Assembly (NCBI GenBank): GCA_025603075.1
Contig: MU626313.1
Location: 1 to 64,000, forward strand
DNA from: Neoconidiobolus thromboides FSU 785
Taxonomy: Eukaryota > Entomophthoromycota > Entomophthoromycetes > Entomophthorales > Neoconidiobolaceae
DNA: 64,000 bases
Direction: 5' to 3'
The position numbers and the translations under genes were made by a program. Under the pieces are notes generated by a model that was not told the origin of the DNA, did no database searches, and worked only from the letters and a program-made list of their open reading frames with translations. Positions 1 through 64,000 of the stretch are shown here, piece after piece; the stretch's first letter is position 1; each line of letters opens with the position of its first letter.

Positions 1-357
1 AAAGCAATTCATATAGTTAAGTTCTTTTTGTTGCTCATGAGATGGTACAACATTTCCATCATCACCTAGAACACTGATGATTTCTTTACGAAGTTTCTGT
101 TGAATTTCTGGATATTTTGCTAAAAAGTAAACAGCTGAAGTAAGAGTATTTGCTGTAGTATCATGACCCGCTAAAAAGAAGGTAGCTAAGTTATTTACAA
201 CTTCTTCAGTAGTTAAACTTTCTTCAGTAGATTCCATCATATTTTTAAGCATTAAAGTAACAATATCGTCTTTAGCATCTCCACTTTCAATCTCCTTTTT
301 ACGAAGTGTGATGATTTCAGTTAAAAATATACGAAACTCTTCATTTGTACAATGATA
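1..357 (-). CDS. Cytochrome P450, internal exon (partial, runs off window start)
   Basis: Reading the minus strand from 357 to 1 gives one open frame with the P450 I-helix signature FFLAGHDTTANTL at about 185-140, the oxygen-activating A-G-x-D-T-T motif. It is followed by the J-helix type sequence YFLAKYPEIQQKLRKEI. The exon starts after an acceptor (TTATCAATAG on the minus strand, 358-366), so it has at least one upstream exon. P450s are membrane-bound haem monooxygenases; substrate cannot be judged. The ExxR and haem-cysteine parts lie beyond the window edge. A short candidate upstream exon ending near 513 (frame reading LTKLFTKFRQ before a GTAAAT donor) is possible but was not resolved further. 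No frameshift is seen in the visible part. Confidence 0.85.
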
Positions 358-1825
358 CTATTGATAAAAACTTAAATAATTTCAAAGGAATATGATAATG
401 GCAAATGTAGTAGTCACAGCTTTAAATTGTAGTCTTTAGCTTTAATCAGTTTCGTATTAGATTAACAAAACAGTTAAGCTTAGAATAGATTAAGAATAAA
501 GAGATAATTTACCTGTCTAAATTTAGTGAAAAGTTTTGTTAAAGATTTTAAATGCCATTATAAAATTACTTTTGCTTTGAAGCTTTTGAAAGCAATTTGG
601 TAAAATTACAACATATTTTTACTAAATTCATGAATTCTATGTAGAGCTTTGTTATTGACTGTCTTACCTAATCTACTTCATTATGTTAATTTCATAATAG
701 AATTAACGAAAACACTTGAAGATAAGCATCAAATTTTAAATTAGTAAATTTTGTTTAAAATTAAACTAAATTTTGAAAATATTGTCTGTCAGATTCATTC
801 TGGAATTGGCATAAATAGAATAGATTAGGTGAAATAGTCAATGATAAAACAAAGAATTAATTTGCTATGATTTAACTAAATTCTATAAATTAACCAGAAT
901 AAAGAAACTTTAAATCTATGATTATATATAAAATATAAAGTTTGAAAATTTAATTGTAACAACTAAAAGAACATTATCTCTCTTATACATTGTCAGCTAT
1001 GGATATTATCATATTCATAATATATATACTATAAATTACATTTTTTACATAATATCGTTTATTGCTTTTTTATAAAGTTGATATCAATATTGTCATTTAA
1101 AGTCAAACTGAAGCTCACATTATTAAAATGTATTAAAATTCAACTAATTATATAATGGTATTCTATAAATAACAAATATCAATAAGTATTATTTTAATAA
1201 GCTTTGTATTAAATGAAATATTTTATTTATTAAAGTCCAAGCTAATAAGATTTGATTTTTAATAGTTAATAATAACTAAAATCAGGAAAATGTTATCAAA
1301 CCTTGAGTATATTGGGATGTTTTTTTTTCATTATTTTTTCTATTTTTTAAGCATTGTTTGAGTGGAAAAGTTATTAACAAAACTCTTAAACACAAAAATA
1401 CATCCCTATATAGTATCTATCACTAGCATAGAATATATACTATATATAATACACTTCAATATTGGTCATTATTTATTATAATATCTGTTTTGTTAAAATA
1501 ATAATATACAATGCTATTAAAATCTAACTTTTCAAAACGAATATAGTTAAAAGATTATAAAAATATTATAATTATAATAGAATAATAAAAACTAATTGTA
1601 AATTTTGTTAAGAAACTACCAATTATCAAATCTATTGTAACTTGAATTTTTCAAATTAAATGATTAAATTGCAAATAAAATGTTAACTATTAGCTTAATT
1701 TGAGTTGAAATTAGTAATAAAATGACAAAATGTATAACTCATTAATTTATAATAAATTAATTCTGTTATTATTTATTGCTGCTTTCAAAAATAAAGCTAT
1801 AAAAGCTTCAAGATATTAACCAAAA
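358..1825. other. AT-rich intergenic region
   Basis: About 1.5 kb without a convincing reading frame on either strand. It may contain small 5' exons of the P450 gene near 513-560. It holds one MITE (1313-1407); otherwise only simple AT-rich sequence is seen. Confidence 0.5.
1313..1407 (-). mobile_element. MITE copy (GGGGATG family)
   Basis: Degenerate copy in reverse orientation: GGGATG at the left end, CATCCC at the right, and the family core (TTTTTAAGCATTGTTTGAG, then GTGGAAAAG) between them. About 95 bp. Confidence 0.8.
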
Positions 1826-1897
1826 AGGACCCACCGAGAATCGAACTCGGATTACAAGGATCAAAACCTTGGGTGCTAACCATTACACCATGGATCC
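1826..1897 (-). tRNA. tRNA-Gln (anticodon TTG)
   Basis: The minus strand reads GGATCCATGGTGTAATGG at the 5' end and closes a seven-pair acceptor stem with TGGGTCC, discriminator T. The anticodon stem CAAGG/CCTTG encloses loop TTTTGAT, giving anticodon TTG (Gln, CAA). The T arm has the B-box GTTCGATTC. A T run follows directly as a Pol III terminator. There is no intron. The gene is identical to the plus-strand copy at 8037-8108. Confidence 0.96.
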
Positions 1898-1964
1898 CAC
1901 TATCGATTATTTGCTCATTTAGTAACAATATATTTTTTTTTAAAACTATTCATTTTATAGATAT

Positions 1965-2062
1965 GGGGGTGTTTTTTTGGCTTCATTGTTCTTTCCATCT
2001 TTTAAGCATTATTTGAGTGGAAAAATTGTTAGTGAAATTCTTAAACACAAAAACATATTCTC
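1965..2062 (-). mobile_element. MITE copy (GGGGATG family)
   Basis: GGGGGTG start preceded by ATAT, reverse orientation, core motif TGAGTGGAAAAATTGTTAG; the right end has decayed (ATTCTC followed by ATAA). Confidence 0.85.
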
Positions 2063-3094
2063 ATAAACTATTGATTCATTTTAAATCTAATTTATGTATC
2101 ACTAAGTTTTTTAATATCCGTTTACTTTAGTTTAGGATATTACTGATAGCAGAAGGATAGAGCTTATCTTTAATGTCAGATAAGATACTAGTACTATTTT
2201 AAATGTAAAATAGGGATGACTTTAGTCATTGATTGGAATTTTTAAACGATTGCTTTAAGCTAAATATTATAATAGAAAAAGGGGGATTTAAAATACAAGT
2301 TGTTCAAATTGACTTAGATTTCTGTTCAAAATATTTATAATTTATAAAATAAGCTTTAAATTTTGTTTGTTTTGTTGTTTTTGAAATAGCTGTGGCAGGT
2401 TGAAAACATTGTGTATTTTCTATTGTATTGATAATCACTTTTAAATTTTTTATAAAACAATTAAATAATATAAATGATACTAAGAGTAATAGTTTAGCAT
2501 AATTAAAATTTTATCATGGTTTTTTTCAATAACAGAATTCATATTCATCGCGTTCAATTGGCAAATAGAATATTGTAATTATATAAAATATCTTGTAATA
2601 ATGAAACCAAATTCGACTAAACTAGTACAATCACTATTGCTATCTTGATTTTTTAGTTTATTAAAGTAATTAATTTAATTAATTTAACAACAAGTTTAAT
2701 AGCTATAAATGTTTCCTATTAGGATAACATATTTAATATACATTTTGATTTAAGTATTATTAATTGTTATAATAGATTTTATAATTAGTTATTGACTATA
2801 AATAATAATACTAATAACGTCACGATCAAGAACTATAAATTAGAAAAAATATATATAAGTTTAGATAACCTAAAACTTGAAACAAGAGCCAAGAAATTCA
2901 CAACTATTTAACTTTATTCTATAAGATTTTTTAACTTAATATGTTTTCAGATGGTAAAATAAAATTCAAGTTAACATAAATTTATTAATTTTTACAATTT
3001 TAAATTGAGCAATTAGAAAATAAAAACGTGACTATTTATAACCAATAAAATTTTAGATAACATATTGGTTTAGGGTATAGAAATAATTTGAGTG

Positions 3095-3124
3095 ATAATA
3101 ATAATAATAATAATAATAATAATA
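3095..3124. repeat. AAT microsatellite
   Basis: About ten uninterrupted ATA/AAT triplets in non-coding DNA. Confidence 0.9.
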
Positions 3125-3655
3125 TATCCTTTCAAAAACAGATTCAATCTTAACTATTGTTTGAGAAGCCTGGATAAAGTCAAATGTAGAAGCTTCCAGC
3201 TAATGTAAATTAACACTCGTATTTAATGATTTTTATAAATTTAATAATTAAATAGGTAAGGCTAATTTTCTAACTTGACAATTGAACAAAGTTACTACCC
3301 CATTTGCGTGGTTAACAATGGAGTGTAATAACCAAAAAAAAAAGAAATTAATTAATCAAATGGAAACTCATTTTCAATATGGAGTACACTAAAGAGTTTG
3401 TTTATTTTTATTTAGCACCTATTAGATAGAAGTTAACTCCATATTAACTTGTTCATTGAATGTATTACTAAGTTTATGTAAATTTATTTGAATCTTACCT
3501 AAGGGGAAGTTGTGGAGGGAGATTTGTAAAAATTCATGTCAATCTTATAAAAGGGAATTTATTAATAAAATCATCAGTTAAAGTTGGGGTCTAAGTTCTA
3601 ATTTTTTTTATAAAAAATGATTGATTTTTAAACTTCCGCTATTAAAATTTGAGAC

Positions 3656-3663
3656 TATAAATA
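3656..3663 (+). promoter_or_regulatory. Putative TATA box of the arrestin-like gene
   Basis: TATAAATA lies 63-70 bp upstream of the ATG at 3726. The same kind of element at similar spacing precedes several other genes here (23852, 35093, 62774, and 42712 on the minus strand). Confidence 0.45.
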
Positions 3664-3725
3664 TTCAATTTTATCCATTATTAAACTTAATCTTTTTTAT
3701 CACTATTTAGTTTCTTTTGAAAATC

Positions 3726-4451
3726 ATGGTTTATACAGCTAATTTACCTACTACTTATGATACTTTTAAAGAAAGAGAGAAGGCTTCTTTTAGCCATAAC
3801 TCGAAACCTATAACAGCTAGTTTAATTATACCTGATACATTAGTATTATCGATTGATGAAACATTATGTCCAACAATCTATCGAAAATTTTCTGGTAAAG
3901 TAAAGATAGCAAATCCCAACTTAATAAAATTAAAGAAAGTAGAGGTATTTTTACTAGGAGAAAGTAATTTTTTATACAAAGAATCGGACAAAAAAAGAAT
4001 TTATTTAAAGAGAAGCTCCCATCAACATTTATTTTTAAATCAAGAATTAACCCTCAATGCTACTGCCTGCAGTAAACCAAAACTTAGTTTAGATTTTTCA
4101 TTTGATATTAATATGGATTTACCAGATTCATTTCATCAGAAAACAAGCTCTAATCAATATAAAATCATAGCTAACTTAACTTTTGAAGGTACTATTAAAG
4201 ATTCAATAACTCAATTAACAGTGGAACAACCCTTTTCTGTTCAACATAAACTTATTATGTCCAATCAACAATTCCGTAAGTCCATTTGTGATACGAATGC
4301 TACTTCCTCTATTAATGAAAAAGAAATAGATAAAAAAAGAATGAGTAAAAGATTAAGTTCCATACTTGTTAAATTAAATAATAAGGAATCTTGCTTTTCA
4401 AAATGGAATTGTTTTCGCACTAAAGCTTCACCTTATGATGGTCAGATTTAA
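3726..4451 (+). CDS. Arrestin-fold (N-terminal domain) protein
   Basis: Single-exon frame of 241 aa starting at the ATG at 3726. The open frame reaches three codons further to a TTG at 3717, which is not a likely start. Residues about 45-165 show the arrestin-N pattern: a FSGKVKI strand, the KKVEVFLLGES strand, then LDFSFDINMDLPDSF, which matches the family's F-x-F...LP-x-x-LP-x-S-F core, followed by YKIIANLTFEG. The tail is lysine/serine-rich. Fungal alpha-arrestins are trafficking adaptors that recruit ubiquitin ligases to membrane proteins. This protein is shorter than usual (no clear arrestin-C half and no PPxY seen), so it may carry only one lobe. Family call is by pattern recognition; function is inferred. 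Confidence 0.6.
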   Translation: MVYTANLPTTYDTFKEREKASFSHNSKPITASLIIPDTLVLSIDETLCPTIYRKFSGKVKIANPNLIKLKKVEVFLLGESNFLYKESDKKRIYLKRSSHQHLFLNQELTLNATACSKPKLSLDFSFDINMDLPDSFHQKTSSNQYKIIANLTFEGTIKDSITQLTVEQPFSVQHKLIMSNQQFRKSICDTNATSSINEKEIDKKRMSKRLSSILVKLNNKESCFSKWNCFRTKASPYDGQI

Positions 4452-4789
4452 TATTCACTCGTATTATATTTATGTTTTTTCCTCTCTTCTCCTTCTTCAA
4501 TATACTTACATTGTTATACATTAATAAAATTAATTATTATTAATATTGATGTTTATAAAACATATTCTTGAATATTTATTATGTTGATGAGTCATCTGTA
4601 TACTTTATTCAATTGGTTTAAGCGCAGTCACATTTGATCATTTTTTATACATCTACAATTGAATAAAGTCCGAAAACTTATAATTTTTAAACTGAAATTA
4701 AGGATATTTAAAGTTAAGGATCTAGAAGCATCTAAAATCAAACTCTAAAAATAATAAATGGGTGATTTTTGAATCAGTTCCATTTTTTA

Positions 4790-5167
4790 TTAAAAACCAA
4801 AACTACCTGCAACACAGTTAAATTGTTTTACCGTAGTTTATATTCTAAGTTAGCAGAATTTCTACTAAATTTGATAGAAACTTCTTAATTAGCAAGGCTT
4901 TTTACTAATATAAGCCATACATCAATATCAATCAAAGCTGTAGTATATGAATAAATACATCTTCTTATAAAACTTCATTGAGAGATATTTATTATTGACT
5001 GCTTTATACCCAACATTGCAGATTTTCTATCAAATAAATAAACTATTTTAATGTTATAATTACATTATCAATATACCACTAAATCAATAAATAGCTGCAT
5101 GGAAGGCAGTGGTTAGCCCTAAAATTATAATTAACCATCCCTATGTAATATAAGCAATATAATAATA
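4790..5167 (-). repeat. Dispersed repeat, 3' non-coding part of the decayed transposon (copy 1)
   Basis: The reverse complement matches 27870-28175 and 38874-39200. All share the blocks AGGGATGGTTAATTATA (not in the third), CATGCAGCTATTTATT or similar, TATAAAGCAGTCAATAATAA and a final AATAAAAAA. In this copy two MITEs separate it from the coding remnant at 5425-5705. Confidence 0.8.
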
Positions 5168-5184
5168 GTTTTAGTTTTTATTTA

Positions 5185-5283
5185 GGGGTGTATTTTTTTG
5201 TTTAAGAATTTTATCAACAATCTTCACCCTCAAATAGTACTTAAAAAAATGAGAAAACTAATGAAACCAAAGTAAACATCCCC
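5185..5283 (+). mobile_element. MITE copy inserted in transposon remnant
   Basis: GGGGTG...CATCCCC ends, 99 bp, forward orientation. The sibling transposon copy at 27603-28175 lacks it at the corresponding position, so the insertion is younger than the transposon. Confidence 0.88.
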
Positions 5284-5330
5284 GTTTATCATTATCATTA
5301 TCATTACAACTACTTGCTTTTCGATTATTT

Positions 5331-5424
5331 GTGGATGTATTTTTGTGTTCAAGAATATTACTAACAATTTTTCCATTAACTAGTGCTTAAAAGATAGAAA
5401 AAGTGATGAAGCTAAAAATACCTT
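5331..5424 (+). mobile_element. MITE copy inserted in transposon remnant
   Basis: Forward copy with decayed ends (GTGGATGTATTTTTGTG at left, AAAATACCTT at right). It is absent from the equivalent position after about 27830 in the sibling transposon copy. Confidence 0.82.
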
Positions 5425-5705
5425 TATTTATTAACTTAGCTATTAATAACTTAAATAATATTAATATTTAAGCATCGATTTCTATCATTTAATAAACTAT
5501 TTACTTAATTAGTAAATATTGAAATTTTTAGATTTTCTGTTATATTTTATAGAATAAGCTGGTGTTGATCTTTTGATTTTATAATTTTAATTAAAATTAT
5601 GTCACTCTTTATTTATCTATCAGATACTGGATAACAATATAGTTTATTGTTATGTTTAATAAAATATACATACTTTTTAATACCTCATATTTCTATTGTT
5701 TTTTT
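5425..5705 (-). pseudogene. Transposase C-terminal remnant (copy 1, uninterrupted at the LTR site)
   Basis: Read on the minus strand, this encodes the same C-terminal segment as 27060-27808. Around 5625 it has the motif NNKLYCYPVSD, continuing to a stop near the conserved TTATTTAAGTTATTAATAGC. It contains in-frame stops and is certainly dead. Here the segment is contiguous where the copy at 27139 carries an LTR, so it serves as the empty site. Confidence 0.75.
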
Positions 5706-5932
5706 ATGTGTTTTTTTCTTTTATACTTTTTAAAAATGATATTTGTTTTCTTATTATCGATAATTAAGTTATTAATTTTATTACGTTTACAGATAAAAAT
5801 TTTGAGTTTTAAAATTAATCAATTAATTAATATTTTTTATTTTACTTAGTGCTTCAAAACTACTTTTTTATTGTAAAACTTTTTTGAAATACTTATTAAT
5901 TGTATTTCTTGTATAATACTTAACAGAAAAAT

Positions 5933-5978
5933 CAAAACTAAAACTAAAACTAAAACTAAAACTAAAACTAAAACTACT
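5933..5978. repeat. AAACTA hexanucleotide tract
   Basis: About seven tandem copies of AAACTA ending just before the truncated MITE at 5983. Confidence 0.9.
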
Positions 5979-5982
5979 ATTT

Positions 5983-6060
5983 GAAGATGTATTTTTGTGT
6001 CTAAGAATTTTACTAACAAATTTTCCGCTTAAATAAAGCTTTTTAGATATTAAATTAGTT
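5983..6060 (+). mobile_element. Truncated MITE
   Basis: The left half of the family consensus (GAAGATGTATTTTTGTGTCT through TTTTCCGCTTAAATA) followed by diverged sequence; the right terminus is missing. Confidence 0.7.
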
Positions 6061-6078
6061 AAACCATTTCTTGCATAT

Positions 6079-6177
6079 GGGAGTGTTTTTTTTGGCTTCA
6101 TTACTTTTTCCATCTTTTAAGCATCATTTGAGTGGAAAAATTATTAGTAAAATTCTTAAATACAAAAATACATCCCC
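6079..6177 (-). mobile_element. MITE copy
   Basis: GGGAGTG...CATCCCC, 99 bp, reverse orientation, flanked by ATAT on the left and ATAC on the right. Confidence 0.9.
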
Positions 6178-6288
6178 ATACGGTGAGTTATGGTTTAGTA
6201 TTTCAAATAAATAATTGAAATAAATTTTGCTTATTATTTTATTATTTTTCGAATATAAAATATCAAACTTTAATACTAATATAGCTTT

Positions 6289-6751
6289 TGTGAAATCTGG
6301 TACTCAGTGATTGGAGTCAAAAGCAGCTATTGCCTGGTTGACTACACTATAAGTCAAAAGGCCTTAGTTTATGTGACTAAGATAGACTCAGATTATGAAG
6401 AATAGCACGTAATAAGTTATGGACTATGTAAGACAAATAGAATGACAATACTACTGTAAAATCTACATAAAATACTATTAAGGAAACTTAATGGCTTTAT
6501 TAAATGTTCGAGATATTAGGGAATAATTCAATTAAAAAGCCTCGAGCTACTATGTTTTAGAATCCCTTTTATACTCCGACAAGTATAAATATCAAAACGA
6601 GAGAACAATATCCTTTGAGACGAAGATACAAATTTTCATAGCAAATCAAACTAAGAGCACGGAATTAATTGTCTCTAAAATCGAGAACACAACAGCTTAG
6701 GCGATTATTATGCTATAATTAACCATGGGACTGACAAAGCGATATTTCACA
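6289..6751 (-). mobile_element. Solo LTR (463 bp), copy 1
   Basis: Begins TGTGAAATCTGG and ends GATATTTCACA: perfect 8-bp terminal inverted repeats TGTGAAAT/ATTTCACA with TG..CA ends. The reverse complement aligns over its whole length with 27139-27602 and 38410-38873. A minus-strand TATAAAAG near 6574-6567 fits an LTR promoter. Flanks CTTT/CTTG fit a decayed 4-bp target duplication. No internal retroelement region adjoins it. Confidence 0.82.
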
Positions 6752-7101
6752 CTTGTTTATTATAATGATTTAAATTTATTATAATGATTTAAATTTGTTA
6801 GATTCAACTTTGTTTTTATTTTTATATTTTATTTAAGGTCTGAAATTATTAGATAACTTTCATCATTTAATTTCTTGATGGTTTTATTAAATATTTCTAA
6901 GTATTAATATAAAATTTATATAATTTATACTTTTTTTGTTAAATTTTTGTTTTATTTTTTATTACTATATTTATTTTTAAATAGTTATTTTTTGACTACA
7001 TATTAGGTGTATATATTAAAAAACATAAAAAGAAAAATAGATTTATATAAAGTATTAAAGTTTTTGTTGTATATCTTTTATTTTACTTTTATTTAATATA
7101 T

Positions 7102-7198
7102 GAGGATGGTCTTTGATTTCATCACTTTTTCAATTTTTTAAGTGCTATTTGAGTGAAAAGATTGTTAGTAAAATTCTTTTATTTAAGGATATATCACC
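7102..7198 (-). mobile_element. MITE copy
   Basis: GAGGATG start and ATCACC end, both flanked by ATAT; reverse orientation; right third diverged. Confidence 0.82.
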
Positions 7199-7755
7199 AT
7201 ATGAATGAATTATAATATTTATATAGTGTGCCTCTTATTATATTAAAGTTTCTAAAAATTCCATTTCAAAGTTTAATTATAAAAGCTTGTATTTTATTTT
7301 TGTTTTAATAAAAAATAAATCTTTTAAATTTTTTTATCTAATTTTAAGCTTTTTAAATTTAAGTATTTTGATAAAAAATAATAAGTTAAAAGGATATTAT
7401 AAGTTTTATTTGAACTTTTTAATGATATTTTTAATATTAAATTAATTATATTTTTTAAGTTTGGCATTATGATAGAAAAATAAGTTAAAGTTTTTTATTT
7501 AGAATAAAATTAGGCGTTGAGCTTTTAATAAAGTAGACAGTTTATTTGTTTTATTAGACAATTAAAGTATTTCAAATAAATTGATCAAGCTTTAATTAAT
7601 TTTTAATAATTTATTTTATTAAATTCTTCTTAAAGCTATTTGACAGTGATGTTAAAAGTCATAAAGCTAATACAAGGATTTCAATTTGTTTACTTTTATA
7701 TCTAATTATTATTGAAAATTTCCTGTTGCATTTCAAGTTTTTTTGTTGACAATGA

Positions 7756-7848
7756 GTACATGTTTTTTTGTTGAGGATTTTACTACCAATTTTTCCACTT
7801 GAATAACATTTAAAAAATAGAAAAACTGATGAAACCAAAAGAACATCT
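7756..7848 (+). mobile_element. MITE copy, left partner of an inverted pair
   Basis: Forward copy with decayed left end (GTACATGTTTTTTTGTTG). It abuts the reverse copy at 7849, so the pair forms an about 190-bp imperfect palindrome. Confidence 0.78.
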
Positions 7849-7947
7849 GGGGATGTTTTTTTTGGCTTCATCACTTTTTCTATCTTTTAAACACTATTTG
7901 AGTGGAAAAATTGGTAGTAAAATTCTTAAACCTAAAAATACATCCCC
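7849..7947 (-). mobile_element. MITE copy with perfect ATCT target duplication
   Basis: GGGGATG...CATCCCC, 99 bp, flanked on both sides by ATCT (7845-7848 and 7948-7951). One of the copies that fixes the target-site length at 4 bp. Confidence 0.93.
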
Positions 7948-8036
7948 ATCTGATGATTTAAAATTTTAGACTATTAATGTTACTAAAAAAAAATGTTTTA
8001 TATACAAATAAAAATTATGTAGGTCCAATAGAGTTA

Positions 8037-8108
8037 GGATCCATGGTGTAATGGTTAGCACCCAAGGTTTTGATCCTTGTAATCCGAGTTCGATTCTCGG
8101 TGGGTCCT
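8037..8108 (+). tRNA. tRNA-Gln (anticodon TTG)
   Basis: Same 72-nt sequence as the minus-strand gene at 1826-1897: acceptor GGATCCA/TGGGTCC, anticodon loop TTTTGAT, T-arm GTTCGATTC. A T-rich stretch follows. No intron. Confidence 0.96.
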
Positions 8109-8381
8109 TGTATTTTTCGTTTTTTAATACTTTCTATAAAATTTCTTTTAGCTCAAAACAGGCATACTCAACTATTGAGTTGATAGACTTTAAATTGTTG
8201 TGAAGCATCTTTTAATTTGATTAGTAGATATGTTTTTTATCATTTTATGGATTATTATTAATAGGGAATTTATTAGTCTTAGGTAGTTATTTTGTTATTA
8301 TTTTCTTAACCTTGAAATACTTTATAGATCATACTTATCAATAAACAAGTTAATTAAAATACTTAGAATCATTTAATATAT

Positions 8382-8478
8382 GGGGATATATTTTTGTGTT
8401 TAAGGATTTTATTAACAACCTTTCTATTCAAATAGCGCTTAAAAGACAGAAAAAGTGATGATGAGGCCAAAAAAACCC
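8382..8478 (+). mobile_element. MITE copy
   Basis: GGGGATA start preceded by ATAT; core AAATAGCGCTTAAAAG; end ACCC followed by TATA. Confidence 0.85.
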
Positions 8479-8603
8479 TATATAGAGTTATATTGATAAG
8501 AGTTTGAACATCAAAAAAATTAAATAAAGTTATAGTTTATTAGCTAAAGCATGATTTTTCAATAAATCTAAATTAAATGTTTGATATATTAAGAGATCAA
8601 TAT

Positions 8604-8701
8604 GGGGATGTATTTTTGTGTTTAAAAATTTTACCAACAAATTTTCCGCCCAAATAGTGCTTAAAAGATGAAAAAAATAATGAAGTCAAAAAAACATCCT
8701 C
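8604..8701 (+). mobile_element. MITE copy
   Basis: GGGGATG...CATCCTC, 98 bp, flanks ATAT and ATCT. Confidence 0.9.
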
Positions 8702-8887
8702 ATCTTATGATTTGAATAAAATTGGAATTCAATTTTAGCAACATCAAGTTTTGAATGTTGAAAATTTAATTAACAAATAATCCATTGCAAAACTTTCCAA
8801 ATAACAAATAATGACCACATCAATTCTCAAAATCTAATAAAAACTAAAGTTTCTTTTACTTTTTAAACAATATAGCAATCACAAAAA

Positions 8888-9853
8888 ATGGAAGATATCT
8901 ATACAACGTTAAGAGAAAGTTTGGAAAAAGATTTGGAACTTTTGGAATTAAAATTAAAGAATATTGAACCTTATACAAATGAAAATAGTAATTTTGATGA
9001 AATTAAATTTCTTGATTTACCCGATAGAATATCGGAAGCACGTCTTCAATTTGCTGAAGTGGAAAGAAATTTGAAGGTGGATATTCTCATTTTTTTATTA
9101 AATAATAATTAATATTTTATTAGAACTTTTCTTTAGCTGAAAATTCTTTTACTCCAGAAAAACACCATTTGGAAGAATATGAAATTCAATATCGAAAGTA
9201 ATTTATTTTTTTATTTTTTATTTTTTATTTTTATAGGTTAATGTGTTGTTAGATGTAGAGCCAAGTTCCGTAGCTCAATATTAAAATCTAAACAATTAAA
9301 TGATAAATATAACCAAGAATTATTACTTAAAAATAATAATGGATCTACACTAAGGAATCGAAAACTCAAAAAAGATAGCCATGAACAAAAAGGATTAATT
9401 AAAAAAGCCACCTCTGTTACTGATTCACTTAAAAGAACAAGTGAATTATTACAATTAGAAATTGAAAAGAGTAGTACGAGTTATAAAGTACTATCAGATA
9501 GTTCCAAATTATTAAGTGACACTAATACAGCTTATTCTTTTATTGAAAATACTTTAGTACAATCTAAATCATTATTAAAAAATTTAGAATGGAATGATTT
9601 ATTAGATTATATCATTTTATGGGTTGGGTTTATGATCTTTCTATCTACGGTTTTATATGTTGTTACTAAGAGAATTCCTTTGCCTTTTGGAAACGCGTTT
9701 TCATTGACCATATATCTATTATCTCTTCCACTAAAATTAATCTTCTATTCTTCAAGTACAGCTATAACTAGTAGTACCGGGATAGCTACTACGGAACCTA
9801 TTTATTATAGGTTGGATTTAATCAATTCTATGTGTCCACTATATCCATATTAA
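8888..9853 (+). CDS. SEC20: SEC20/BNIP1-type Golgi-ER SNARE
   Basis: Three exons: 8888-9076, 9124-9197, 9253-9853 (287 aa). Frames join only with these splice sites. Intron 1 has a less common GTGGAT donor. In intron 2 the frame requires the second TTAG acceptor at 9252, not the TATAG 14 bases earlier. The protein has a helical N-terminus, then the SEC20 SNARE segment (SVTDSLKRTSELLQLEIEKS, with L-L repeats to SLLKNLEWNDLLDY). The single membrane anchor IILWVGFMIFLSTVLYVV is followed by KRIPLPFG as in fungal SEC20 proteins. SEC20 is a Q-SNARE of the ER that accepts COPI vesicles with USE1, SEC22 and UFE1. Unusual: about 55 residues beyond the anchor include a second hydrophobic stretch, and no HDEL-like signal is present. 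Its 3' end faces that of RPC31, 171 bp away. Confidence 0.85.
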
Positions 9854-10024
9854 TTTTCACTTAAATCTTATTAAAAATAAAATAAATTAAAATAAACTTC
9901 ACTTAGAAAATTTCAAAAATAATTGCTGGCTTTTTTTAAATATATTATCTATTTTATTGCTATATAATTTAAGTTTTTACTTATATTAAATTAATAATAA
10001 GGTTCATCTAAAAATGAAGAATGT

Positions 10025-10838
10025 TTAGTTATCAACCCTAAAATGTAAAATAATATTACCATTGCCATAATCATCATAATCATTTTCTCCATTATCAAAA
10101 TAATTTTCTCCATAATCTCCCTCGATTTCATCATCTTCATTATAAACTTCGCCATCTTCTTCAGGTTCAACTTCTTCTTCTTCCTCCTAAAATAATTTTA
10201 CATTAACGATTTGTGTTGCATAAAATCATTTTATAAAATTTACTTGATTATCTGTATTATTTTCCAATGCATCGATACGTTTCATATAATCAATTTTGTA
10301 CGATTTAACTAAAATAAAATAAAAATTCCAATTAATACTAAATCTAAAATAAAGCCCCTTTTTAACTTACATATTTTAGTTTTAGTTTTATCAACAACAG
10401 AATGTAATTCTGAAGGAAAATAACATAGATCTGTTGTAATATGTGTCAACAATGCCTTTGGATCATATTCCAATTCTCTAGTCGAATATTTATCCGAATA
10501 TCTTTCAATCTTTTGAGTTCTAGACGGCGTTTTTAGATAGGAAGGGGAGGCTTTAAACTCTCTTAAAATAGCCCGATAATCACGAGTTAGTTTTTTGTTT
10601 TTTTCATTTAATTCTAATCGGTTTGGTAAATCTTCAAATAACTAAATAGATTAGTTTCTTTAAAAAGAATTTTTTTTGATTATTGATTTACTGGATATTT
10701 CTCAGGTGGTCCGACTTGATTATAAGCTCCCGCTTCTTGCATTAAATTAATATTATCCCCAGTAGCAAATTGTCCAAACGCTGGATTTGTTCCTACTCGG
10801 CCTCCACCTCGTCCTCTTCCGCCTCGGGATCGATTCAT
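10025..10838 (-). CDS. RPC31: RNA polymerase III subunit RPC31 (RPC7-like)
   Basis: Four exons on the minus strand: 10838-10692, 10641-10371, 10308-10244, 10186-10025 (214 aa). The start is the ATG at 10838, giving MNRSRGGRGRGGG, the glycine/arginine-rich N-terminus typical of C31/RPC7. The middle carries ERYSDKYS and YFPSELHSVV, close to conserved blocks of the yeast protein. The last exon is the acidic tail (a glutamate run, then ENYFDNGENDYDDYG) that characterises the family. RPC31 belongs to the RPC82-RPC34-RPC31 initiation subcomplex of Pol III and contacts TFIIIB in the nucleus. All introns are 49-62 bp with GT..AG ends, and frame is kept throughout. Length is near the usual 215-250 aa. 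Confidence 0.85.
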
Positions 10839-11737
10839 TGATTTTGAAATTGCTCTTTTGAGAGTAAATTGAACGCTAACAACTTTGCAAATTAAATTTG
10901 GAAAATTGACAAAGTAATTTGAATCAAACTTGGCCAAGTTATTTTGCAAGGTTGTTTGATTAACCAATCAAAGTTAATATCTTGAAGCAGTTTTGGATTG
11001 GGATTCAACCCATATTTCTGCTAGTTTAAAAATGTTGAATATAAAGAGTTGATTAAACATATATAATAGATTTGATTTAAAACCTAAAGTACTTTTACTT
11101 AAAAAGCAATTTATTGTATTAATGATATAAAATTGTTTGAAAGTATACTATCCTATGGACAATGACATTTGAATGAGTAATTAAAAAAAACAATTATTAA
11201 CTATATTCTACTTGTTTAAAAAAAATTCCTTCTTCAGGTTATAAATATATGATAGCTCTTGATAGCCATATTATTCAATAGCCTCGGTATAATGTCTTAA
11301 TGTTCTATTTTGGTGTGAAATGCTTCATACTTAAAGGTATCAACGTTGAAGGTTAAAGGAGCTTTTATAAAATTCATTATGTTATTTGAAATCATAGTTC
11401 ATGTTGAAATGTTAAAAGTCGAGATATAATCACAATAGAGTGCATAAATATAATACAATAACAATACTGGTATTCGATATTTGAGCTAATCAAAAATCCA
11501 AGCTACACCACTTTTACTGTATTTAATTCACTACCAATTATCAATAAAACCATAAGTTAGATATTCACCGTTAGTAAAACTCGTTATAATTCCTCTAAGC
11601 AGATATGTTAAAATCAAAAATTATACATAAGAAAATGAGAAAATCTTGTTTCTTGTAAATAATGTATTAAAATAAACTAAGTTATTAAAAAATGTGTTTT
11701 ATAATCTATAAATTTAAACGGATATGATATCTATACT
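10839..11737. other. Intergenic region between RPC31 and the LLPH-like gene
   Basis: About 0.9 kb; both flanking genes are on the minus strand, so it holds the RPC31 promoter and the 3' end of the next gene. No repeat family member or coding frame was recognised. Confidence 0.5.
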
Positions 11738-12181
11738 CTACCACTTAAGTTTGGCTTTAGCACTAAGTTTCTTTTTAGGTTTGTTAACTATTTTTATATC
11801 AGTTTCTTCATCTCCCATTTCTAAATAAAATAAAAGATGAAAATAAATAAAAAATCTAAAAAACAAAAAACTAATATTACCACTCGAGTTTCCTTTTGTC
11901 AATTTCTTTTGTTTTTGTTTTTCAAAAAACTTATTCATAGCAGCTTCTTTCCTAACAATTTTGGAACTAATGTTTTTCATTATTTCTTTTCTTTGTTCTT
12001 TAGGGTCCAATGGTTCTTCTTCAATAATTTCGGTTGGCCCTTCTTTACCTTCAAAGGAAGTACCTTCTGCTTGTTTAGCTGCTAATCTTCTAATTCTCTC
12101 ATCTTCAATTGGTTTATATATCTTTTCTCGACGTACACTTTCATGTTTACGTTTGATTTTAGAGCGTAAAGATCTGGCCAT
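11738..12181 (-). CDS. LLPH/DUF2423-like nucleolar protein
   Basis: Two exons on the minus strand, 12181-11881 and 11820-11738, giving 127 aa. The start MARSLRSKIKRKHESVRREK matches the conserved N-terminus (M-A-K-S-L-R-S-K-x-K-R) of the LLP-homologue/DUF2423 family, small basic nucleolar proteins linked to ribosome biogenesis. Length fits the family (about 100-130 aa). The C-terminus is lysine-rich (KPKKKLSAKAKLKW). The intron (11880-11821) has GTAATA and TTTAG ends, is exactly 60 nt and contains no in-frame stop. Unspliced mRNA would therefore encode a 147-aa form with a phenylalanine-rich hydrophobic insert. I take the spliced form as real because the insert looks like intron sequence (T-rich) and interrupts a charged region. 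Confidence 0.65.
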   Translation of the reverse strand: MARSLRSKIKRKHESVRREKIYKPIEDERIRRLAAKQAEGTSFEGKEGPTEIIEEEPLDPKEQRKEIMKNISSKIVRKEAAMNKFFEKQKQKKLTKGNSSGNISFLFFRFFIYFHLLFYLEMGDEETDIKIVNKPKKKLSAKAKLKW

Positions 12182-15070
12182 TTTATTGAATAAAAGAGAA
12201 ATATTTTTTAATTAATTTTTATTAAAGTAGGATTTGAAAAACCTCTAAAATTAGGTTTGATTGGTTAAATTGAAGTTTATTCAAAACTGGCATTGGTTTT
12301 ATAATGATACCCCAAATAGAACTTTAATTCTTATTGTTTATAATAGTCAAGTATTTAGATTACTGATACTTTTATAAAGTGAAGTAAAAAAGTAAATAAA
12401 AACATACAATAAAGCTTTTAGAGATTGAAGTGTATTTTTATAATTTTTTGAAATCTTTTCAGTATACCTTAAAAGATATTAATACTACAGTCAGAGTATG
12501 AGGATGTATTTTTGTGTTTAAGAATTTTACTAACAAATTTTCTGCTTAAATAGTGCTTAAAAAATGGAAAAAATAATGAAGTCAAAAAAAACACTCCCAT
12601 ATAAATAGCTACATATGTTATCATTTGAATTATTCTATTTGATACTTTTATAAATATAAATACAACCCCCCTTTGCCATTAAAAGTAGGGCTGTAAATAT
12701 CTTGTTATATACAACTATTTAGAACAGTTCAATGGACTATACTTTTAATACTTCACATTAAATTAATAAAACTTTATTATTAAATTAGATGAGTTTTAAA
12801 TTTTCAATCAACTTATATTAATTTGGATTAGTTGATTAATTGAAAATATAATAACTTCTCGTTATTAGCAAACGCATTTTCGCTTAATTTTTTAATAAAA
12901 TCCTTTTTATTTATTACAGTATTTTTTTCAAAAAGTAATCTCCATATAATACAATGTATTAGATATCCGATTTACTCTTCAATTATCTAGTTTTACCACC
13001 TTTAATATTATTTCCAATATCAAAATAAAATATTATAAATGATTGTCACAAAACTTACCATATTACATGTCTGGGTTTCGTTACACGAAATATAACTTCT
13101 CAGATTAAAAGCTGACACAATGGAATTAGATTATACCCCCAAAGTATAGTTTTCTTTTCCTACATCATTTGCCTCTTTTTCCGTTTTCTTTTGTTATTCA
13201 ATTTTTTTGTAACTTCAATTTCTGCTAACAGCAAACCACTCGGGAGCTTTGGCCATTTAAGCTTTAAATACATGATAAAATAAAATATCTAAAAGAACTA
13301 ATTGGAAGATTCATGTTTGTAAGTCGCAAGGGATTTGAAGCCTTTAAGCTCAGTAACGCACTAAGTGGAGAGTTAATATAAGGTAAAGTAAGGTAAGATC
13401 AATATTTGGCCAATAGAAGTGGAGACTTTTAAAACCTTCCTAAACAAACATAAGATAGATAGTATAATTTGAATTAAATTAACTATATTAATGTAACTAA
13501 TAAAGGCTAAGAGTATAATTCCTTTTAGGAAGTAATTGAAAAAAATTCTCAATGAAGAGAAATTTTAGAGGAAAAGATTCAATCACTTATGTACCTTTTA
13601 TAAGTAAAAAATGCGTTAATTACCTATATTTTATGTTCATATCTAATATATATCATCAAAATTAGTAATGACCTTAGTATTAGTCTTTTTTACATCATTT
13701 TCCAAAACGCATTTAAATTACATTGAACCTCATTCAACCATAGTATTAGATTTCGGAGAGTAGGCGATCTAATTAGTAGCCTTGACAGTACCTAGTATTG
13801 TCAGCCTTAGTATTGTTTACAATATTAAACTAAAATACTATAAAGGAATTAGTAGCAAGAAACTAATATCCCAGATACTAAACACATAAAATCGTGCCGA
13901 TCGATACAAGAAAAATAAGTACTAATTTTTGTGATATAAAGTAGGAGGTGTTCAAGCTCAAAGGGTTGCTAGCACAAAGATATCAGATTTTAATATATTG
14001 AGGTAAAAATGATACAAATGCTCGAATTCGTTGTATACTCAAAGTTGTTGGTAATCTATATAACGAAAAAATGAGATAAATCAAATAACTTAGAGATTTT
14101 AATTTCTATACTAATTCTTTTATCGACTATGAAATAAAGCATATTTGCAGACAATACAAGAGTTGGACCTTTTAGTACACAATTTTCATAGCGGAGATTT
14201 TATCAAGCTTTTTAGAGGTAGTGAACAATGAATAGGAAGATATCATAGAAGCGGATTCAAATATATATTTATTGGTCCATAGATTAAGTAAAAGCTCAAA
14301 TACATAAATTGGTATACTATGTACATAAATGTTATACTTATGGCACTCGTTTTAATGTAAAGTTCTTTATCTAAGTCAAGCGAACAATTAGTGGTTATAA
14401 ATTTATATGGGAGCGTCTTTTCTAATTTTTTTATACATATTTTATGTAACGTAAACTTATAAAGCGTTGCTAGTTGTAATAAAATAAAAAGATATCTTAG
14501 CATATTCGTTTTTGTAAAGTACACAATTATCGAAAATCTCAATACTTTACATGTTCTAAGATTTGTATATCTTTTCTATTTTACCGCTTTGTTATTTCAT
14601 AGCTCTTAAGAACATGTTTGGTTTCTCAACTTAGAACCTTATTTTAAAAGCTAGGTGATATGTTATAACTTTTGAGGAAATTAAGTTTATTTCAAGACTT
14701 TTAATATTTCATACTATGTACGGTCTAAATAACAGCCCATAAAGTCTAAAAATAATATAAAATCCATAATACCTCTAAGTTATATAGTAAGTTAATATAT
14801 TTTATAAATTTGTATAGTACAAAAATAAATGAATAAGAACTAAATATTTTAAAACTTTAAACTATATAAGGAAATAGAGGCTATACTATAACTTGGTTGA
14901 ATTGATTTAGAACCAAAAAATAGAATCTTCATTAATTGGTCGATTCACTAAACAGGCTATAAAGTTGTTCCTTGTAATCTTTTGTTAAGCCACATAATTT
15001 AAAAAACTATAGGAACAACAAACTACTATATAATCCATATTATTTCATTCTTTCTCTTTTGAAGATTCAA
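12182..15070. other. Large gene-free interval
   Basis: About 2.9 kb with one MITE (12500-12598). A 99-codon minus-strand frame at 14542-14243 has no recognisable motif and intergenic-like composition, so it is not called. A TATATAAT at about 15027 lies about 45 bp before the TFIIB-like ATG. Confidence 0.5.
12500..12598 (+). mobile_element. MITE copy
   Basis: GAGGATG...CACTCCC, 99 bp, flanks GTAT and ATAT. Confidence 0.9.
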
Positions 15071-17562
15071 ATGGATCCAAGGAAACCCCATAATCTACAC
15101 TATAATGCCTATGAAGGTAGTAGTAGCACACAAAATATACAGAGTTATCAATTACAGCGTCCTAGAAATAGTATAGTTCAAGGGCCTCAAGATAATTTTA
15201 GGACGGGCTATATAAGAGAAAAAAATATAGCGCCTTCAACTAAGAGGGAAGTGTCGACCATCAAAAATATTAATTTACTCTATGATATTAGAGAAAGAGA
15301 TTTTTATTTCAAGATTAGGAAAAGATTTAACATCAAACCTCATATCAATAACTTTTGCAAAAGATATCTAAATATGGAAGATCCAATACACTTTGAGCCA
15401 AAATTAAATGGTAAACTATTTTTAACCACAGTTGCTTATTTACATTATTTAGATACTTACAATGAGTTTCCACGTGCTTCCAGTTACTATAGAAACATAC
15501 ATAATGAAACCGCACCAAGGATAGAATACAAAGACAATTATGGGTATTCTCCAAATTATCAAAACTCCGGCCACAGTCAACACCATCAAGTGGGAAATTT
15601 CAATGACACTCCTTATGTTTATAACAAGCAACATATTCCTGCCAATGTCCCACCCAAAGACGTTGGACCGTTTAATCCACTCCCAGAGAAAAATTATAAC
15701 GCACAAGGAAATAGCCTAAATGAAAGAGCTTATAATGGTAGCGATAAGTATTATTTAAAAACGAAAGATCACATTCTTCCAAATTCTGGAGTAAAGTTTG
15801 TTGAACCGCGTCACATGCCTCATCGTCCTGAGAGTATAAGCAATGCGGAACACCATCAATCAAGACAAACCATATCAAGATTTTCAGAAAGATCTATAAG
15901 CCAAGATACTGGATACGAAAATATACAACTAAATAAATCATCAGAACAAAAGGAGTTATTTTTTAAGCCCCCTGAATTAACAAAGCCATTGACATTTAAA
16001 CCTGCCAAAAAAATGATACAGTTACCTCAGCCTCAGTATTACTTGCAATCGTTTTCTGAGAATAAAGTTAACAAACCAAATCGCTCTTCTAGTCCCAGTT
16101 GGGACAGAATTGAATCAGAACAAATGCTATATCAAAAGTCAAAGCCTAATGATACTCAGTATAATAGTAAATCTCGTCATATAATAACGCGAAGTACCAA
16201 TCCTGCTCCTTTAGCTTTAAATAGTAATGTTAGCAATGTTACCAATGTCAACAACTCAATAGAAGTCCAAACAAATAGGAGTGTTAGTAAAGGTTCAAAC
16301 TTCAAGGAAGGACTTTCTGGCAGCACCTTTTCAAAAAGTGTTAGTAAAGAAATTTCGGATAATGAAACCAGTGCTGAATCTAAAACATCACCAGCTGTAA
16401 TAAATAAGCCGAAAGATTTGAAAGTCAGAAAAACAGGCAGCGAAAGTAACAGTGAAAAAAATAACGAAGTAAACGATAATGGTAGACTGACTAATAAGAA
16501 CAAAAAATATAAAATGTCGCCAAACGAGGAAACTGATAAGAGAAGTAATTAATTTTTAATTGAAATATATTTATATGATTTTAAACCGCTTTAGATATTG
16601 AATCTGATGATTCTAAAGATGTAATTAAACAAACTAAAAATAGTGAAATTAAAGATGATTCCTTAAAAGATAGATATATTTCAATCAATTCAGCGGGGTT
16701 TGATATTGAAACAATGATTAAGAAATTTGAGGAGAGAGGTGTTCCATTGAACTTATATCGTGATACTAACGACCAAGTAATTGATTGGAGCAGACTAACT
16801 GTGCCCGAGAATGTATGGTTTGAAGCCTATGGTGAGTTCACTTGCCTTATGCTTAGTAAACATCCAAAGTTAAAAAATAAGCCACTAGTTACATTTAGTG
16901 CGATTATTCAATTAAAATGCAGGGAACACGGTATACACATAACTTTTTCGGAACTAGCTAGTTTAGTCAAATCTAGCCGTAGTGAAATAGGAACCGCATA
17001 TAAAGTAATTTCATCACTTTCTGATTTTAAAAAACCAGCAATGGTCATTTGTAATGAAGAAGAATCTTGTCTTCGTTGGTGCTCAGCATTAAATCTTCCA
17101 GCTCCAATTACTCAAGCTGTAGTTGAATTATATGCTGATGCTAAGAGGCTATCTATCGCACCTGCACGATCTGTAAATAGTATGGGAGCTGCATGTATTT
17201 GGTTTGTAATCAGCTCTTATAATAAGGCCATTAGTAAATATTCAATAAAGTTTGATAAGCCCAGATTACCTATTATTGATATCACAATTGCTTCAATCTC
17301 TGATGTGACTGGAATGGTATCTTTTACTGTACAATCTGGTGCACGTTTATTAAATCCAGTTAAAGATGAAGTTTTAAGTAACGAGAAACTTTATAAAATT
17401 ATGGATGAAATGGGGTTGCTTTATAAACCTGAAGATTTGCCTGATTTCGGGGAGTCGGAACATTTAAAGGTTCCCGAAGATTCAAAAGTTGGTTCTAGTC
17501 AAACCAGCTCTCCTAAGTCTGAAAGTCAATTAAATCCTCCTATTTTACCTTCTGAACACTAA
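15071..17562 (+). CDS. TFIIB-like cyclin-fold protein with long disordered N-terminus, no zinc ribbon
   Basis: Two exons, 15071-16544 and 16595-17562, joined across a 50-bp intron (GTAATT...CTTTAG); the joined frame is continuous, giving 813 aa. The open frame runs from a TTG at 15059, but the first ATG is 15071 (MDPRKPHNLH). Residues about 1-530 are low-complexity and rich in N, S, Q and K, apart from a more ordered patch (about 75-140, containing FYFKIRKRFNIKPHINNFCK). From about 552 there are two TFIIB-type cyclin repeats. The first includes PLVTFSAIIQLKCREHGIHI and FSELASLVKSSRSEIG; the second is SCLRWCSALNLPAPITQAVV through RSVNSMGAACIWFVISS. TFIIB bridges TBP-DNA and Pol II. This protein lacks the CxxC...CxxC ribbon that recruits polymerase, so it may be a paralogue or divergent TFIIB-related factor. 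Family call is firm for the core; role is inference. Confidence 0.72.
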
Positions 17563-18017
17563 ATCTGATATATCGAAATACGTCATTGAAAAAGAGACGT
17601 ATTTTTTATCAGTTGATACTTCATATAGTTTTTATATTTAAATCTTACTATTGACTGTAGGTTTATTTTAATAACTTTTATATATTAATAAAATACATGC
17701 TCTTAACTATTTCGACTGATTTATTTTTACTAAACTTTACATCAAACAGTATTTTAGTCAAAAGTAGGTTTTATTAGTGTTTATTTCTATGATATAATAA
17801 CCAGGGTTTTAGATAATTATAAAGATATAGATGATAAAATTAAATTTTACAAGTATACTAGAAACACTAGTTTAAGATAATATAAATAATAATTACAACT
17901 ATTCGTCATTTTAGTGCTAAATATGATTTAAATTTTAAAACGTTTTATCACTAAAAAGATTACAATTGAAATTATTATATCATTATAAAATCAATTCTTT
18001 GAAAATAATTACTTGAG

Positions 18018-18095
18018 CTAAAAATAAAAATAAAAATAAGAATAAAAAATAAAAAATAAAAAATAAAAAATAAAAACAAAAACAAAAAATAAAAT
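18018..18095. repeat. AAAAAT-type low-complexity tract
   Basis: Near-tandem AAATAAA/AAAAAT units over about 75 bp. Confidence 0.85.
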
Positions 18096-18703
18096 TGATA
18101 TAACCTGTTACATAATAATATTGTGGTAATTATGAACTTGTAACTAATAAATATCACATATTAACCATCTCTGATTTAAACCATGACATAGAAAATACGA
18201 TTAGCTAATATGATATAAGATATTTAAATCAAAGCTAGAAATTTAAGAATATTAAATATTAAATTAAAATAAAATGTTTAACTATTATTTATTTCATAAC
18301 TAAATATAATCTTTAGGTAGTTAAATACTCAATTATAAGGCTAAAAGTGGAATTAAATAAACTTTACTTAAATTGTATTATTCAAATAAACATAACGCTA
18401 TTGCATAGTTTGATAAACTATATAACATCAAATCAAATACTACACAACTTAGTAATATTTTATAAACTTACAAATGATAGTCCAAAGGAATTTTGTAAAA
18501 CCTATTGCTTAAAATTTTCCTATTTATTTAAATCAAACCGTATCTCATTTTATAATATAAATCTCGGGTGTTTTTTCGTATTGTTAAACAATTTAAGCTA
18601 ATAAATATATTTATACGAATTTGTAGTAGATTTAAATTAATTTAAAATTTAACTCAAAGAGGACATTTTTCTCCTTTCTAACTAACTGTAGTAAACTTTA
18701 TAT

Positions 18704-18798
18704 GGGAATGTGTTTTTTTATCTAAGAACTTTACTAATAATCTTTCCTCTTAAATACTACTTAAAAATATGAAAGTAATGAAATCAAAAAATATCTCC
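18704..18798 (+). mobile_element. MITE copy
   Basis: GGGAATG...ATCTCC with ATAT on both sides; interior diverged. Confidence 0.85.
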
Positions 18799-19755
18799 AT
18801 ATGCTATGTGAGAAACTTTAAGTTTTAAAAATGGTTTAAGTGAGTAATAATAATAAAATCAAAGGCTTATGTTTGTTAATGTTCACACCTTTGGAACTCC
18901 TTTCTATTCTATTGCTTTAATAAAATATTAAAACTCATAAATTTTATATTTCATGAAGTCTATTTTAATTTCTAAACTTTATATGATACTAATATTAAGA
19001 ATCTTAGTATACTATATATTTTATATGTGAGGGAAGAAATATTGCAGAGAGATGTTGAATAAATAAGCTGTGATTCGATCTATACTAAAAGAAAACTAAG
19101 CCTAATGGTAATAATATCAAGATGATAGATCTTTTGTAAAAAGAATCATCATGTTATTTTTATCTAATCTTTAAGTCAACTTGTTTGTTCATTTTTTTAA
19201 TATTAATATTTTATTTTTATTTCAATAGATTATCACTTGATAGTCGGATTATAAAAATCAAGATTAATGTGTAAGCTAAGTCTATATATTATTTTTAATA
19301 GAAATACAGTCTATAAATAAATATTTAACCAAGAACAAAGTTTCTTATATAGAACATTTAGAAAGTTCTAACTAATAGACATATGAACAGAAGCGGTATA
19401 ATTTAATATTAACACCTGAATGGAGAGCTTTTGCTATTTACAAGATATTCAATATGAAGAGTCAACTGTGATAAACTTAACTATCAATTGATTTTAGATT
19501 TACTCTTGAGTAATTAATAAAATTGAATTGAAATTAGTACAATTTGTAATTAAATTAGCTTATTACATAATTAAAATATGCTAAAATTAGATTACCCAAG
19601 GTTAAAGTAATTAAGCTTAAATTCCTCTTAATTTTTTTAGGTTACCCAGAGATTAGTCCTAAAAAGCTAAGCGCAGCTTTTTGCATATTAGCTAAAGTTA
19701 GAAACATGTGTTATTTAAGGTTGGCTTTGGGCCTAAAATGGATTTGATGGTTAAA

Positions 19756-19792
19756 AATAACCCGAATGGCTTTTTCCGTTATTTTCGGGTCT
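19756..19792. other. Short GC-richer inverted repeat
   Basis: ACCCGAA and TTCGGGT pair across a loop of about 17 nt in otherwise AT-rich DNA. Function unknown. Confidence 0.4.
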
Positions 19793-21023
19793 ATCTTTTT
19801 CCAGTTGATTTTGCATAAATCATTGCGTGATTTCATTTAAAAAATAAGAAAATCGGTAATAGATATAAAGTTTGTTGGTTTTTTGGAACATCTGACAAGA
19901 AATAGGGTTAACTAAAATTTGACAATGTTGGTTTCTCAAACAAAACATGAATATCCTCCAATAAACTTCTAAGCAATGAAAATTGGAAGTTTCTTATTTG
20001 CTTCGTATATTGAAAATAATTTTACTATTACTAAAATAAAAGATAACATTCCTTAATTGAGGATAATATTTACATTGAATTTATAATTAATTGCGTTGCA
20101 ATTTCCTGTCTTATGCATCTAGAACTTTAATCAATTTTGCATAAACTATTTCGGACTTGCAATTTTTCTATATCGGTATCGCTGTTCCGAGCCAAGGATA
20201 GGGGCAATTTCAAAAAAATCTTTAATAGATTCAATGTTTTTTTACTTTTTAAAACTTTCATTTATCATTAAAGCTTAAATAATTTGATAAAAGATATGTT
20301 ACTTCAGTTTTAATATATCTATATTAAAATCAAGTTTAAGGTATAAATTTAATAGTATTTACCTTGAAATAGACTGTGATCTTACTAAATTTAATATTAA
20401 TTTTGGTTGATTTAATTGGTTCCGATAAGGTTTACTCTTTTCAAGCTAAGTTTTTCCGCAGAACCTTCCTAAACTTTAAAAAACTTTGCACGGATTTCTA
20501 ACAATGATTGGAGAATGAAATCATTAATTTAATTTATTTATTCTAATAGTCGGGTATAATGAATAAAGTAAACTTTAGCTTAAACTGTGATATGTTCAAT
20601 TTATTACTAATAACTAAAGTATAAATAACAATGTAAAAACATATAAATATGAGTTCAAAAATCTTTATTGTAATTTAATTTTAATTTTTAATTAGATCTA
20701 CTAATATAAATCATTGATACTCTCAATTCATTCAACGGTCCAATATTTATATTCAATTGAGTAAGAAAGAGAAAATCTTCCTAATAAAGTTCACTTCTGG
20801 AAATCAATTTCTAACCACCCCAGTGATAAACTTTTATATCAAACTGAAACAAAGCATACTTCATTAATAATCTCATTAATCAACTTTCATTTTCATTCTT
20901 TGTTATTATATTCATTGACTAACTCGAAAGAAGTCTATCATTCTTATTAATCTGTATCTGATATCATAACAATAATTCTTTATAACCTCATTCCATCCTA
21001 TAACTTCTTTCAACTCTATCAAT

Positions 21024-22217
21024 ATGAGCTTCAAATTGTCTTTCAACAAAAGTCCACTCTTATCACCAACAACTACTAGCTTAGATGTAATTCCCCCTTC
21101 ACCGCTAAAGTCAAAAAACAACAATAGAGCCTCATTTCCTTCACTAGATCGTTTCAAGCTTAAAAGTTATAATTCCACTTCAACTTTTTCCACATCAGAT
21201 GAATCATCAGAAGGTACGGTTTCAAGTGTACCATCACGATTTGTTTTCAACACAGTGAATCCCAAATCAATGAAAAAGAATAAGCTTAAAGCACCACGTC
21301 TGTATCGTCCAAAGAAATATTTAAAACGTCAACCAAAAGAAGTGAGTTCTTTACCACATCAATTACAAATTTTATTTGAAAGAGGTACTACCCCACTTTC
21401 TAATAATTACCAACTCCTTAATCGTAAATTGGGAGATGGTGCTATGGGTAGCGTTTATTTAGTTCAACGTAAAAGTGATAAAAAATTATTTGCAGCAAAG
21501 TTACATACTAAAGACTCTCCCCAGTTAACACAGGCTCAATACCTTCAACAAATAGCTGATGAAGTGATAATAGCTTCTTCATTACATCATGATCATATTA
21601 TTAGTACTTTAGATTTTGTCAGCAATGGTCCAAGGTATATGACGATTATGGAATATTGCCCAACCGATTTATTCGATCTTATCAAAACTGAAAAATTCGA
21701 TACTGCCCAATTGGATACTTACTTTGTACAATTGTTACTAGGAGTTTATCATATGCATTCTCATGGTATCGCACATCGCGATCTTAAATTAGAAAATTTA
21801 TGTATTGATAAACAAGGCAAATTAAAAATTATCGATTTTGGATGTGCTAATGAGTTCCGTGGCCCATTTGAACAAAACTGTAATTCAGTAGCTGGTATTT
21901 ATGGTTCAGATCCTTATATTGCTCCAGAAGTTTGGAGTGGAAGGTCCTATGATCCTGAAAAAGCTGATTTATGGTCTATAGCTATCATCTATGTTGCTTT
22001 ACATTCTGGTATATTTTTATGGGATAAAGCTATAAAGGACGATAAGCGTTATGAAAGATTTCCTACTCATGTTGATTCTATCTTTGAAAAGTATAAGATT
22101 CCTAGCCATGCTAGATCTATACTAAAACGCTTATTAGATCCAAATCCATATACTCGTGCTAATATCCAAGAAGTCATGTGTCAAGAATGGATTCATCAAA
22201 TCTTAATTGGAATTTAG
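21024..22217 (+). CDS. HAL4/SAT4-like Ser/Thr protein kinase
   Basis: Single exon, 397 aa. Residues 1-110 are serine-rich and basic (probable regulatory region). The kinase domain spans about 130-395, with all key residues: glycine loop LGDGAMGSVYLV (G137, G139, G142), K159 in FAAKL, E180 in helix C, HRDLKLEN (catalytic D253, N258) and DFG (D271). The activation segment AGIYGSDPYIAPEVW is characteristic of the fungal HAL4/SAT4/NPR1/HRK1 group, which controls plasma-membrane transporters and ion homeostasis. Inside the domain there is no intron, frameshift or missing catalytic residue. The exact member of the group cannot be told from sequence alone. Confidence 0.88.
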   Translation: MSFKLSFNKSPLLSPTTTSLDVIPPSPLKSKNNNRASFPSLDRFKLKSYNSTSTFSTSDESSEGTVSSVPSRFVFNTVNPKSMKKNKLKAPRLYRPKKYLKRQPKEVSSLPHQLQILFERGTTPLSNNYQLLNRKLGDGAMGSVYLVQRKSDKKLFAAKLHTKDSPQLTQAQYLQQIADEVIIASSLHHDHIISTLDFVSNGPRYMTIMEYCPTDLFDLIKTEKFDTAQLDTYFVQLLLGVYHMHSHGIAHRDLKLENLCIDKQGKLKIIDFGCANEFRGPFEQNCNSVAGIYGSDPYIAPEVWSGRSYDPEKADLWSIAIIYVALHSGIFLWDKAIKDDKRYERFPTHVDSIFEKYKIPSHARSILKRLLDPNPYTRANIQEVMCQEWIHQILIGI

Positions 22218-22906
22218 TTTGTTATATTATTGTTGTACTAACCCATATTGTAATTTTATATCGTTAAAGCTCCTAATTATAACTAGCTTTATACGACTAT
22301 TTATTTAAGTTCATCATATATAAATAAACATTGTTTTATAGACAATAAAAATAATAAATTTTCTGCTTTTTTTCATAACTTTTATTAATATTACAATATT
22401 GAAAATATTTAATTACTAAACAGGTTTAAAAAAATAACTTTTTATTCAACACTCTCAGGTATGTATTTTCTAAAAAAAACCGTAAATTACCTTTTCTCTC
22501 CCTATCAACTCCTATCATTAAAAAACTTCCTTTTTGTTTTCAAGGATTGTTCCTACAATCAATTTACCCTTCTTTAACCCTCTTTCTAGTTTGATTAATA
22601 AACAAACAATGTAAAAATTACCCTCAAAAAAAGTGTAGTAATTAGTAATAACCAGGATTTAGCAAAAATTAATTAGTAATAATAAAACTAATTACAGAAT
22701 GTGGAGTTCTATTCTTAAGTAGTACTTCAAGTTGTGTCTTTGTTTTAACATTTTATAAGTTTATGCCATAAAATTTATTTTTTAGTCTAAAAATAAATTA
22801 AAAAACTAACTTCATTTAACAAATGCAATGATTACAAATCTTCTATGACCTTTATAGCTGCTCATTTTAGAATAAAATTAGGTCAAATTCAGTTAAATAT
22901 AAAGCT

Positions 22907-22994
22907 AGGGTGTTTTTTTTGACTTCACTTTTTCCATTTTTTAAGTGCTATTAAGTGAAAAAATTGTAAATTTTTGAATAAAAAAAATATTACT
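22907..22994 (-). mobile_element. MITE copy, left partner of an inverted pair
   Basis: GGGTG start, reverse orientation, core TTTTTAAGTGCTATTAAGTG, short internal deletion and a decayed right end next to the partner at 22999. Confidence 0.8.
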
Positions 22995-22998
22995 ATAT

Positions 22999-23088
22999 GG
23001 GGATGTATTTTTTTGTTTAAGAAATTTACAATCTTTTCACTCAAATAGCGCTTGAAAAATGGAAAAAGTGAAGTCAAAAAAAACAGCC
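22999..23088 (+). mobile_element. MITE copy, right partner of an inverted pair
   Basis: GGGGATG start preceded by ATAT, end CAGCC. It pairs with the preceding reverse copy to give an about 180-bp palindrome. Both partners share the same internal deletion (AAATTTACAATC), so they derive from one sub-lineage. Confidence 0.85.
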
Positions 23089-23480
23089 TTGTGTTTTGTA
23101 ATTTCTATAAATATTTCCTTGATCTAATTTGGTTCTATTTCTAATCACCTTTCTTACCACTTCCGATTGATTTACTTCCAGTTGGGATGTTATTGTAATC
23201 TCATTAATTTGAGATAAAGATCGAGTAATATAGTAATTTTTATTTGTCATATTGTTATGTTAATTTACATTTCCATTCAATAACATATTTTGTACATGAT
23301 GTCATATTTACATATATACTATCAATCACTTGTATAGTTACTTCATATCTATAATATTTTTCAATAACATTGATTGTCTCTTATAATATTCCCTTTAGGA
23401 TGTTGTATAGTTTTATTAAAAATCTTAAATTTAGTCTCTTCTATATCATTTAAATTACCAATTCTGCCTATTTTCAATAT

Positions 23481-23578
23481 GGGAATGTATTTTTTTGTTT
23501 AAGAATTTTACTAACAAACTTTCCACTCAAATAATGCCTAAAAATGGAAAAAGTAGTGGAGTCAAAAAAAACATCCTC
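23481..23578 (+). mobile_element. MITE copy
   Basis: GGGAATG...CATCCTC, 98 bp, flanks ATAT and ATCT. Confidence 0.9.
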
Positions 23579-23851
23579 ATCTCGTAATTTTTTCCACTTC
23601 CCTGTCGATTGAACAATAAGAGGTGAACAATAATTAGTATTATATGCTGCTACCTACAAAGATTCGATCGGGTTTACTTTGAGATATATTTAGAAACTTT
23701 TACTTGCTTTCTCATTCTTTTCTATTAGCAATATTAATCTTTCCAGACTATTATACCCATGGATAATCTATAATTTCATAAATGTCAGTTTTGGGTTGCT
23801 AAACCAAAACTTAAGAATAATATTTCTATATAAGGAAATTTTCAAGAATAG

Positions 23852-23859
23852 TATAAAAA
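23852..23859 (+). promoter_or_regulatory. Putative TATA box of the NmrA-like gene
   Basis: TATAAAAA about 50-56 bp upstream of the ATG at 23908. Confidence 0.45.
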
Positions 23860-23907
23860 TAAATTCGAAATCACAAAAATAATATTAAATTCAATTCATT
23901 TTAAACA

Positions 23908-24862
23908 ATGTCAACTTCAACAATTCCAAAAGAATACCAAAGGGTCGTAATTGCTGGAGGAACTGGTGCAATAGGTCGTAGCATCACCGAGGAGCTTTTA
24001 AAAAATAAAGACATTAGAGTAAAAATCTTAACTCGAGCCTCAAGCGGAGAAGATACCAAGAAAGAGCTAAAAGAAAAATATGTCCAAGCTGGTGGAGAGC
24101 TCGTAGAGATCGATTATAACTCTCAAAAAAGCCTCATGAAGGCGTTAGAGGGGACTGACGTAGTAATATCAGCATTAAATACTCCAGATTTTGCAGTGGT
24201 AAATAACAATTTGATTGATGCTTCTGTCAAATCAAAGGTAAAGCTCTTTATCCCATCCGAATTTGGGGGCGATATAGAAGGGTAAATTTAAATTAATACA
24301 CATAACGCAAATGATTAATTTAAATTATTTTAGAGTTGAAAACCCATTCATCTTCCCAAAACAGGCCGTTAGAAAGCACCTTGAAAGCTCTGGGCTTGAC
24401 TATATCTATTACAATAATGGATTTTTTATTGAGCATTTGTTAGTAGATTTGTTTGGTATAGATATACGCAGCCATGAAGCTAGAATTATTGGCACTGGGG
24501 ACACGAAGCTTACTGTTACTAGTATAAATGACGTTGGTAGGTTTGTTGCCCAAACATATTTCTTGCCTGAAACTAGAAATCAGTTTGTTGATATTATTGG
24601 GGAGAATACTACCATAAATAAGATACTTAAAAATATTTCTGAGATTAGTGGTAAACCATTTAAGGTTGAAAAAATCCCAATTGAAGAAGCCAATAAAGTG
24701 ATCAATGATAAAAATACTGATTCCTTTGCAGTAATTTCTTATTTGTTTGGAAGAGATATTGAGAACGGTGGTGAGTACCTCAAAGGGAATTCAAATCATA
24801 TTTTACCAAATTTTAAGTTTTTGTCAGTCAAGGAGTACGTTAAACAAGCCTTTTTTAGTTAA
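23908..24862 (+). CDS. NmrA-like / isoflavone-reductase-like NAD(P)-binding protein
   Basis: Two exons, 23908-24281 and 24334-24862, with a 52-bp intron; 300 aa. The N-terminus has the dinucleotide-binding motif VVIAGGTGAIGRS (GGxGxxG at residues 17-23), then LTRAS, where the arginine suggests NADPH preference. LFIPSEFGGD and DYIYYNNGFFIEH follow, typical of the NmrA/PCBER branch of atypical short-chain dehydrogenases. Later blocks are GTGDTKLTVTSINDVGRFVA and the C-terminal FKFLSVKEYVKQAF. Members act as redox sensors or as small-molecule reductases; substrate is unknown. The predicted fold and length are complete. Confidence 0.8.
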
Positions 24863-25026
24863 ACGATGGCTAACTGCAAATAAAACTTCAAGGTTTAATG
24901 ATATTTTTGTCTTTTGCTATCATAAAAAATAATATAACTTTTTAATCACAAATTTTAACATGGGAACGCTTATTTTGTTTTGCTATTCTTACCATTTTTT
25001 ATTCAGTGCAAAATTAAGAAGTATTA

Positions 25027-25110
25027 GATATGTCTTTTTGGCTTCATTGTTTTATCTACTTTTTTAAGTGTCATTGAGTGGAAAATACAGTAAAATTCAT
25101 ATAAATATGT
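25027..25110 (-). mobile_element. Degraded MITE
   Basis: Recognisable GGCTTCATTGTTTTATCTAC and GAGTGGAAAA blocks without clear termini. Confidence 0.6.
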
Positions 25111-25165
25111 CTGTTAACAAAAACACTGAATCAAAAAATATACGACCATATGGGATTGTCCAAAT

Positions 25166-25264
25166 GGGGGCGTTTTTTTTGACTTCATTATTTTTTCCAT
25201 TTTTTAAGCGATATTTAAGTGGAAAATTTGTTAGTAAAATTCTTAAACATAAAAATACATCCCC
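25166..25264 (-). mobile_element. MITE copy with perfect AAAT target duplication
   Basis: GGGGGCG...CATCCCC, 99 bp, AAAT at 25162-25165 and 25265-25268. Confidence 0.93.
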
Positions 25265-25475
25265 AAATTGCTTTTAGAATTTAGAAATTAATCCAAATTT
25301 TAAATTTTTAAATTTTTAAATTTGTGTCTTCAATGTAATGGTTAAATCTAAAAAGTCCAAAATTAAATATCTTTATTTAACTTATTTTAACTGTTTCCTT
25401 TTCTTAAATACTTAATTTTTCTAACTATATGCTTTATTTTATTTCTGTTAGATATATAATAAATATATAATATAT

Positions 25476-25573
25476 GGGGATGTATTTTTGTGTTTAAGAA
25501 TTTGACTAACAAATTTTCCGCTTAAATAGCGCTTAAAAAATGGAAAAAATAATGAAGTCAAAAAAAACACTCT
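25476..25573 (+). mobile_element. MITE copy with perfect ATAT target duplication
   Basis: GGGGATG...CACTCTC, 98 bp, ATAT on both sides. Confidence 0.93.
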
Positions 25574-25645
25574 CATATAATTATATAATTATATAATTAT
25601 ATAAATAGAGTTATTAACTTTATTTTTTGTTGAAATAAAAATAAA

Positions 25646-27808
25646 ATGCAAACCTTCATAACTAAACTTCGAAATGGGATTTTTGAAAATTTTAATATAA
25701 TAGGGAGGAGTACACAATACAAACATTGTAATTCATTTACATCAATTTTAGGAGCTACTTATAATAACCCAGGGTTTATGGAATTTTATAATAAAACAGA
25801 ACAAAGAAAAGATATATCATCAAAGTTTACTATCGATAATAATAAACTTAATCAAGCAATGTATAAAATTAGCGTTTTAAGGGAAACAGGAAATAAAAAT
25901 TAACAAGCAGTGTTATTATCAGCTATAGCTTCAGTATATTCTTTTGATGAATGTAAAACTTTTGGGTTCAATATAAGTAGAAATTAATATGATTATTCAA
26001 AGATAAGTAATAATAAAACCTCAACATTACAACCCATTATTAAAAATACAAAAAAATTAGAGATGACTGAATTGAAACTATTACACAATATTTACTAAAT
26101 AATTCAAATATTTCATCAAGATCTAATAAAAAAAATAACGATAGTAAATATTCATCAGATAGTGTATAAATAAAAATAGAAGAATGATATGCAGTAAATA
26201 TTTTAATAATTTAAAAGATAAAGCAGTAACTAGGCCAACATTTTTTAAATATGTACCAAATAATTTCAAAAATGCAGTAAGAAAAGCAGATTTATGTAAT
26301 ACGTGTGCTCAGTGTACAGTTCGGAAAAAGTTGTTTGAAAACAAAGTAAATACAGCAATAAAAAATAAAGCAGAGATAGAAGAAATTTCCAATAAAGAGG
26401 GAAAATTATACAAACTACATAAGTTCTGTGTTGATACTCAAAAAAACACATTTAATGAAACTATTAAAAAATCGAACAATAAAAGTTGTATAATAATTTT
26501 AGATTTTAAACAAAATATGGAAATAGGAACAAGACCAGATTCAATAAATTTAGATCATTATAATAAACAAGCTATATCAGTATTAGTTTTTGGTGTATTA
26601 TATTTAAAAGATGATAAAACAATAGGCAAAGTTTACTTTGATTATTTATCTAAAATATTGAATCATGATTCAGCATATGTAGGAGATTGTTTAATCGATT
26701 TGTTCTCCACAGAGCTTTTATTTAAAAGGTTTGCAAAAATTAATATATGGGCAGATAAACGAAATCATTTTAGATCCCAAGAGTTTTTACACTATATGTT
26801 TAAAGAAATTCATAAAATAAATAGTAGTTTAAATATCGATCTTGATTTTTTGCTGAGCATTACGGAAAAAGTATAGTTGATGGACATTTTTGAAATCTTT
26901 CAAAATGGAAAAGTAGTTTTGAAGTATTAGGTAAAATAGAAGATATTAGTCAATTAATTTTGAGATTTGAGACTTTCATTTGCGAACATAATAAAATTAA
27001 TAACTCGACTGTTAGTAATGGAAAAATAGATATAATTTTTAAAAAGTATTAAAGAAACAAAAATACAAAAAAGATAGTAGAGATGCAAGGTATTAAGAAG
27101 TATTTATGCTTTATTAGATACAACAATAAACTACATTGTGTGAAATATCGCTTTGTCAGTCCCATGGTTAATTATAGCATAATAATCGCCTAAGCTGTTG
27201 TGTTCTCGAGTTTGGAGAAAATCAATCTCACGTTTTTAGTTCGATTTGCTATGAGAATTTCTATCTTCCTCTCAAAGAATATTATCTTCTGGTTTTGATA
27301 TTTGTACTTGTCAAAGTATAAAAGAGATTCTAAAATATGGTAGCTCGAGACTTTTTAACTGAACTATTCCCTGATATCTCCTACATTTAACAAAGCCACT
27401 AAGTTTTCTTAATAGTATTTTATGTAGATTTTACATTAGTGTTGTCTATTCTATTTGTTTCACATAGTATGTAGCCTATTACGTGCTATTCTTTATAACC
27501 TAAGTCTATCTTAGTCACATAAACTAAGACCTTTCGACTTATAGTGTAGTCAAACAAGCAATAGTTGTTTTTAACTCCAAACACTGAGTACCAGATTTCA
27601 CAATTATTATCCAGTATCTGATACATCAAAAAAGAGTGATATAGTTCCAATTAAAGTTATAGAGTCTATAGAAAATATGAAAATTAAAAGATCAATCCCA
27701 GCTTACCTTACCAAAATAACAGATAATTTCAAAATTTCGATATTTACTAAGCAAGTAAGTAGTTTGTTAATTGATAGAAATAGACTATTAAATGTTAGGA
27801 TTACTTAA
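25646..27808 (+). pseudogene. Decayed transposase-like gene, split by an LTR
   Basis: The best copy of a dispersed element. Fragments in order: 25646-25903, then SAIASVYSFDECKTFGFNIS after a stop, then 26184-26876 (230 codons). The last has a cysteine cluster (CNTCAQC), IILDFKQNMEIGTRPDS and NIWADKRNHFRSQEF. After a frameshift at about 26850 the motif HYGKSIVDGHF follows at 26857-26890, then a TGA where glycine is expected, and more frame to about 27050. The C-terminal part resumes as NNKLHCYPVSD, cut by the LTR at 27139, and ends at TAA 27806-27808. Acidic residues in LDF, WAD and VDG suggest a DDE-type transposase, but I cannot place it in a named superfamily. Related remnants lie at 37840 and 5425. 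Confidence 0.65.
27139..27602 (+). mobile_element. Solo LTR (464 bp), copy 2, inserted in the transposase
   Basis: TGTGAAATATCG...AGATTTCACA with 8-bp terminal inverted repeats. TATAAAAG at 27317-27324 gives plus-strand polarity. Flanks ATTG and ATTA match a 4-bp duplication of the target seen uninterrupted at 5425-5705 (CTATATTGTTATCCAG there). Confidence 0.85.
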
Positions 27809-27869
27809 GTTATTAATAGCTAAGTTAATAGATAGCCAAAGAACAAGTAATTGTAATAATATGTAAAAT

Positions 27870-28175
27870 CTATTATTATATTACTTGTACTATGTAGGGA
27901 TGGTTAATTATAGATTTGGGGCTAACCACTCCCTCCCATGCAGCTATTTATTAACTTAGCAATATATTAATAATGTAATTATAACATTAAAATAGTTTAT
28001 TTATTTGATAGCAAATCTGTAGTGTTGGTTATAAAGCAGTCAATAATAAATATTTCTCAATAAAGTTTTATAAAAATACGTATTTAAGATCTAGTAGAAA
28101 TCCAGCTAACTTACAGTATAAACTATAATAGAATCATTTAGAACTGTGTTCGGATACTTTTGTTTTAATAAAAAA
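27870..28175 (+). repeat. Dispersed repeat, 3' non-coding part of the decayed transposon (copy 2)
   Basis: Matches the reverse complement of 4790-5167 and, from CCTCCCATGCAGC onward, 38874-39200. It lies about 60 bp after the transposase stop, so it is probably the element's 3' region. Confidence 0.78.
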
Positions 28176-29042
28176 TTTGATTTTATAGAATTTTAAGCGA
28201 AGTTTTTGAATACAAAATATTTAAAAATTGGATAAATAATGAAACAATTCAGACAACCCCGTACGTTGTTTCAATTTTATTAAGTTTTAGTATATACTTT
28301 TTATAATTCTATTTCATTCATATTACTTGGCGCTTAATTTTATTGTTTTATTGAATCAATCTTGTGTTTTAATGATAAGCTAAATTTAGATGCTTCTATT
28401 ATTTCTTTAAAATTTGCTAATGACTTTGTAACTAAATTTAAATACTTTGATATATTTTTTATAAAGTTATTGGATAGGCTTTTGAGATTCTTTGTTTATT
28501 CTTTATGGTTTTATTTTGTATTTCCAGTTTAGAAGATGGAGTTTACGTTAAATCTCACTTTACATTATTACCTTCAATTTATTATTTTTACCTGGCTTAT
28601 TTTTATTTTATTTTATTTATTTCTATAAACTACTCGAGAGCTTTGAAGTGTTCTGAAGGTCAATAAAATTAACTATTTTGGTTTTCATGAAGACAAAAAA
28701 ACAACCCCCCATGTATTTAAAATATTTCGATTTTAATTCAAAGCAAAATTATTAAACACAAAAATACATCCCCATATTCTTATACTCATTTAATTAATAT
28801 ATAATTTTGAAAATATAATGTTCTTTTAAAGTACTCGTTTGGCATAACTACTTCTATTAATATTATCGAGTTATACTTTTTATCTGTATCTACATGATAT
28901 TGGTTTTAATGGGGTTGCTTTTGGTCTGTATTTTTTAAAGCAAAAAATAAAATAAAATAAAAAAGACTTTAAAAACAATATTTTTTATTATGATTTACAA
29001 CTATTTAGTGAGAAGCCATGAAAAGCTTATAAATTCTCAATT
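28176..29042. other. Gene-free region with a MITE remnant
   Basis: Only the right terminus of a MITE (28743-28773) is recognised. The rest is AT-rich and without motif. Confidence 0.5.
28743..28773 (-). mobile_element. MITE right-end remnant
   Basis: CACAAAAATACATCCCC followed by ATAT; the remainder of the element is lost or scrambled (ACAACCCCCC near 28702 may be the other end). Confidence 0.6.
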
Positions 29043-31200
29043 ATTTTAGTCTTTAAGTTTTTTATTAATATGCTCCTTATTATTAGATGGGTTGTCACTC
29101 TCGTTAATTACTTCAGAATTCAAAGGCCTTTTTATGACCTTATTTTTAATACTATCAACCTTTAACACTGGAAGAAATATATTTATACCCCTTGAATTCG
29201 AAAACAATTGTGCGCCTCTTTAGCTGTTTTCTAGCATACAATAATAGTTCATTAAAGGTTTCTTCACTTAATTTATTTAATCTTGCCATACTGAGAATTA
29301 CTGGTTCAAAATAAACTAATTCTCTGCTAGTTCTATGTAATCTATAAAGGTGGTAAGAAGTTCTGGTATATTTTACTTGTGTACTCGCATCTACGATGGA
29401 AGAAAATTTATAATACATTTTTTTATGTATTACATAATGAGAAGACCTCGGGTTAGAAGCTGCTTGTTCATTATATATTTTAGCAGTAATTTGTCTCAAT
29501 TCAATCATTTCAACTCTCAATTTGAGGCTCGTAGCTAAGTCAAAAGGATTCAAACCTTGAATGAAGTTTAACAACTCTTCACTAATAACTTTTTGATAAC
29601 ATTCATTATCATATTTTGAGTACACTTTGGCAGTTTCTTTAACTCTTACTTTCCTTTTATCGTTACTAATTTTGAAAATTCCTTTGGACCAGATAAAAGT
29701 TTAACAGCTCTAGATATAGAGCTTGAAGCTTTTCTTACAAATATAATGTACGATTATTTGAATTTATATTCACTTTTATTAAAGTTAATTAGTTTAACAG
29801 TATTTGAGGATGTATTTTTGTGTTTAAGAATTTTACTAACAACTTTTCCACTCAAATAGTGCTTAAAAAACGGAAAAATAATGAAATCAAAAAAACAGCC
29901 CCATTTGTTGTCCTTCCTCGATTTTTAGCCTTACTTTCATTTGGATTAATAGTTAATTTATTGACATTTGAAGTGCCATTTACAATTCATTTCACTTTAC
30001 TATTTGTGTAAACATTCAATTTGTTGGCATCAACAGCACTATCTTCAATTTTAGTTTTCTTACAATCAGTTCTAATATCTAGCTTAATGGCACCATGAAT
30101 ATTGTTTTTATTTATTTTTGTCATTATATGTTGAAGCGTTTAGTTTATCAATATGATTAGGAATACCTTCATTTTTAATTTTTTCACCACTTGTATTAAC
30201 ATTTGGTTTATTCATATTATCAGTTTAAATTACATTTGTATTTGTATTTTTGATATAAACCACTCTATCAACTGATTCACTAACATTGATAATATTATTC
30301 ATAGCTTCGTTCTCTTTCATAGTCGTATTAACTATGATTTTATCAATATTGACAGTACTATTTATACTTTTATTTCCTTTTTTATTTTCGTTGTCATTGT
30401 CATTTGGTCTGTTAGTATTTAAATTGATATTGATAACCATCTATTTTCTTTACTTATCTTGACAATTAGCTCCTTAATACTAATAGCGTTGATTATACTA
30501 CAGTTGCTATTTTTTTTACTTTGATTTGCCTTAAAATTAAATCCTTCACTTTCCTTGTTTTTGCGAACGCTTTCAGAATAGCCTTGATTGTTTTCTTGCT
30601 CCAATTCAATATTATTTTTAACAAATTTATTATCTTTTCAGTTTTATTTGCCTTCAATTGATATGAAAATTAGGTAAAGTTGTTGCTATTATTACCCCTG
30701 TCATATAGTTTGCCTATATTTTCATTTGAAAATGTACCATGTGTATTATTTACCATTTCATCATTTTATCATTTACAGATAGTTTATTTTTTATAGGTGT
30801 ATATTAGAAATGATACAACTACTAAGATTACTATTACTTTGTTCCTTACACATACTTAATAATATGCGTTGTATTTTATAATAAGTTCGCAAAGATTAAT
30901 GTGTGTTTTTAATACCTGAAATTTAGTAACGCCATCATTGTTTAAACTATTTACTTTAATATATAGTGATCCGCGGGATATCTCACAGTTTTTGTTTTTA
31001 TATGTATTATAAATCATTTTTGGAGTTTCCTCCTGCTCATAATATTCCTCAATAACAGTAATTGCTTCTTTTAATATTTCCTTTGGTGTTTCACATGGTT
31101 TTATTTTAGAAAGAATTCTTAATTTGATTCCCTTGGTGCCATTTGTATCTTTTACTAGATTGTTTGAATTGTTAATTTCTTCCATACTCGATATACTATT
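29043..31200 (-). pseudogene. Relict asparagine-rich coding element (copy 1)
   Basis: A chain of minus-strand frames separated by frameshifts and stops. The N-terminal piece 31185-30856 holds KLRILSKIKPCETPKEILKE. Asparagine-rich pieces follow (30604-30419, 30440-30225), then, beyond a MITE, SSISRAVKLLSGPKEFSKLV (about 29745). The longest piece is a 156-codon block at 29625-29155 whose track start is a GTG, and the frame continues upstream, so it is an internal fragment. A one-base shift at 29155 continues the frame to 29045. The PKEILKEA module recurs at about 33600-33480 and 39530-39400 (minus strand), so this is a dispersed family, probably a dead mobile element or multigene family. No function recognised. 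Confidence 0.5.
29806..29902 (+). mobile_element. MITE copy with perfect ATTT target duplication
   Basis: GAGGATG...CAGCCCC, 97 bp, ATTT at 29802-29805 and 29903-29906. It interrupts the relict coding element. Confidence 0.93.
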
Positions 31201-32473
31201 TCAGTGAGCTACTGAACTTCCAAATTATACTGATATTCTTTGTTATGACTATATCTTGTTTGGAAAAAATAACTGTTATTGTAGAGTTTGGTGGCTTACA
31301 AAGGAGGTTGATTCACAGGGTGAAATTAATCAATTGAATTTTAATTGTAAATTAGGAACTTGTTTATCTTCGGAATTATTAGCTTACTTCCAAAATTCAT
31401 GGCTCATTCTTTAGCTTAAAATTGGCATGACTTTTATTATTTTTAGCTTGAAAAGCTTTGGTCATTATTAAAAGCAAATTTAAAGAATAATTTGTATTGA
31501 CAAAGCACTTATTGAAACATTCTTAAACATTATGTGATTTTTTGTGTATTATATATGTCATTTACTGTTATTTTTCTCCAAAGCTTGTAGCTGCAGCTAT
31601 TTAAATAACTTTTATAGTCACCTACAAATTGTAGCATAAAAAACTGTTAGAAATAATGAATTAAATTAAATTGATAAATTGTTTCGAATAATTTTTTTGC
31701 TAAAAATTTTAATTGTTTAATAATACAGAATTTAAAAGCCTTTGTTTGGTTTAGTGTTTTGGCTTTTTACTAACAGAATCTTTATTAAGTGATGGATTTG
31801 TGTTACAGCTTCAACCAATTTGGCACTCATAGTTATATAAATTGTAATGTTGTTAGCGTTATTAGTCTTCACTAATAGAAATGAAAAAACTAATTCTTTT
31901 GCATCTGTAAAGAGTTTTAAACCTGGAAATCTATTTTGTTCTGCAATATTTGTTTTCAACATAAAGGGATGTATTTTTGTGTTTAAGGATTTTGCTAGTA
32001 ATTTTTCCTCTCAAACAATGTTTAAAAGATGGAAAAAGTAATGAAGCCAAAAAAACACCCTCATAAGTCAATCTCATTATATTGTAAGATTGTCTATTCC
32101 TCTCAATAAATACATTTGATTATATTGCTTCTAAAAAAGATTAATATCCATAATTTTATATAATCAGTAAACAAAGCGAATATCAAAAATAGTCTGATTC
32201 TTCATTTACTTTTATATTACAATAAATATAATCGAAAATTTTCAGACGTTGAGTGGGAACTAAGTAAAGGACTTAAAGTGATATGTTTAAGTAAATATTT
32301 TCTAGAAGTGGTTGTTGAATAATTATAGATTTTGTAAAAATTCAGGTTCTTTAAATTGGGTGATTGGCTTTGAGTTAAAATCTAAAATGATAAAATTGTG
32401 GCAAATTTCACATAGTAATTTTCGTCATTCACAAATTATTTATATCCATGGCTGACCATTTTTTATTTTTCGG
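31201..32473. other. Gene-free region with one MITE
   Basis: MITE at 31965-32062; short frames at 31732-32041 overlap it or look random. Confidence 0.5.
31965..32062 (+). mobile_element. MITE copy with perfect ATAA target duplication
   Basis: AGGGATG...CACCCTC, 98 bp, ATAA at 31961-31964 and 32063-32066. Confidence 0.92.
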
Positions 32474-33750
32474 TCAGAATAAATTTCTTCTCATGGTATA
32501 TAAGAGCATTTGGATTTTTAATACTATTGTATCTAAAGCTGAGAAATTAATATCATCCTTTTCAAACTCATTCTGTATCTCACTTTTATTAATAATTGAT
32601 TTATTAACATTAAGAGTACTATTTTCACTGGAAATTGATTTTTTAGTATTATCTGATTTATTTATGCTTTCATTTTGTCTTTTATTTACATATCTAACTG
32701 GTTTCCAAAGACCTGTAACTTTAGGATTATTCTCTCTCTTTTGATCATTGACATTAATAGTTAGTTTACCAAGATTAAATAGATTGTTTATATTCATATT
32801 CAGATTATCATCTTCTATACTAATGGCCAGTTTATCGAAGTTGGTGACCTTAATTCTATTTTCATTTTTGTTCATATTGCTCTCAATAATTGATTTACTA
32901 TTATTGACAATACTATTCGTATTTTCAATCTTTGCTTTATTGATATAAGTGATTAGACTATTAAGATTAATTTCAACATTGATATTATCACGTCCCTCTG
33001 TACCTACATACACAACAAACCTCTTAATGTTTATAGTAATACTATTTTGTAATTTTCAATTTTTTTCTTTTCGTATGCTGAGAAACATGAGCCATCTTTT
33101 TACTTTTATATACATCACAAGTAGTTACACAGTTTTTGCTACTTCGTTGATTTGATCTAATTTCACCTTTGTTATTTTTTGTTCTTCTGTTTCTTTTTGG
33201 TTTAAATTGAGATAGTACTGTAGCCTTAGTAAACGGAAGTGAAGATTTAGTGGCACAAAAATCAATATTAATTACATTATTGTTGTTCTAGTTTGTATTT
33301 CTACCCAATAGTATGGTTTATATATGTTTTGCCACTTTCCCATTTTCCAATTATTGATTTCTTATAGCTGGAGGATTAGGAGCATCGATACGATATAAGT
33401 TCATAGCATCATTATTCCTTACGACATGTGATGTTTTGGAAAGCGTCTCTTTGACATCATTTTCAAATATACTAAAAGTTCCTTCTATAGTCTATCCTTG
33501 CTTATAACACCCTTTCATAGCGCTAATTACTTCCTCTAGTATATCCTTTGGTGAGTTACATTCATGTATTTTCCTGATGATCTTATATTTTATCTCTTTT
33601 AAATCCTTTAGATTATTTCTCAAATCTGTTTTGGTATATAAGTTTTATTGTAGTATTTAAATTGTTTTAACTTGTATTTCTTTATATAGTTTCTTATAGT
33701 TACAACAAATCCTTTACATTTATTAACTGATCTTGTAATTTTAATCAATT
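32474..33750 (-). pseudogene. Relict asparagine-rich coding element (copy 2)
   Basis: Minus-strand remnants in the same order as copy 1: NKCKGFVVTIRNYIKK (about 33720), IIRKIHECNSPKDILEEVIS (about 33590-33520), KATVLSQFKPKRNRRTKNNK (about 33230-33170), then a 179-codon asparagine-rich frame at 33013-32474. Stops and frameshifts separate the parts. The 179-codon frame is extremely AT-biased and repetitive (SIINKS, NVNDQ), and I do not call it a gene. No match to copy 1's C-terminal block was found. Confidence 0.45.
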
Positions 33751-35150
33751 AGTTGATTGGATATATCATATCAGTTATAAACTTATACATCTATTCTCTT
33801 TAATATCAATATATTAAGTTTTATTTTTGTGATCTAAATAACTGTGATATGGTCTATTCAAAGAAAAAGCTTATATATCAGAATGTGCTATTTTAGCTTT
33901 TTACTTTCTTAGTATTCTCTTACTACTCTGCTTTTACATCCTCTTCTCTCTTTGTATAAATGGATTACATTAGAGCTGATTGGATCTTTTGTAATTTAAG
34001 AAAATCAAAACTACACAAAATCATAGGTATATATAAAATTAACTTTATTATGAAATTAAAACAATAGACCAACATACTAGAGTAGTTAATATATTGGTAT
34101 ATTAATGCAACATCAAAAGCACTGGTGTAACTTTTTAAAAAGATTACATCTTTTTTGTAAAGCTTGAAAATTAATATTGCTCAACTTAAAGGATACAAAG
34201 TTCATATTAAAGCTATAAGATAATTTAATCACAATCAAATACTTATAAATATTATAAGAAATTCTTTGGTAAAAAAAACAGGACTTCTATAGATGAGATA
34301 GGAATATTTATTAGAATCCCACTTTCCATCCTTCAATTTTATTCAATATAATATTTACATTAGTAAGGTACCTTTAATCCATGCAGGCCTAAAGAATTTT
34401 TAAATAATCATCAGTCAAATTCTTTCAAACTATGAGAGTTCTCAATCCGTTGATAGCAATCATTCCGCTTAAACACTATTTTTATAGATCAAATTATAGC
34501 GTATAGCATGAGTATACTTTGTAATAAATCTATATCAGAGACACGTAACATTCATTCTACTAATTAATCTTCAGTAGCTTTTAGGATGTTGCATAGATTA
34601 AATCAGTGATTGATTATGGTTGTTATTTGATATTATAAAAAATCAAAACTAATGAATCATTAGTTTTTTATATTTACAATTTTTTTCGAAGCTTGTTTAA
34701 CTTATTTTTTACTCTAGTGGGTTTTATTGATTATCCCTTAAATAATTACATTTAAAATATTCAAAATTTATTTTAATAGCTTAGTTCAAATAATAAAATC
34801 CGTCGTTAAAATTTTGCCTTCTGTTGATTTGTTTTTGACAATCAAAAGATCATATAGGTGGTTATTAGCCTCATTTGGTATTTCGCATACAAGTAAGAAT
34901 ATTAAGCAAGGGATATAAGGTGGAAAATTCAAACTGGGAATACGTTATATCATTGGTTTGATATATTCAACTCTTCTAAACTATCTAAATTTGCGTAATT
35001 AGGGATAACCTTATAACATGACCTGGATTAACTACAAAGTAAAGTGGAACTAATCTTATAGTTTAATAGAAATTATAATTTTTGACTAAAAGTATAAATA
35101 GAATCAATAAAAATAAATTGACACTTTAAATATTCGACAAAAACAATAAA
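33751..35150. other. Gene-free region upstream of the GMC oxidoreductase
   Basis: About 1.4 kb with no repeat member or coding frame; a TATA-like element lies at 35093. Confidence 0.5.
35093..35100 (+). promoter_or_regulatory. Putative TATA box of the GMC oxidoreductase gene
   Basis: TATAAATA 51-58 bp upstream of the ATG at 35151. Confidence 0.5.
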
Positions 35151-37115
35151 ATGTTAGTTAGATATTTACTCCCACTATGGTTATCCCTCTTAACTTCTAT
35201 TTCCAGTGATACTCAAGATAATCAAATATTTGAAGACCTTTTGAAAAAAAGGAATGACTACCGTACAGCAGATAAAACTTATGATTATATTGTAGTAGGT
35301 GGTGGATCTGCTGGTGGTATGGCTGCAATACAGTTAGCAAAATATGGATTTAAGACTTTATTAATTGAAGCAGGTCCAGAGCCAGAGATCACATACAATA
35401 TTACTATACCAGGATTTTCACCAAGAGCTTCTGAAGATGAAAAGATATCTTATGAATATTTTGTAAAACATTATCCAGAATCCACTAATCTAAGACAAAG
35501 CGTATTCTATCCAAGAGTTGGTGCGCTTGGTGGATGCTCTATGCACCATGCTCAAATTACTGTTTATCCACAAAATAGAGATTTTGAAATATTATATCAA
35601 TTGACCGGTAATCCAGTGTTTAAAGAGGTCAACTTTAGAAATAAATACTTTAAACCTATGGAAAAAAACCAATATCAATTATTAGTTAGCAATCCAGATG
35701 ATCATGGCTATAATGGCTGGTATCCCACCTCATATATTGAATATTTAAGATTAATATCACTTGATCCTTCTTTATTAAAGATGATTGCGTTTTTAGGTGG
35801 AGATGGCTCCTTTGATATTAATGGTTATGATAGGAAGAATCGTACTCAGTTAATGAGCGAAAAAGAGGGATTGTTTTTTATTCCACATGCAGTCAATAAT
35901 ATGAACCAAACTAGAATGAACTATATTTTACAACTACAAATGGCTCGTGCTTTTAATGGCTTAACTATACTTACTGACACTTTAGCTACTAAGCTTTTAT
36001 TTGATGAGAATAAAAAAGCCACTGGTGTTGAAGTTAGACATGGTAGCTACCTTTACAAAGCATCACCATTATATAAGCAGAATAGCTTTGAGAATTCTGT
36101 TAAAAACACCTTTTTAGCAACTAAAGAAATAATTGTATCTGCTGGTACCTTTAACACCCCACAGTTATTAATGCTATCTGGAATTGGAGATTCAGATGAG
36201 CTTAAGAAGTTAAATATTGATGTAATTTCCGATTTAAAAGGAGTAGGTAAAAACTTACAAGATAGGGATGAGATCCCATATATGTTAAAATTAAACAGTG
36301 ATTTAAACTTATTTAAGGAATGTAACTTTAAAGCAGATTATAAAAATGATCGTTGCTTTAGAGATTATATTAATTTTAAAACCGGTCCTTACACTGTGGG
36401 TTCAGGTATTAGTGCAGAGACTTATAAATCCTTACCAGGATTAGGTGCTGCTGATACTTTTATTATTAATACTCCACTCTATTTTTATGGTTATTTTAAA
36501 GGATATTCTCAAGTAGCAGCTGACAATCCGCGTTATTTTACAAGATTAGTGTTAAAAGCGCGTACCCAATCTCAAGGCTATGTGAAGTTGAAATCAGCAG
36601 ATCCAACAGATACACCCGATATCAACTTATTGAAATTTAATATTGGGGGTAAAGAAGATCTTACTTCTTTAGTAAATACAATTGAATATTTGCGCAACCA
36701 AACCAAAAAGAATCTAGGGGATACTTATGAAGAAGAATTTCCAGGAAAAGAAATAAAAACTAGAGATCAAATAGCTAAATGGATTACTGAAATCACTTGG
36801 GGTCATCATGTTTGTTGTACAGCTAAAATTGGCTTAGATAATGATAAAATGGCTGTATTGGATAATAAATTTAGTGTACGTGGTGTCACTGGATTAAGAG
36901 TTATGGATATGTCAGCGTTACCTGAAATTCCTGGTTTCTTCCCTAATCTTTATATTCATATGCTAGGTACTTATATCGCTGATCAAATTTATGAAGAATC
37001 TAAAGGTAAATCTAAAGAGCTTAAACAACAACCAAGTGAAGAATTGTTAAATTCTATTAATAAGAAAATGGATAGAAACTATATTGATATATTAAACCCA
37101 GTTATTGATACTTAA
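35151..37115 (+). CDS. Secreted GMC-family FAD oxidoreductase
   Basis: Single exon, 654 aa, complete. Residues 1-19 (LVRYLLPLWLSLLTSISS) form a secretion signal. The FAD-binding motif YIVVGGGSAGG is at 46-56, followed by LLIEAGPEP. GALGGCSMHHAQ near 125-136 matches the GMC signature 1 region, and IVSAGTFNTPQLLMLSGIG the GMC signature 2. The catalytic region WGHHVCCTAKIG holds H552/H553. The second catalytic position, in LPEIPGFFPNLYIHMLG, is asparagine (N599), as in HN-type members. The family includes aryl-alcohol, glucose and choline oxidases and related enzymes; substrate is not deducible. It sits alone between two transposon-rich regions. Confidence 0.9.
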   Translation: MLVRYLLPLWLSLLTSISSDTQDNQIFEDLLKKRNDYRTADKTYDYIVVGGGSAGGMAAIQLAKYGFKTLLIEAGPEPEITYNITIPGFSPRASEDEKISYEYFVKHYPESTNLRQSVFYPRVGALGGCSMHHAQITVYPQNRDFEILYQLTGNPVFKEVNFRNKYFKPMEKNQYQLLVSNPDDHGYNGWYPTSYIEYLRLISLDPSLLKMIAFLGGDGSFDINGYDRKNRTQLMSEKEGLFFIPHAVNNMNQTRMNYILQLQMARAFNGLTILTDTLATKLLFDENKKATGVEVRHGSYLYKASPLYKQNSFENSVKNTFLATKEIIVSAGTFNTPQLLMLSGIGDSDELKKLNIDVISDLKGVGKNLQDRDEIPYMLKLNSDLNLFKECNFKADYKNDRCFRDYINFKTGPYTVGSGISAETYKSLPGLGAADTFIINTPLYFYGYFKGYSQVAADNPRYFTRLVLKARTQSQGYVKLKSADPTDTPDINLLKFNIGGKEDLTSLVNTIEYLRNQTKKNLGDTYEEEFPGKEIKTRDQIAKWITEITWGHHVCCTAKIGLDNDKMAVLDNKFSVRGVTGLRVMDMSALPEIPGFFPNLYIHMLGTYIADQIYEESKGKSKELKQQPSEELLNSINKKMDRNYIDILNPVIDT

Positions 37116-37839
37116 TATTTTAAGATTCAGTGAAAATTAATATATTCCATTATTTAAAACATTGAATAAACAAATAAATATATTATTCAATATAGTATAG
37201 TTATTCTTATTTTATAAATAAGCTATTATAAAAGATTATTAGACTCATCAAGGATGTGCAACTTTTTCTGATAAACATATATTATTATTTTACACATTTT
37301 AGATTTACTCTTAAACACTTACCTTTAAACTTACCTAAATATAGCTTCCATGCGAAAACTCACTAAAAATATCTACAAATACAACAATATATTTAGTAAA
37401 TATATTTATATTAAAGCTAAAAAAGGACCTAGACCTCCAGGTAGTTTATCGTCAAAATTCTTTTTAACTCAGTTTGTTTAACTTTTCTTTCTTGCTACAA
37501 TTGTAATATAATAAAAATATAGATTAATCTATTTTTCAATATTAACTTTAAATCCCACATTTGATGCTATTTAATTAAATGGAGAGGTGCATCTACAAAG
37601 ACAAAGGACAAGTTATTATATGATAAAAACATATTAACATTGCTATTAAAAATTAGTAAAAAAATTCAACATTGATGTTCAATAAATACCCAGATGCCAA
37701 GATAATATATGGAGATATTTTTTTTGGTTTCATTACTTTTCCATTTTTTAAGCACTATTTGAATAGAAAAATTATTAGTAAAATTCTTAAACACAAAAAT
37801 ACATCCTTATGTAATTAAAAAAAATAATTAAAAAATATA
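37116..37839. other. Intergenic region with a MITE
   Basis: Contains the MITE at 37711-37808; otherwise no recognised content. Confidence 0.5.
37711..37808 (-). mobile_element. MITE copy
   Basis: GGAGAT...CATCCTT, 98 bp, ATAT on the left and ATGT on the right. Confidence 0.88.
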
Positions 37840-38409
37840 GTAGTAAGAAAATCAAATAAGAAAGACTATACAATAATTTCAAACTTTAAACAAAATATAA
37901 AAATAAAACAAAGTAAAATTAAGGTTAGTAAATTTAAATCATTATAATAAACAATCCATGTTGGTATTAAAGTTTAATGTTTTATATTCAAAAAATAATA
38001 AAACAATAATCAAAGTTGATTTTGATCATTTATTTGAAATATTAAACTATGATTTAATATAAGCAGAAAATTATTCAATTGATTTTAAAAGTTAAAGTTT
38101 TTGTTTGTAGACATAATAAACTTAATAATTCAATTATTGATAGTGAGAAAACAGATATAATTTCAAAAAAATATAAAATACCAAAAAGTGTTTATATTTT
38201 ATTAAACATAATGATAAGCCATATTGTTATCCAGTATCTGATAGATTGAAAAAAGTGATATAGTTCTAATCAAAGTTATAAAATCGAAAGATCAACCCCA
38301 GCTTATTCTACAAAAATAACAAATAACTTAAGTTTCAATATTTATTAAGTAATTAAGAAGTCTATTAAATGATAGAAATCAATTATTAAAATTTGATATT
38401 ACTTAGACT
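37840..38409 (+). pseudogene. Transposase remnant (copy 3)
   Basis: Aligns with 26440-26700 and, after a deletion, with 26960-27790. Shared blocks include the FKQN region (AACTTTAAACAAAATATAAA) and NDKPYCYPVSD at about 38210. Many stops. It is bounded on the right by an LTR. Confidence 0.7.
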
Positions 38410-38873
38410 TGTGAAATATCGCCTTGTTAGTCTCATGGTTAATTATAGCATAATAATCACCTAAGCTGTTGTGTTCTTGAGTTCAGAGAAAATCAATCCC
38501 ATGTTCTTAGTTTGATTTGTTATGAGAATTTCTAGCTCCATCCAAAAGAATATTATCTTTTCATTTTGATATTTATACTTTTCAGAGTATAAAAGAGTTT
38601 ATAGAGTATAATAGCTCGAGGCTTTTTAACTGAATTATTCCCTGATATCTCGAACATTTAATAAAGCCACTAAGTTTTCTTAATAGTATTTTACATAGAT
38701 TTTACATTAGTATTGTCTATTCTATTTGTCTTATATAGCTAGTAACCTATTACGTGCTATTCCTCATAATCTAAGTCTATCTTAGTCACATAAACTAAGA
38801 CCTTTCGACTTATAGTGTAGTCAACCCAGCAATAGCTGTTCTTGACTCCAAACCCTGAGTACCAGATTTCACA
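38410..38873 (+). mobile_element. Solo LTR (464 bp), copy 3
   Basis: TGTGAAATATCG...AGATTTCACA; aligns end to end with copy 2. Flanks (GACT and CCTC) do not match, so the original target duplication was lost by deletion or recombination. Confidence 0.83.
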
Positions 38874-39200
38874 CCTCACATACAGCTATTTGTCAACTTA
38901 GTGATATACTGATAATATAATTGTAATATTAAAATAATTTGCTTATTTTATAGCAAATATGTAATGTTGGTTATAAAGCAGTAATAACAAATATCTCTCA
39001 ATGAAGTTTTATAGGAATATGTATTTATTCACATACTACAACCTTGGCTAATGTCAATATATAGATTATGTTAATAAAAGTCTTGCTAATTCAGAAATTT
39101 CTATTAACTCTAATAGAAACTTTGCTAACTTACAATATAAATCATAATAAGATAATTTAAAGCTCTATTGGGTTGGGTACTTTTGCTTTTTAATAAAAAA
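38874..39200 (+). repeat. Dispersed repeat, 3' non-coding part of the decayed transposon (copy 3)
   Basis: Starts exactly at the LTR edge with CCTCACATACAGCTATTT, the counterpart of 27930-27947. The first about 60 bp of the repeat are missing. Confidence 0.75.
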
Positions 39201-39300
39201 ATTTGCTTAAATTCTACAAAAGCAAACTTTTTAATTTTTAAATATTAAAAATTGGACAAAAAATGAAACCAATTTAGGTAACTTCATGTTTTTAAGAAAT

Positions 39301-39395
39301 GGGGATGTTTTAATTTCATCACTTTTTCCATTTTTTAAGTGCTATTTGAGCGGAAAAATTGTTAGTAAAACCTTTAAGCAAAAAAGTACATCCCC
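39301..39395 (-). mobile_element. MITE copy
   Basis: GGGGATG...CATCCCC, 95 bp, flanks AAAT and ATAT. It cuts off the third copy of the relict coding family. Confidence 0.9.
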
Positions 39396-39399
39396 ATAT

Positions 39400-39610
39400 C
39401 CTTTGGTGTTTGACATGAAACTGTTTTTTCAATGATATTGGATCTTATCTTAAGAAGTCCACTTAAATTGTCCATTTCTTTCACTTCAATATCCAACTTA
39501 AGTATAAATTCCTCCTCTATTCTTTATGTTCCATTATATGGCTTCCTATTACAATGAACTTTTTACATTTGTTACTTAGTATTAATATTTTAGTCAACCA
39601 ATTACTTATA
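39400..39610 (-). pseudogene. Relict asparagine-rich coding element (copy 3, fragment)
   Basis: The minus strand encodes NKCKKFIVIGSHIMEHKE, then after a stop and shift LKLDIEVKEMDNLSGLLKIR and SNIIEKTVSCQTPKD, parallel to the N-terminal module of the copies at 31185 and 33750. Truncated by the MITE. Confidence 0.5.
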
Positions 39611-40476
39611 ACATATTACTTATTAGCTTAATGCACAATTTATTTGATATCAATATCAATATCTTGAGCTTTACTCAAATCAATTTATGTATTTTATGAT
39701 GCGATTTATTTGAAATCTAATTAGTCTATACTTTTCAATAAAATAAATATCCTAACTCGACCATTTGTGATTTCATTTCAATTTTAATGGACTTAACCAG
39801 AGAAAGTTGTATTGAATATCTAGCTTAGTTTAGTTTTCTTCTTTCATATCATTCTTTTACTTTGTTTATCTCGTTTATTATTTTTATCTTTTCTAGGATT
39901 TACTTTCTATTTTATTTTCATCTATTAATTCATTTAGGAACTTGTTGACACTTTTGTTGTTTTATAAAATTTCTATTTTAAACTAAAGATCAGTTTCTTT
40001 CAATGAGTTAGATTCATGATATAAAGCAAAATAATAAACACATTTATTCAATAAGCATAATTATACATAATTTCTTATTATCATATTAATAACAAGCTAG
40101 GAGTATTTATATACTAATCATATGTTACTTTGTTAAAGCTATCAATTACTATGGATTTTGTGTTTTAAAAATTAAATATTTACATTTCAAGCATTTAGAA
40201 CAGAATCTTATAATAAAATACTTATTTTTTATCATAAATCTATCATTGTTAATGTGTTAATATTTATTTGGTTTTGTTGCTGCTAAGATTATATTAAAAA
40301 TTGTTAAAATTGTCACTTCATTAATATTTGATAATCAAATCAGAATACAAATCAAAGCATAATAGTTTACTAAAAATATTAAATTTTATCCTTTTATTTA
40401 TCTCATAAAATCTTAAAGATCAATCTCGCCTCACTGTTAGAGACCTTAAGATCCTTCATCACTGCATAGCCCCTTT
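39611..40476. other. Intergenic region
   Basis: No recognised gene; includes the 3' flank of the CNS1-like gene. Confidence 0.5.
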
Positions 40477-41916
40477 TTAGTCTTTATACCTATTTAAAAA
40501 TTCATCCTTGAAGCTTGATCCTTTAGCTAGCAAAATAAAACTTGGTGTTCCGTTTACAACTAAATAATTATTGGATGCCAACACCTTATTAAGTGTCAAT
40601 CCCTTACCCACCTTAAATAACTTAGGTTTTGTTGCATTTGATGGAAAACTTTCAAAATAAATTTCAATATTTTCAACGGTGTATTTAGGATTATTCTGAT
40701 CATCCCAAGGGGCTGGTTGCTCAAACATAACTTCAAGATGATCTTTGAAGGTGTTGTTTTCATAATATTTTTCAATGAAATCACTTTCTTTGTATTCGGG
40801 ATAAAGGAAAAACACAGGCCATATTAATTGTTGGGATTCGCGGTCATAAGTCACAGAATTATCTGCTTTTAAATCAGGTTGGTAGAGTTTATCATTGGAA
40901 TCAACAAAGCGGATGTTGGAGGCCTGATGAGAGGAGTTAGTATGTTGCTTTAAGTTAATAAATAACAAAGGTTACTTTTAAAGCGTCTTGTAACTCTTTA
41001 ATTCTTAAAGCTTCAGCTTCTTCTTTTTCTTTTTTAACTCTTTCTTTTTCATCCAATTTGTTTTTCAATGAAATTATTTGTTCAAGTAACTTCTTCAACG
41101 GGGCATTTTCTGGATCAATCTAAAAATATTAATTAATAAACATATAAAACTTGGATAATTTTTTTTCTTACATTAAGTCCAAACTCACAACAATCTTTAG
41201 CTTCATTAACTCTTTCTAAATAATATAATGCTTTTGCTGACCTATAACAAGCTTTGACATTTTTATTATCAATACCTAAGGCTTTCGAGCAATCAGTTAA
41301 TACCATACGGTAATTACCTATAAATACAATCATCAATCATTATTTAATTTTCTCATTTTTATTTTTGTATTATTATTGTTAGTATTATCGTCTAATTTCA
41401 AAAAAACTTACCCAACTCTAAGTTGACAGCTGCTCTATTAATATAACAAATCACATTCAATTGATCATCTTTACTATATTGGTCTAAAGCTTGAGTGAAA
41501 TATTGAATGGCATCTTTATATGAGGCCTTTCCTTGGGCAAAGCACTCATTTCCTAATTCTTTGAAGTTTTTGGCATTTTCTAAATAAAAATAATTACTCA
41601 CTCAATCTTTATCAATCCATTTTTCAATAAAAGAAAATAAAAACAAAAATAAAAACAATCAAATTATTAATGTTTCTTTGGCTATTAACTTACCTTCTGG
41701 TGTGCCATCAAATTTCAATGTTTGTAAAGCAGCTAAAGCTACATTCTCTTCTGCATCCTCAGGTAAATTTTTCATGAATAAAGGTACTGAATTCATTTCT
41801 TTATCTAAATTTTCACTACTAAACGCCCAACTAGGACGATTTGGTTTAGGTCCATTACCACCTTCAATGGAGTTGACTATGTTTTCTAACTCAAGAATTT
41901 TGTCCATGTTTTCCAT
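40477..41916 (-). CDS. CNS1: CNS1/TTC4-type TPR co-chaperone of HSP90
   Basis: Five exons on the minus strand: 41916-41694, 41579-41412, 41317-41172, 41119-40976, 40923-40477 (375 aa, close to the about 385 of yeast Cns1). The N-terminus has the family block SVPLFMKNLPEDAEENVALA. Three TPRs follow: NAKNFKELGNECFAQGKASY, INRAAVNLELGNYRMVLTDC, then KACYRSAKALYYLERVNEAK. A charged coiled segment (KNKLDEKERVKKEKEEAEA) precedes the C-terminal wheel domain (FPSNATKPKLFKVGKGLTL and LVVNGTPSFILLAKGS). Cns1/TTC4 binds the EEVD tail of HSP90/HSP70 in the cytosol and assists client folding and translation factors. The last acceptor could be CATCAG (chosen) or TTAAAG 24 bp earlier; both keep frame. Confidence 0.86.
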
Positions 41917-42245
41917 TTTGTTGTTACTCTGATAAAAAGGTAAAGTCTAAAGTTCTGAGTTTATCTTTTTATTTTGCTAGGTTTTTTGCATAAAATTCAA
42001 GGCTTTGATAATAGAAGTTGTTTTATATAAAGGTAGTAAAATGTATAAGTGTTATTTTGTACTATAAAAATAATGGTAATTGGTATTATAAATACAGTTT
42101 ACTAATTTTGATCATTTTAAAAATTATTTCAAATGAAAAAAAACCATTAAATTTATTAAAAAAACTTCATTTAATAAACTAATTCATTATCTATAAAAGA
42201 CTGTTTCCTTCCTTTCCTTTCCTTCCTTTTTTTCGATTCCTTCCT

Positions 42246-42644
42246 CTAGCTCATCAACCATCCAAAAAATATAAGCGTCGCTACTGCTAATCCAATGAAC
42301 AAATACCAATCCTGCCTTGTTCTCCTTTCAATAAAATTAATCAAAGTAGTGGAAAGTCCCAACGTATTAGCTGTATTTAAAGCTCTAGTCCTAGCTGATT
42401 TCAACATTTTTCGTTGTTCTTTTAAATCCAACAAACTACTTTGTCCTTGCAAAATAAAATCATCAAGTGAATTTTCACTGTTTTGAAGAAAATGGTCTTC
42501 ATCGATTTGGATATTAATGCTATCATTGGGAACATGATTGGAGAATAGTTCATTTCGATTGCTGGTATGTTCGACATTAAGGTCCATCATCCGTTGTCGA
42601 CGTTGGCTTGTCTTTGGTTTATACCGATTGTTGATGGGTTCCAT
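42246..42644 (-). CDS. BOS1/membrin-like Qb-SNARE, short form
   Basis: Single exon, 132 aa. Residues about 55-112 match the membrin/Bos1 SNARE motif: SLDDFILQGQSSLLDLKEQR with zero-layer glutamine Q77, then NTANTLGLSTTLINFIERR, nearly the family's NxLGLSNTxxRxIE block. The C-terminal anchor is WYLFIGLAVATLIFFGWLM. Bos1 works in ER-to-Golgi vesicle fusion. Normal family members are about 210-245 aa with an N-terminal helical (Habc) domain. Here only about 50 residues precede the SNARE motif. A TATA-like element at 42712-42705 on the minus strand, 61-68 bp before this ATG, suggests the short form is the real product. An unseen upstream exon cannot be excluded. The tail ends only a residue or two after the anchor. 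Confidence 0.75.
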   Translation of the reverse strand: MEPINNRYKPKTSQRRQRMMDLNVEHTSNRNELFSNHVPNDSINIQIDEDHFLQNSENSLDDFILQGQSSLLDLKEQRKMLKSARTRALNTANTLGLSTTLINFIERRTRQDWYLFIGLAVATLIFFGWLMS

Positions 42645-42704
42645 TTTAGTTTTTTGTTTTACAAAGAGATAAAAGATAAGAAAATTTTCAATTTTTAGTT
42701 GAGC

Positions 42705-42712
42705 CTTTTATA
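42705..42712 (-). promoter_or_regulatory. Putative TATA box of the BOS1-like gene
   Basis: TATAAAAG on the minus strand, 61-68 bp before the ATG at 42644. Confidence 0.45.
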
Positions 42713-42837
42713 TTTGCGTCAGCAATACGTTTTCAATTTTAATTTTTAAAACTAACTTCCAGCGTGGAAAAAACATAAAATATAAATATAAAATAGCATC
42801 AAAAAAAAATTACATATATAATACACTAAATGAATAT

Positions 42838-43828
42838 TTATTCCAATTCTCTTAAATAAGCTAATAATCTTTTTTTATGAATAACCCCAATAAATTTACC
42901 TAATTTTAAAATACAAATATATCTTACACCTAACTTAATAAACATTTCTAATAATATATCAGCAGAAGAGTTATGGGCTATTGTTATTGGGGCTTGGTCA
43001 ATAAATTGAAACACTAATTCATCGATTTCATTTAAAGGTATAGAATTAGTATTAAAATTAATTATTAGGCTATTATTGGGATGTTTCTCTAAGTATAATA
43101 TTAATATATCATTATTTAGATGTTATTATATATTATTATTATTATTATTATTATTACCTAAAACATGTTGTAAATCATTAAAATTTATATAACCGATAAG
43201 AATGTTATCATCTACTATTGGGAACCCGCCATCTGAGTAACCATAGTTTTCTATAGTAGAAGAATATTAGTTGAAATACATTTTGTAACTTTATCAAATC
43301 TTAATATTTACGCATATCAGTCAACTTCAACTTTAAACTTTGTATAGTGTTAACTTGATTACAATTGATAATAGGTAAGTTATTATCCATTATATCTTTT
43401 AATTCATTTAGATTTTGATAATGATTTCCTTTATGTAAATATGGATATTCGTTTAATTCAATTAAATTATCATAAATACTATTATGTACTAAAGCATCTC
43501 CGGTCCATTTACTTATCATTACAGCTAACATAATTGGCTAATAGTAAATAATGATAAGTAAGCAATTTTATAAAATAAATGATTTACTTACCAAACCATA
43601 AGATAATGAATTGGTTAATTCAAACATGATTACTACTAATGAAACTAGGTAATAAAGGAATAATTATTATATAAATTTATCATAATAATATGCCAAAAAA
43701 TTTACCTGTCATTCTAGTAACCCCAGCTAATGCAGAAGCTGCGCCAACCATAGCATAAACACCTGGAGTAAAACAATTGGTGCCTACTTCACCACATACA
43801 GAGAATAAATAAAAGGTCGGGTATATTC

Positions 43829-43864
<36 letters not shown>

Positions 43865-46030
43865 AATTTACTGTTGAAATTGTTGTAACATTAGACCAAT
43901 AATTCTACCAAAGCAAGCACCAATGGCCATAGAAGGTATGAATACTCCAGCTGGTACCTAAAATTTCGATAAAGGAAATCATATTAAAATCATGTACAAT
44001 AATAATAAACATAACTCACTTTCATCCCAAATGTAATTACCGTTAATAAAAACTTTTCAATTATAGCTAAACCTAATAGTTGAATTACTTGGTCATAATT
44101 AGATAATTGAGAACTAGAGTAATAAATTTATTAAATTAGTAACACTTATCTCTATTTTAATAAAAAGCTTACAGACACAATCCATTGTTCCCATCATTAT
44201 TTGTTTTACATTCTGAAAACAAATCAGCCACTAATTCTGTAGTAGATAGTCTAAAGCCAAAAGTCATTAAACTTAACCTTATAAAAAATACAATACACCT
44301 TACCTAGTAAAAGGATTCATATAATTTAATACAGTAGTAATACAAACCACTGTTAAAACCTCGTAAACTGGTAATTTGCCCCAATTAGAAGTTCTTCTTT
44401 TTTTATTCCATAAAATATTCAATTTACAAAATAAAGCTCCGTAAATACCCTAAAGGTTTATAAAACATTATCAATAAATAGACTTGAATTTACAAAAAAA
44501 TGTTTTTTATCTCAACTTACCCCAAATACCCCTAATAATAAAAATGGCAATAATTCAAATGTCCACCAAGTGTTTTCAAACGTTACTTGGAACAATACGA
44601 TTTTTCCCGTACCAAATGGATTAATTATCTATACAAATCAGATTATCAATAAGTTTCTCTATACATCTTTTCCCTACCCTTACTTACTTTCAACGTCATT
44701 GCTGCCACCATAGCACAAAGGAAACTTCTATATAGTGTATGTATTGGAAAATAATAAGACACTTCTTCTAAAGAAAATAGGACTCCACCAATTGGGGCAC
44801 CAAATGCTACCGCCACACCAGCAGCTGATGAAGCGGATAATATTTCCCTTTGTTTTGCTTCGTTTAAATTATATTTTTCAAAAAAACGAGTCACAATGTT
44901 TCCTATACAACAAGATATATGAACCAATGGACCTTCTTTACCGAGAGAGAGGCCGGAGCTTACCGAGAGAATCTATAAATAGGGGAGAATTAATTTGATT
45001 AATTGATGGTGAGATAGAGTATCATAGATAATAAGCAATAAAAACTTACCAAACCTGCTGTTTTTACTGTTAATGTTTTAATCCCTAGGAAACCCCTAAT
45101 AACAAAGCCACTTAAAATTGTTTTAACTTCCGGAATCCCTGACCCAGCAGCATAATAACAAATTTTATCTTCCCCATCCTTTGTTTTTTTTTTATAACCA
45201 TTGTAGAAAACTAGGCTTCCGGCACCAATGGCTAAGGTGACTGCAATAATGAAATACACTAGGAAATCAAAGATTGGACCGAATGAGTTGACATCCCAAT
45301 GAAAAAATTTGGACCACGTTTGGAATTCGTAACAGTTGAGATTTCCCTGTTTGCTCTTGCCACCACAACATTTGACTTGATTTAAAAATAAATTGTTGAT
45401 ACATATGCCTTCCTTCAATGAAGATAAACTTTCACTTAATAGTACAATAATAGCAGCCACAATACCACTGAGGATACCAATAATAGTGACTATCAATATG
45501 CCTTGAATTGAATCATAAAGTTTTAGTAGAGCGCCACGAAGTCCAGATGTTTTATTGATAGCTCTTTGTCGCGTTCGAGATTTTATTAGATCATGGATCC
45601 AATCTAAAGAGAACCAAAATAGTTAAATAATAAATCAGTTAATTGTTCATTGTTTTAATTGTCTATCAGCTTGCTTGTTTTATTCATTTAAGTGTGAAAG
45701 TTTGATTAAATAAAAATAAATCTATTTATTACCTATACTACTATAATCCAAATACCATTCTCTTAAACCATTATTTTCCGAAAGCAAAGTAGAAGTGGAG
45801 GTAGAACGATCATAATCTGTAGATTTTCGGCGTAATAAAGGACGACTTATAGGGGCTTGAAGACTATGAAATAAAGAGTCAGTTGTTTGATTTTAATAAT
45901 TCGAGGGGATTCTAGGGAGTCAATGAATTTTATATTACCTTTGATAACTAATTGAATTGGCAGTTGAAGTTGAAGTTGAAGTTGAAGTGGGTTTTGATAA
46001 TAAATTAGTAGATTCTGTTTCTTCTGGCAT
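42838..46030 (-). CDS. CLC-family chloride/proton antiporter (GEF1-type)
   Basis: Fourteen exons on the minus strand: 46030-45939, 45863-45733, 45603-45050, 44972-44688, 44628-44521, 44449-44304, 44250-44173, 44113-44020, 43957-43872, 43827-43706, 43644-43592, 43537-43312, 43250-43158, 43088-42838. Every junction keeps frame, giving 772 aa (yeast Gef1 is 779). Selectivity-filter motifs are present: GSGIPE at 228-233 and GKEGPLVH from 270, whose E272 is the gating glutamate. FSLEEV holds E329, the proton glutamate, so this should be a 2Cl-/H+ exchanger rather than a channel. [18 protein letters not shown] and [13 protein letters not shown] match later helices. Two CBS domains close the protein ([33 protein letters not shown]). 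Expected location is Golgi/endosome. The N-terminus has TST repeats. Several introns carry TTA microsatellites. Confidence 0.92.
43133..43153. repeat. ATT microsatellite in CLC intron
   Basis: Trinucleotide tract between exons 13 and 14 of the CLC gene; a second, longer one is at 43830-43861 between exons 9 and 10. Confidence 0.85.
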
Positions 46031-46403
46031 TTAAAATTAGTGTTGTTATATTAAGCAAGCCAAGGATTGAAAAGTTTTCTATTCTTTCATTTTGTTTGTG
46101 ACTTAATTTTTTAGATATTTTTCAACTGCCTTTGCTTTTGTACAACGTTTTTAAGTGATGAATTGGAATTTTTAGTAAATTAGTTAACACTAATAATAAA
46201 TATTAAATTCTTTAGCAAGTATGATTATTTGATGTAGAAAAAATAGGGATCCTTACTATATAAGGAATATTTAGTCTAAAAAATTCTAATATGAAGCTTA
46301 AACTCAAAAATTCAATTTAAAAGTTGGCTTAAACTCCGTTTCAGATTTATTTTATTTTATTTTAAAAGTTCTTTTGATTGCATTAAATAATATTAATAAT
46401 AGA
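46031..46403. promoter_or_regulatory. Divergent promoter region CLC / CLEC16A-like
   Basis: 373 bp separate the two ATGs, which face away from each other. A TATATAA occurs at about 46258. It probably contains both promoters. Confidence 0.5.
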
Positions 46404-49400
46404 ATGTATCAATGGCTACAAAATAATAGTAATTTAAATATCAGTTTAAGTTTATCATCCAAAAAAAAGAATGCAGAAAAGGATCGTGGTTATACATTGG
46501 CTAATTTTAAGTAAGATTTTTAGAATAATATTACTATTCCCCGTTATATTAACTTAAAATTTTGTTTTCAATAGGAAGCTATGTGATGATTTATTATGTT
46601 TGAATCCGGCCCGAGATAGTGAAACTTTAATTGAAGCATTACGATTAATTACTGAAATGTTAATATGGAATGATCAAGAATTACTTGGTCATCAAATGGA
46701 GTTAACCCCAAATGATTCTTCTTTACCTAATTTTTTTGAATATTTTTTAGAACATAATTTACATATTTATATGTGTTGGACACTTGGATTGGGGGATTTA
46801 AAGCCACATTCTGAAAACCCATTTTCTTGTTATACTTTTTCAACTACGTTTCAAAGTGATAGAGAAAGGGATAGTCTTGCTACTCAAGCTTTGATTCACT
46901 TAAAAAGACAAGTGTTACAAAGTTTAAATATACTATTTGAAAGTATTAAAAATCAACAAATGATTTACTATTTATTATCCAATAATTTTATCAATCGATT
47001 AGTTTGTAAACCTAATTTTAATAATGAAGAAATGGAAGAATTGTTACCCTATTTTATTGCTTTGTTAAAAGCATTGAGTTTTAAATTAAAGTTAGAGCAG
47101 GATAAAATGTTACCATTTTTTTATAACTCAGGACAAAAGGACCTCCCTATTTATAAAGAAGCTATTAAATATTTTGATCATTCAGACGCTATGGTAAGAG
47201 TGGCTATTAGAACTATTACATTAAATATAGCAAGTGGTAAGTTTTTATTGTTTTGTTTTTATTTGTTGTTTAATTATTAATTATTAATTATTAATAGTAA
47301 AAAATCAAGAGATTACAAGTGCTATGTTACATCCCGATTTATCTGATTATTTTAATAAAGTAATAGATAAATTATTAATACTAAGTATTAAAATGGATCA
47401 ATGTTTGGGTAATAATAATAATAAAGAAATGAGGTAATATAAGTATAATTGTAATATAAGTATAATTGTAATAGTAAGTTAATCAATTAATTAATAATCA
47501 ATTAATTTTATAGAATACGAAACAAAATTGATAAAAATCAATATTTGACATACTTAAATGATTATTTAGAAGGAGTTGATTATATTAGTGACCTTATTCG
47601 ATTGGGGGGCTATGAATTGAGAGATTATTTACGAAAATTAATAATTGAAACATTGTATTTTAATTTGATGTTGGAAAAGAAAATAAGAAAGAGTTTAAAA
47701 TTATATTTATTAATTCAACTATTTTATATAATTCAAGATAAATTAATATTAAATTTATTATTATATTTATCATTTGATTTGAATATTGAAAATCATAAAG
47801 AAGAAGAAGAAGAAGAGAAGAAGAAAGACAAAGTAATTGAAAGACATGCTTCATCACCGGAATCCATGAATACCATTACACCTAAATTATTTATTAAAAA
47901 GAATTGTAATCAACATAATAATCAAAGTTCTCATCTTTGTGATGATTTCCATTTACCAGAAGAACATGATGTATATTTTCAGTATATAATTAATCAAAAG
48001 AAAACAGATATTTTTAATTGTGAATATTTAATTGAAGAAATTATAGACCAAACAATTCATCAAAGTATACTAAATGAATTAAATTTACTTCCGCCAAAAC
48101 CAATTCGAAGAAATAGTTCAACTAGTTTATTTCAATGGGACAATTATTCACCTCAAGAAAATTTACTAAATAATAATATCAATTTTAATAATCGAAATTT
48201 TATTAATAATGTTAATAATAATTCATTTTTAAAAGAAATCCAATTCCAAGAATTAAAAGTTAAACAACAAGAAAGTAATATTTTATTGTATTTAATATTT
48301 TGTTTAGTTATTTATAATAAAAAAGAAGGTAATAACTTACTATTATTATTATAGAACTGTATTAATTTTTTATTTTTATTTTTATTTTGAATAGATTTTA
48401 AATTGGGCTGGTTAATAAGATGTGGTTTATGTTCGGTTAGATATTTAAGAAAAAGATATTTAATGGTAATAGTTAATTAACTAATAATACAAATAACATA
48501 ATTAAATAAATATTAATTGATGTTTTATTTTTTTACTAAAATATAGAAATCCCTAACAAGTCCTATAAATTTAAAATTATTAGATAAAGAAAAAGATAAT
48601 GAAATCATTCAATATTGGTTAAATGAATCACAATCTACTATTAATTCATTATCAAGCTCAGCTACTTCTTCACCTCCACCATCACCTACAACAAATGTTA
48701 AATCAAATGATAAAACGAATGTAAGTTAAAATAGAAATATTATAAAATATAGAATAAAAACATGATATTTGTTTAATATTTAATTTATTTAATATTAGGT
48801 ATGGTATCATAAAAAAACAATTTATAGTTTGTTTCGAATTATAAGAAAACAAAATCGATTTCATATAATAACTGTCAAAATGGCAGCAGAATTATTATTA
48901 AATTTAAGTTATTTTCCAGGCACAGCGCCTTGTTTAGATATCAACTTAAAAAAAAAAATGGAGGTAAAATATTAATGATTAAGTTTAATTTAAAGAACAT
49001 TTCATTAATATATTTTTCATAATTTAAATTTTAGAATGATATTAAAGAAATGAATTTTAAAGTACAACATTATTTATCTCATCCAAAATTCCCCATATTA
49101 TTACTTTATTTTGAAATAGAGAACTTTATGGGTAAGTAAATAATATCAATTATATATTAATAATATTTGATTTACTTTTGATATTAAATTAGAATCTATG
49201 GATCAAATTCCAAAAAAGATATTAAGTCTACAAGCTATAGCAATATTTTCTCCAAGTATTGATCCAGACACTCATTTAGATAATAAAATTGGTAATTCAT
49301 TTAAATTTAATAATAACAAATAATAACAAATAATAATAAATAATAATAAATAATAATAAATAATAATAATTTATTTTCTATAGCTCATTTAAGTCGAGTC

Positions 49401-50043
49401 ATTCAGATGTATTTAATTTATCAAAAATTAAATCATTGGCTATTACGTAGTCAAGGAGCAATACCAAGTTGGCAAAAACAATTAAAACAATATAAATTAA
49501 ATAATCAATTAGAAAGCAATACTATTGTTGGGTTAGATAATTATTTAGCATTGTCAGTTAAAATATTAGATAACTTTGATTTAAATAAACAATATGCTAT
49601 TCTATTAAATGAAAATCAAACTCAATTTTTATTAGCTAATATGGATCGTAACGGGTTTTCAAAAGCTAAACAAGTTAAAATTATAATAGCGATTAATTTT
49701 ATGGAAGTTGAGGTAAATTAATTTGAATATTTATTCATTTTTATTATATTAAGATGTAATATTTAATTAACTCTTTTGTTTTATCTTTATCTAGTTTCAA
49801 AAAGTACCTGATTCACCTGAACTTATCAAAGTAATTCATTTTGATTTCAAATATCAAAATTTAGGTCTTGGAGCTATACCAAAATCACCTTCGTTTCCAG
49901 AAGTTATTATCAAACAAGAATTTATCCTGGAATTTTTAGATTTAATGGAATGTTTACATGCATTACAAAATTTAAATTTAGCTAAGAAAGAATATTTAAA
50001 AAAATGCAGAGAAAATGCTAAAAGTGTATTAGGACTTAATTGA
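46404..50043 (+). CDS. CLEC16A/GOP-1 homologue (FPL domain protein)
   Basis: Eleven exons: 46404-46510, 46575-47236, 47298-47433, 47514-48328, 48395-48465, 48547-48720, 48799-48963, 49035-49131, 49193-49291, 49384-49712, 49795-50043; all junctions keep frame, giving 967 aa. The FPL domain lies at about 45-220: SETLIEALRLITEMLIWNDQ, FFEYFLEHNL, LQSLNILFESIKNQQMIYYL and HSDAMVRVAIRTITLNIASG align closely with CLEC16A as I know it. CLEC16A is a membrane-associated regulator of endosome/lysosome maturation and mitophagy. The middle is asparagine/serine-rich with a glutamate/lysine run (GAA repeat near 47802). The gene is divergent from the CLC antiporter, also an endosomal protein. The family is absent from budding yeast as far as I know. 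Small C-terminal exons are less certain than exons 1-4. Confidence 0.85.
49310..49372. repeat. AAT/AAC-rich microsatellite in CLEC16A-like intron 9
   Basis: Imperfect AATAATAACAA-type tandem units inside the intron 49292-49383. Confidence 0.8.
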
Positions 50044-50736
50044 TGTATTAGTGTAAGAAGAATAGGGATTTAAGGAAAGAATGTTTGTTAAAGGTTATAT
50101 GTTTTATGAGCATATTCTAGTTTGCGATTGTTTTTGTAAAAATAAAATATTAATAAGTTTAATATAACTATTATTTGCTAAATTAATAAAATCAAATCAA
50201 AATAATAATAATTCAAATATTATTAGTATTTATAAATTATAATGAATGAATCTTCGACTTTTAACTTAAATTTTAGTCATGTTGGTAAATTATCGTATAA
50301 TTAACTTTTCCTTATTAAAACAATGTCATGTTTCCATCTTCAATTTATAAACTAAAAAATAAATCAAAATGTATTTACTAATATACTAAATAATCTATTA
50401 TAATATTCAAATAGACAATAAATTGTTATCTAATTAAAATAAATTATTAAATACTTAATTACAAAATGAAAATATTCATTTAGGTTATTCTTATCAACAA
50501 AACTTCGATCTTTAACAAACATAACACTCAACTTACCAATTTAGATCAAAAATTGAATTTTTAAAATATCTTGAAAAAAAGTGAATTTTTTCAACTATTA
50601 AAAAAGGTGACGAAACTCGAAATTATCAGATAATATTTAACTTGATCTAATTGGTTGCGTTTTAAACCCAATCCATAAAAATCCACTTCAACTCCAGTTT
50701 AATAACTTTTAACAAATATAAAATCGAAAATAAAAA
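50044..50736. other. Intergenic region upstream of the ETF beta gene
   Basis: About 0.7 kb, AT-rich, no repeat family member seen; contains the ETF beta promoter. Confidence 0.5.
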
Positions 50737-51686
50737 ATGAGTAAACTTCGCGTATTAGTTGGTGTTAAAAGAGTGATTGATTATGCAGTTAAGATTCGTG
50801 TGAATCCAGGAAAAACAGGTGTTGAAACAAATGGTGTGAAACATAGTATGAATCCATTTGATGAAATAGCAGTTGAAGAAGCGGTACGTTTACGTGAAAA
50901 ATTAGGTAAAGAAAAGATAGCTGAAATTATTGCCGTTACCTGTGGTCCAAGTAAATCTCAAGAAACATTAAGAACTGCTTTAGCTATGGGAGCAGATCGT
51001 GCTATTCATGTGGAAGTTAGTGATAAAGAAGCTAGTGATTTACAACCTTTAGCAGTAGCTAAATTACTTAAAGCTATCGTTGAAAAAGAAAGTATTGATT
51101 TAGCTATTTTGGGTAAACAAGCTATTGATGATGATTCCAATCAAACGGGTCAAATGTTAGCTGGATTTTTAAATTGGCCACAAGTAAGTTTTTGTATAGA
51201 GTCAAAGGAGATTTTTTTATTCGTATTTAATTTTTAGGCTACTTTTGCTTCCAAAATAGATATCGCTGATAGTGGTGAAATTTCAGTTAAACGTGAAGTA
51301 GATGGAGGATTAGAAACACTTGCTAGTAAATTACCTGCTGTTGTTACTACTGATTTGCGGTAATTTTAATTTTATGAATGTAGTAAATTTTATATTCATT
51401 TCGATTTTTTAGTTTAAATGAACCACGTTACGCTTCCCTTCCTAACATTATGGTAATATTAGTTTTTAGAAAGAATAAGAAATGAATGTGTTCGCTAATT
51501 TTATTTTTTTAGAAAGCCAAAAAGAAACCATTAGCCAAACTTACCCCAAGCGAACTTGGAGTTGATATTTCGCCAAGACTTCAAGTATTGGAAGTAGTTG
51601 AGCCACCAAAACGTCAAGGTGGTGGTAAGGTTGAATCCGTAGATGAGTTATTAGATAAACTTCGTAACGAAAAGAAGGTGATCTAA
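50737..51686 (+). CDS. Electron transfer flavoprotein beta subunit
   Basis: Four exons: 50737-51183, 51238-51359, 51413-51452, 51513-51686; 260 aa, normal for ETF beta. It opens with [20 protein letters not shown], then [20 protein letters not shown] and the AMP-binding-type region [20 protein letters not shown]. The later LPNIMKAKKKP block corresponds to the recognition-loop region that docks acyl-CoA dehydrogenases. ETF alpha/beta carries electrons from mitochondrial matrix dehydrogenases to ETF-ubiquinone oxidoreductase. Like other ETF beta proteins it has no obvious cleaved presequence. Exon 3 is only 40 nt. Confidence 0.95.
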
Positions 51687-52222
51687 AAAATGATATTACT
51701 TTAATAAAATTGAAAGTTGAATTTTAATTATCACTTTTTAAACATGTTTATTTTTGTTTTGTGTTAATATGTTTTTATAATTGTCGGATTATGCTTGGTA
51801 AGTTATTATTAAATATATTTTATTTCAGTATCTTAAAATTGTATAACAACACTATAATTTATGTTATTTATATTCAAATTAGATGAAAATAATGGAACCA
51901 AAATGATACATTTATCTTATTTACTTATATGTGACTATAAATTAGATAAAAATTCAATATATGGGGATGTATTTTTTTGTTTAAGAATTTTGCTAACAAT
52001 CTTTGTACTCAAATAGTACTTAAAAAATGGAAAAGTAATGAAACCAAAAAAACATACTCATATTTTAGTTAAATTAATAAAAACAAACAATACATTCATG
52101 TATGCCTGTATTTCTATGAAATAAATAATAATAAATAGAATAAATTGGACCTTAAAAAAAATCAATAAATATAGAAGTATAGACTTACTGTTAAATTTTA
52201 ATAGACAATAGATTAAAAAAAA
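51687..52222. other. Intergenic region between convergent ETF beta and RAD9 genes
   Basis: Contains one MITE (51963-52059); otherwise AT-rich 3' flanks. Confidence 0.5.
51963..52059 (+). mobile_element. MITE copy with perfect ATAT target duplication
   Basis: GGGGATG...CATACTC, 97 bp, ATAT on both sides. Confidence 0.93.
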
Positions 52223-54235
52223 TTAAATCACATCCGAAGATGAGGATGCTTGAGGTGGTGTACCTGGTATAAAACTTGGATCATTTTCATCATCCCCAAT
52301 TAATTGTCCTTTAAAAGTATCAATTTGATCGGGTACCCAATTCGAAGTTAATCTTTCCAGATTACTTCCAGCTCCTTGTGGGCATTCCAGAACACCTTGA
52401 GTATAATTTTCTTTTTCCTCACGAGGCGGAGTGTCAAAAGTACTTGAGTTATCTTCACTTGAATTGACACTATAATTTTGCTTTCGCTCAGCTGGATAGC
52501 TATTTGCTGATAATGTAGTGGCTGTTATAACACTATTCGCTAACACCGTAGCTACTGTTCTATTGCTATTTGCTTGTAGCGTAGTGGCTGTTCTGTAACT
52601 ATTTGTCTGTATAGTACTGGCTATCCTATCACTATTTGCTGGGACTGTAGTGGCTGTTCTTTGAGTACCTACTGATATTGTGGTATTTGTTCTATGACTA
52701 TTTCTTTCTGTTGTAGCAATTGTTTTTCTTTTTTTCAAGCTTAACTTTTCACCCGTCCCTCGAGTTAAATTCTATAATATTAAAGTGAAAAATAAAAGTA
52801 TTAAAATTATTTACTGTTTCATGGTTATGCTCTTGTTCAATGGGATTTGGGAGATCTAAAGCTGAATCCAAACTAGAAGTTAGTTCATTTATAGGAGCCA
52901 TACCACTACTTCTATTGTAAGCGTCTAATAAAATTAAGTTAATGATGCTTTTAAGGCAATAAAACTTACGAATTTCTAAATCACTTAAGCTTGTTGAAAG
53001 AACATTTACATTCGAATTCTGAGTTACATTCTCAGCTAGATCTCTTTTCCCAGATGCCTCTTGAGTTGCTGGTGTTGCAATAAAAGAGCTATTCAAATTG
53101 CTATTATTCTGTGTATGGAATAACTTAATGTTTTGCTCGCCACTTGTACAAATCACAAAACGTGCTTGAACCGTTCCTCTTAATTCTAAATCAAAAAATA
53201 TTGGTCTAATAATATGATTAGATATTCTTCAATTATTATTATTATTTAGTTTACTCTCCGCCACATGTAAAATAGGCATTGATATCACATTCCATTTCTT
53301 TAGCTAAAACTAAAACTGCCTATGAAATTAAATAAATGTTTCAAATATTTGTGGTATTCTTACTTTAAACTCCTTAACATTCAAAGTCAAATATACATCC
53401 TTATCAACATTAAATCTATCTAAATCAGAGGGATGGATCGTTAAGATGGTATGTGGATGTTTTTTGATTTTTTCTATAAATATTAAAAATTCTTCAAAAT
53501 TAGCAAATCTCTTACTCAAATCGGTGATACTTCCCAATGCTTCATTGTGAAACGATTTGATCGAAAATGAGTCACTTGTACAAATAAGTGTAAATTCTTC
53601 TAACCGAATATCAAATTGAGCTAATAACGTTAATAAAAACTTTGAATTCATTCTCCAGTTGTAACAGTTATTGGAACGTACAATATGTAATGTTTCTACA
53701 GCTGAGTCCTGATAGGGTACCTTTATCTGTTGATAGACTAAGTTTGGATAAATAAACCTGATTTTCAATCTCAGACCTTCGGATTCTTCCTTATTTTCAA
53801 AGTCATTGATACTGAATTCACATCTCTCTGCTTTATCAGTACTTGACATGCTTAGTTTTACTACGTCTAATAAAGTCTGATTTTTAATTAATTATATACA
53901 TCTTAAATCTAATTACCTTTAAATCCACTTTGCAATTTACTTCTGAGTTCGTTCCCATTTTGATCTCATCAAAAAATCCACTTTTGAATAATATTTTACC
54001 ATAAGATGAGCGACTACTATCCATCAATGAGAATAAAATCTACTCTTTATTAGCTTTGGATATCAAAATTAGTGCATCTTTACCTCATCTTTATTCCCGG
54101 TGATAGATAGCGAGTCACCAAACTTCAAAAGACAGGATAGTATTTTATAAAATTCTAAAAGGTGTTTAGTTCATATAATAACTTTATTAGCCTTATTATA
54201 CCCTTTAATGAAAACCCTGGGACAATAAAATCCAT
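52223..54235 (-). CDS. RAD9: RAD9 homologue, subunit of the 9-1-1 checkpoint clamp
   Basis: Eight exons on the minus strand: 54235-54202, 54154-54084, 54039-53917, 53876-53364, 53319-53255, 53205-52970, 52924-52815, 52771-52223; 566 aa. The first exon codes for only 11 residues (MDFIVPGFSLK). Family blocks in order: FYKILSCLLKFGDSLSI; MDSSRSSYGKILFKSGFF, matching the RAD9 NSSRSAYxxFxFxxxFF region; NVDKDVYLTLNVKEFKAVLV, matching the conserved FCLKEFRG block; and GGEPIFFDLELRGTVQARFV. The frame at intron 5 requires the ATTATTAG acceptor at 53206, not the later GATTTAG. RAD9-RAD1-HUS1 is a PCNA-like clamp loaded at DNA damage to activate the ATR checkpoint. The C-terminal tail (about 385-566) is disordered and includes an 11-residue tandem repeat at 408-475. 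Confidence 0.8.
52499..52702. repeat. 33-bp coding minisatellite in RAD9 tail
   Basis: About six units encode variants of an 11-residue motif of the type QANSNRTVATV, QTNSYRTATTL, LANSVITATTL. Confidence 0.85.
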
Positions 54236-54334
54236 AATGATAAGTAATGACGATAAAAACTTTAAAAGGCAAATTAGAACATTTTCATTTTATGCAAAAA
54301 AGAAACCTAAATTTCAATTCAGCTTTTGATTCAA
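54236..54334. promoter_or_regulatory. Short divergent promoter RAD9 / PIG-Y
   Basis: Only 99 bp lie between the two predicted start codons, so the genes must share promoter DNA or start inside each other's 5' region. Confidence 0.5.
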
Positions 54335-54634
54335 ATGCTTGAACTAAACAGCCCATTTAATCGACGCGTTTATGGCTATTTAATTTTAATAGTCACTTAC
54401 ATCATTTTCTTGGTCTATTCTTACGCTTTATTTTTTTCAAAGTATATTACCTTAGAACCAGAGTATGAGGCAAGTTAATTTGTTTACTTTGACTACACTA
54501 GATTAATTGTTTAGATTTTAACTTGGATACGGGAGAATGAGTACTATTTTTTAGCTTCGATACTGTTTCTACCAATGGGGCTATGGATTATCTTCTGGAA
54601 TTGGGCTGGTATGAAGTATTTTAGGCATAATTGA
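54335..54634 (+). CDS. PIG-Y/ERI1-like subunit of GPI-GlcNAc transferase
   Basis: Two exons, 54335-54469 and 54515-54634; 84 aa. The C-terminus YYFLASILFLPMGLWIIFWN followed by WAGMKYFRHN closely resembles the end of PIG-Y (FYSLLLPITIPVYVFFHLW...GIKLFRHN type), and the protein has two membrane segments (about 13-35 and 52-72). PIG-Y/Eri1 belongs to the ER complex that starts GPI-anchor synthesis. The frame joins only if the intron has a GC donor: GAG|GCAAGT...GTTTAG, 45 bp. A GT donor two bases later would break the frame. Too short to have been obvious as an open frame. Its start is 99 bp from that of RAD9. Confidence 0.72.
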
Positions 54635-55221
54635 TGGACGAATAGACATCAAAATGATTTGTCAATAATCACTATAACTGCGACCCTAATTTATGTGAGT
54701 TTAGCCACTTAAGTTGAATCTGATGAGCTAATAATCTTTATTTAAAAACATTTCTATTAAGGAATTCTCATTATGGTACTTAATTATTAAATAGGCGATG
54801 TTTTTATTTGTAACTACACTCGTTTACAAATTTCAATAATAATTTAAATATCTATTTTAGATTTAAACAAACTCAGATTCATCATATGAAGATGTTTTTT
54901 TGGCTTCATCACTTTTTCTATCTTTTAAGCAGTATTCAAGTGGAAAAATTGTTAGTAAAATTCTTAAATACAAAAATACATCTCCATATTAATATCTGTC
55001 CGACCAATATGTTAATAATGAACTCTATATTAATATCTTTATAGATTATCCTTATAGTTCTTATTGAAAAAGAAAAATCTAAATTCAAATCAAACACAGC
55101 TTCTTTAAATACCTTATTTTAAAATGCCATGGCTATCTATTTCTTCTGTAAACCAATCATTTGTATATAAGACAATTCAAATATAGACTTTTAGAAAGCT
55201 AAATCAGCGAGTTTCAATACT
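54635..55221. other. Intergenic region with a MITE
   Basis: MITE at 54888-54985; otherwise AT-rich flanks of PIG-Y and the RING gene (tail to tail). Confidence 0.5.
54888..54985 (-). mobile_element. MITE copy with perfect ATAT target duplication
   Basis: GAAGATG...CATCTCC, 98 bp, ATAT on both sides. Confidence 0.92.
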
Positions 55222-57059
55222 TTATTGTTTCAGATGAAAAGTTAAAAGTAAATCTGGTAAACGATATCTATCCAAAATCAATAAGTCCATTAACAATGGC
55301 AATGAATCTTTGTGAACAGTTGGCCTTGATTCTAAAAATGCATTATGATTTTTCATCTCTTCAATTTTATTACTGCATCGTTTTAATACAGAATAAAAGT
55401 CGCCCTGTAACAAAGTTGTTATATGAATCAAATAAAATTGTCATAAGCCTTACCTTTTCAATATGCAACAACCCTTTTAGCTCCTTGGATAAAATATATT
55501 CTGTCAATGGTAATTTTATCTTTTCTTTTGCTTTAGGCTCGACAATATTGACGACTCTCTTCGAACGATCCTCTGGGATAGAATGTGAACGTTTTAATAA
55601 ATTTTTGCACCCTTCACCTTGATCAGTGCTCCAGTTTGTTTTGTTTGTTTTGAATGATTTTATTACCTTATAATAATTATGTTTAATGTACCTATTAGCT
55701 TTTTTAAATGCTAAAAAAGTAAATCACTCTTTCAAAATATTGTGATATTATAATACCTCTATTATTGAATTTGGCCCTTAATTTCCTATCATTCTTTTTA
55801 TTTGATTTTGCGATCACTTTTTCAGCTGCAGCGTTTGCTTCTTTATTTTTAATTTTAAGTGTAATTTCATTTACGTATCTCGTTACCACCTTACTACTTA
55901 CACAATTTGTTTCATTTATTTCGTTCGAATTCACCTTTTTAGATTGACTATTCTTTAAATTTTTATTATTAATTACATAGTTCTTATTTGTAGCTTTCTT
56001 ATCAGCATTTCTTTTGTTTGAAGTTAATATTATATCATTATGTTTTTTCTGTTGTGATTCTAGTTCATGAATCTTTTGCTTTTGTCTACTCAATCCTGGT
56101 TCATGAGCCTCTTCTTGCTGCAACTCTAATTTCCAAATATTTTGTTTTTGTAACTCTAATTCCTGAATCTTTTTATTTAATAACTGGATTTCCAATACCT
56201 GATCATAATTAATAGTCCTTAGCAAGTCCCTGCTTAACTTCTCTGATACTAATTCCCTTTCTAAACTTTTAAATTGCAATTCTTTATCCATTATTAAATT
56301 TAGCTCCTCATTTAGCAATAGACCATCACTTTGTAGCTCATTGATATAACTCCTTTTTTCCTCAAGTTCTTTTTCTAATTGGATAACTAATAATACTAGT
56401 TGATCTATTCTTTTTTCTTTTGAATGTAAACCCATTCTGAAATCCTCTCTTTCTTTTTTCAACTGAACTTTTAAGTCATAAATCTGCTCATATAATTCCT
56501 TCCGAGAGTCTTTCTCGACTCTTTCATTAGCTAGTTGTATTGGATTAAGTTTTTTATCCCTATTATTTTGTTTATTTATCAATACAAAATTTATATACCC
56601 GGTACTACCATCATTTAACAAAATAGGAGCTTGGCCTATTGAAGTATCTGAGCTTTTATTAGTACTGTTTGTACTATTTCTAGGCTCGTGATTGTCATTT
56701 GGATTAATAAAGTTATTTAATATAACCGTTTTGAAATGTATTTGCTCACTACATAATGGGCATATACTTTGCTTCTTAACAGTTTTAGTATACCTTTCAA
56801 TGCTAAAAAACCAGTTAGTTAAAGTGTTGAAATCTACTCTAATTTACTTAAAATTTACCACTGATTATGGAACATATGACCGCCTTTAAGAAATTAATTG
56901 ATTATAGTATTATTTAATAAATTACTTACAATTAGTAACTACAACCTCTTTGCTTTTTATTATATTCTGCCAGTGATCAGACTCTTCATATCGCTTCAAT
57001 ATATCCTCCTTTTTATACGTATATCTTTGGAAGTTATGTTGACAAAGGGTACAGCTCAT
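55222..57059 (-). CDS. RING-H2 plus coiled-coil protein, possibly TRAIP-like E3 ligase
   Basis: Six exons on the minus strand: 57059-56930, 56883-56859, 56802-55757, 55710-55692, 55628-55454, 55404-55222; 525 aa. The RING is assembled from three exons: C3/C6, C44-G-H46, H49/C52, C66-P-L-C69, with a longer first loop than usual. After ICPLCSEQIHFKTVILNNF comes a long coiled coil (about 125-265; KLRQ-type heptads such as LVLLVIQLEKELEEKRSYIN). A lysine/asparagine-rich stretch and a small conserved-looking C-terminus (LPLLMDLLILDRYRLPDLLL) follow. Exon 2 is 25 nt and exon 4 only 19 nt; exon 4 is the least certain, placed because it restores frame. RING then coiled coil is the TRAIP order, a ubiquitin ligase of DNA-repair and replisome unloading, but other RING families share it. 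Confidence 0.68.
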
Positions 57060-57422
57060 TTATATTTAAAGACAAAACAAAGAAAGAATAAATTTAAATT
57101 TTATGTCTTATTGGTACAAGACAATCACGAAAATGCCTTTAGCTTTATTACTTCTGCTTATTATTTGCCTTATTTGGATAAAACTCTTATCGTGTTTATT
57201 TGGCTCATGAAATTTTGCAGTAGACCGCTGTCTTTAGCTGTTTAATTATAACTTACATGCTAATATAATAAATGCTTACATCTTATAGTATAAAGTGTTA
57301 GAAAGCTTCAAATACATTGTTAAAAAGAGATATTGCTATAGCAATAAAGATCAGAGAAAATATTATTTTTAAAGTGTTCAAAATACCTTTTAAATTAACT
57401 CAATTATAATTTATAATTTTAT
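57060..57422. other. Intergenic region
   Basis: Promoter side of the RING gene and 3' flank of the F-box gene. Plus-strand frames here (56898-57245) are shadows of the RING gene's first exons. Confidence 0.5.
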
Positions 57423-58709
57423 TCAAAATAAATAAAAATTAGAAAAAGGAAGAATCTTTGAGAGTATATCAATATCAGACTTATTCACAGCTAAGTAATC
57501 AATTAGAAAAAACGTAGAATAAGCCATAGTATTTAAACAAGTTTCATTAGTTATAGTTAATTGTCCATGTTTAAACTTCACTTGAGTAACATTAGGGAAT
57601 AGCCTTAATACATTAAAGAGTACTTCAATACTTAAATAACACTCTTTAAACACTAATTTAGTGGTAGAGGGGTTTATTGTATTACTTGTCTCATTTCTAC
57701 TACAAAAATAAGGCGCCGTTATGGACTCATTTTCATCACTTTCATTACTATAGAAGACGACTGTTGAAACTGTTTTAAACTTCGATAGTCTTAATATCAC
57801 ATCTTCTAGTTCATTGTTAAGCCTGATATACACTTTATTCAAGTGAGACATTGAGTTAACAGTTATACCATCAATTAACTTTAAATCAATCAACCCTAAA
57901 TTCTGGAACTCAAAATGATTTTTATTGCTAATGCAATCTAACGTAGCTAGCTTTTTAAACGGAACTTTTAATGTAGTCAAATTAGTTAAATCACCAAAAT
58001 ATTCTAACCTAAATATTCTACTAAACTTTCCATTAAGTACAAGCTTTTTTAAATTAGTGAATGACTTGGTTTTATTAAAATTGTATGGAACCACAAATCT
58101 AGTACATATTAAATATAAGGTGCCTAAATTCTGGAAGCTTTTTTGTAGTATTTCTAAACCAAACAAATTGATGGCAAAACCTTGAATCTTTAATTTCTTT
58201 AATCTATTAGGGTTGAGATATTCAGCTACGAGAGAAATGGCTATCAATCCGGTTACTTTTAAATCAAACTCCTCCACCTGGAATAAGATGCTGGCAAAAT
58301 TCAACATAGTAGCTTTATATTTTTCATCGATTACAAAGGTTATTTTTTTTAAAAATTTAAAAGTAAAATCAAATATTGTTCTTGAAAATGGATCATTTGA
58401 ATTGAAATGAATAGTGAAATTAGATATATTAGTATATAAGTTCAAATCAAGCTCATGATTGCTCTTTATCATCAACCTCTTTACTTTATTTGGATACTTT
58501 TTTATTATCCTATCATGATCTTCCATTCGCTTTTTACTTGGTATATAGCTATAATATAATGAGTTTCTAAATAGAACACCATTTATTATTTTATAGATTG
58601 TTTTGTTAAGAGCCATAAGGTTGGACAATCCATTTAGATCTATATACAAGAATATTTCTTCTATTAAAACATCTGGTAAGTCATCTAGCTTTAGCTTGCT
58701 TTGGTTCAT
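57423..58709 (-). CDS. F-box protein with leucine-rich-repeat-like body
   Basis: Single exon, 428 aa, starting at the ATG at 58709. The N-terminus KLDDLPDVLIEEIFLYIDLN (residues 6-25) followed by GLSNLMALNKTIYKIIN is a clear F-box, which binds SKP1 in SCF ubiquitin ligases. The rest has irregular leucine/isoleucine-rich repeats (NRLKKLKIQGFAINLFGLEI, FTNLKKLVLNGKFS, LTNLTTLKVPF) spaced about 25 residues, fitting degenerate LRRs for substrate binding. Targets unknown. The gene is divergent from the AP sigma gene, 176 bp away. Such F-box genes often form large families in early-diverging fungi. Confidence 0.82.
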   Translation of the reverse strand: MNQSKLKLDDLPDVLIEEIFLYIDLNGLSNLMALNKTIYKIINGVLFRNSLYYSYIPSKKRMEDHDRIIKKYPNKVKRLMIKSNHELDLNLYTNISNFTIHFNSNDPFSRTIFDFTFKFLKKITFVIDEKYKATMLNFASILFQVEEFDLKVTGLIAISLVAEYLNPNRLKKLKIQGFAINLFGLEILQKSFQNLGTLYLICTRFVVPYNFNKTKSFTNLKKLVLNGKFSRIFRLEYFGDLTNLTTLKVPFKKLATLDCISNKNHFEFQNLGLIDLKLIDGITVNSMSHLNKVYIRLNNELEDVILRLSKFKTVSTVVFYSNESDENESITAPYFCSRNETSNTINPSTTKLVFKECYLSIEVLFNVLRLFPNVTQVKFKHGQLTITNETCLNTMAYSTFFLIDYLAVNKSDIDILSKILPFSNFYLF

Positions 58710-58885
58710 AATAAAAAATGGTTAGAAAAGTGAAAATATTCTTGAGCTTTACGGTTGTTTTTCTAGAATTTGTATTACTGACTTTATTGCTCAAATCCTC
58801 ATTTACATTAAAAAACTCAAATTGACAAAATGAATTTAAAAAATAGTATTGAGTAAATCGTCATCTTTTTAAGTTTTGATTAGGA
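58710..58885. promoter_or_regulatory. Short divergent promoter F-box / AP sigma
   Basis: 176 bp between two outward-facing start codons. Confidence 0.4.
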
Positions 58886-59620
58886 ATGGTATATTTATTA
58901 AGTATAATAAATCAAGAAGGGATTGAAAGATATAACAAATTATTTCAGCCAGTAATTTTCAAAAAGGCCGAGGAGTATAATCAATTTAAAGATACTTTGT
59001 TTGATATACTATCTAATAGAGAAGAATATGAAGTAAATCTAATGTGAAATTTAGTTTATTTTTATAAATATAAATAGGGTCCTATATTTGAATTTCATAA
59101 TACTGAGAATATGATTGGTATATATATATATATTAAAGGTGATATTTATCGTTTGTAGTCTATAAGAAGTTTGCTTCGTTATATTTCATGGCATATATTA
59201 ATCCTAAAGAAGTAAGAGCTTTTATTTACTTTATTCAATTATTTACTTTCATAGAACGAATTCGAAGTATTGGACATTTTAAACCATATAATGGGTATAT
59301 TATTATCATTTTTTTAAACTTGATTTTAATGATAAATAGAGACCTTAAGCATTTCGTTTGAAAGCTTTGTAAGAAAATTTTATTGTTAGCCATTTTTCAA
59401 GCTAATTTGTGTTTTTAGTGCGAATTAGATATATCCTTTTTTGAAAAATAATCTATTACATAATCATAGTAAAAAGACTATTTCCTTAACCACTATATAC
59501 ATTATATATCACTTAGATAAGGTAAACTTAATTATTAGTGAGTTTTTCAATATCAATGGGGAAATTCAAGCAACGGATCCTATTCAAATACTAACTTCAA
59601 TTGAACAATTTGAGGAGTAA
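58886..59620 (+). CDS. Adaptor-complex small (sigma) subunit, with a U12-type intron
   Basis: Seven exons: 58886-59032, 59078-59117, 59159-59211, 59255-59294, 59340-59368, 59419-59430, 59501-59620; 146 aa. No long open frame exists, but the joined product follows the clathrin-adaptor sigma family from end to end. It starts MVYLLSIINQEGIERYNKLF; MIVYKKFASLYFMAYI matches the YKRYASLYF block; ENEFEVLDILNHIMETL matches the NELxxLExIHxxVE block. CELD then joins IIYHLDKVNLIISEF, matching CELDIIFNFEKAYFILDEF-type sequences, and GEIQATD matches GEIQETS. Sigma subunits form the core of AP coats on Golgi/endosomes. AP-1, AP-2 or AP-4 type cannot be decided. Exon 6 is only 12 nt and is followed by an AT-AC intron; with ordinary GT-AG rules the last two exons cannot be joined. 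Confidence 0.85.
59431..59500 (+). other. U12-type (AT-AC) spliceosomal intron
   Basis: The 70-bp intron begins ATATCCTTTT, the exact minor-spliceosome donor consensus. It contains TTCCTTAAC at 59482-59490, the exact U12 branch-site consensus, and ends TATATAC with the AC 11 nt after the branch A. Splicing joins CELD to IIYHLDK in phase 0, restoring the sigma-subunit sequence without gap. Confidence 0.88.
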
Positions 59621-60572
59621 CACAAACCCGATTAATATTTTGTAAGGTAAGGTTTTTTATAGTTTAAAGGCCGATATTCCAAATATTGTATATTCGCTTA
59701 TAATTGTTAGTATATAGTGGGTTTGAAATTGTTTCTTACAAGACATTAAACATTATATTTATAGATTTGATTAGAAAAGGGGTTTTTTTTTATGTGCCTT
59801 TTTTATCTGGTCATACATTCAATTATATGTATTTATAAAACTTGTAGTTATTTTACCCTTATGAGTCAAGGAATTAAAGGTGGGGTTTAATAATTTGTTA
59901 GATATTACTATTTCATTTTATATTAGCAAATTTTAAGCGTTCTACCTTATTAAAAGATAATTATTATACTTTAGTGTTTTTTCATATTATTGGTATTTGT
60001 TTTTTAATCATTTGTTATAGTTTTGTTTATTTAGTTATATTTGTTATTTTCAACTTTAATACAGCTCATTAATTAACTTTCAATTCGATTTATAGTAATC
60101 ATGAAGTTTTTAAATATGCTACCATTCATTTTATTTCTAGAGTACAGTTATTTATACTAACATTTAAAAAATAAACATAAAAAGATATTTTATATTCTAA
60201 TAATTTTTATCATATATTTAAAGGATAAGAAAGGAAAGGAAGATGTAGATCGGTATTTCAATTTTTTTAGCCCTCTTGGTACTCTTCCTGCTTTTTATGC
60301 TCTTGATAGCCATACACTTTTGTCCAGTTTATTGGAAATCTCTGAAAGTATTCTCAGATCACTAAAAGACTCCTAGTTTAAGTATTTATTAAATATTTTA
60401 AGCAACAAAGAAGCAGTAGATTTATAGTCAAAGTCTGCACCTGTGCTTATTAAGCCAAAACCTCGAAGTTTAATTACTTTAAGGTTTGAGAATAAAAATA
60501 TAAAAGAAGAAAGTATTTAATTAGCGTATGAATTTCACGAATTTCATATTGTTACTTCCATTAACAATATAT

Positions 60573-60671
60573 GGGGATGTATTTTTGTGTTTAAGAATTT
60601 TGTTAGCAAATTTTCCGCTTAGATAGCGCTTAAAAAATGGAAGAAATAGTGAAGTTAAAAAAGACACTCCC
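60573..60671 (+). mobile_element. MITE copy, left partner of an inverted pair
   Basis: GGGGATG...CACTCCC, 99 bp, ATAT on both sides; the right ATAT (60672-60675) is also the left flank of the next copy. Confidence 0.93.
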
Positions 60672-60675
60672 ATAT

Positions 60676-60774
60676 GGTGATGTTTTTTTTGGCCTCATTG
60701 CTTTTTCTATCTTTTAAGCGCTATTTAAGTGGAAAAATCGTCAGCAAAGTCCTTAAATCCTTAAATACATCCCC
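60676..60774 (-). mobile_element. MITE copy, right partner of an inverted pair
   Basis: GGTGATG...CATCCCC, 99 bp, ATAT on both sides; head to head with the preceding copy. Confidence 0.93.
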
Positions 60775-61278
60775 ATATATATCCTTAAGTTATATTTATA
60801 CACAAGATTTCCTCTAATTAAAAATGCATTTTATAAAGAATGCTGCTATAACTACTTTGAGTAATATTTAAATATCAAATTAAAAAGACTGTCACAGCTA
60901 TTTTACTTTTATATACTTAAATACAGCCTACCATTACTTAGATATTTAATTTCGTTATATAAAAACTTCGATTTTATTATAACCTTAAGTACCAGTTCAA
61001 TACATTTTACCTGTCCTGAAGTATGTAAAAATATCACGTTTAAAGAAGTTAACAAGTATTAATTTAATATAAAAACTCCACTAATATAAATTATATGGTT
61101 CTATCAATATATAGTGTAACTAAAAACAGTGTAAGTACATCCCTTTGCTTATAGTAATTCAAATGTTTAAAAACTATTCAAAGTATGGCTGGCTTCTTTT
61201 AAAGTAAATTATAACTATATACGACTAATTATGTGATAACTAGATAATTGCTTAAATTCATAGTGATTTTTATGATAT

Positions 61279-61373
61279 GAGAGTGTTTTTTTGACTTCAT
61301 TATTTTTTCCATGTTTGAGCGCTATTTAAGCAGAGAAATTGTTGGTAAAATTCTTACACAAAAATACATCCCC
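61279..61373 (-). mobile_element. MITE copy with perfect ATAT target duplication
   Basis: GAGAGTG...CATCCCC, 95 bp, ATAT on both sides. Confidence 0.92.
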
Positions 61374-61908
61374 ATATGTATACTAATTGTAAATATTCAT
61401 TTATAACTGTTCTTTAATAAATTAGAATCCTTCACTTAATGATAAGTTGGAATTTACTTTGACATATAAATAGACTTCGATGCTCAATCAAATACCTTAA
61501 ATGAGATTCAATAATAGAGGAAACTAAATAAGTTGTTAGCCTTTTAATTCATTAAAATGCCTATTTTAACTAGATAGAGTATACATTTATACTGTGTTTC
61601 TACATTTCAAAATATTCTATATAAACTGAAAGCTGACATTTCAAACATCTATTTATTATGTCTTTATAAGGAACTTTTGAACTTAATCAAAACACCAAAT
61701 GTTTTAAAATAAGCTGTTAACGTCCAAGTTTAAGTAATCTGACTTTAAAAATACCAGCCTAATATATTGTATTATTTCAACATTGTACATCTTTAATTAA
61801 GCTTTTAAGTAATATAAAATGAAGCTCAATTATAAAAACATTTATTTTTTAAAATAATCTTATTATATGTAGCATATTTTCTAATATTAAATGCCCTTTG
61901 TAAAAATA

Positions 61909-62003
61909 CGATGTTTTTTGTGATTTCATTACTTTTCCATTTTTAAGCGCTATTTGAGTGGAAAGATTGGTAGCAAAATTCTTAAACAAAACAATGCATC
62001 TCC
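61909..62003 (-). mobile_element. MITE copy
   Basis: The left end is reduced to CGATG; the right end CATCTCC is followed by ATAT; core GAGTGGAAAGATTGGTAG. Confidence 0.85.
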
Positions 62004-62773
62004 ATATAATGATTTTTGCATTTTCATTAAAGTTTGAAAGTGTTTTGATTTCAATAGTTTTACTAGAGATATATAAAAATACTGAAAGTAAATACTGAGT
62101 TTATAAACATCAGCTTAACTTTGCTACTTTACAACTATTTTTTCCCATTAAAAAAACTAGATTTTATCAATAATGGTAATAAATGGCATGATTTTGGGTG
62201 TGTAAAAGTTGTAGTTGATTAAAAAAATTAAAACAGATTAAAAACACTTTTTAATTCCTTGAATTGGTATTAAATAATGTGGCTGTTTAATCTTTAAAAA
62301 ATTAACACAAATCTTTCATTTAATAATGAATCTTTGTTTTAGTGGACTTTTAAAATTAATATTTACTTCGCCATACCTTCTTTTAGCTATATTTAATTAT
62401 AAGGTTTACGTTGAAACAAGGCTTTATCATTAATTTTGAAATATAGAATAAATAAATAAATTCATCATTAATTTTCAATTATAATTAAAGTTAATCTAAA
62501 ATAGTATACTCCTTAAATATATTAGACACTCCTAATTACAACTTATTGTGTATAAACAAGTTAAATATTGCTCACAACTAAATAATATAAAAAGTCAAAC
62601 TTTACTTCAATTCTTTATAAATCTAATTTACCACATCTAAATCTTTTTCATCTGACTTTATGATTTTCAAACTTTGGGTGTTTATTTTTCAACTACTTTA
62701 TATTTTGTTCAATCAATCTTTAAACATCAAATTGATCGTGCCTCCTATATTCATTTACAAATTAGATAATACA

Positions 62774-62783
62774 TATATAAATA
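62774..62783 (+). promoter_or_regulatory. Putative TATA box of the lipase gene
   Basis: TATATAAATA about 49-58 bp upstream of the ATG at 62832. Confidence 0.5.
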
Positions 62784-62831
62784 CCCAAAATACTCGATAC
62801 TCTCAATTAGATAGTTCTTTTTTACTTTAAA

Positions 62832-64000
62832 ATGGTGCAAAGTATTTTAGTTCAAGATCAAGAACCACCTCCATTAGTTGTAGTAGAAGGTTTTTTGGGC
62901 TCTAAAGACCGATGTTATTGGAACAACTTTCTAAAATGTCAATATAAAATAAAAGGTAATCTTGTGAGAAGGGTTCTATTTGTAAGATTGGGCTCCTTAT
63001 CTTCAGTACATGATAGATGCTGCGAATTATACTATCAACTTAAGGGCGGTACCGTTGATTTTGGTGAGGAGCATAGCTTACAAATGGGGCATAAAAGGTA
63101 TGGAAGAACTTACCCAGGACTTTATCCAAAATGGTCTGATAAATATCCTTTGCATATACTCGGTCATTCTTTAGGTGGCTTAACATGTGTTCGTTTTCAG
63201 CGTATGCTAGCTGATTGCTATTTTGATACAGCCACGAGTGAAAATTGGATTAAATCCGTCACTACTTTTTCTACTCCACATAGGGGCTCTACTTTACCGT
63301 ATACAATTGGTGCTAGTGAAATAAACCCTATTGATGTCAATCCGTTCTCAGTTGGAGCTTTTCTTTACAGATTTGCATACATAATATCTTGGTTTGGGTT
63401 TCAAAATATTGACTTACAGCTAGATCATTGGGAATTATATAAATATCCATTTTGGCAATTTTTGTATAACCTTATATTTAGATTTCAATTTGATAAAGGA
63501 TTTGACAATGCCGCTTCTGATCTCACTTTAAGTTTTTGTGAAAATTATAATCAAAAATATTCTAAAGAGTTCAAAAGCACTTATTATCGCTCATATTCCG
63601 CTTCCATGTCTTATAAAGTCAACCAATATTACTATCCCATTTTAAACTGGAGTAGACCATTTAGAACCATTTTATTTTCAATGATATTGGGTACTTATTC
63701 CTTTAAAGCAAAAGATAAAGTAGATGAAGAGTGGAGGGATAACGATGGGGTTATACCTGTGATATCTCAATATCACCCGAAATCATGTAAAGACCAAAAT
63801 TGTATTCACTTAAAGTATAAAAAAGCCGAAAAAATCTTATACCAACCTTTGTTTAGTCAAATTCAACCTGGTATTTGGTATACAATTGAAATTGAAGATG
63901 CTTGTCATTTCAATGTCATTCGTTCTAAAAATAAAATATCCAAAGAACATCAGGTGCTATTAATGGATATTTGGGTGTATTTAAATCAAATCGATACAAA
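62832..64000 (+). CDS. Family I.5-type zinc-binding lipase (partial, runs off window end)
   Basis: One open frame of at least 389 codons with no stop before the window end. It matches the Geobacillus/Staphylococcus I.5 lipase family and its plant/protist relatives. Catalytic triad: S113 in LGHSLGG, D305 in DNDGVIP, H359 in EDACHFNVI. The zinc site of I.5 lipases is intact: D61 (VHDRCCE), H81 (FGEEHS), H87 (MGHKRYGRTYPG) and D230 (ASDLTLS). Positions 61, 81, 87 and 113 equal those I recall for the bacterial L1 enzyme. Residues 14-22 (PLVVVEGFL) form the first strand with the oxyanion turn. The expected reaction is hydrolysis of triacylglycerol or other long-chain esters. No signal peptide is seen, unlike the secreted bacterial enzymes, so it may be intracellular or have an unseen upstream exon. 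Only a short C-terminus should be missing. Confidence 0.88.
   Translation, partial: MVQSILVQDQEPPPLVVVEGFLGSKDRCYWNNFLKCQYKIKGNLVRRVLFVRLGSLSSVHDRCCELYYQLKGGTVDFGEEHSLQMGHKRYGRTYPGLYPKWSDKYPLHILGHSLGGLTCVRFQRMLADCYFDTATSENWIKSVTTFSTPHRGSTLPYTIGASEINPIDVNPFSVGAFLYRFAYIISWFGFQNIDLQLDHWELYKYPFWQFLYNLIFRFQFDKGFDNAASDLTLSFCENYNQKYSKEFKSTYYRSYSASMSYKVNQYYYPILNWSRPFRTILFSMILGTYSFKAKDKVDEEWRDNDGVIPVISQYHPKSCKDQNCIHLKYKKAEKILYQPLFSQIQPGIWYTIEIEDACHFNVIRSKNKISKEHQVLLMDIWVYLNQIDT

Follow-up and report, generated by a model that had tools for sequence, protein, structure and literature searches.

A probable U12-type AT-AC intron in an adaptor sigma-subunit gene of Neoconidiobolus thromboides and a U6atac candidate with altered donor-pairing box and catalytic triad

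Introduction

Minor introns have been described in several fungi outside the Dikarya. In PMC10639083, 205 minor introns are given for Rhizophagus and 249 for Basidiobolus, all four minor snRNAs are reported in Rhizophagus, and Basidiobolus is placed in Zoopagomycota; PMC2846911 describes minor introns in Rhizopus and Phycomyces. U11 binds the donor and U12 the branch site in other minor introns (PMC3584512). Here we describe an intron of Neoconidiobolus thromboides FSU 785 that resembles the U12-type introns likewise present in the non-Dikarya fungi Rhizophagus irregularis, Basidiobolus meristosporus, Rhizopus and Phycomyces (PMC10639083, PMC2846911). A sequence-only reading of the window, i.e. 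the whole stretch of 64,000 nucleotides analysed here, had valued this intron as a strong lineage marker; with minor introns already published for the above fungi, it is a weaker marker than was claimed. The window lies on contig C56 of a 23.1 Mb genome assembled in 392 contigs, and has a G+C content of 26%.

Among the matches listed in the open-licence literature, no paper joined Neoconidiobolus, Conidiobolus or Entomophthoromycotina with minor introns, U12 or U6atac. Similarly, no title or abstract start among the matches listed there for U6atac with AGC triad, or for Physarum with divergent snRNAs, reported a changed U6atac box. Since the literature covered was open-licence only, these results are weak evidence of novelty.

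Results

An AT-AC intron in a sigma-subunit gene

The features of the gene and of its AT-AC intron are collected in Table 1. The intron, its donor, its branch site and the AC following the branch A were all found exactly where the sequence-only reading had placed them, and the U12-type donor consensus ATATCCTT was present at 59431-59438. We scanned both strands of the window with a strict motif (ATATCCTTTT, 20-90 nt, TTCCTTAAC, 8-11 nt, AC), which occurred once in the window and in none of 300 dinucleotide shuffles. With a relaxed motif there was again a single occurrence, which by itself would not be remarkable because the shuffle mean was 0.37.

Table 1. Positions of the sigma-subunit gene features in the window and of the U6atac candidate
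Feature	Position	Strand	Remarks
Sigma exon 1	58886..59032	+	begins with ATG
Sigma exon 2	59078..59117	+	
Sigma exon 3	59159..59211	+	
Sigma exon 4	59255..59294	+	
Sigma exon 5	59340..59368	+	
GT-AG intron	59369..59418	+	directly 5' of the microexon
Sigma exon 6	59419..59430	+	12-nt microexon coding for CELD, which is present in the public protein; flanked by GT-AG and AT-AC introns
U12-type AT-AC intron, phase 0 (probable)	59431..59500	+	70 nt; assigned from its signals and from a spliced product equal to the public protein
5' splice site ATATCCTTTTTT	59431..59442	+	CCUUUUU pairs with AAAAAGG of the U11 5' end
Branch site TTCCTTAAC	59482..59490	+	branch A at 59489; can pair with GUAAGGA in U12 candidate
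3' splice site AC	59499..59500	+	11 nt past the branch A (range sought: some 10-20 nt downstream)
Sigma exon 7	59501..59620	+	IIYHLDK through TAA stop
U6atac candidate	C1:41699-41843		match to Rfam RF00619

Skipping of the 70-nt segment joins CELD to IIYHLDK, as had been proposed from the sequence, and the resulting protein of 146 aa was identical in 146 of 146 residues to a public 'snare-like protein' of N. thromboides FSU 785. The product scored 80.1 bits against the Pfam family Clat_adaptor_s (PF01217), as compared to 55.8 bits when the intron was read through to the stop, and aligned across the AT-AC junction with solved AP-3 sigma. Because AT-AC introns are seldom predicted by automatic gene callers, the exact use of this junction in the deposited model suggests that transcript evidence lies behind that model. 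Taken with the U12-type signals, we consider it very probable that 59431-59500 is a genuine U12-type AT-AC intron in the pre-mRNA of a sigma-subunit gene, which would be removed in the cell by the minor spliceosome.

The closest solved chains were AP-3 sigma-1 (68.5 bits), AP-1 (57), AP-2 (46.7) and AP-4 (46). Other sigma-like genes recognised by eye in the genome were those of AP-2 (C89), AP-3 (C57, plainer), AP-1 (C214) and zeta-COP (C23), and the identity of the sigma protein to the C89, C57 and C214 genes, with pieces joined by eye, was 26.6-36.9%. The protein may possibly be the sigma of AP-4, or else another sigma of AP-3-like type or a paralogue.

Two further features of the window were recorded. 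A palindrome at 60567-60780, 3' of the sigma gene, consists of two 107-nt arms, 76% complementary and without spacer; by eye it resembles dispersed copies (L082, L083 and L091) and has a MITE-like look. Two identical tRNA genes, with anticodon UUG as judged by eye, lie on opposite strands at 1826-1897 (-) and 8037-8108 (+).

Candidate components of a minor spliceosome

The sequence-only reading had predicted a working minor-splicing machinery and had asked for a search of its snRNAs. U11 was found at 65.4 bits, well above the Rfam cut-off of 39, and a U6atac candidate just above its cut-off (33.6 bits against 33, covariance model). Candidates for U12 (34.7 bits) and U4atac (40.9 bits) each fell below a cut-off of 53 and had coherent features: the U12 candidate contains GUAAGGA, which can pair with the branch site, and the U4atac candidate carries an Sm-like AAUUUUUGG and pairs with U6atac. 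The 5' end of U11 reads AAAAAGGGCC, and its AAAAAGG formed seven contiguous pairs with CCUUUUU in all five donors tested; for the donor whose pairing with U6atac is given below, the U11 energy was -4.4 kcal/mol. The element CCCACAA, present only once in the entire window on both strands, was found upstream of both major U6 genes (-62), of the U12 candidate (-60) and of U11 (-72); U6atac has only CCCACTA (-73), and U4atac is without the motif.

The U12 candidate (L009 1441-1690) was seen to have a U6-like promoter, with CCCACAAG at -60 and CTAAAAAAAA at -25, and it ends in a T run. From these elements, RNA polymerase III may possibly transcribe it, whereas PMC10228655 lists U12 among the products of polymerase II.

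A DIM1-family gene at C30, with exons joined by eye, was identified as the orthologue of TXNL4B, since it scored 143 bits with TXNL4B as compared to 71 bits with Dim1; a second DIM1 match, at C35, was stronger than that at C30. TXNL4B is reported as the strongest interactor of CENATAC, which serves A-type minor introns in human cells (PMC8280824), and its orthologue here fits the A-type introns found. For the predicted machinery the genome thus offers U11, candidates for U12, U4atac and U6atac, and TXNL4B; the sole U6atac found is without the donor-pairing box.

The U6atac candidate and the search for a standard U6atac

In the Rfam alignment, the U6atac consensus GAAAGGAGAGAAGGUUAGCA is replaced by GAGUUGAGAGAUAAUUGGCA in N. 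thromboides. The 5'-splice-site box thereby reads GUUG in place of the standard AAGG, which pairs with donor CCUU, and the catalytic triad reads GGC in place of AGC. The bulge of the stem-loop, placed by eye, is AC and not AU. Both major U6 genes of the genome are normal, with ACAGAGA and AGC. When aligned to the donor in the standard register, U6atac paired at +4 and +5, and weakly at +8 to +10, with mismatches at +6 and +7, and the energy was +3.2 kcal/mol as compared to -5.8 kcal/mol for the Rfam consensus box placed in that register. The sole U6atac found is unable to form the standard pairing with these donors, whereas U11 is able to pair with them.

A shifted register, pairing GAG-A-GAUA with UAUCCUU, gave -2.6 kcal/mol; we doubt it because it would use the catalytic AGAGA. 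The best U6atac-donor duplexes, at least partly in the shifted register, ranged from -3.9 to -5.3 kcal/mol. For U12/U6atac helix I several registers fit, and we therefore give no detailed model.

Pairing with U4atac is retained. Nucleotides 26-51 of U6atac paired with nucleotides 1-22 of U4atac better than did any of 500 shuffles. The UGCCAAU of U4atac matches AUUGGCA of U6atac, placing a C opposite the changed triad G in a short stem (UUGCCAAU/AUUGGCA, proposed from complementarity), and on account of this match the changed triad base appears to be compensated in U4atac. The stem with U4atac 61-95 was less telling, being equalled by 17 of 500 shuffles, and the interaction energy of the two complete RNAs was not decisive, at -15.7 where shuffles averaged -8.0 but the best of 100 reached -18.4. 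Since U4atac pairing is kept and the triad change is apparently compensated, the candidate does not look like junk; its locus also has a T-run end and a TATA-like element.

Our chief reservation is that the real U6atac may be missing from the assembly or may have slipped through our searches. The locus on C1 would then be a decayed copy or a distant paralogue, and a working standard U6atac would sit in an assembly gap or have been missed by the first-look filter. The score barely above cut-off, the change of two functionally central motifs and an assembly divided over 392 contigs all speak for this. The Rfam searches of the whole genome, moreover, scored the best first-look candidates only, being the best 46 of 1136 for U6atac, so that a miss is possible. 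No standard U6atac was found in the genome with the U6atac and U6 models, the DNA search, the exact pattern or the two-mismatch pattern. The DNA search with the candidate returned only itself. The Rfam U6 model gave seven matches, i.e. two normal U6 genes (both aligned), two likely pseudogenes and three weaker matches, one of which was rescanned and gave no match. With up to two mismatches allowed, the pattern matched 33 times as compared to 12 for the reversed control, and all 33 were scanned as short stretches, the best reaching 19.0, 18.3 and 16.7 bits (cut-off 33). This lack of a second copy, the retained U4atac pairing, including the C opposite the changed triad G, and the T-run end and TATA-like element weigh against the decayed-copy explanation, which we regard as rather unlikely.

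The exact pattern had two matches, both with wrong spacing and neither matching U6atac; these were discarded. Several of the 33 two-mismatch matches resemble, by eye, copies of one dispersed repeat. The sequences at L056 1501-1602 (-) and L057 1501-1609 (+) are degenerate copies of major U6, probably pseudogenes.

On the boldest reading of these data, N. thromboides would have a minor spliceosome handling mainly or only A-type introns, with a single U6atac that is devoid of the donor-pairing box and has its triad changed from AGC to GGC, and with a compensating change in U4atac; proteins and a longer pairing with U11 would then define the donor. We regard this reading as a whole as about as likely as not.

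Other minor-intron candidates in the genome

The pattern RTATCCTT N30-60 CCTTRAY matched 46 times in the genome as compared to 13 times for its reversed control. Ten of these combined CC and a directly following run of five or more T with the branch CCTTAAC, and all ten begin with A though the pattern allowed G. An open frame with AC 10-19 nt past the branch A was kept in nine of the ten strict matches, the window intron included; among the ten read, L047 was the sole match without a supporting frame. In four strict matches (L015, L036, L045 and, by eye, L046) an AG slightly downstream was also in frame. Altogether 26 of the 46 matches were read in frame, comprising 25 loci and the window intron.

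The junction of the HBS1 gene aligned without gaps to solved HBS1L and EF1A, and that of MCM9 to solved MCM9. By our readings, further genes with minor introns are probably RAB2, GMF, PPME1 and NR2C2AP, and for RAB2 and GMF, proteins deposited for the same strain support the identity in the parts beyond the minor intron. We take L036 to be PPME1; a comparison of its junction peptide with the PDB gave only unrelated chains and no support for PPME1. L045 is presumably NR2C2AP. L044 and L046 are also among the minor-intron candidate loci.

Eleven of the 46 matches begin with G; six of these were inspected, and none was a convincing G-type minor intron. The conclusion that minor introns here are A-type only is provisional, since it rests on six of the eleven. 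There was no clear enrichment in the genome of donors that would suit the changed U6atac box (RTATCAAY with TCCTTRAC), with 11 matches as compared to 7 for the reversed control.

The deposited models of three genes were checked at their minor introns. The sigma model uses the AT-AC junction exactly. The public model of the GMF-like gene (L016; P0002) reads into the minor intron as coding sequence and places its splice junction at another site, leaving out a segment that we take to be conserved, and by our reading this model is wrong at the minor intron. The public RAB2 model is partial and 5'-truncated, starting downstream of the AT-AC junction; the RAB2-like gene is identical to this partial same-strain protein over 178 residues. 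With the identity of the sigma protein, this marks the genome as that of N. thromboides or of a very near relative.

Major-spliceosome alternatives for the sigma intron

The sole GT within 59419-59500 is at 59469 and follows an in-frame stop, so that CELD is retained only with the AT donor. The sequence-only reading had gone further and held that no GT-AG solution keeps frame, which is incorrect: donor 59369 is in frame with acceptor 59428 as well as with acceptor 59476. The major spliceosome might thus remove a GT-AG intron from 59369, joining SFESF to TISLTTIYIIYHLDK or to a 24-residue insert, in which case the minor spliceosome would be unneeded and the AT-AC match accidental. The in-frame products still scored 61.4 bits (59476; 8 residues inserted) and 53.2 bits (59428; 24 residues inserted) with Clat_adaptor_s. 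However, both lose the conserved CELD and gain residues, and they fall 19 and 27 bits short of the AT-AC product; the deposited protein has CELD and neither insert, and an accidental match is at odds with a strict motif absent from every shuffle. We therefore consider GT-AG removal highly improbable.

A few AT-AC introns are U2-type and are substrates of the major spliceosome, and terminal dinucleotides by themselves do not fix the class of an intron; the abnormal U6atac also speaks for such a route here. However, major-spliceosome removal of a real AT-AC intron is very hard to reconcile with the long U12-type donor and branch consensus at 11-nt spacing, with perfect donor complementarity to U11 and good branch complementarity to U12, and with a family of similar introns in the genome.

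Discussion

If the sigma intron is a minor intron, its donor would be recognised by U11 through the seven contiguous pairs of AAAAAGG with CCUUUUU, which are provided by the donor T run (present in all ten strict matches by selection). U12 would recognise TTCCTTAAC, leaving the branch A bulged; the AC that lies 11 nt beyond this A would serve as acceptor, and ligation would join the CELD microexon to IIYHLDK. U6atac would replace U11 with little base pairing as guide, accepting the donor although its standard pairing there is weak or absent, and would need to be held in place by proteins at the 5' splice site. Because the sole U6atac found mismatches the donor, we infer that specificity may reside with U11 together with proteins, the TXNL4B orthologue perhaps being one of them.

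Incorvaia and Padgett reportedly found in 1998 that activation requires base pairing between U6atac and the 5' splice site. If the above mechanism is true, U6atac acts here without a pairing held to be required in mammals, and recognition by U11 is separable from the hand-over to U6atac, since the introns and U11 keep the standard code. It would also show the extent to which the catalytic triad can change, and would provide, in N. thromboides, a fungus with a small genome in which minor splicing can be studied. The AT-AC intron per se matters less, as it adds one more fungus with minor introns.

Compared with U6atac of RF00619, the N. thromboides candidate is alike in matching the whole model, in its GUGUUG 5' end, AGAGA, U4atac pairing and T-run end, and is unlike in having GUUG for AAGG before AGAGA, GGC for AGC and, by eye, a bulge C for U. 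A standard U6atac would carry AAGGAGAGA and AGC, whereas the candidate carries GUUG and GGC. The minor system of Physarum polycephalum (Larue 2021) reportedly departs from the standard form, a citing paper speaking of divergent minor introns; in N. thromboides, in contrast, the introns look standard and it is U6atac that departs. The Rhizophagus consensus follows that of animals and plants (PMC10639083), whereas in N. thromboides ten of ten strict matches are A-type with at least five T after CC, the T run being a matter of selection. A paper on U6 of Candida albicans and Giardia (PMC3510501) states that no known U6 departs from AGC, whereas the U6atac candidate of N. thromboides has GGC; the same source records for Candida albicans U6 a bulged C in place of U in the stem-loop, as placed by eye in the N. 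thromboides candidate.
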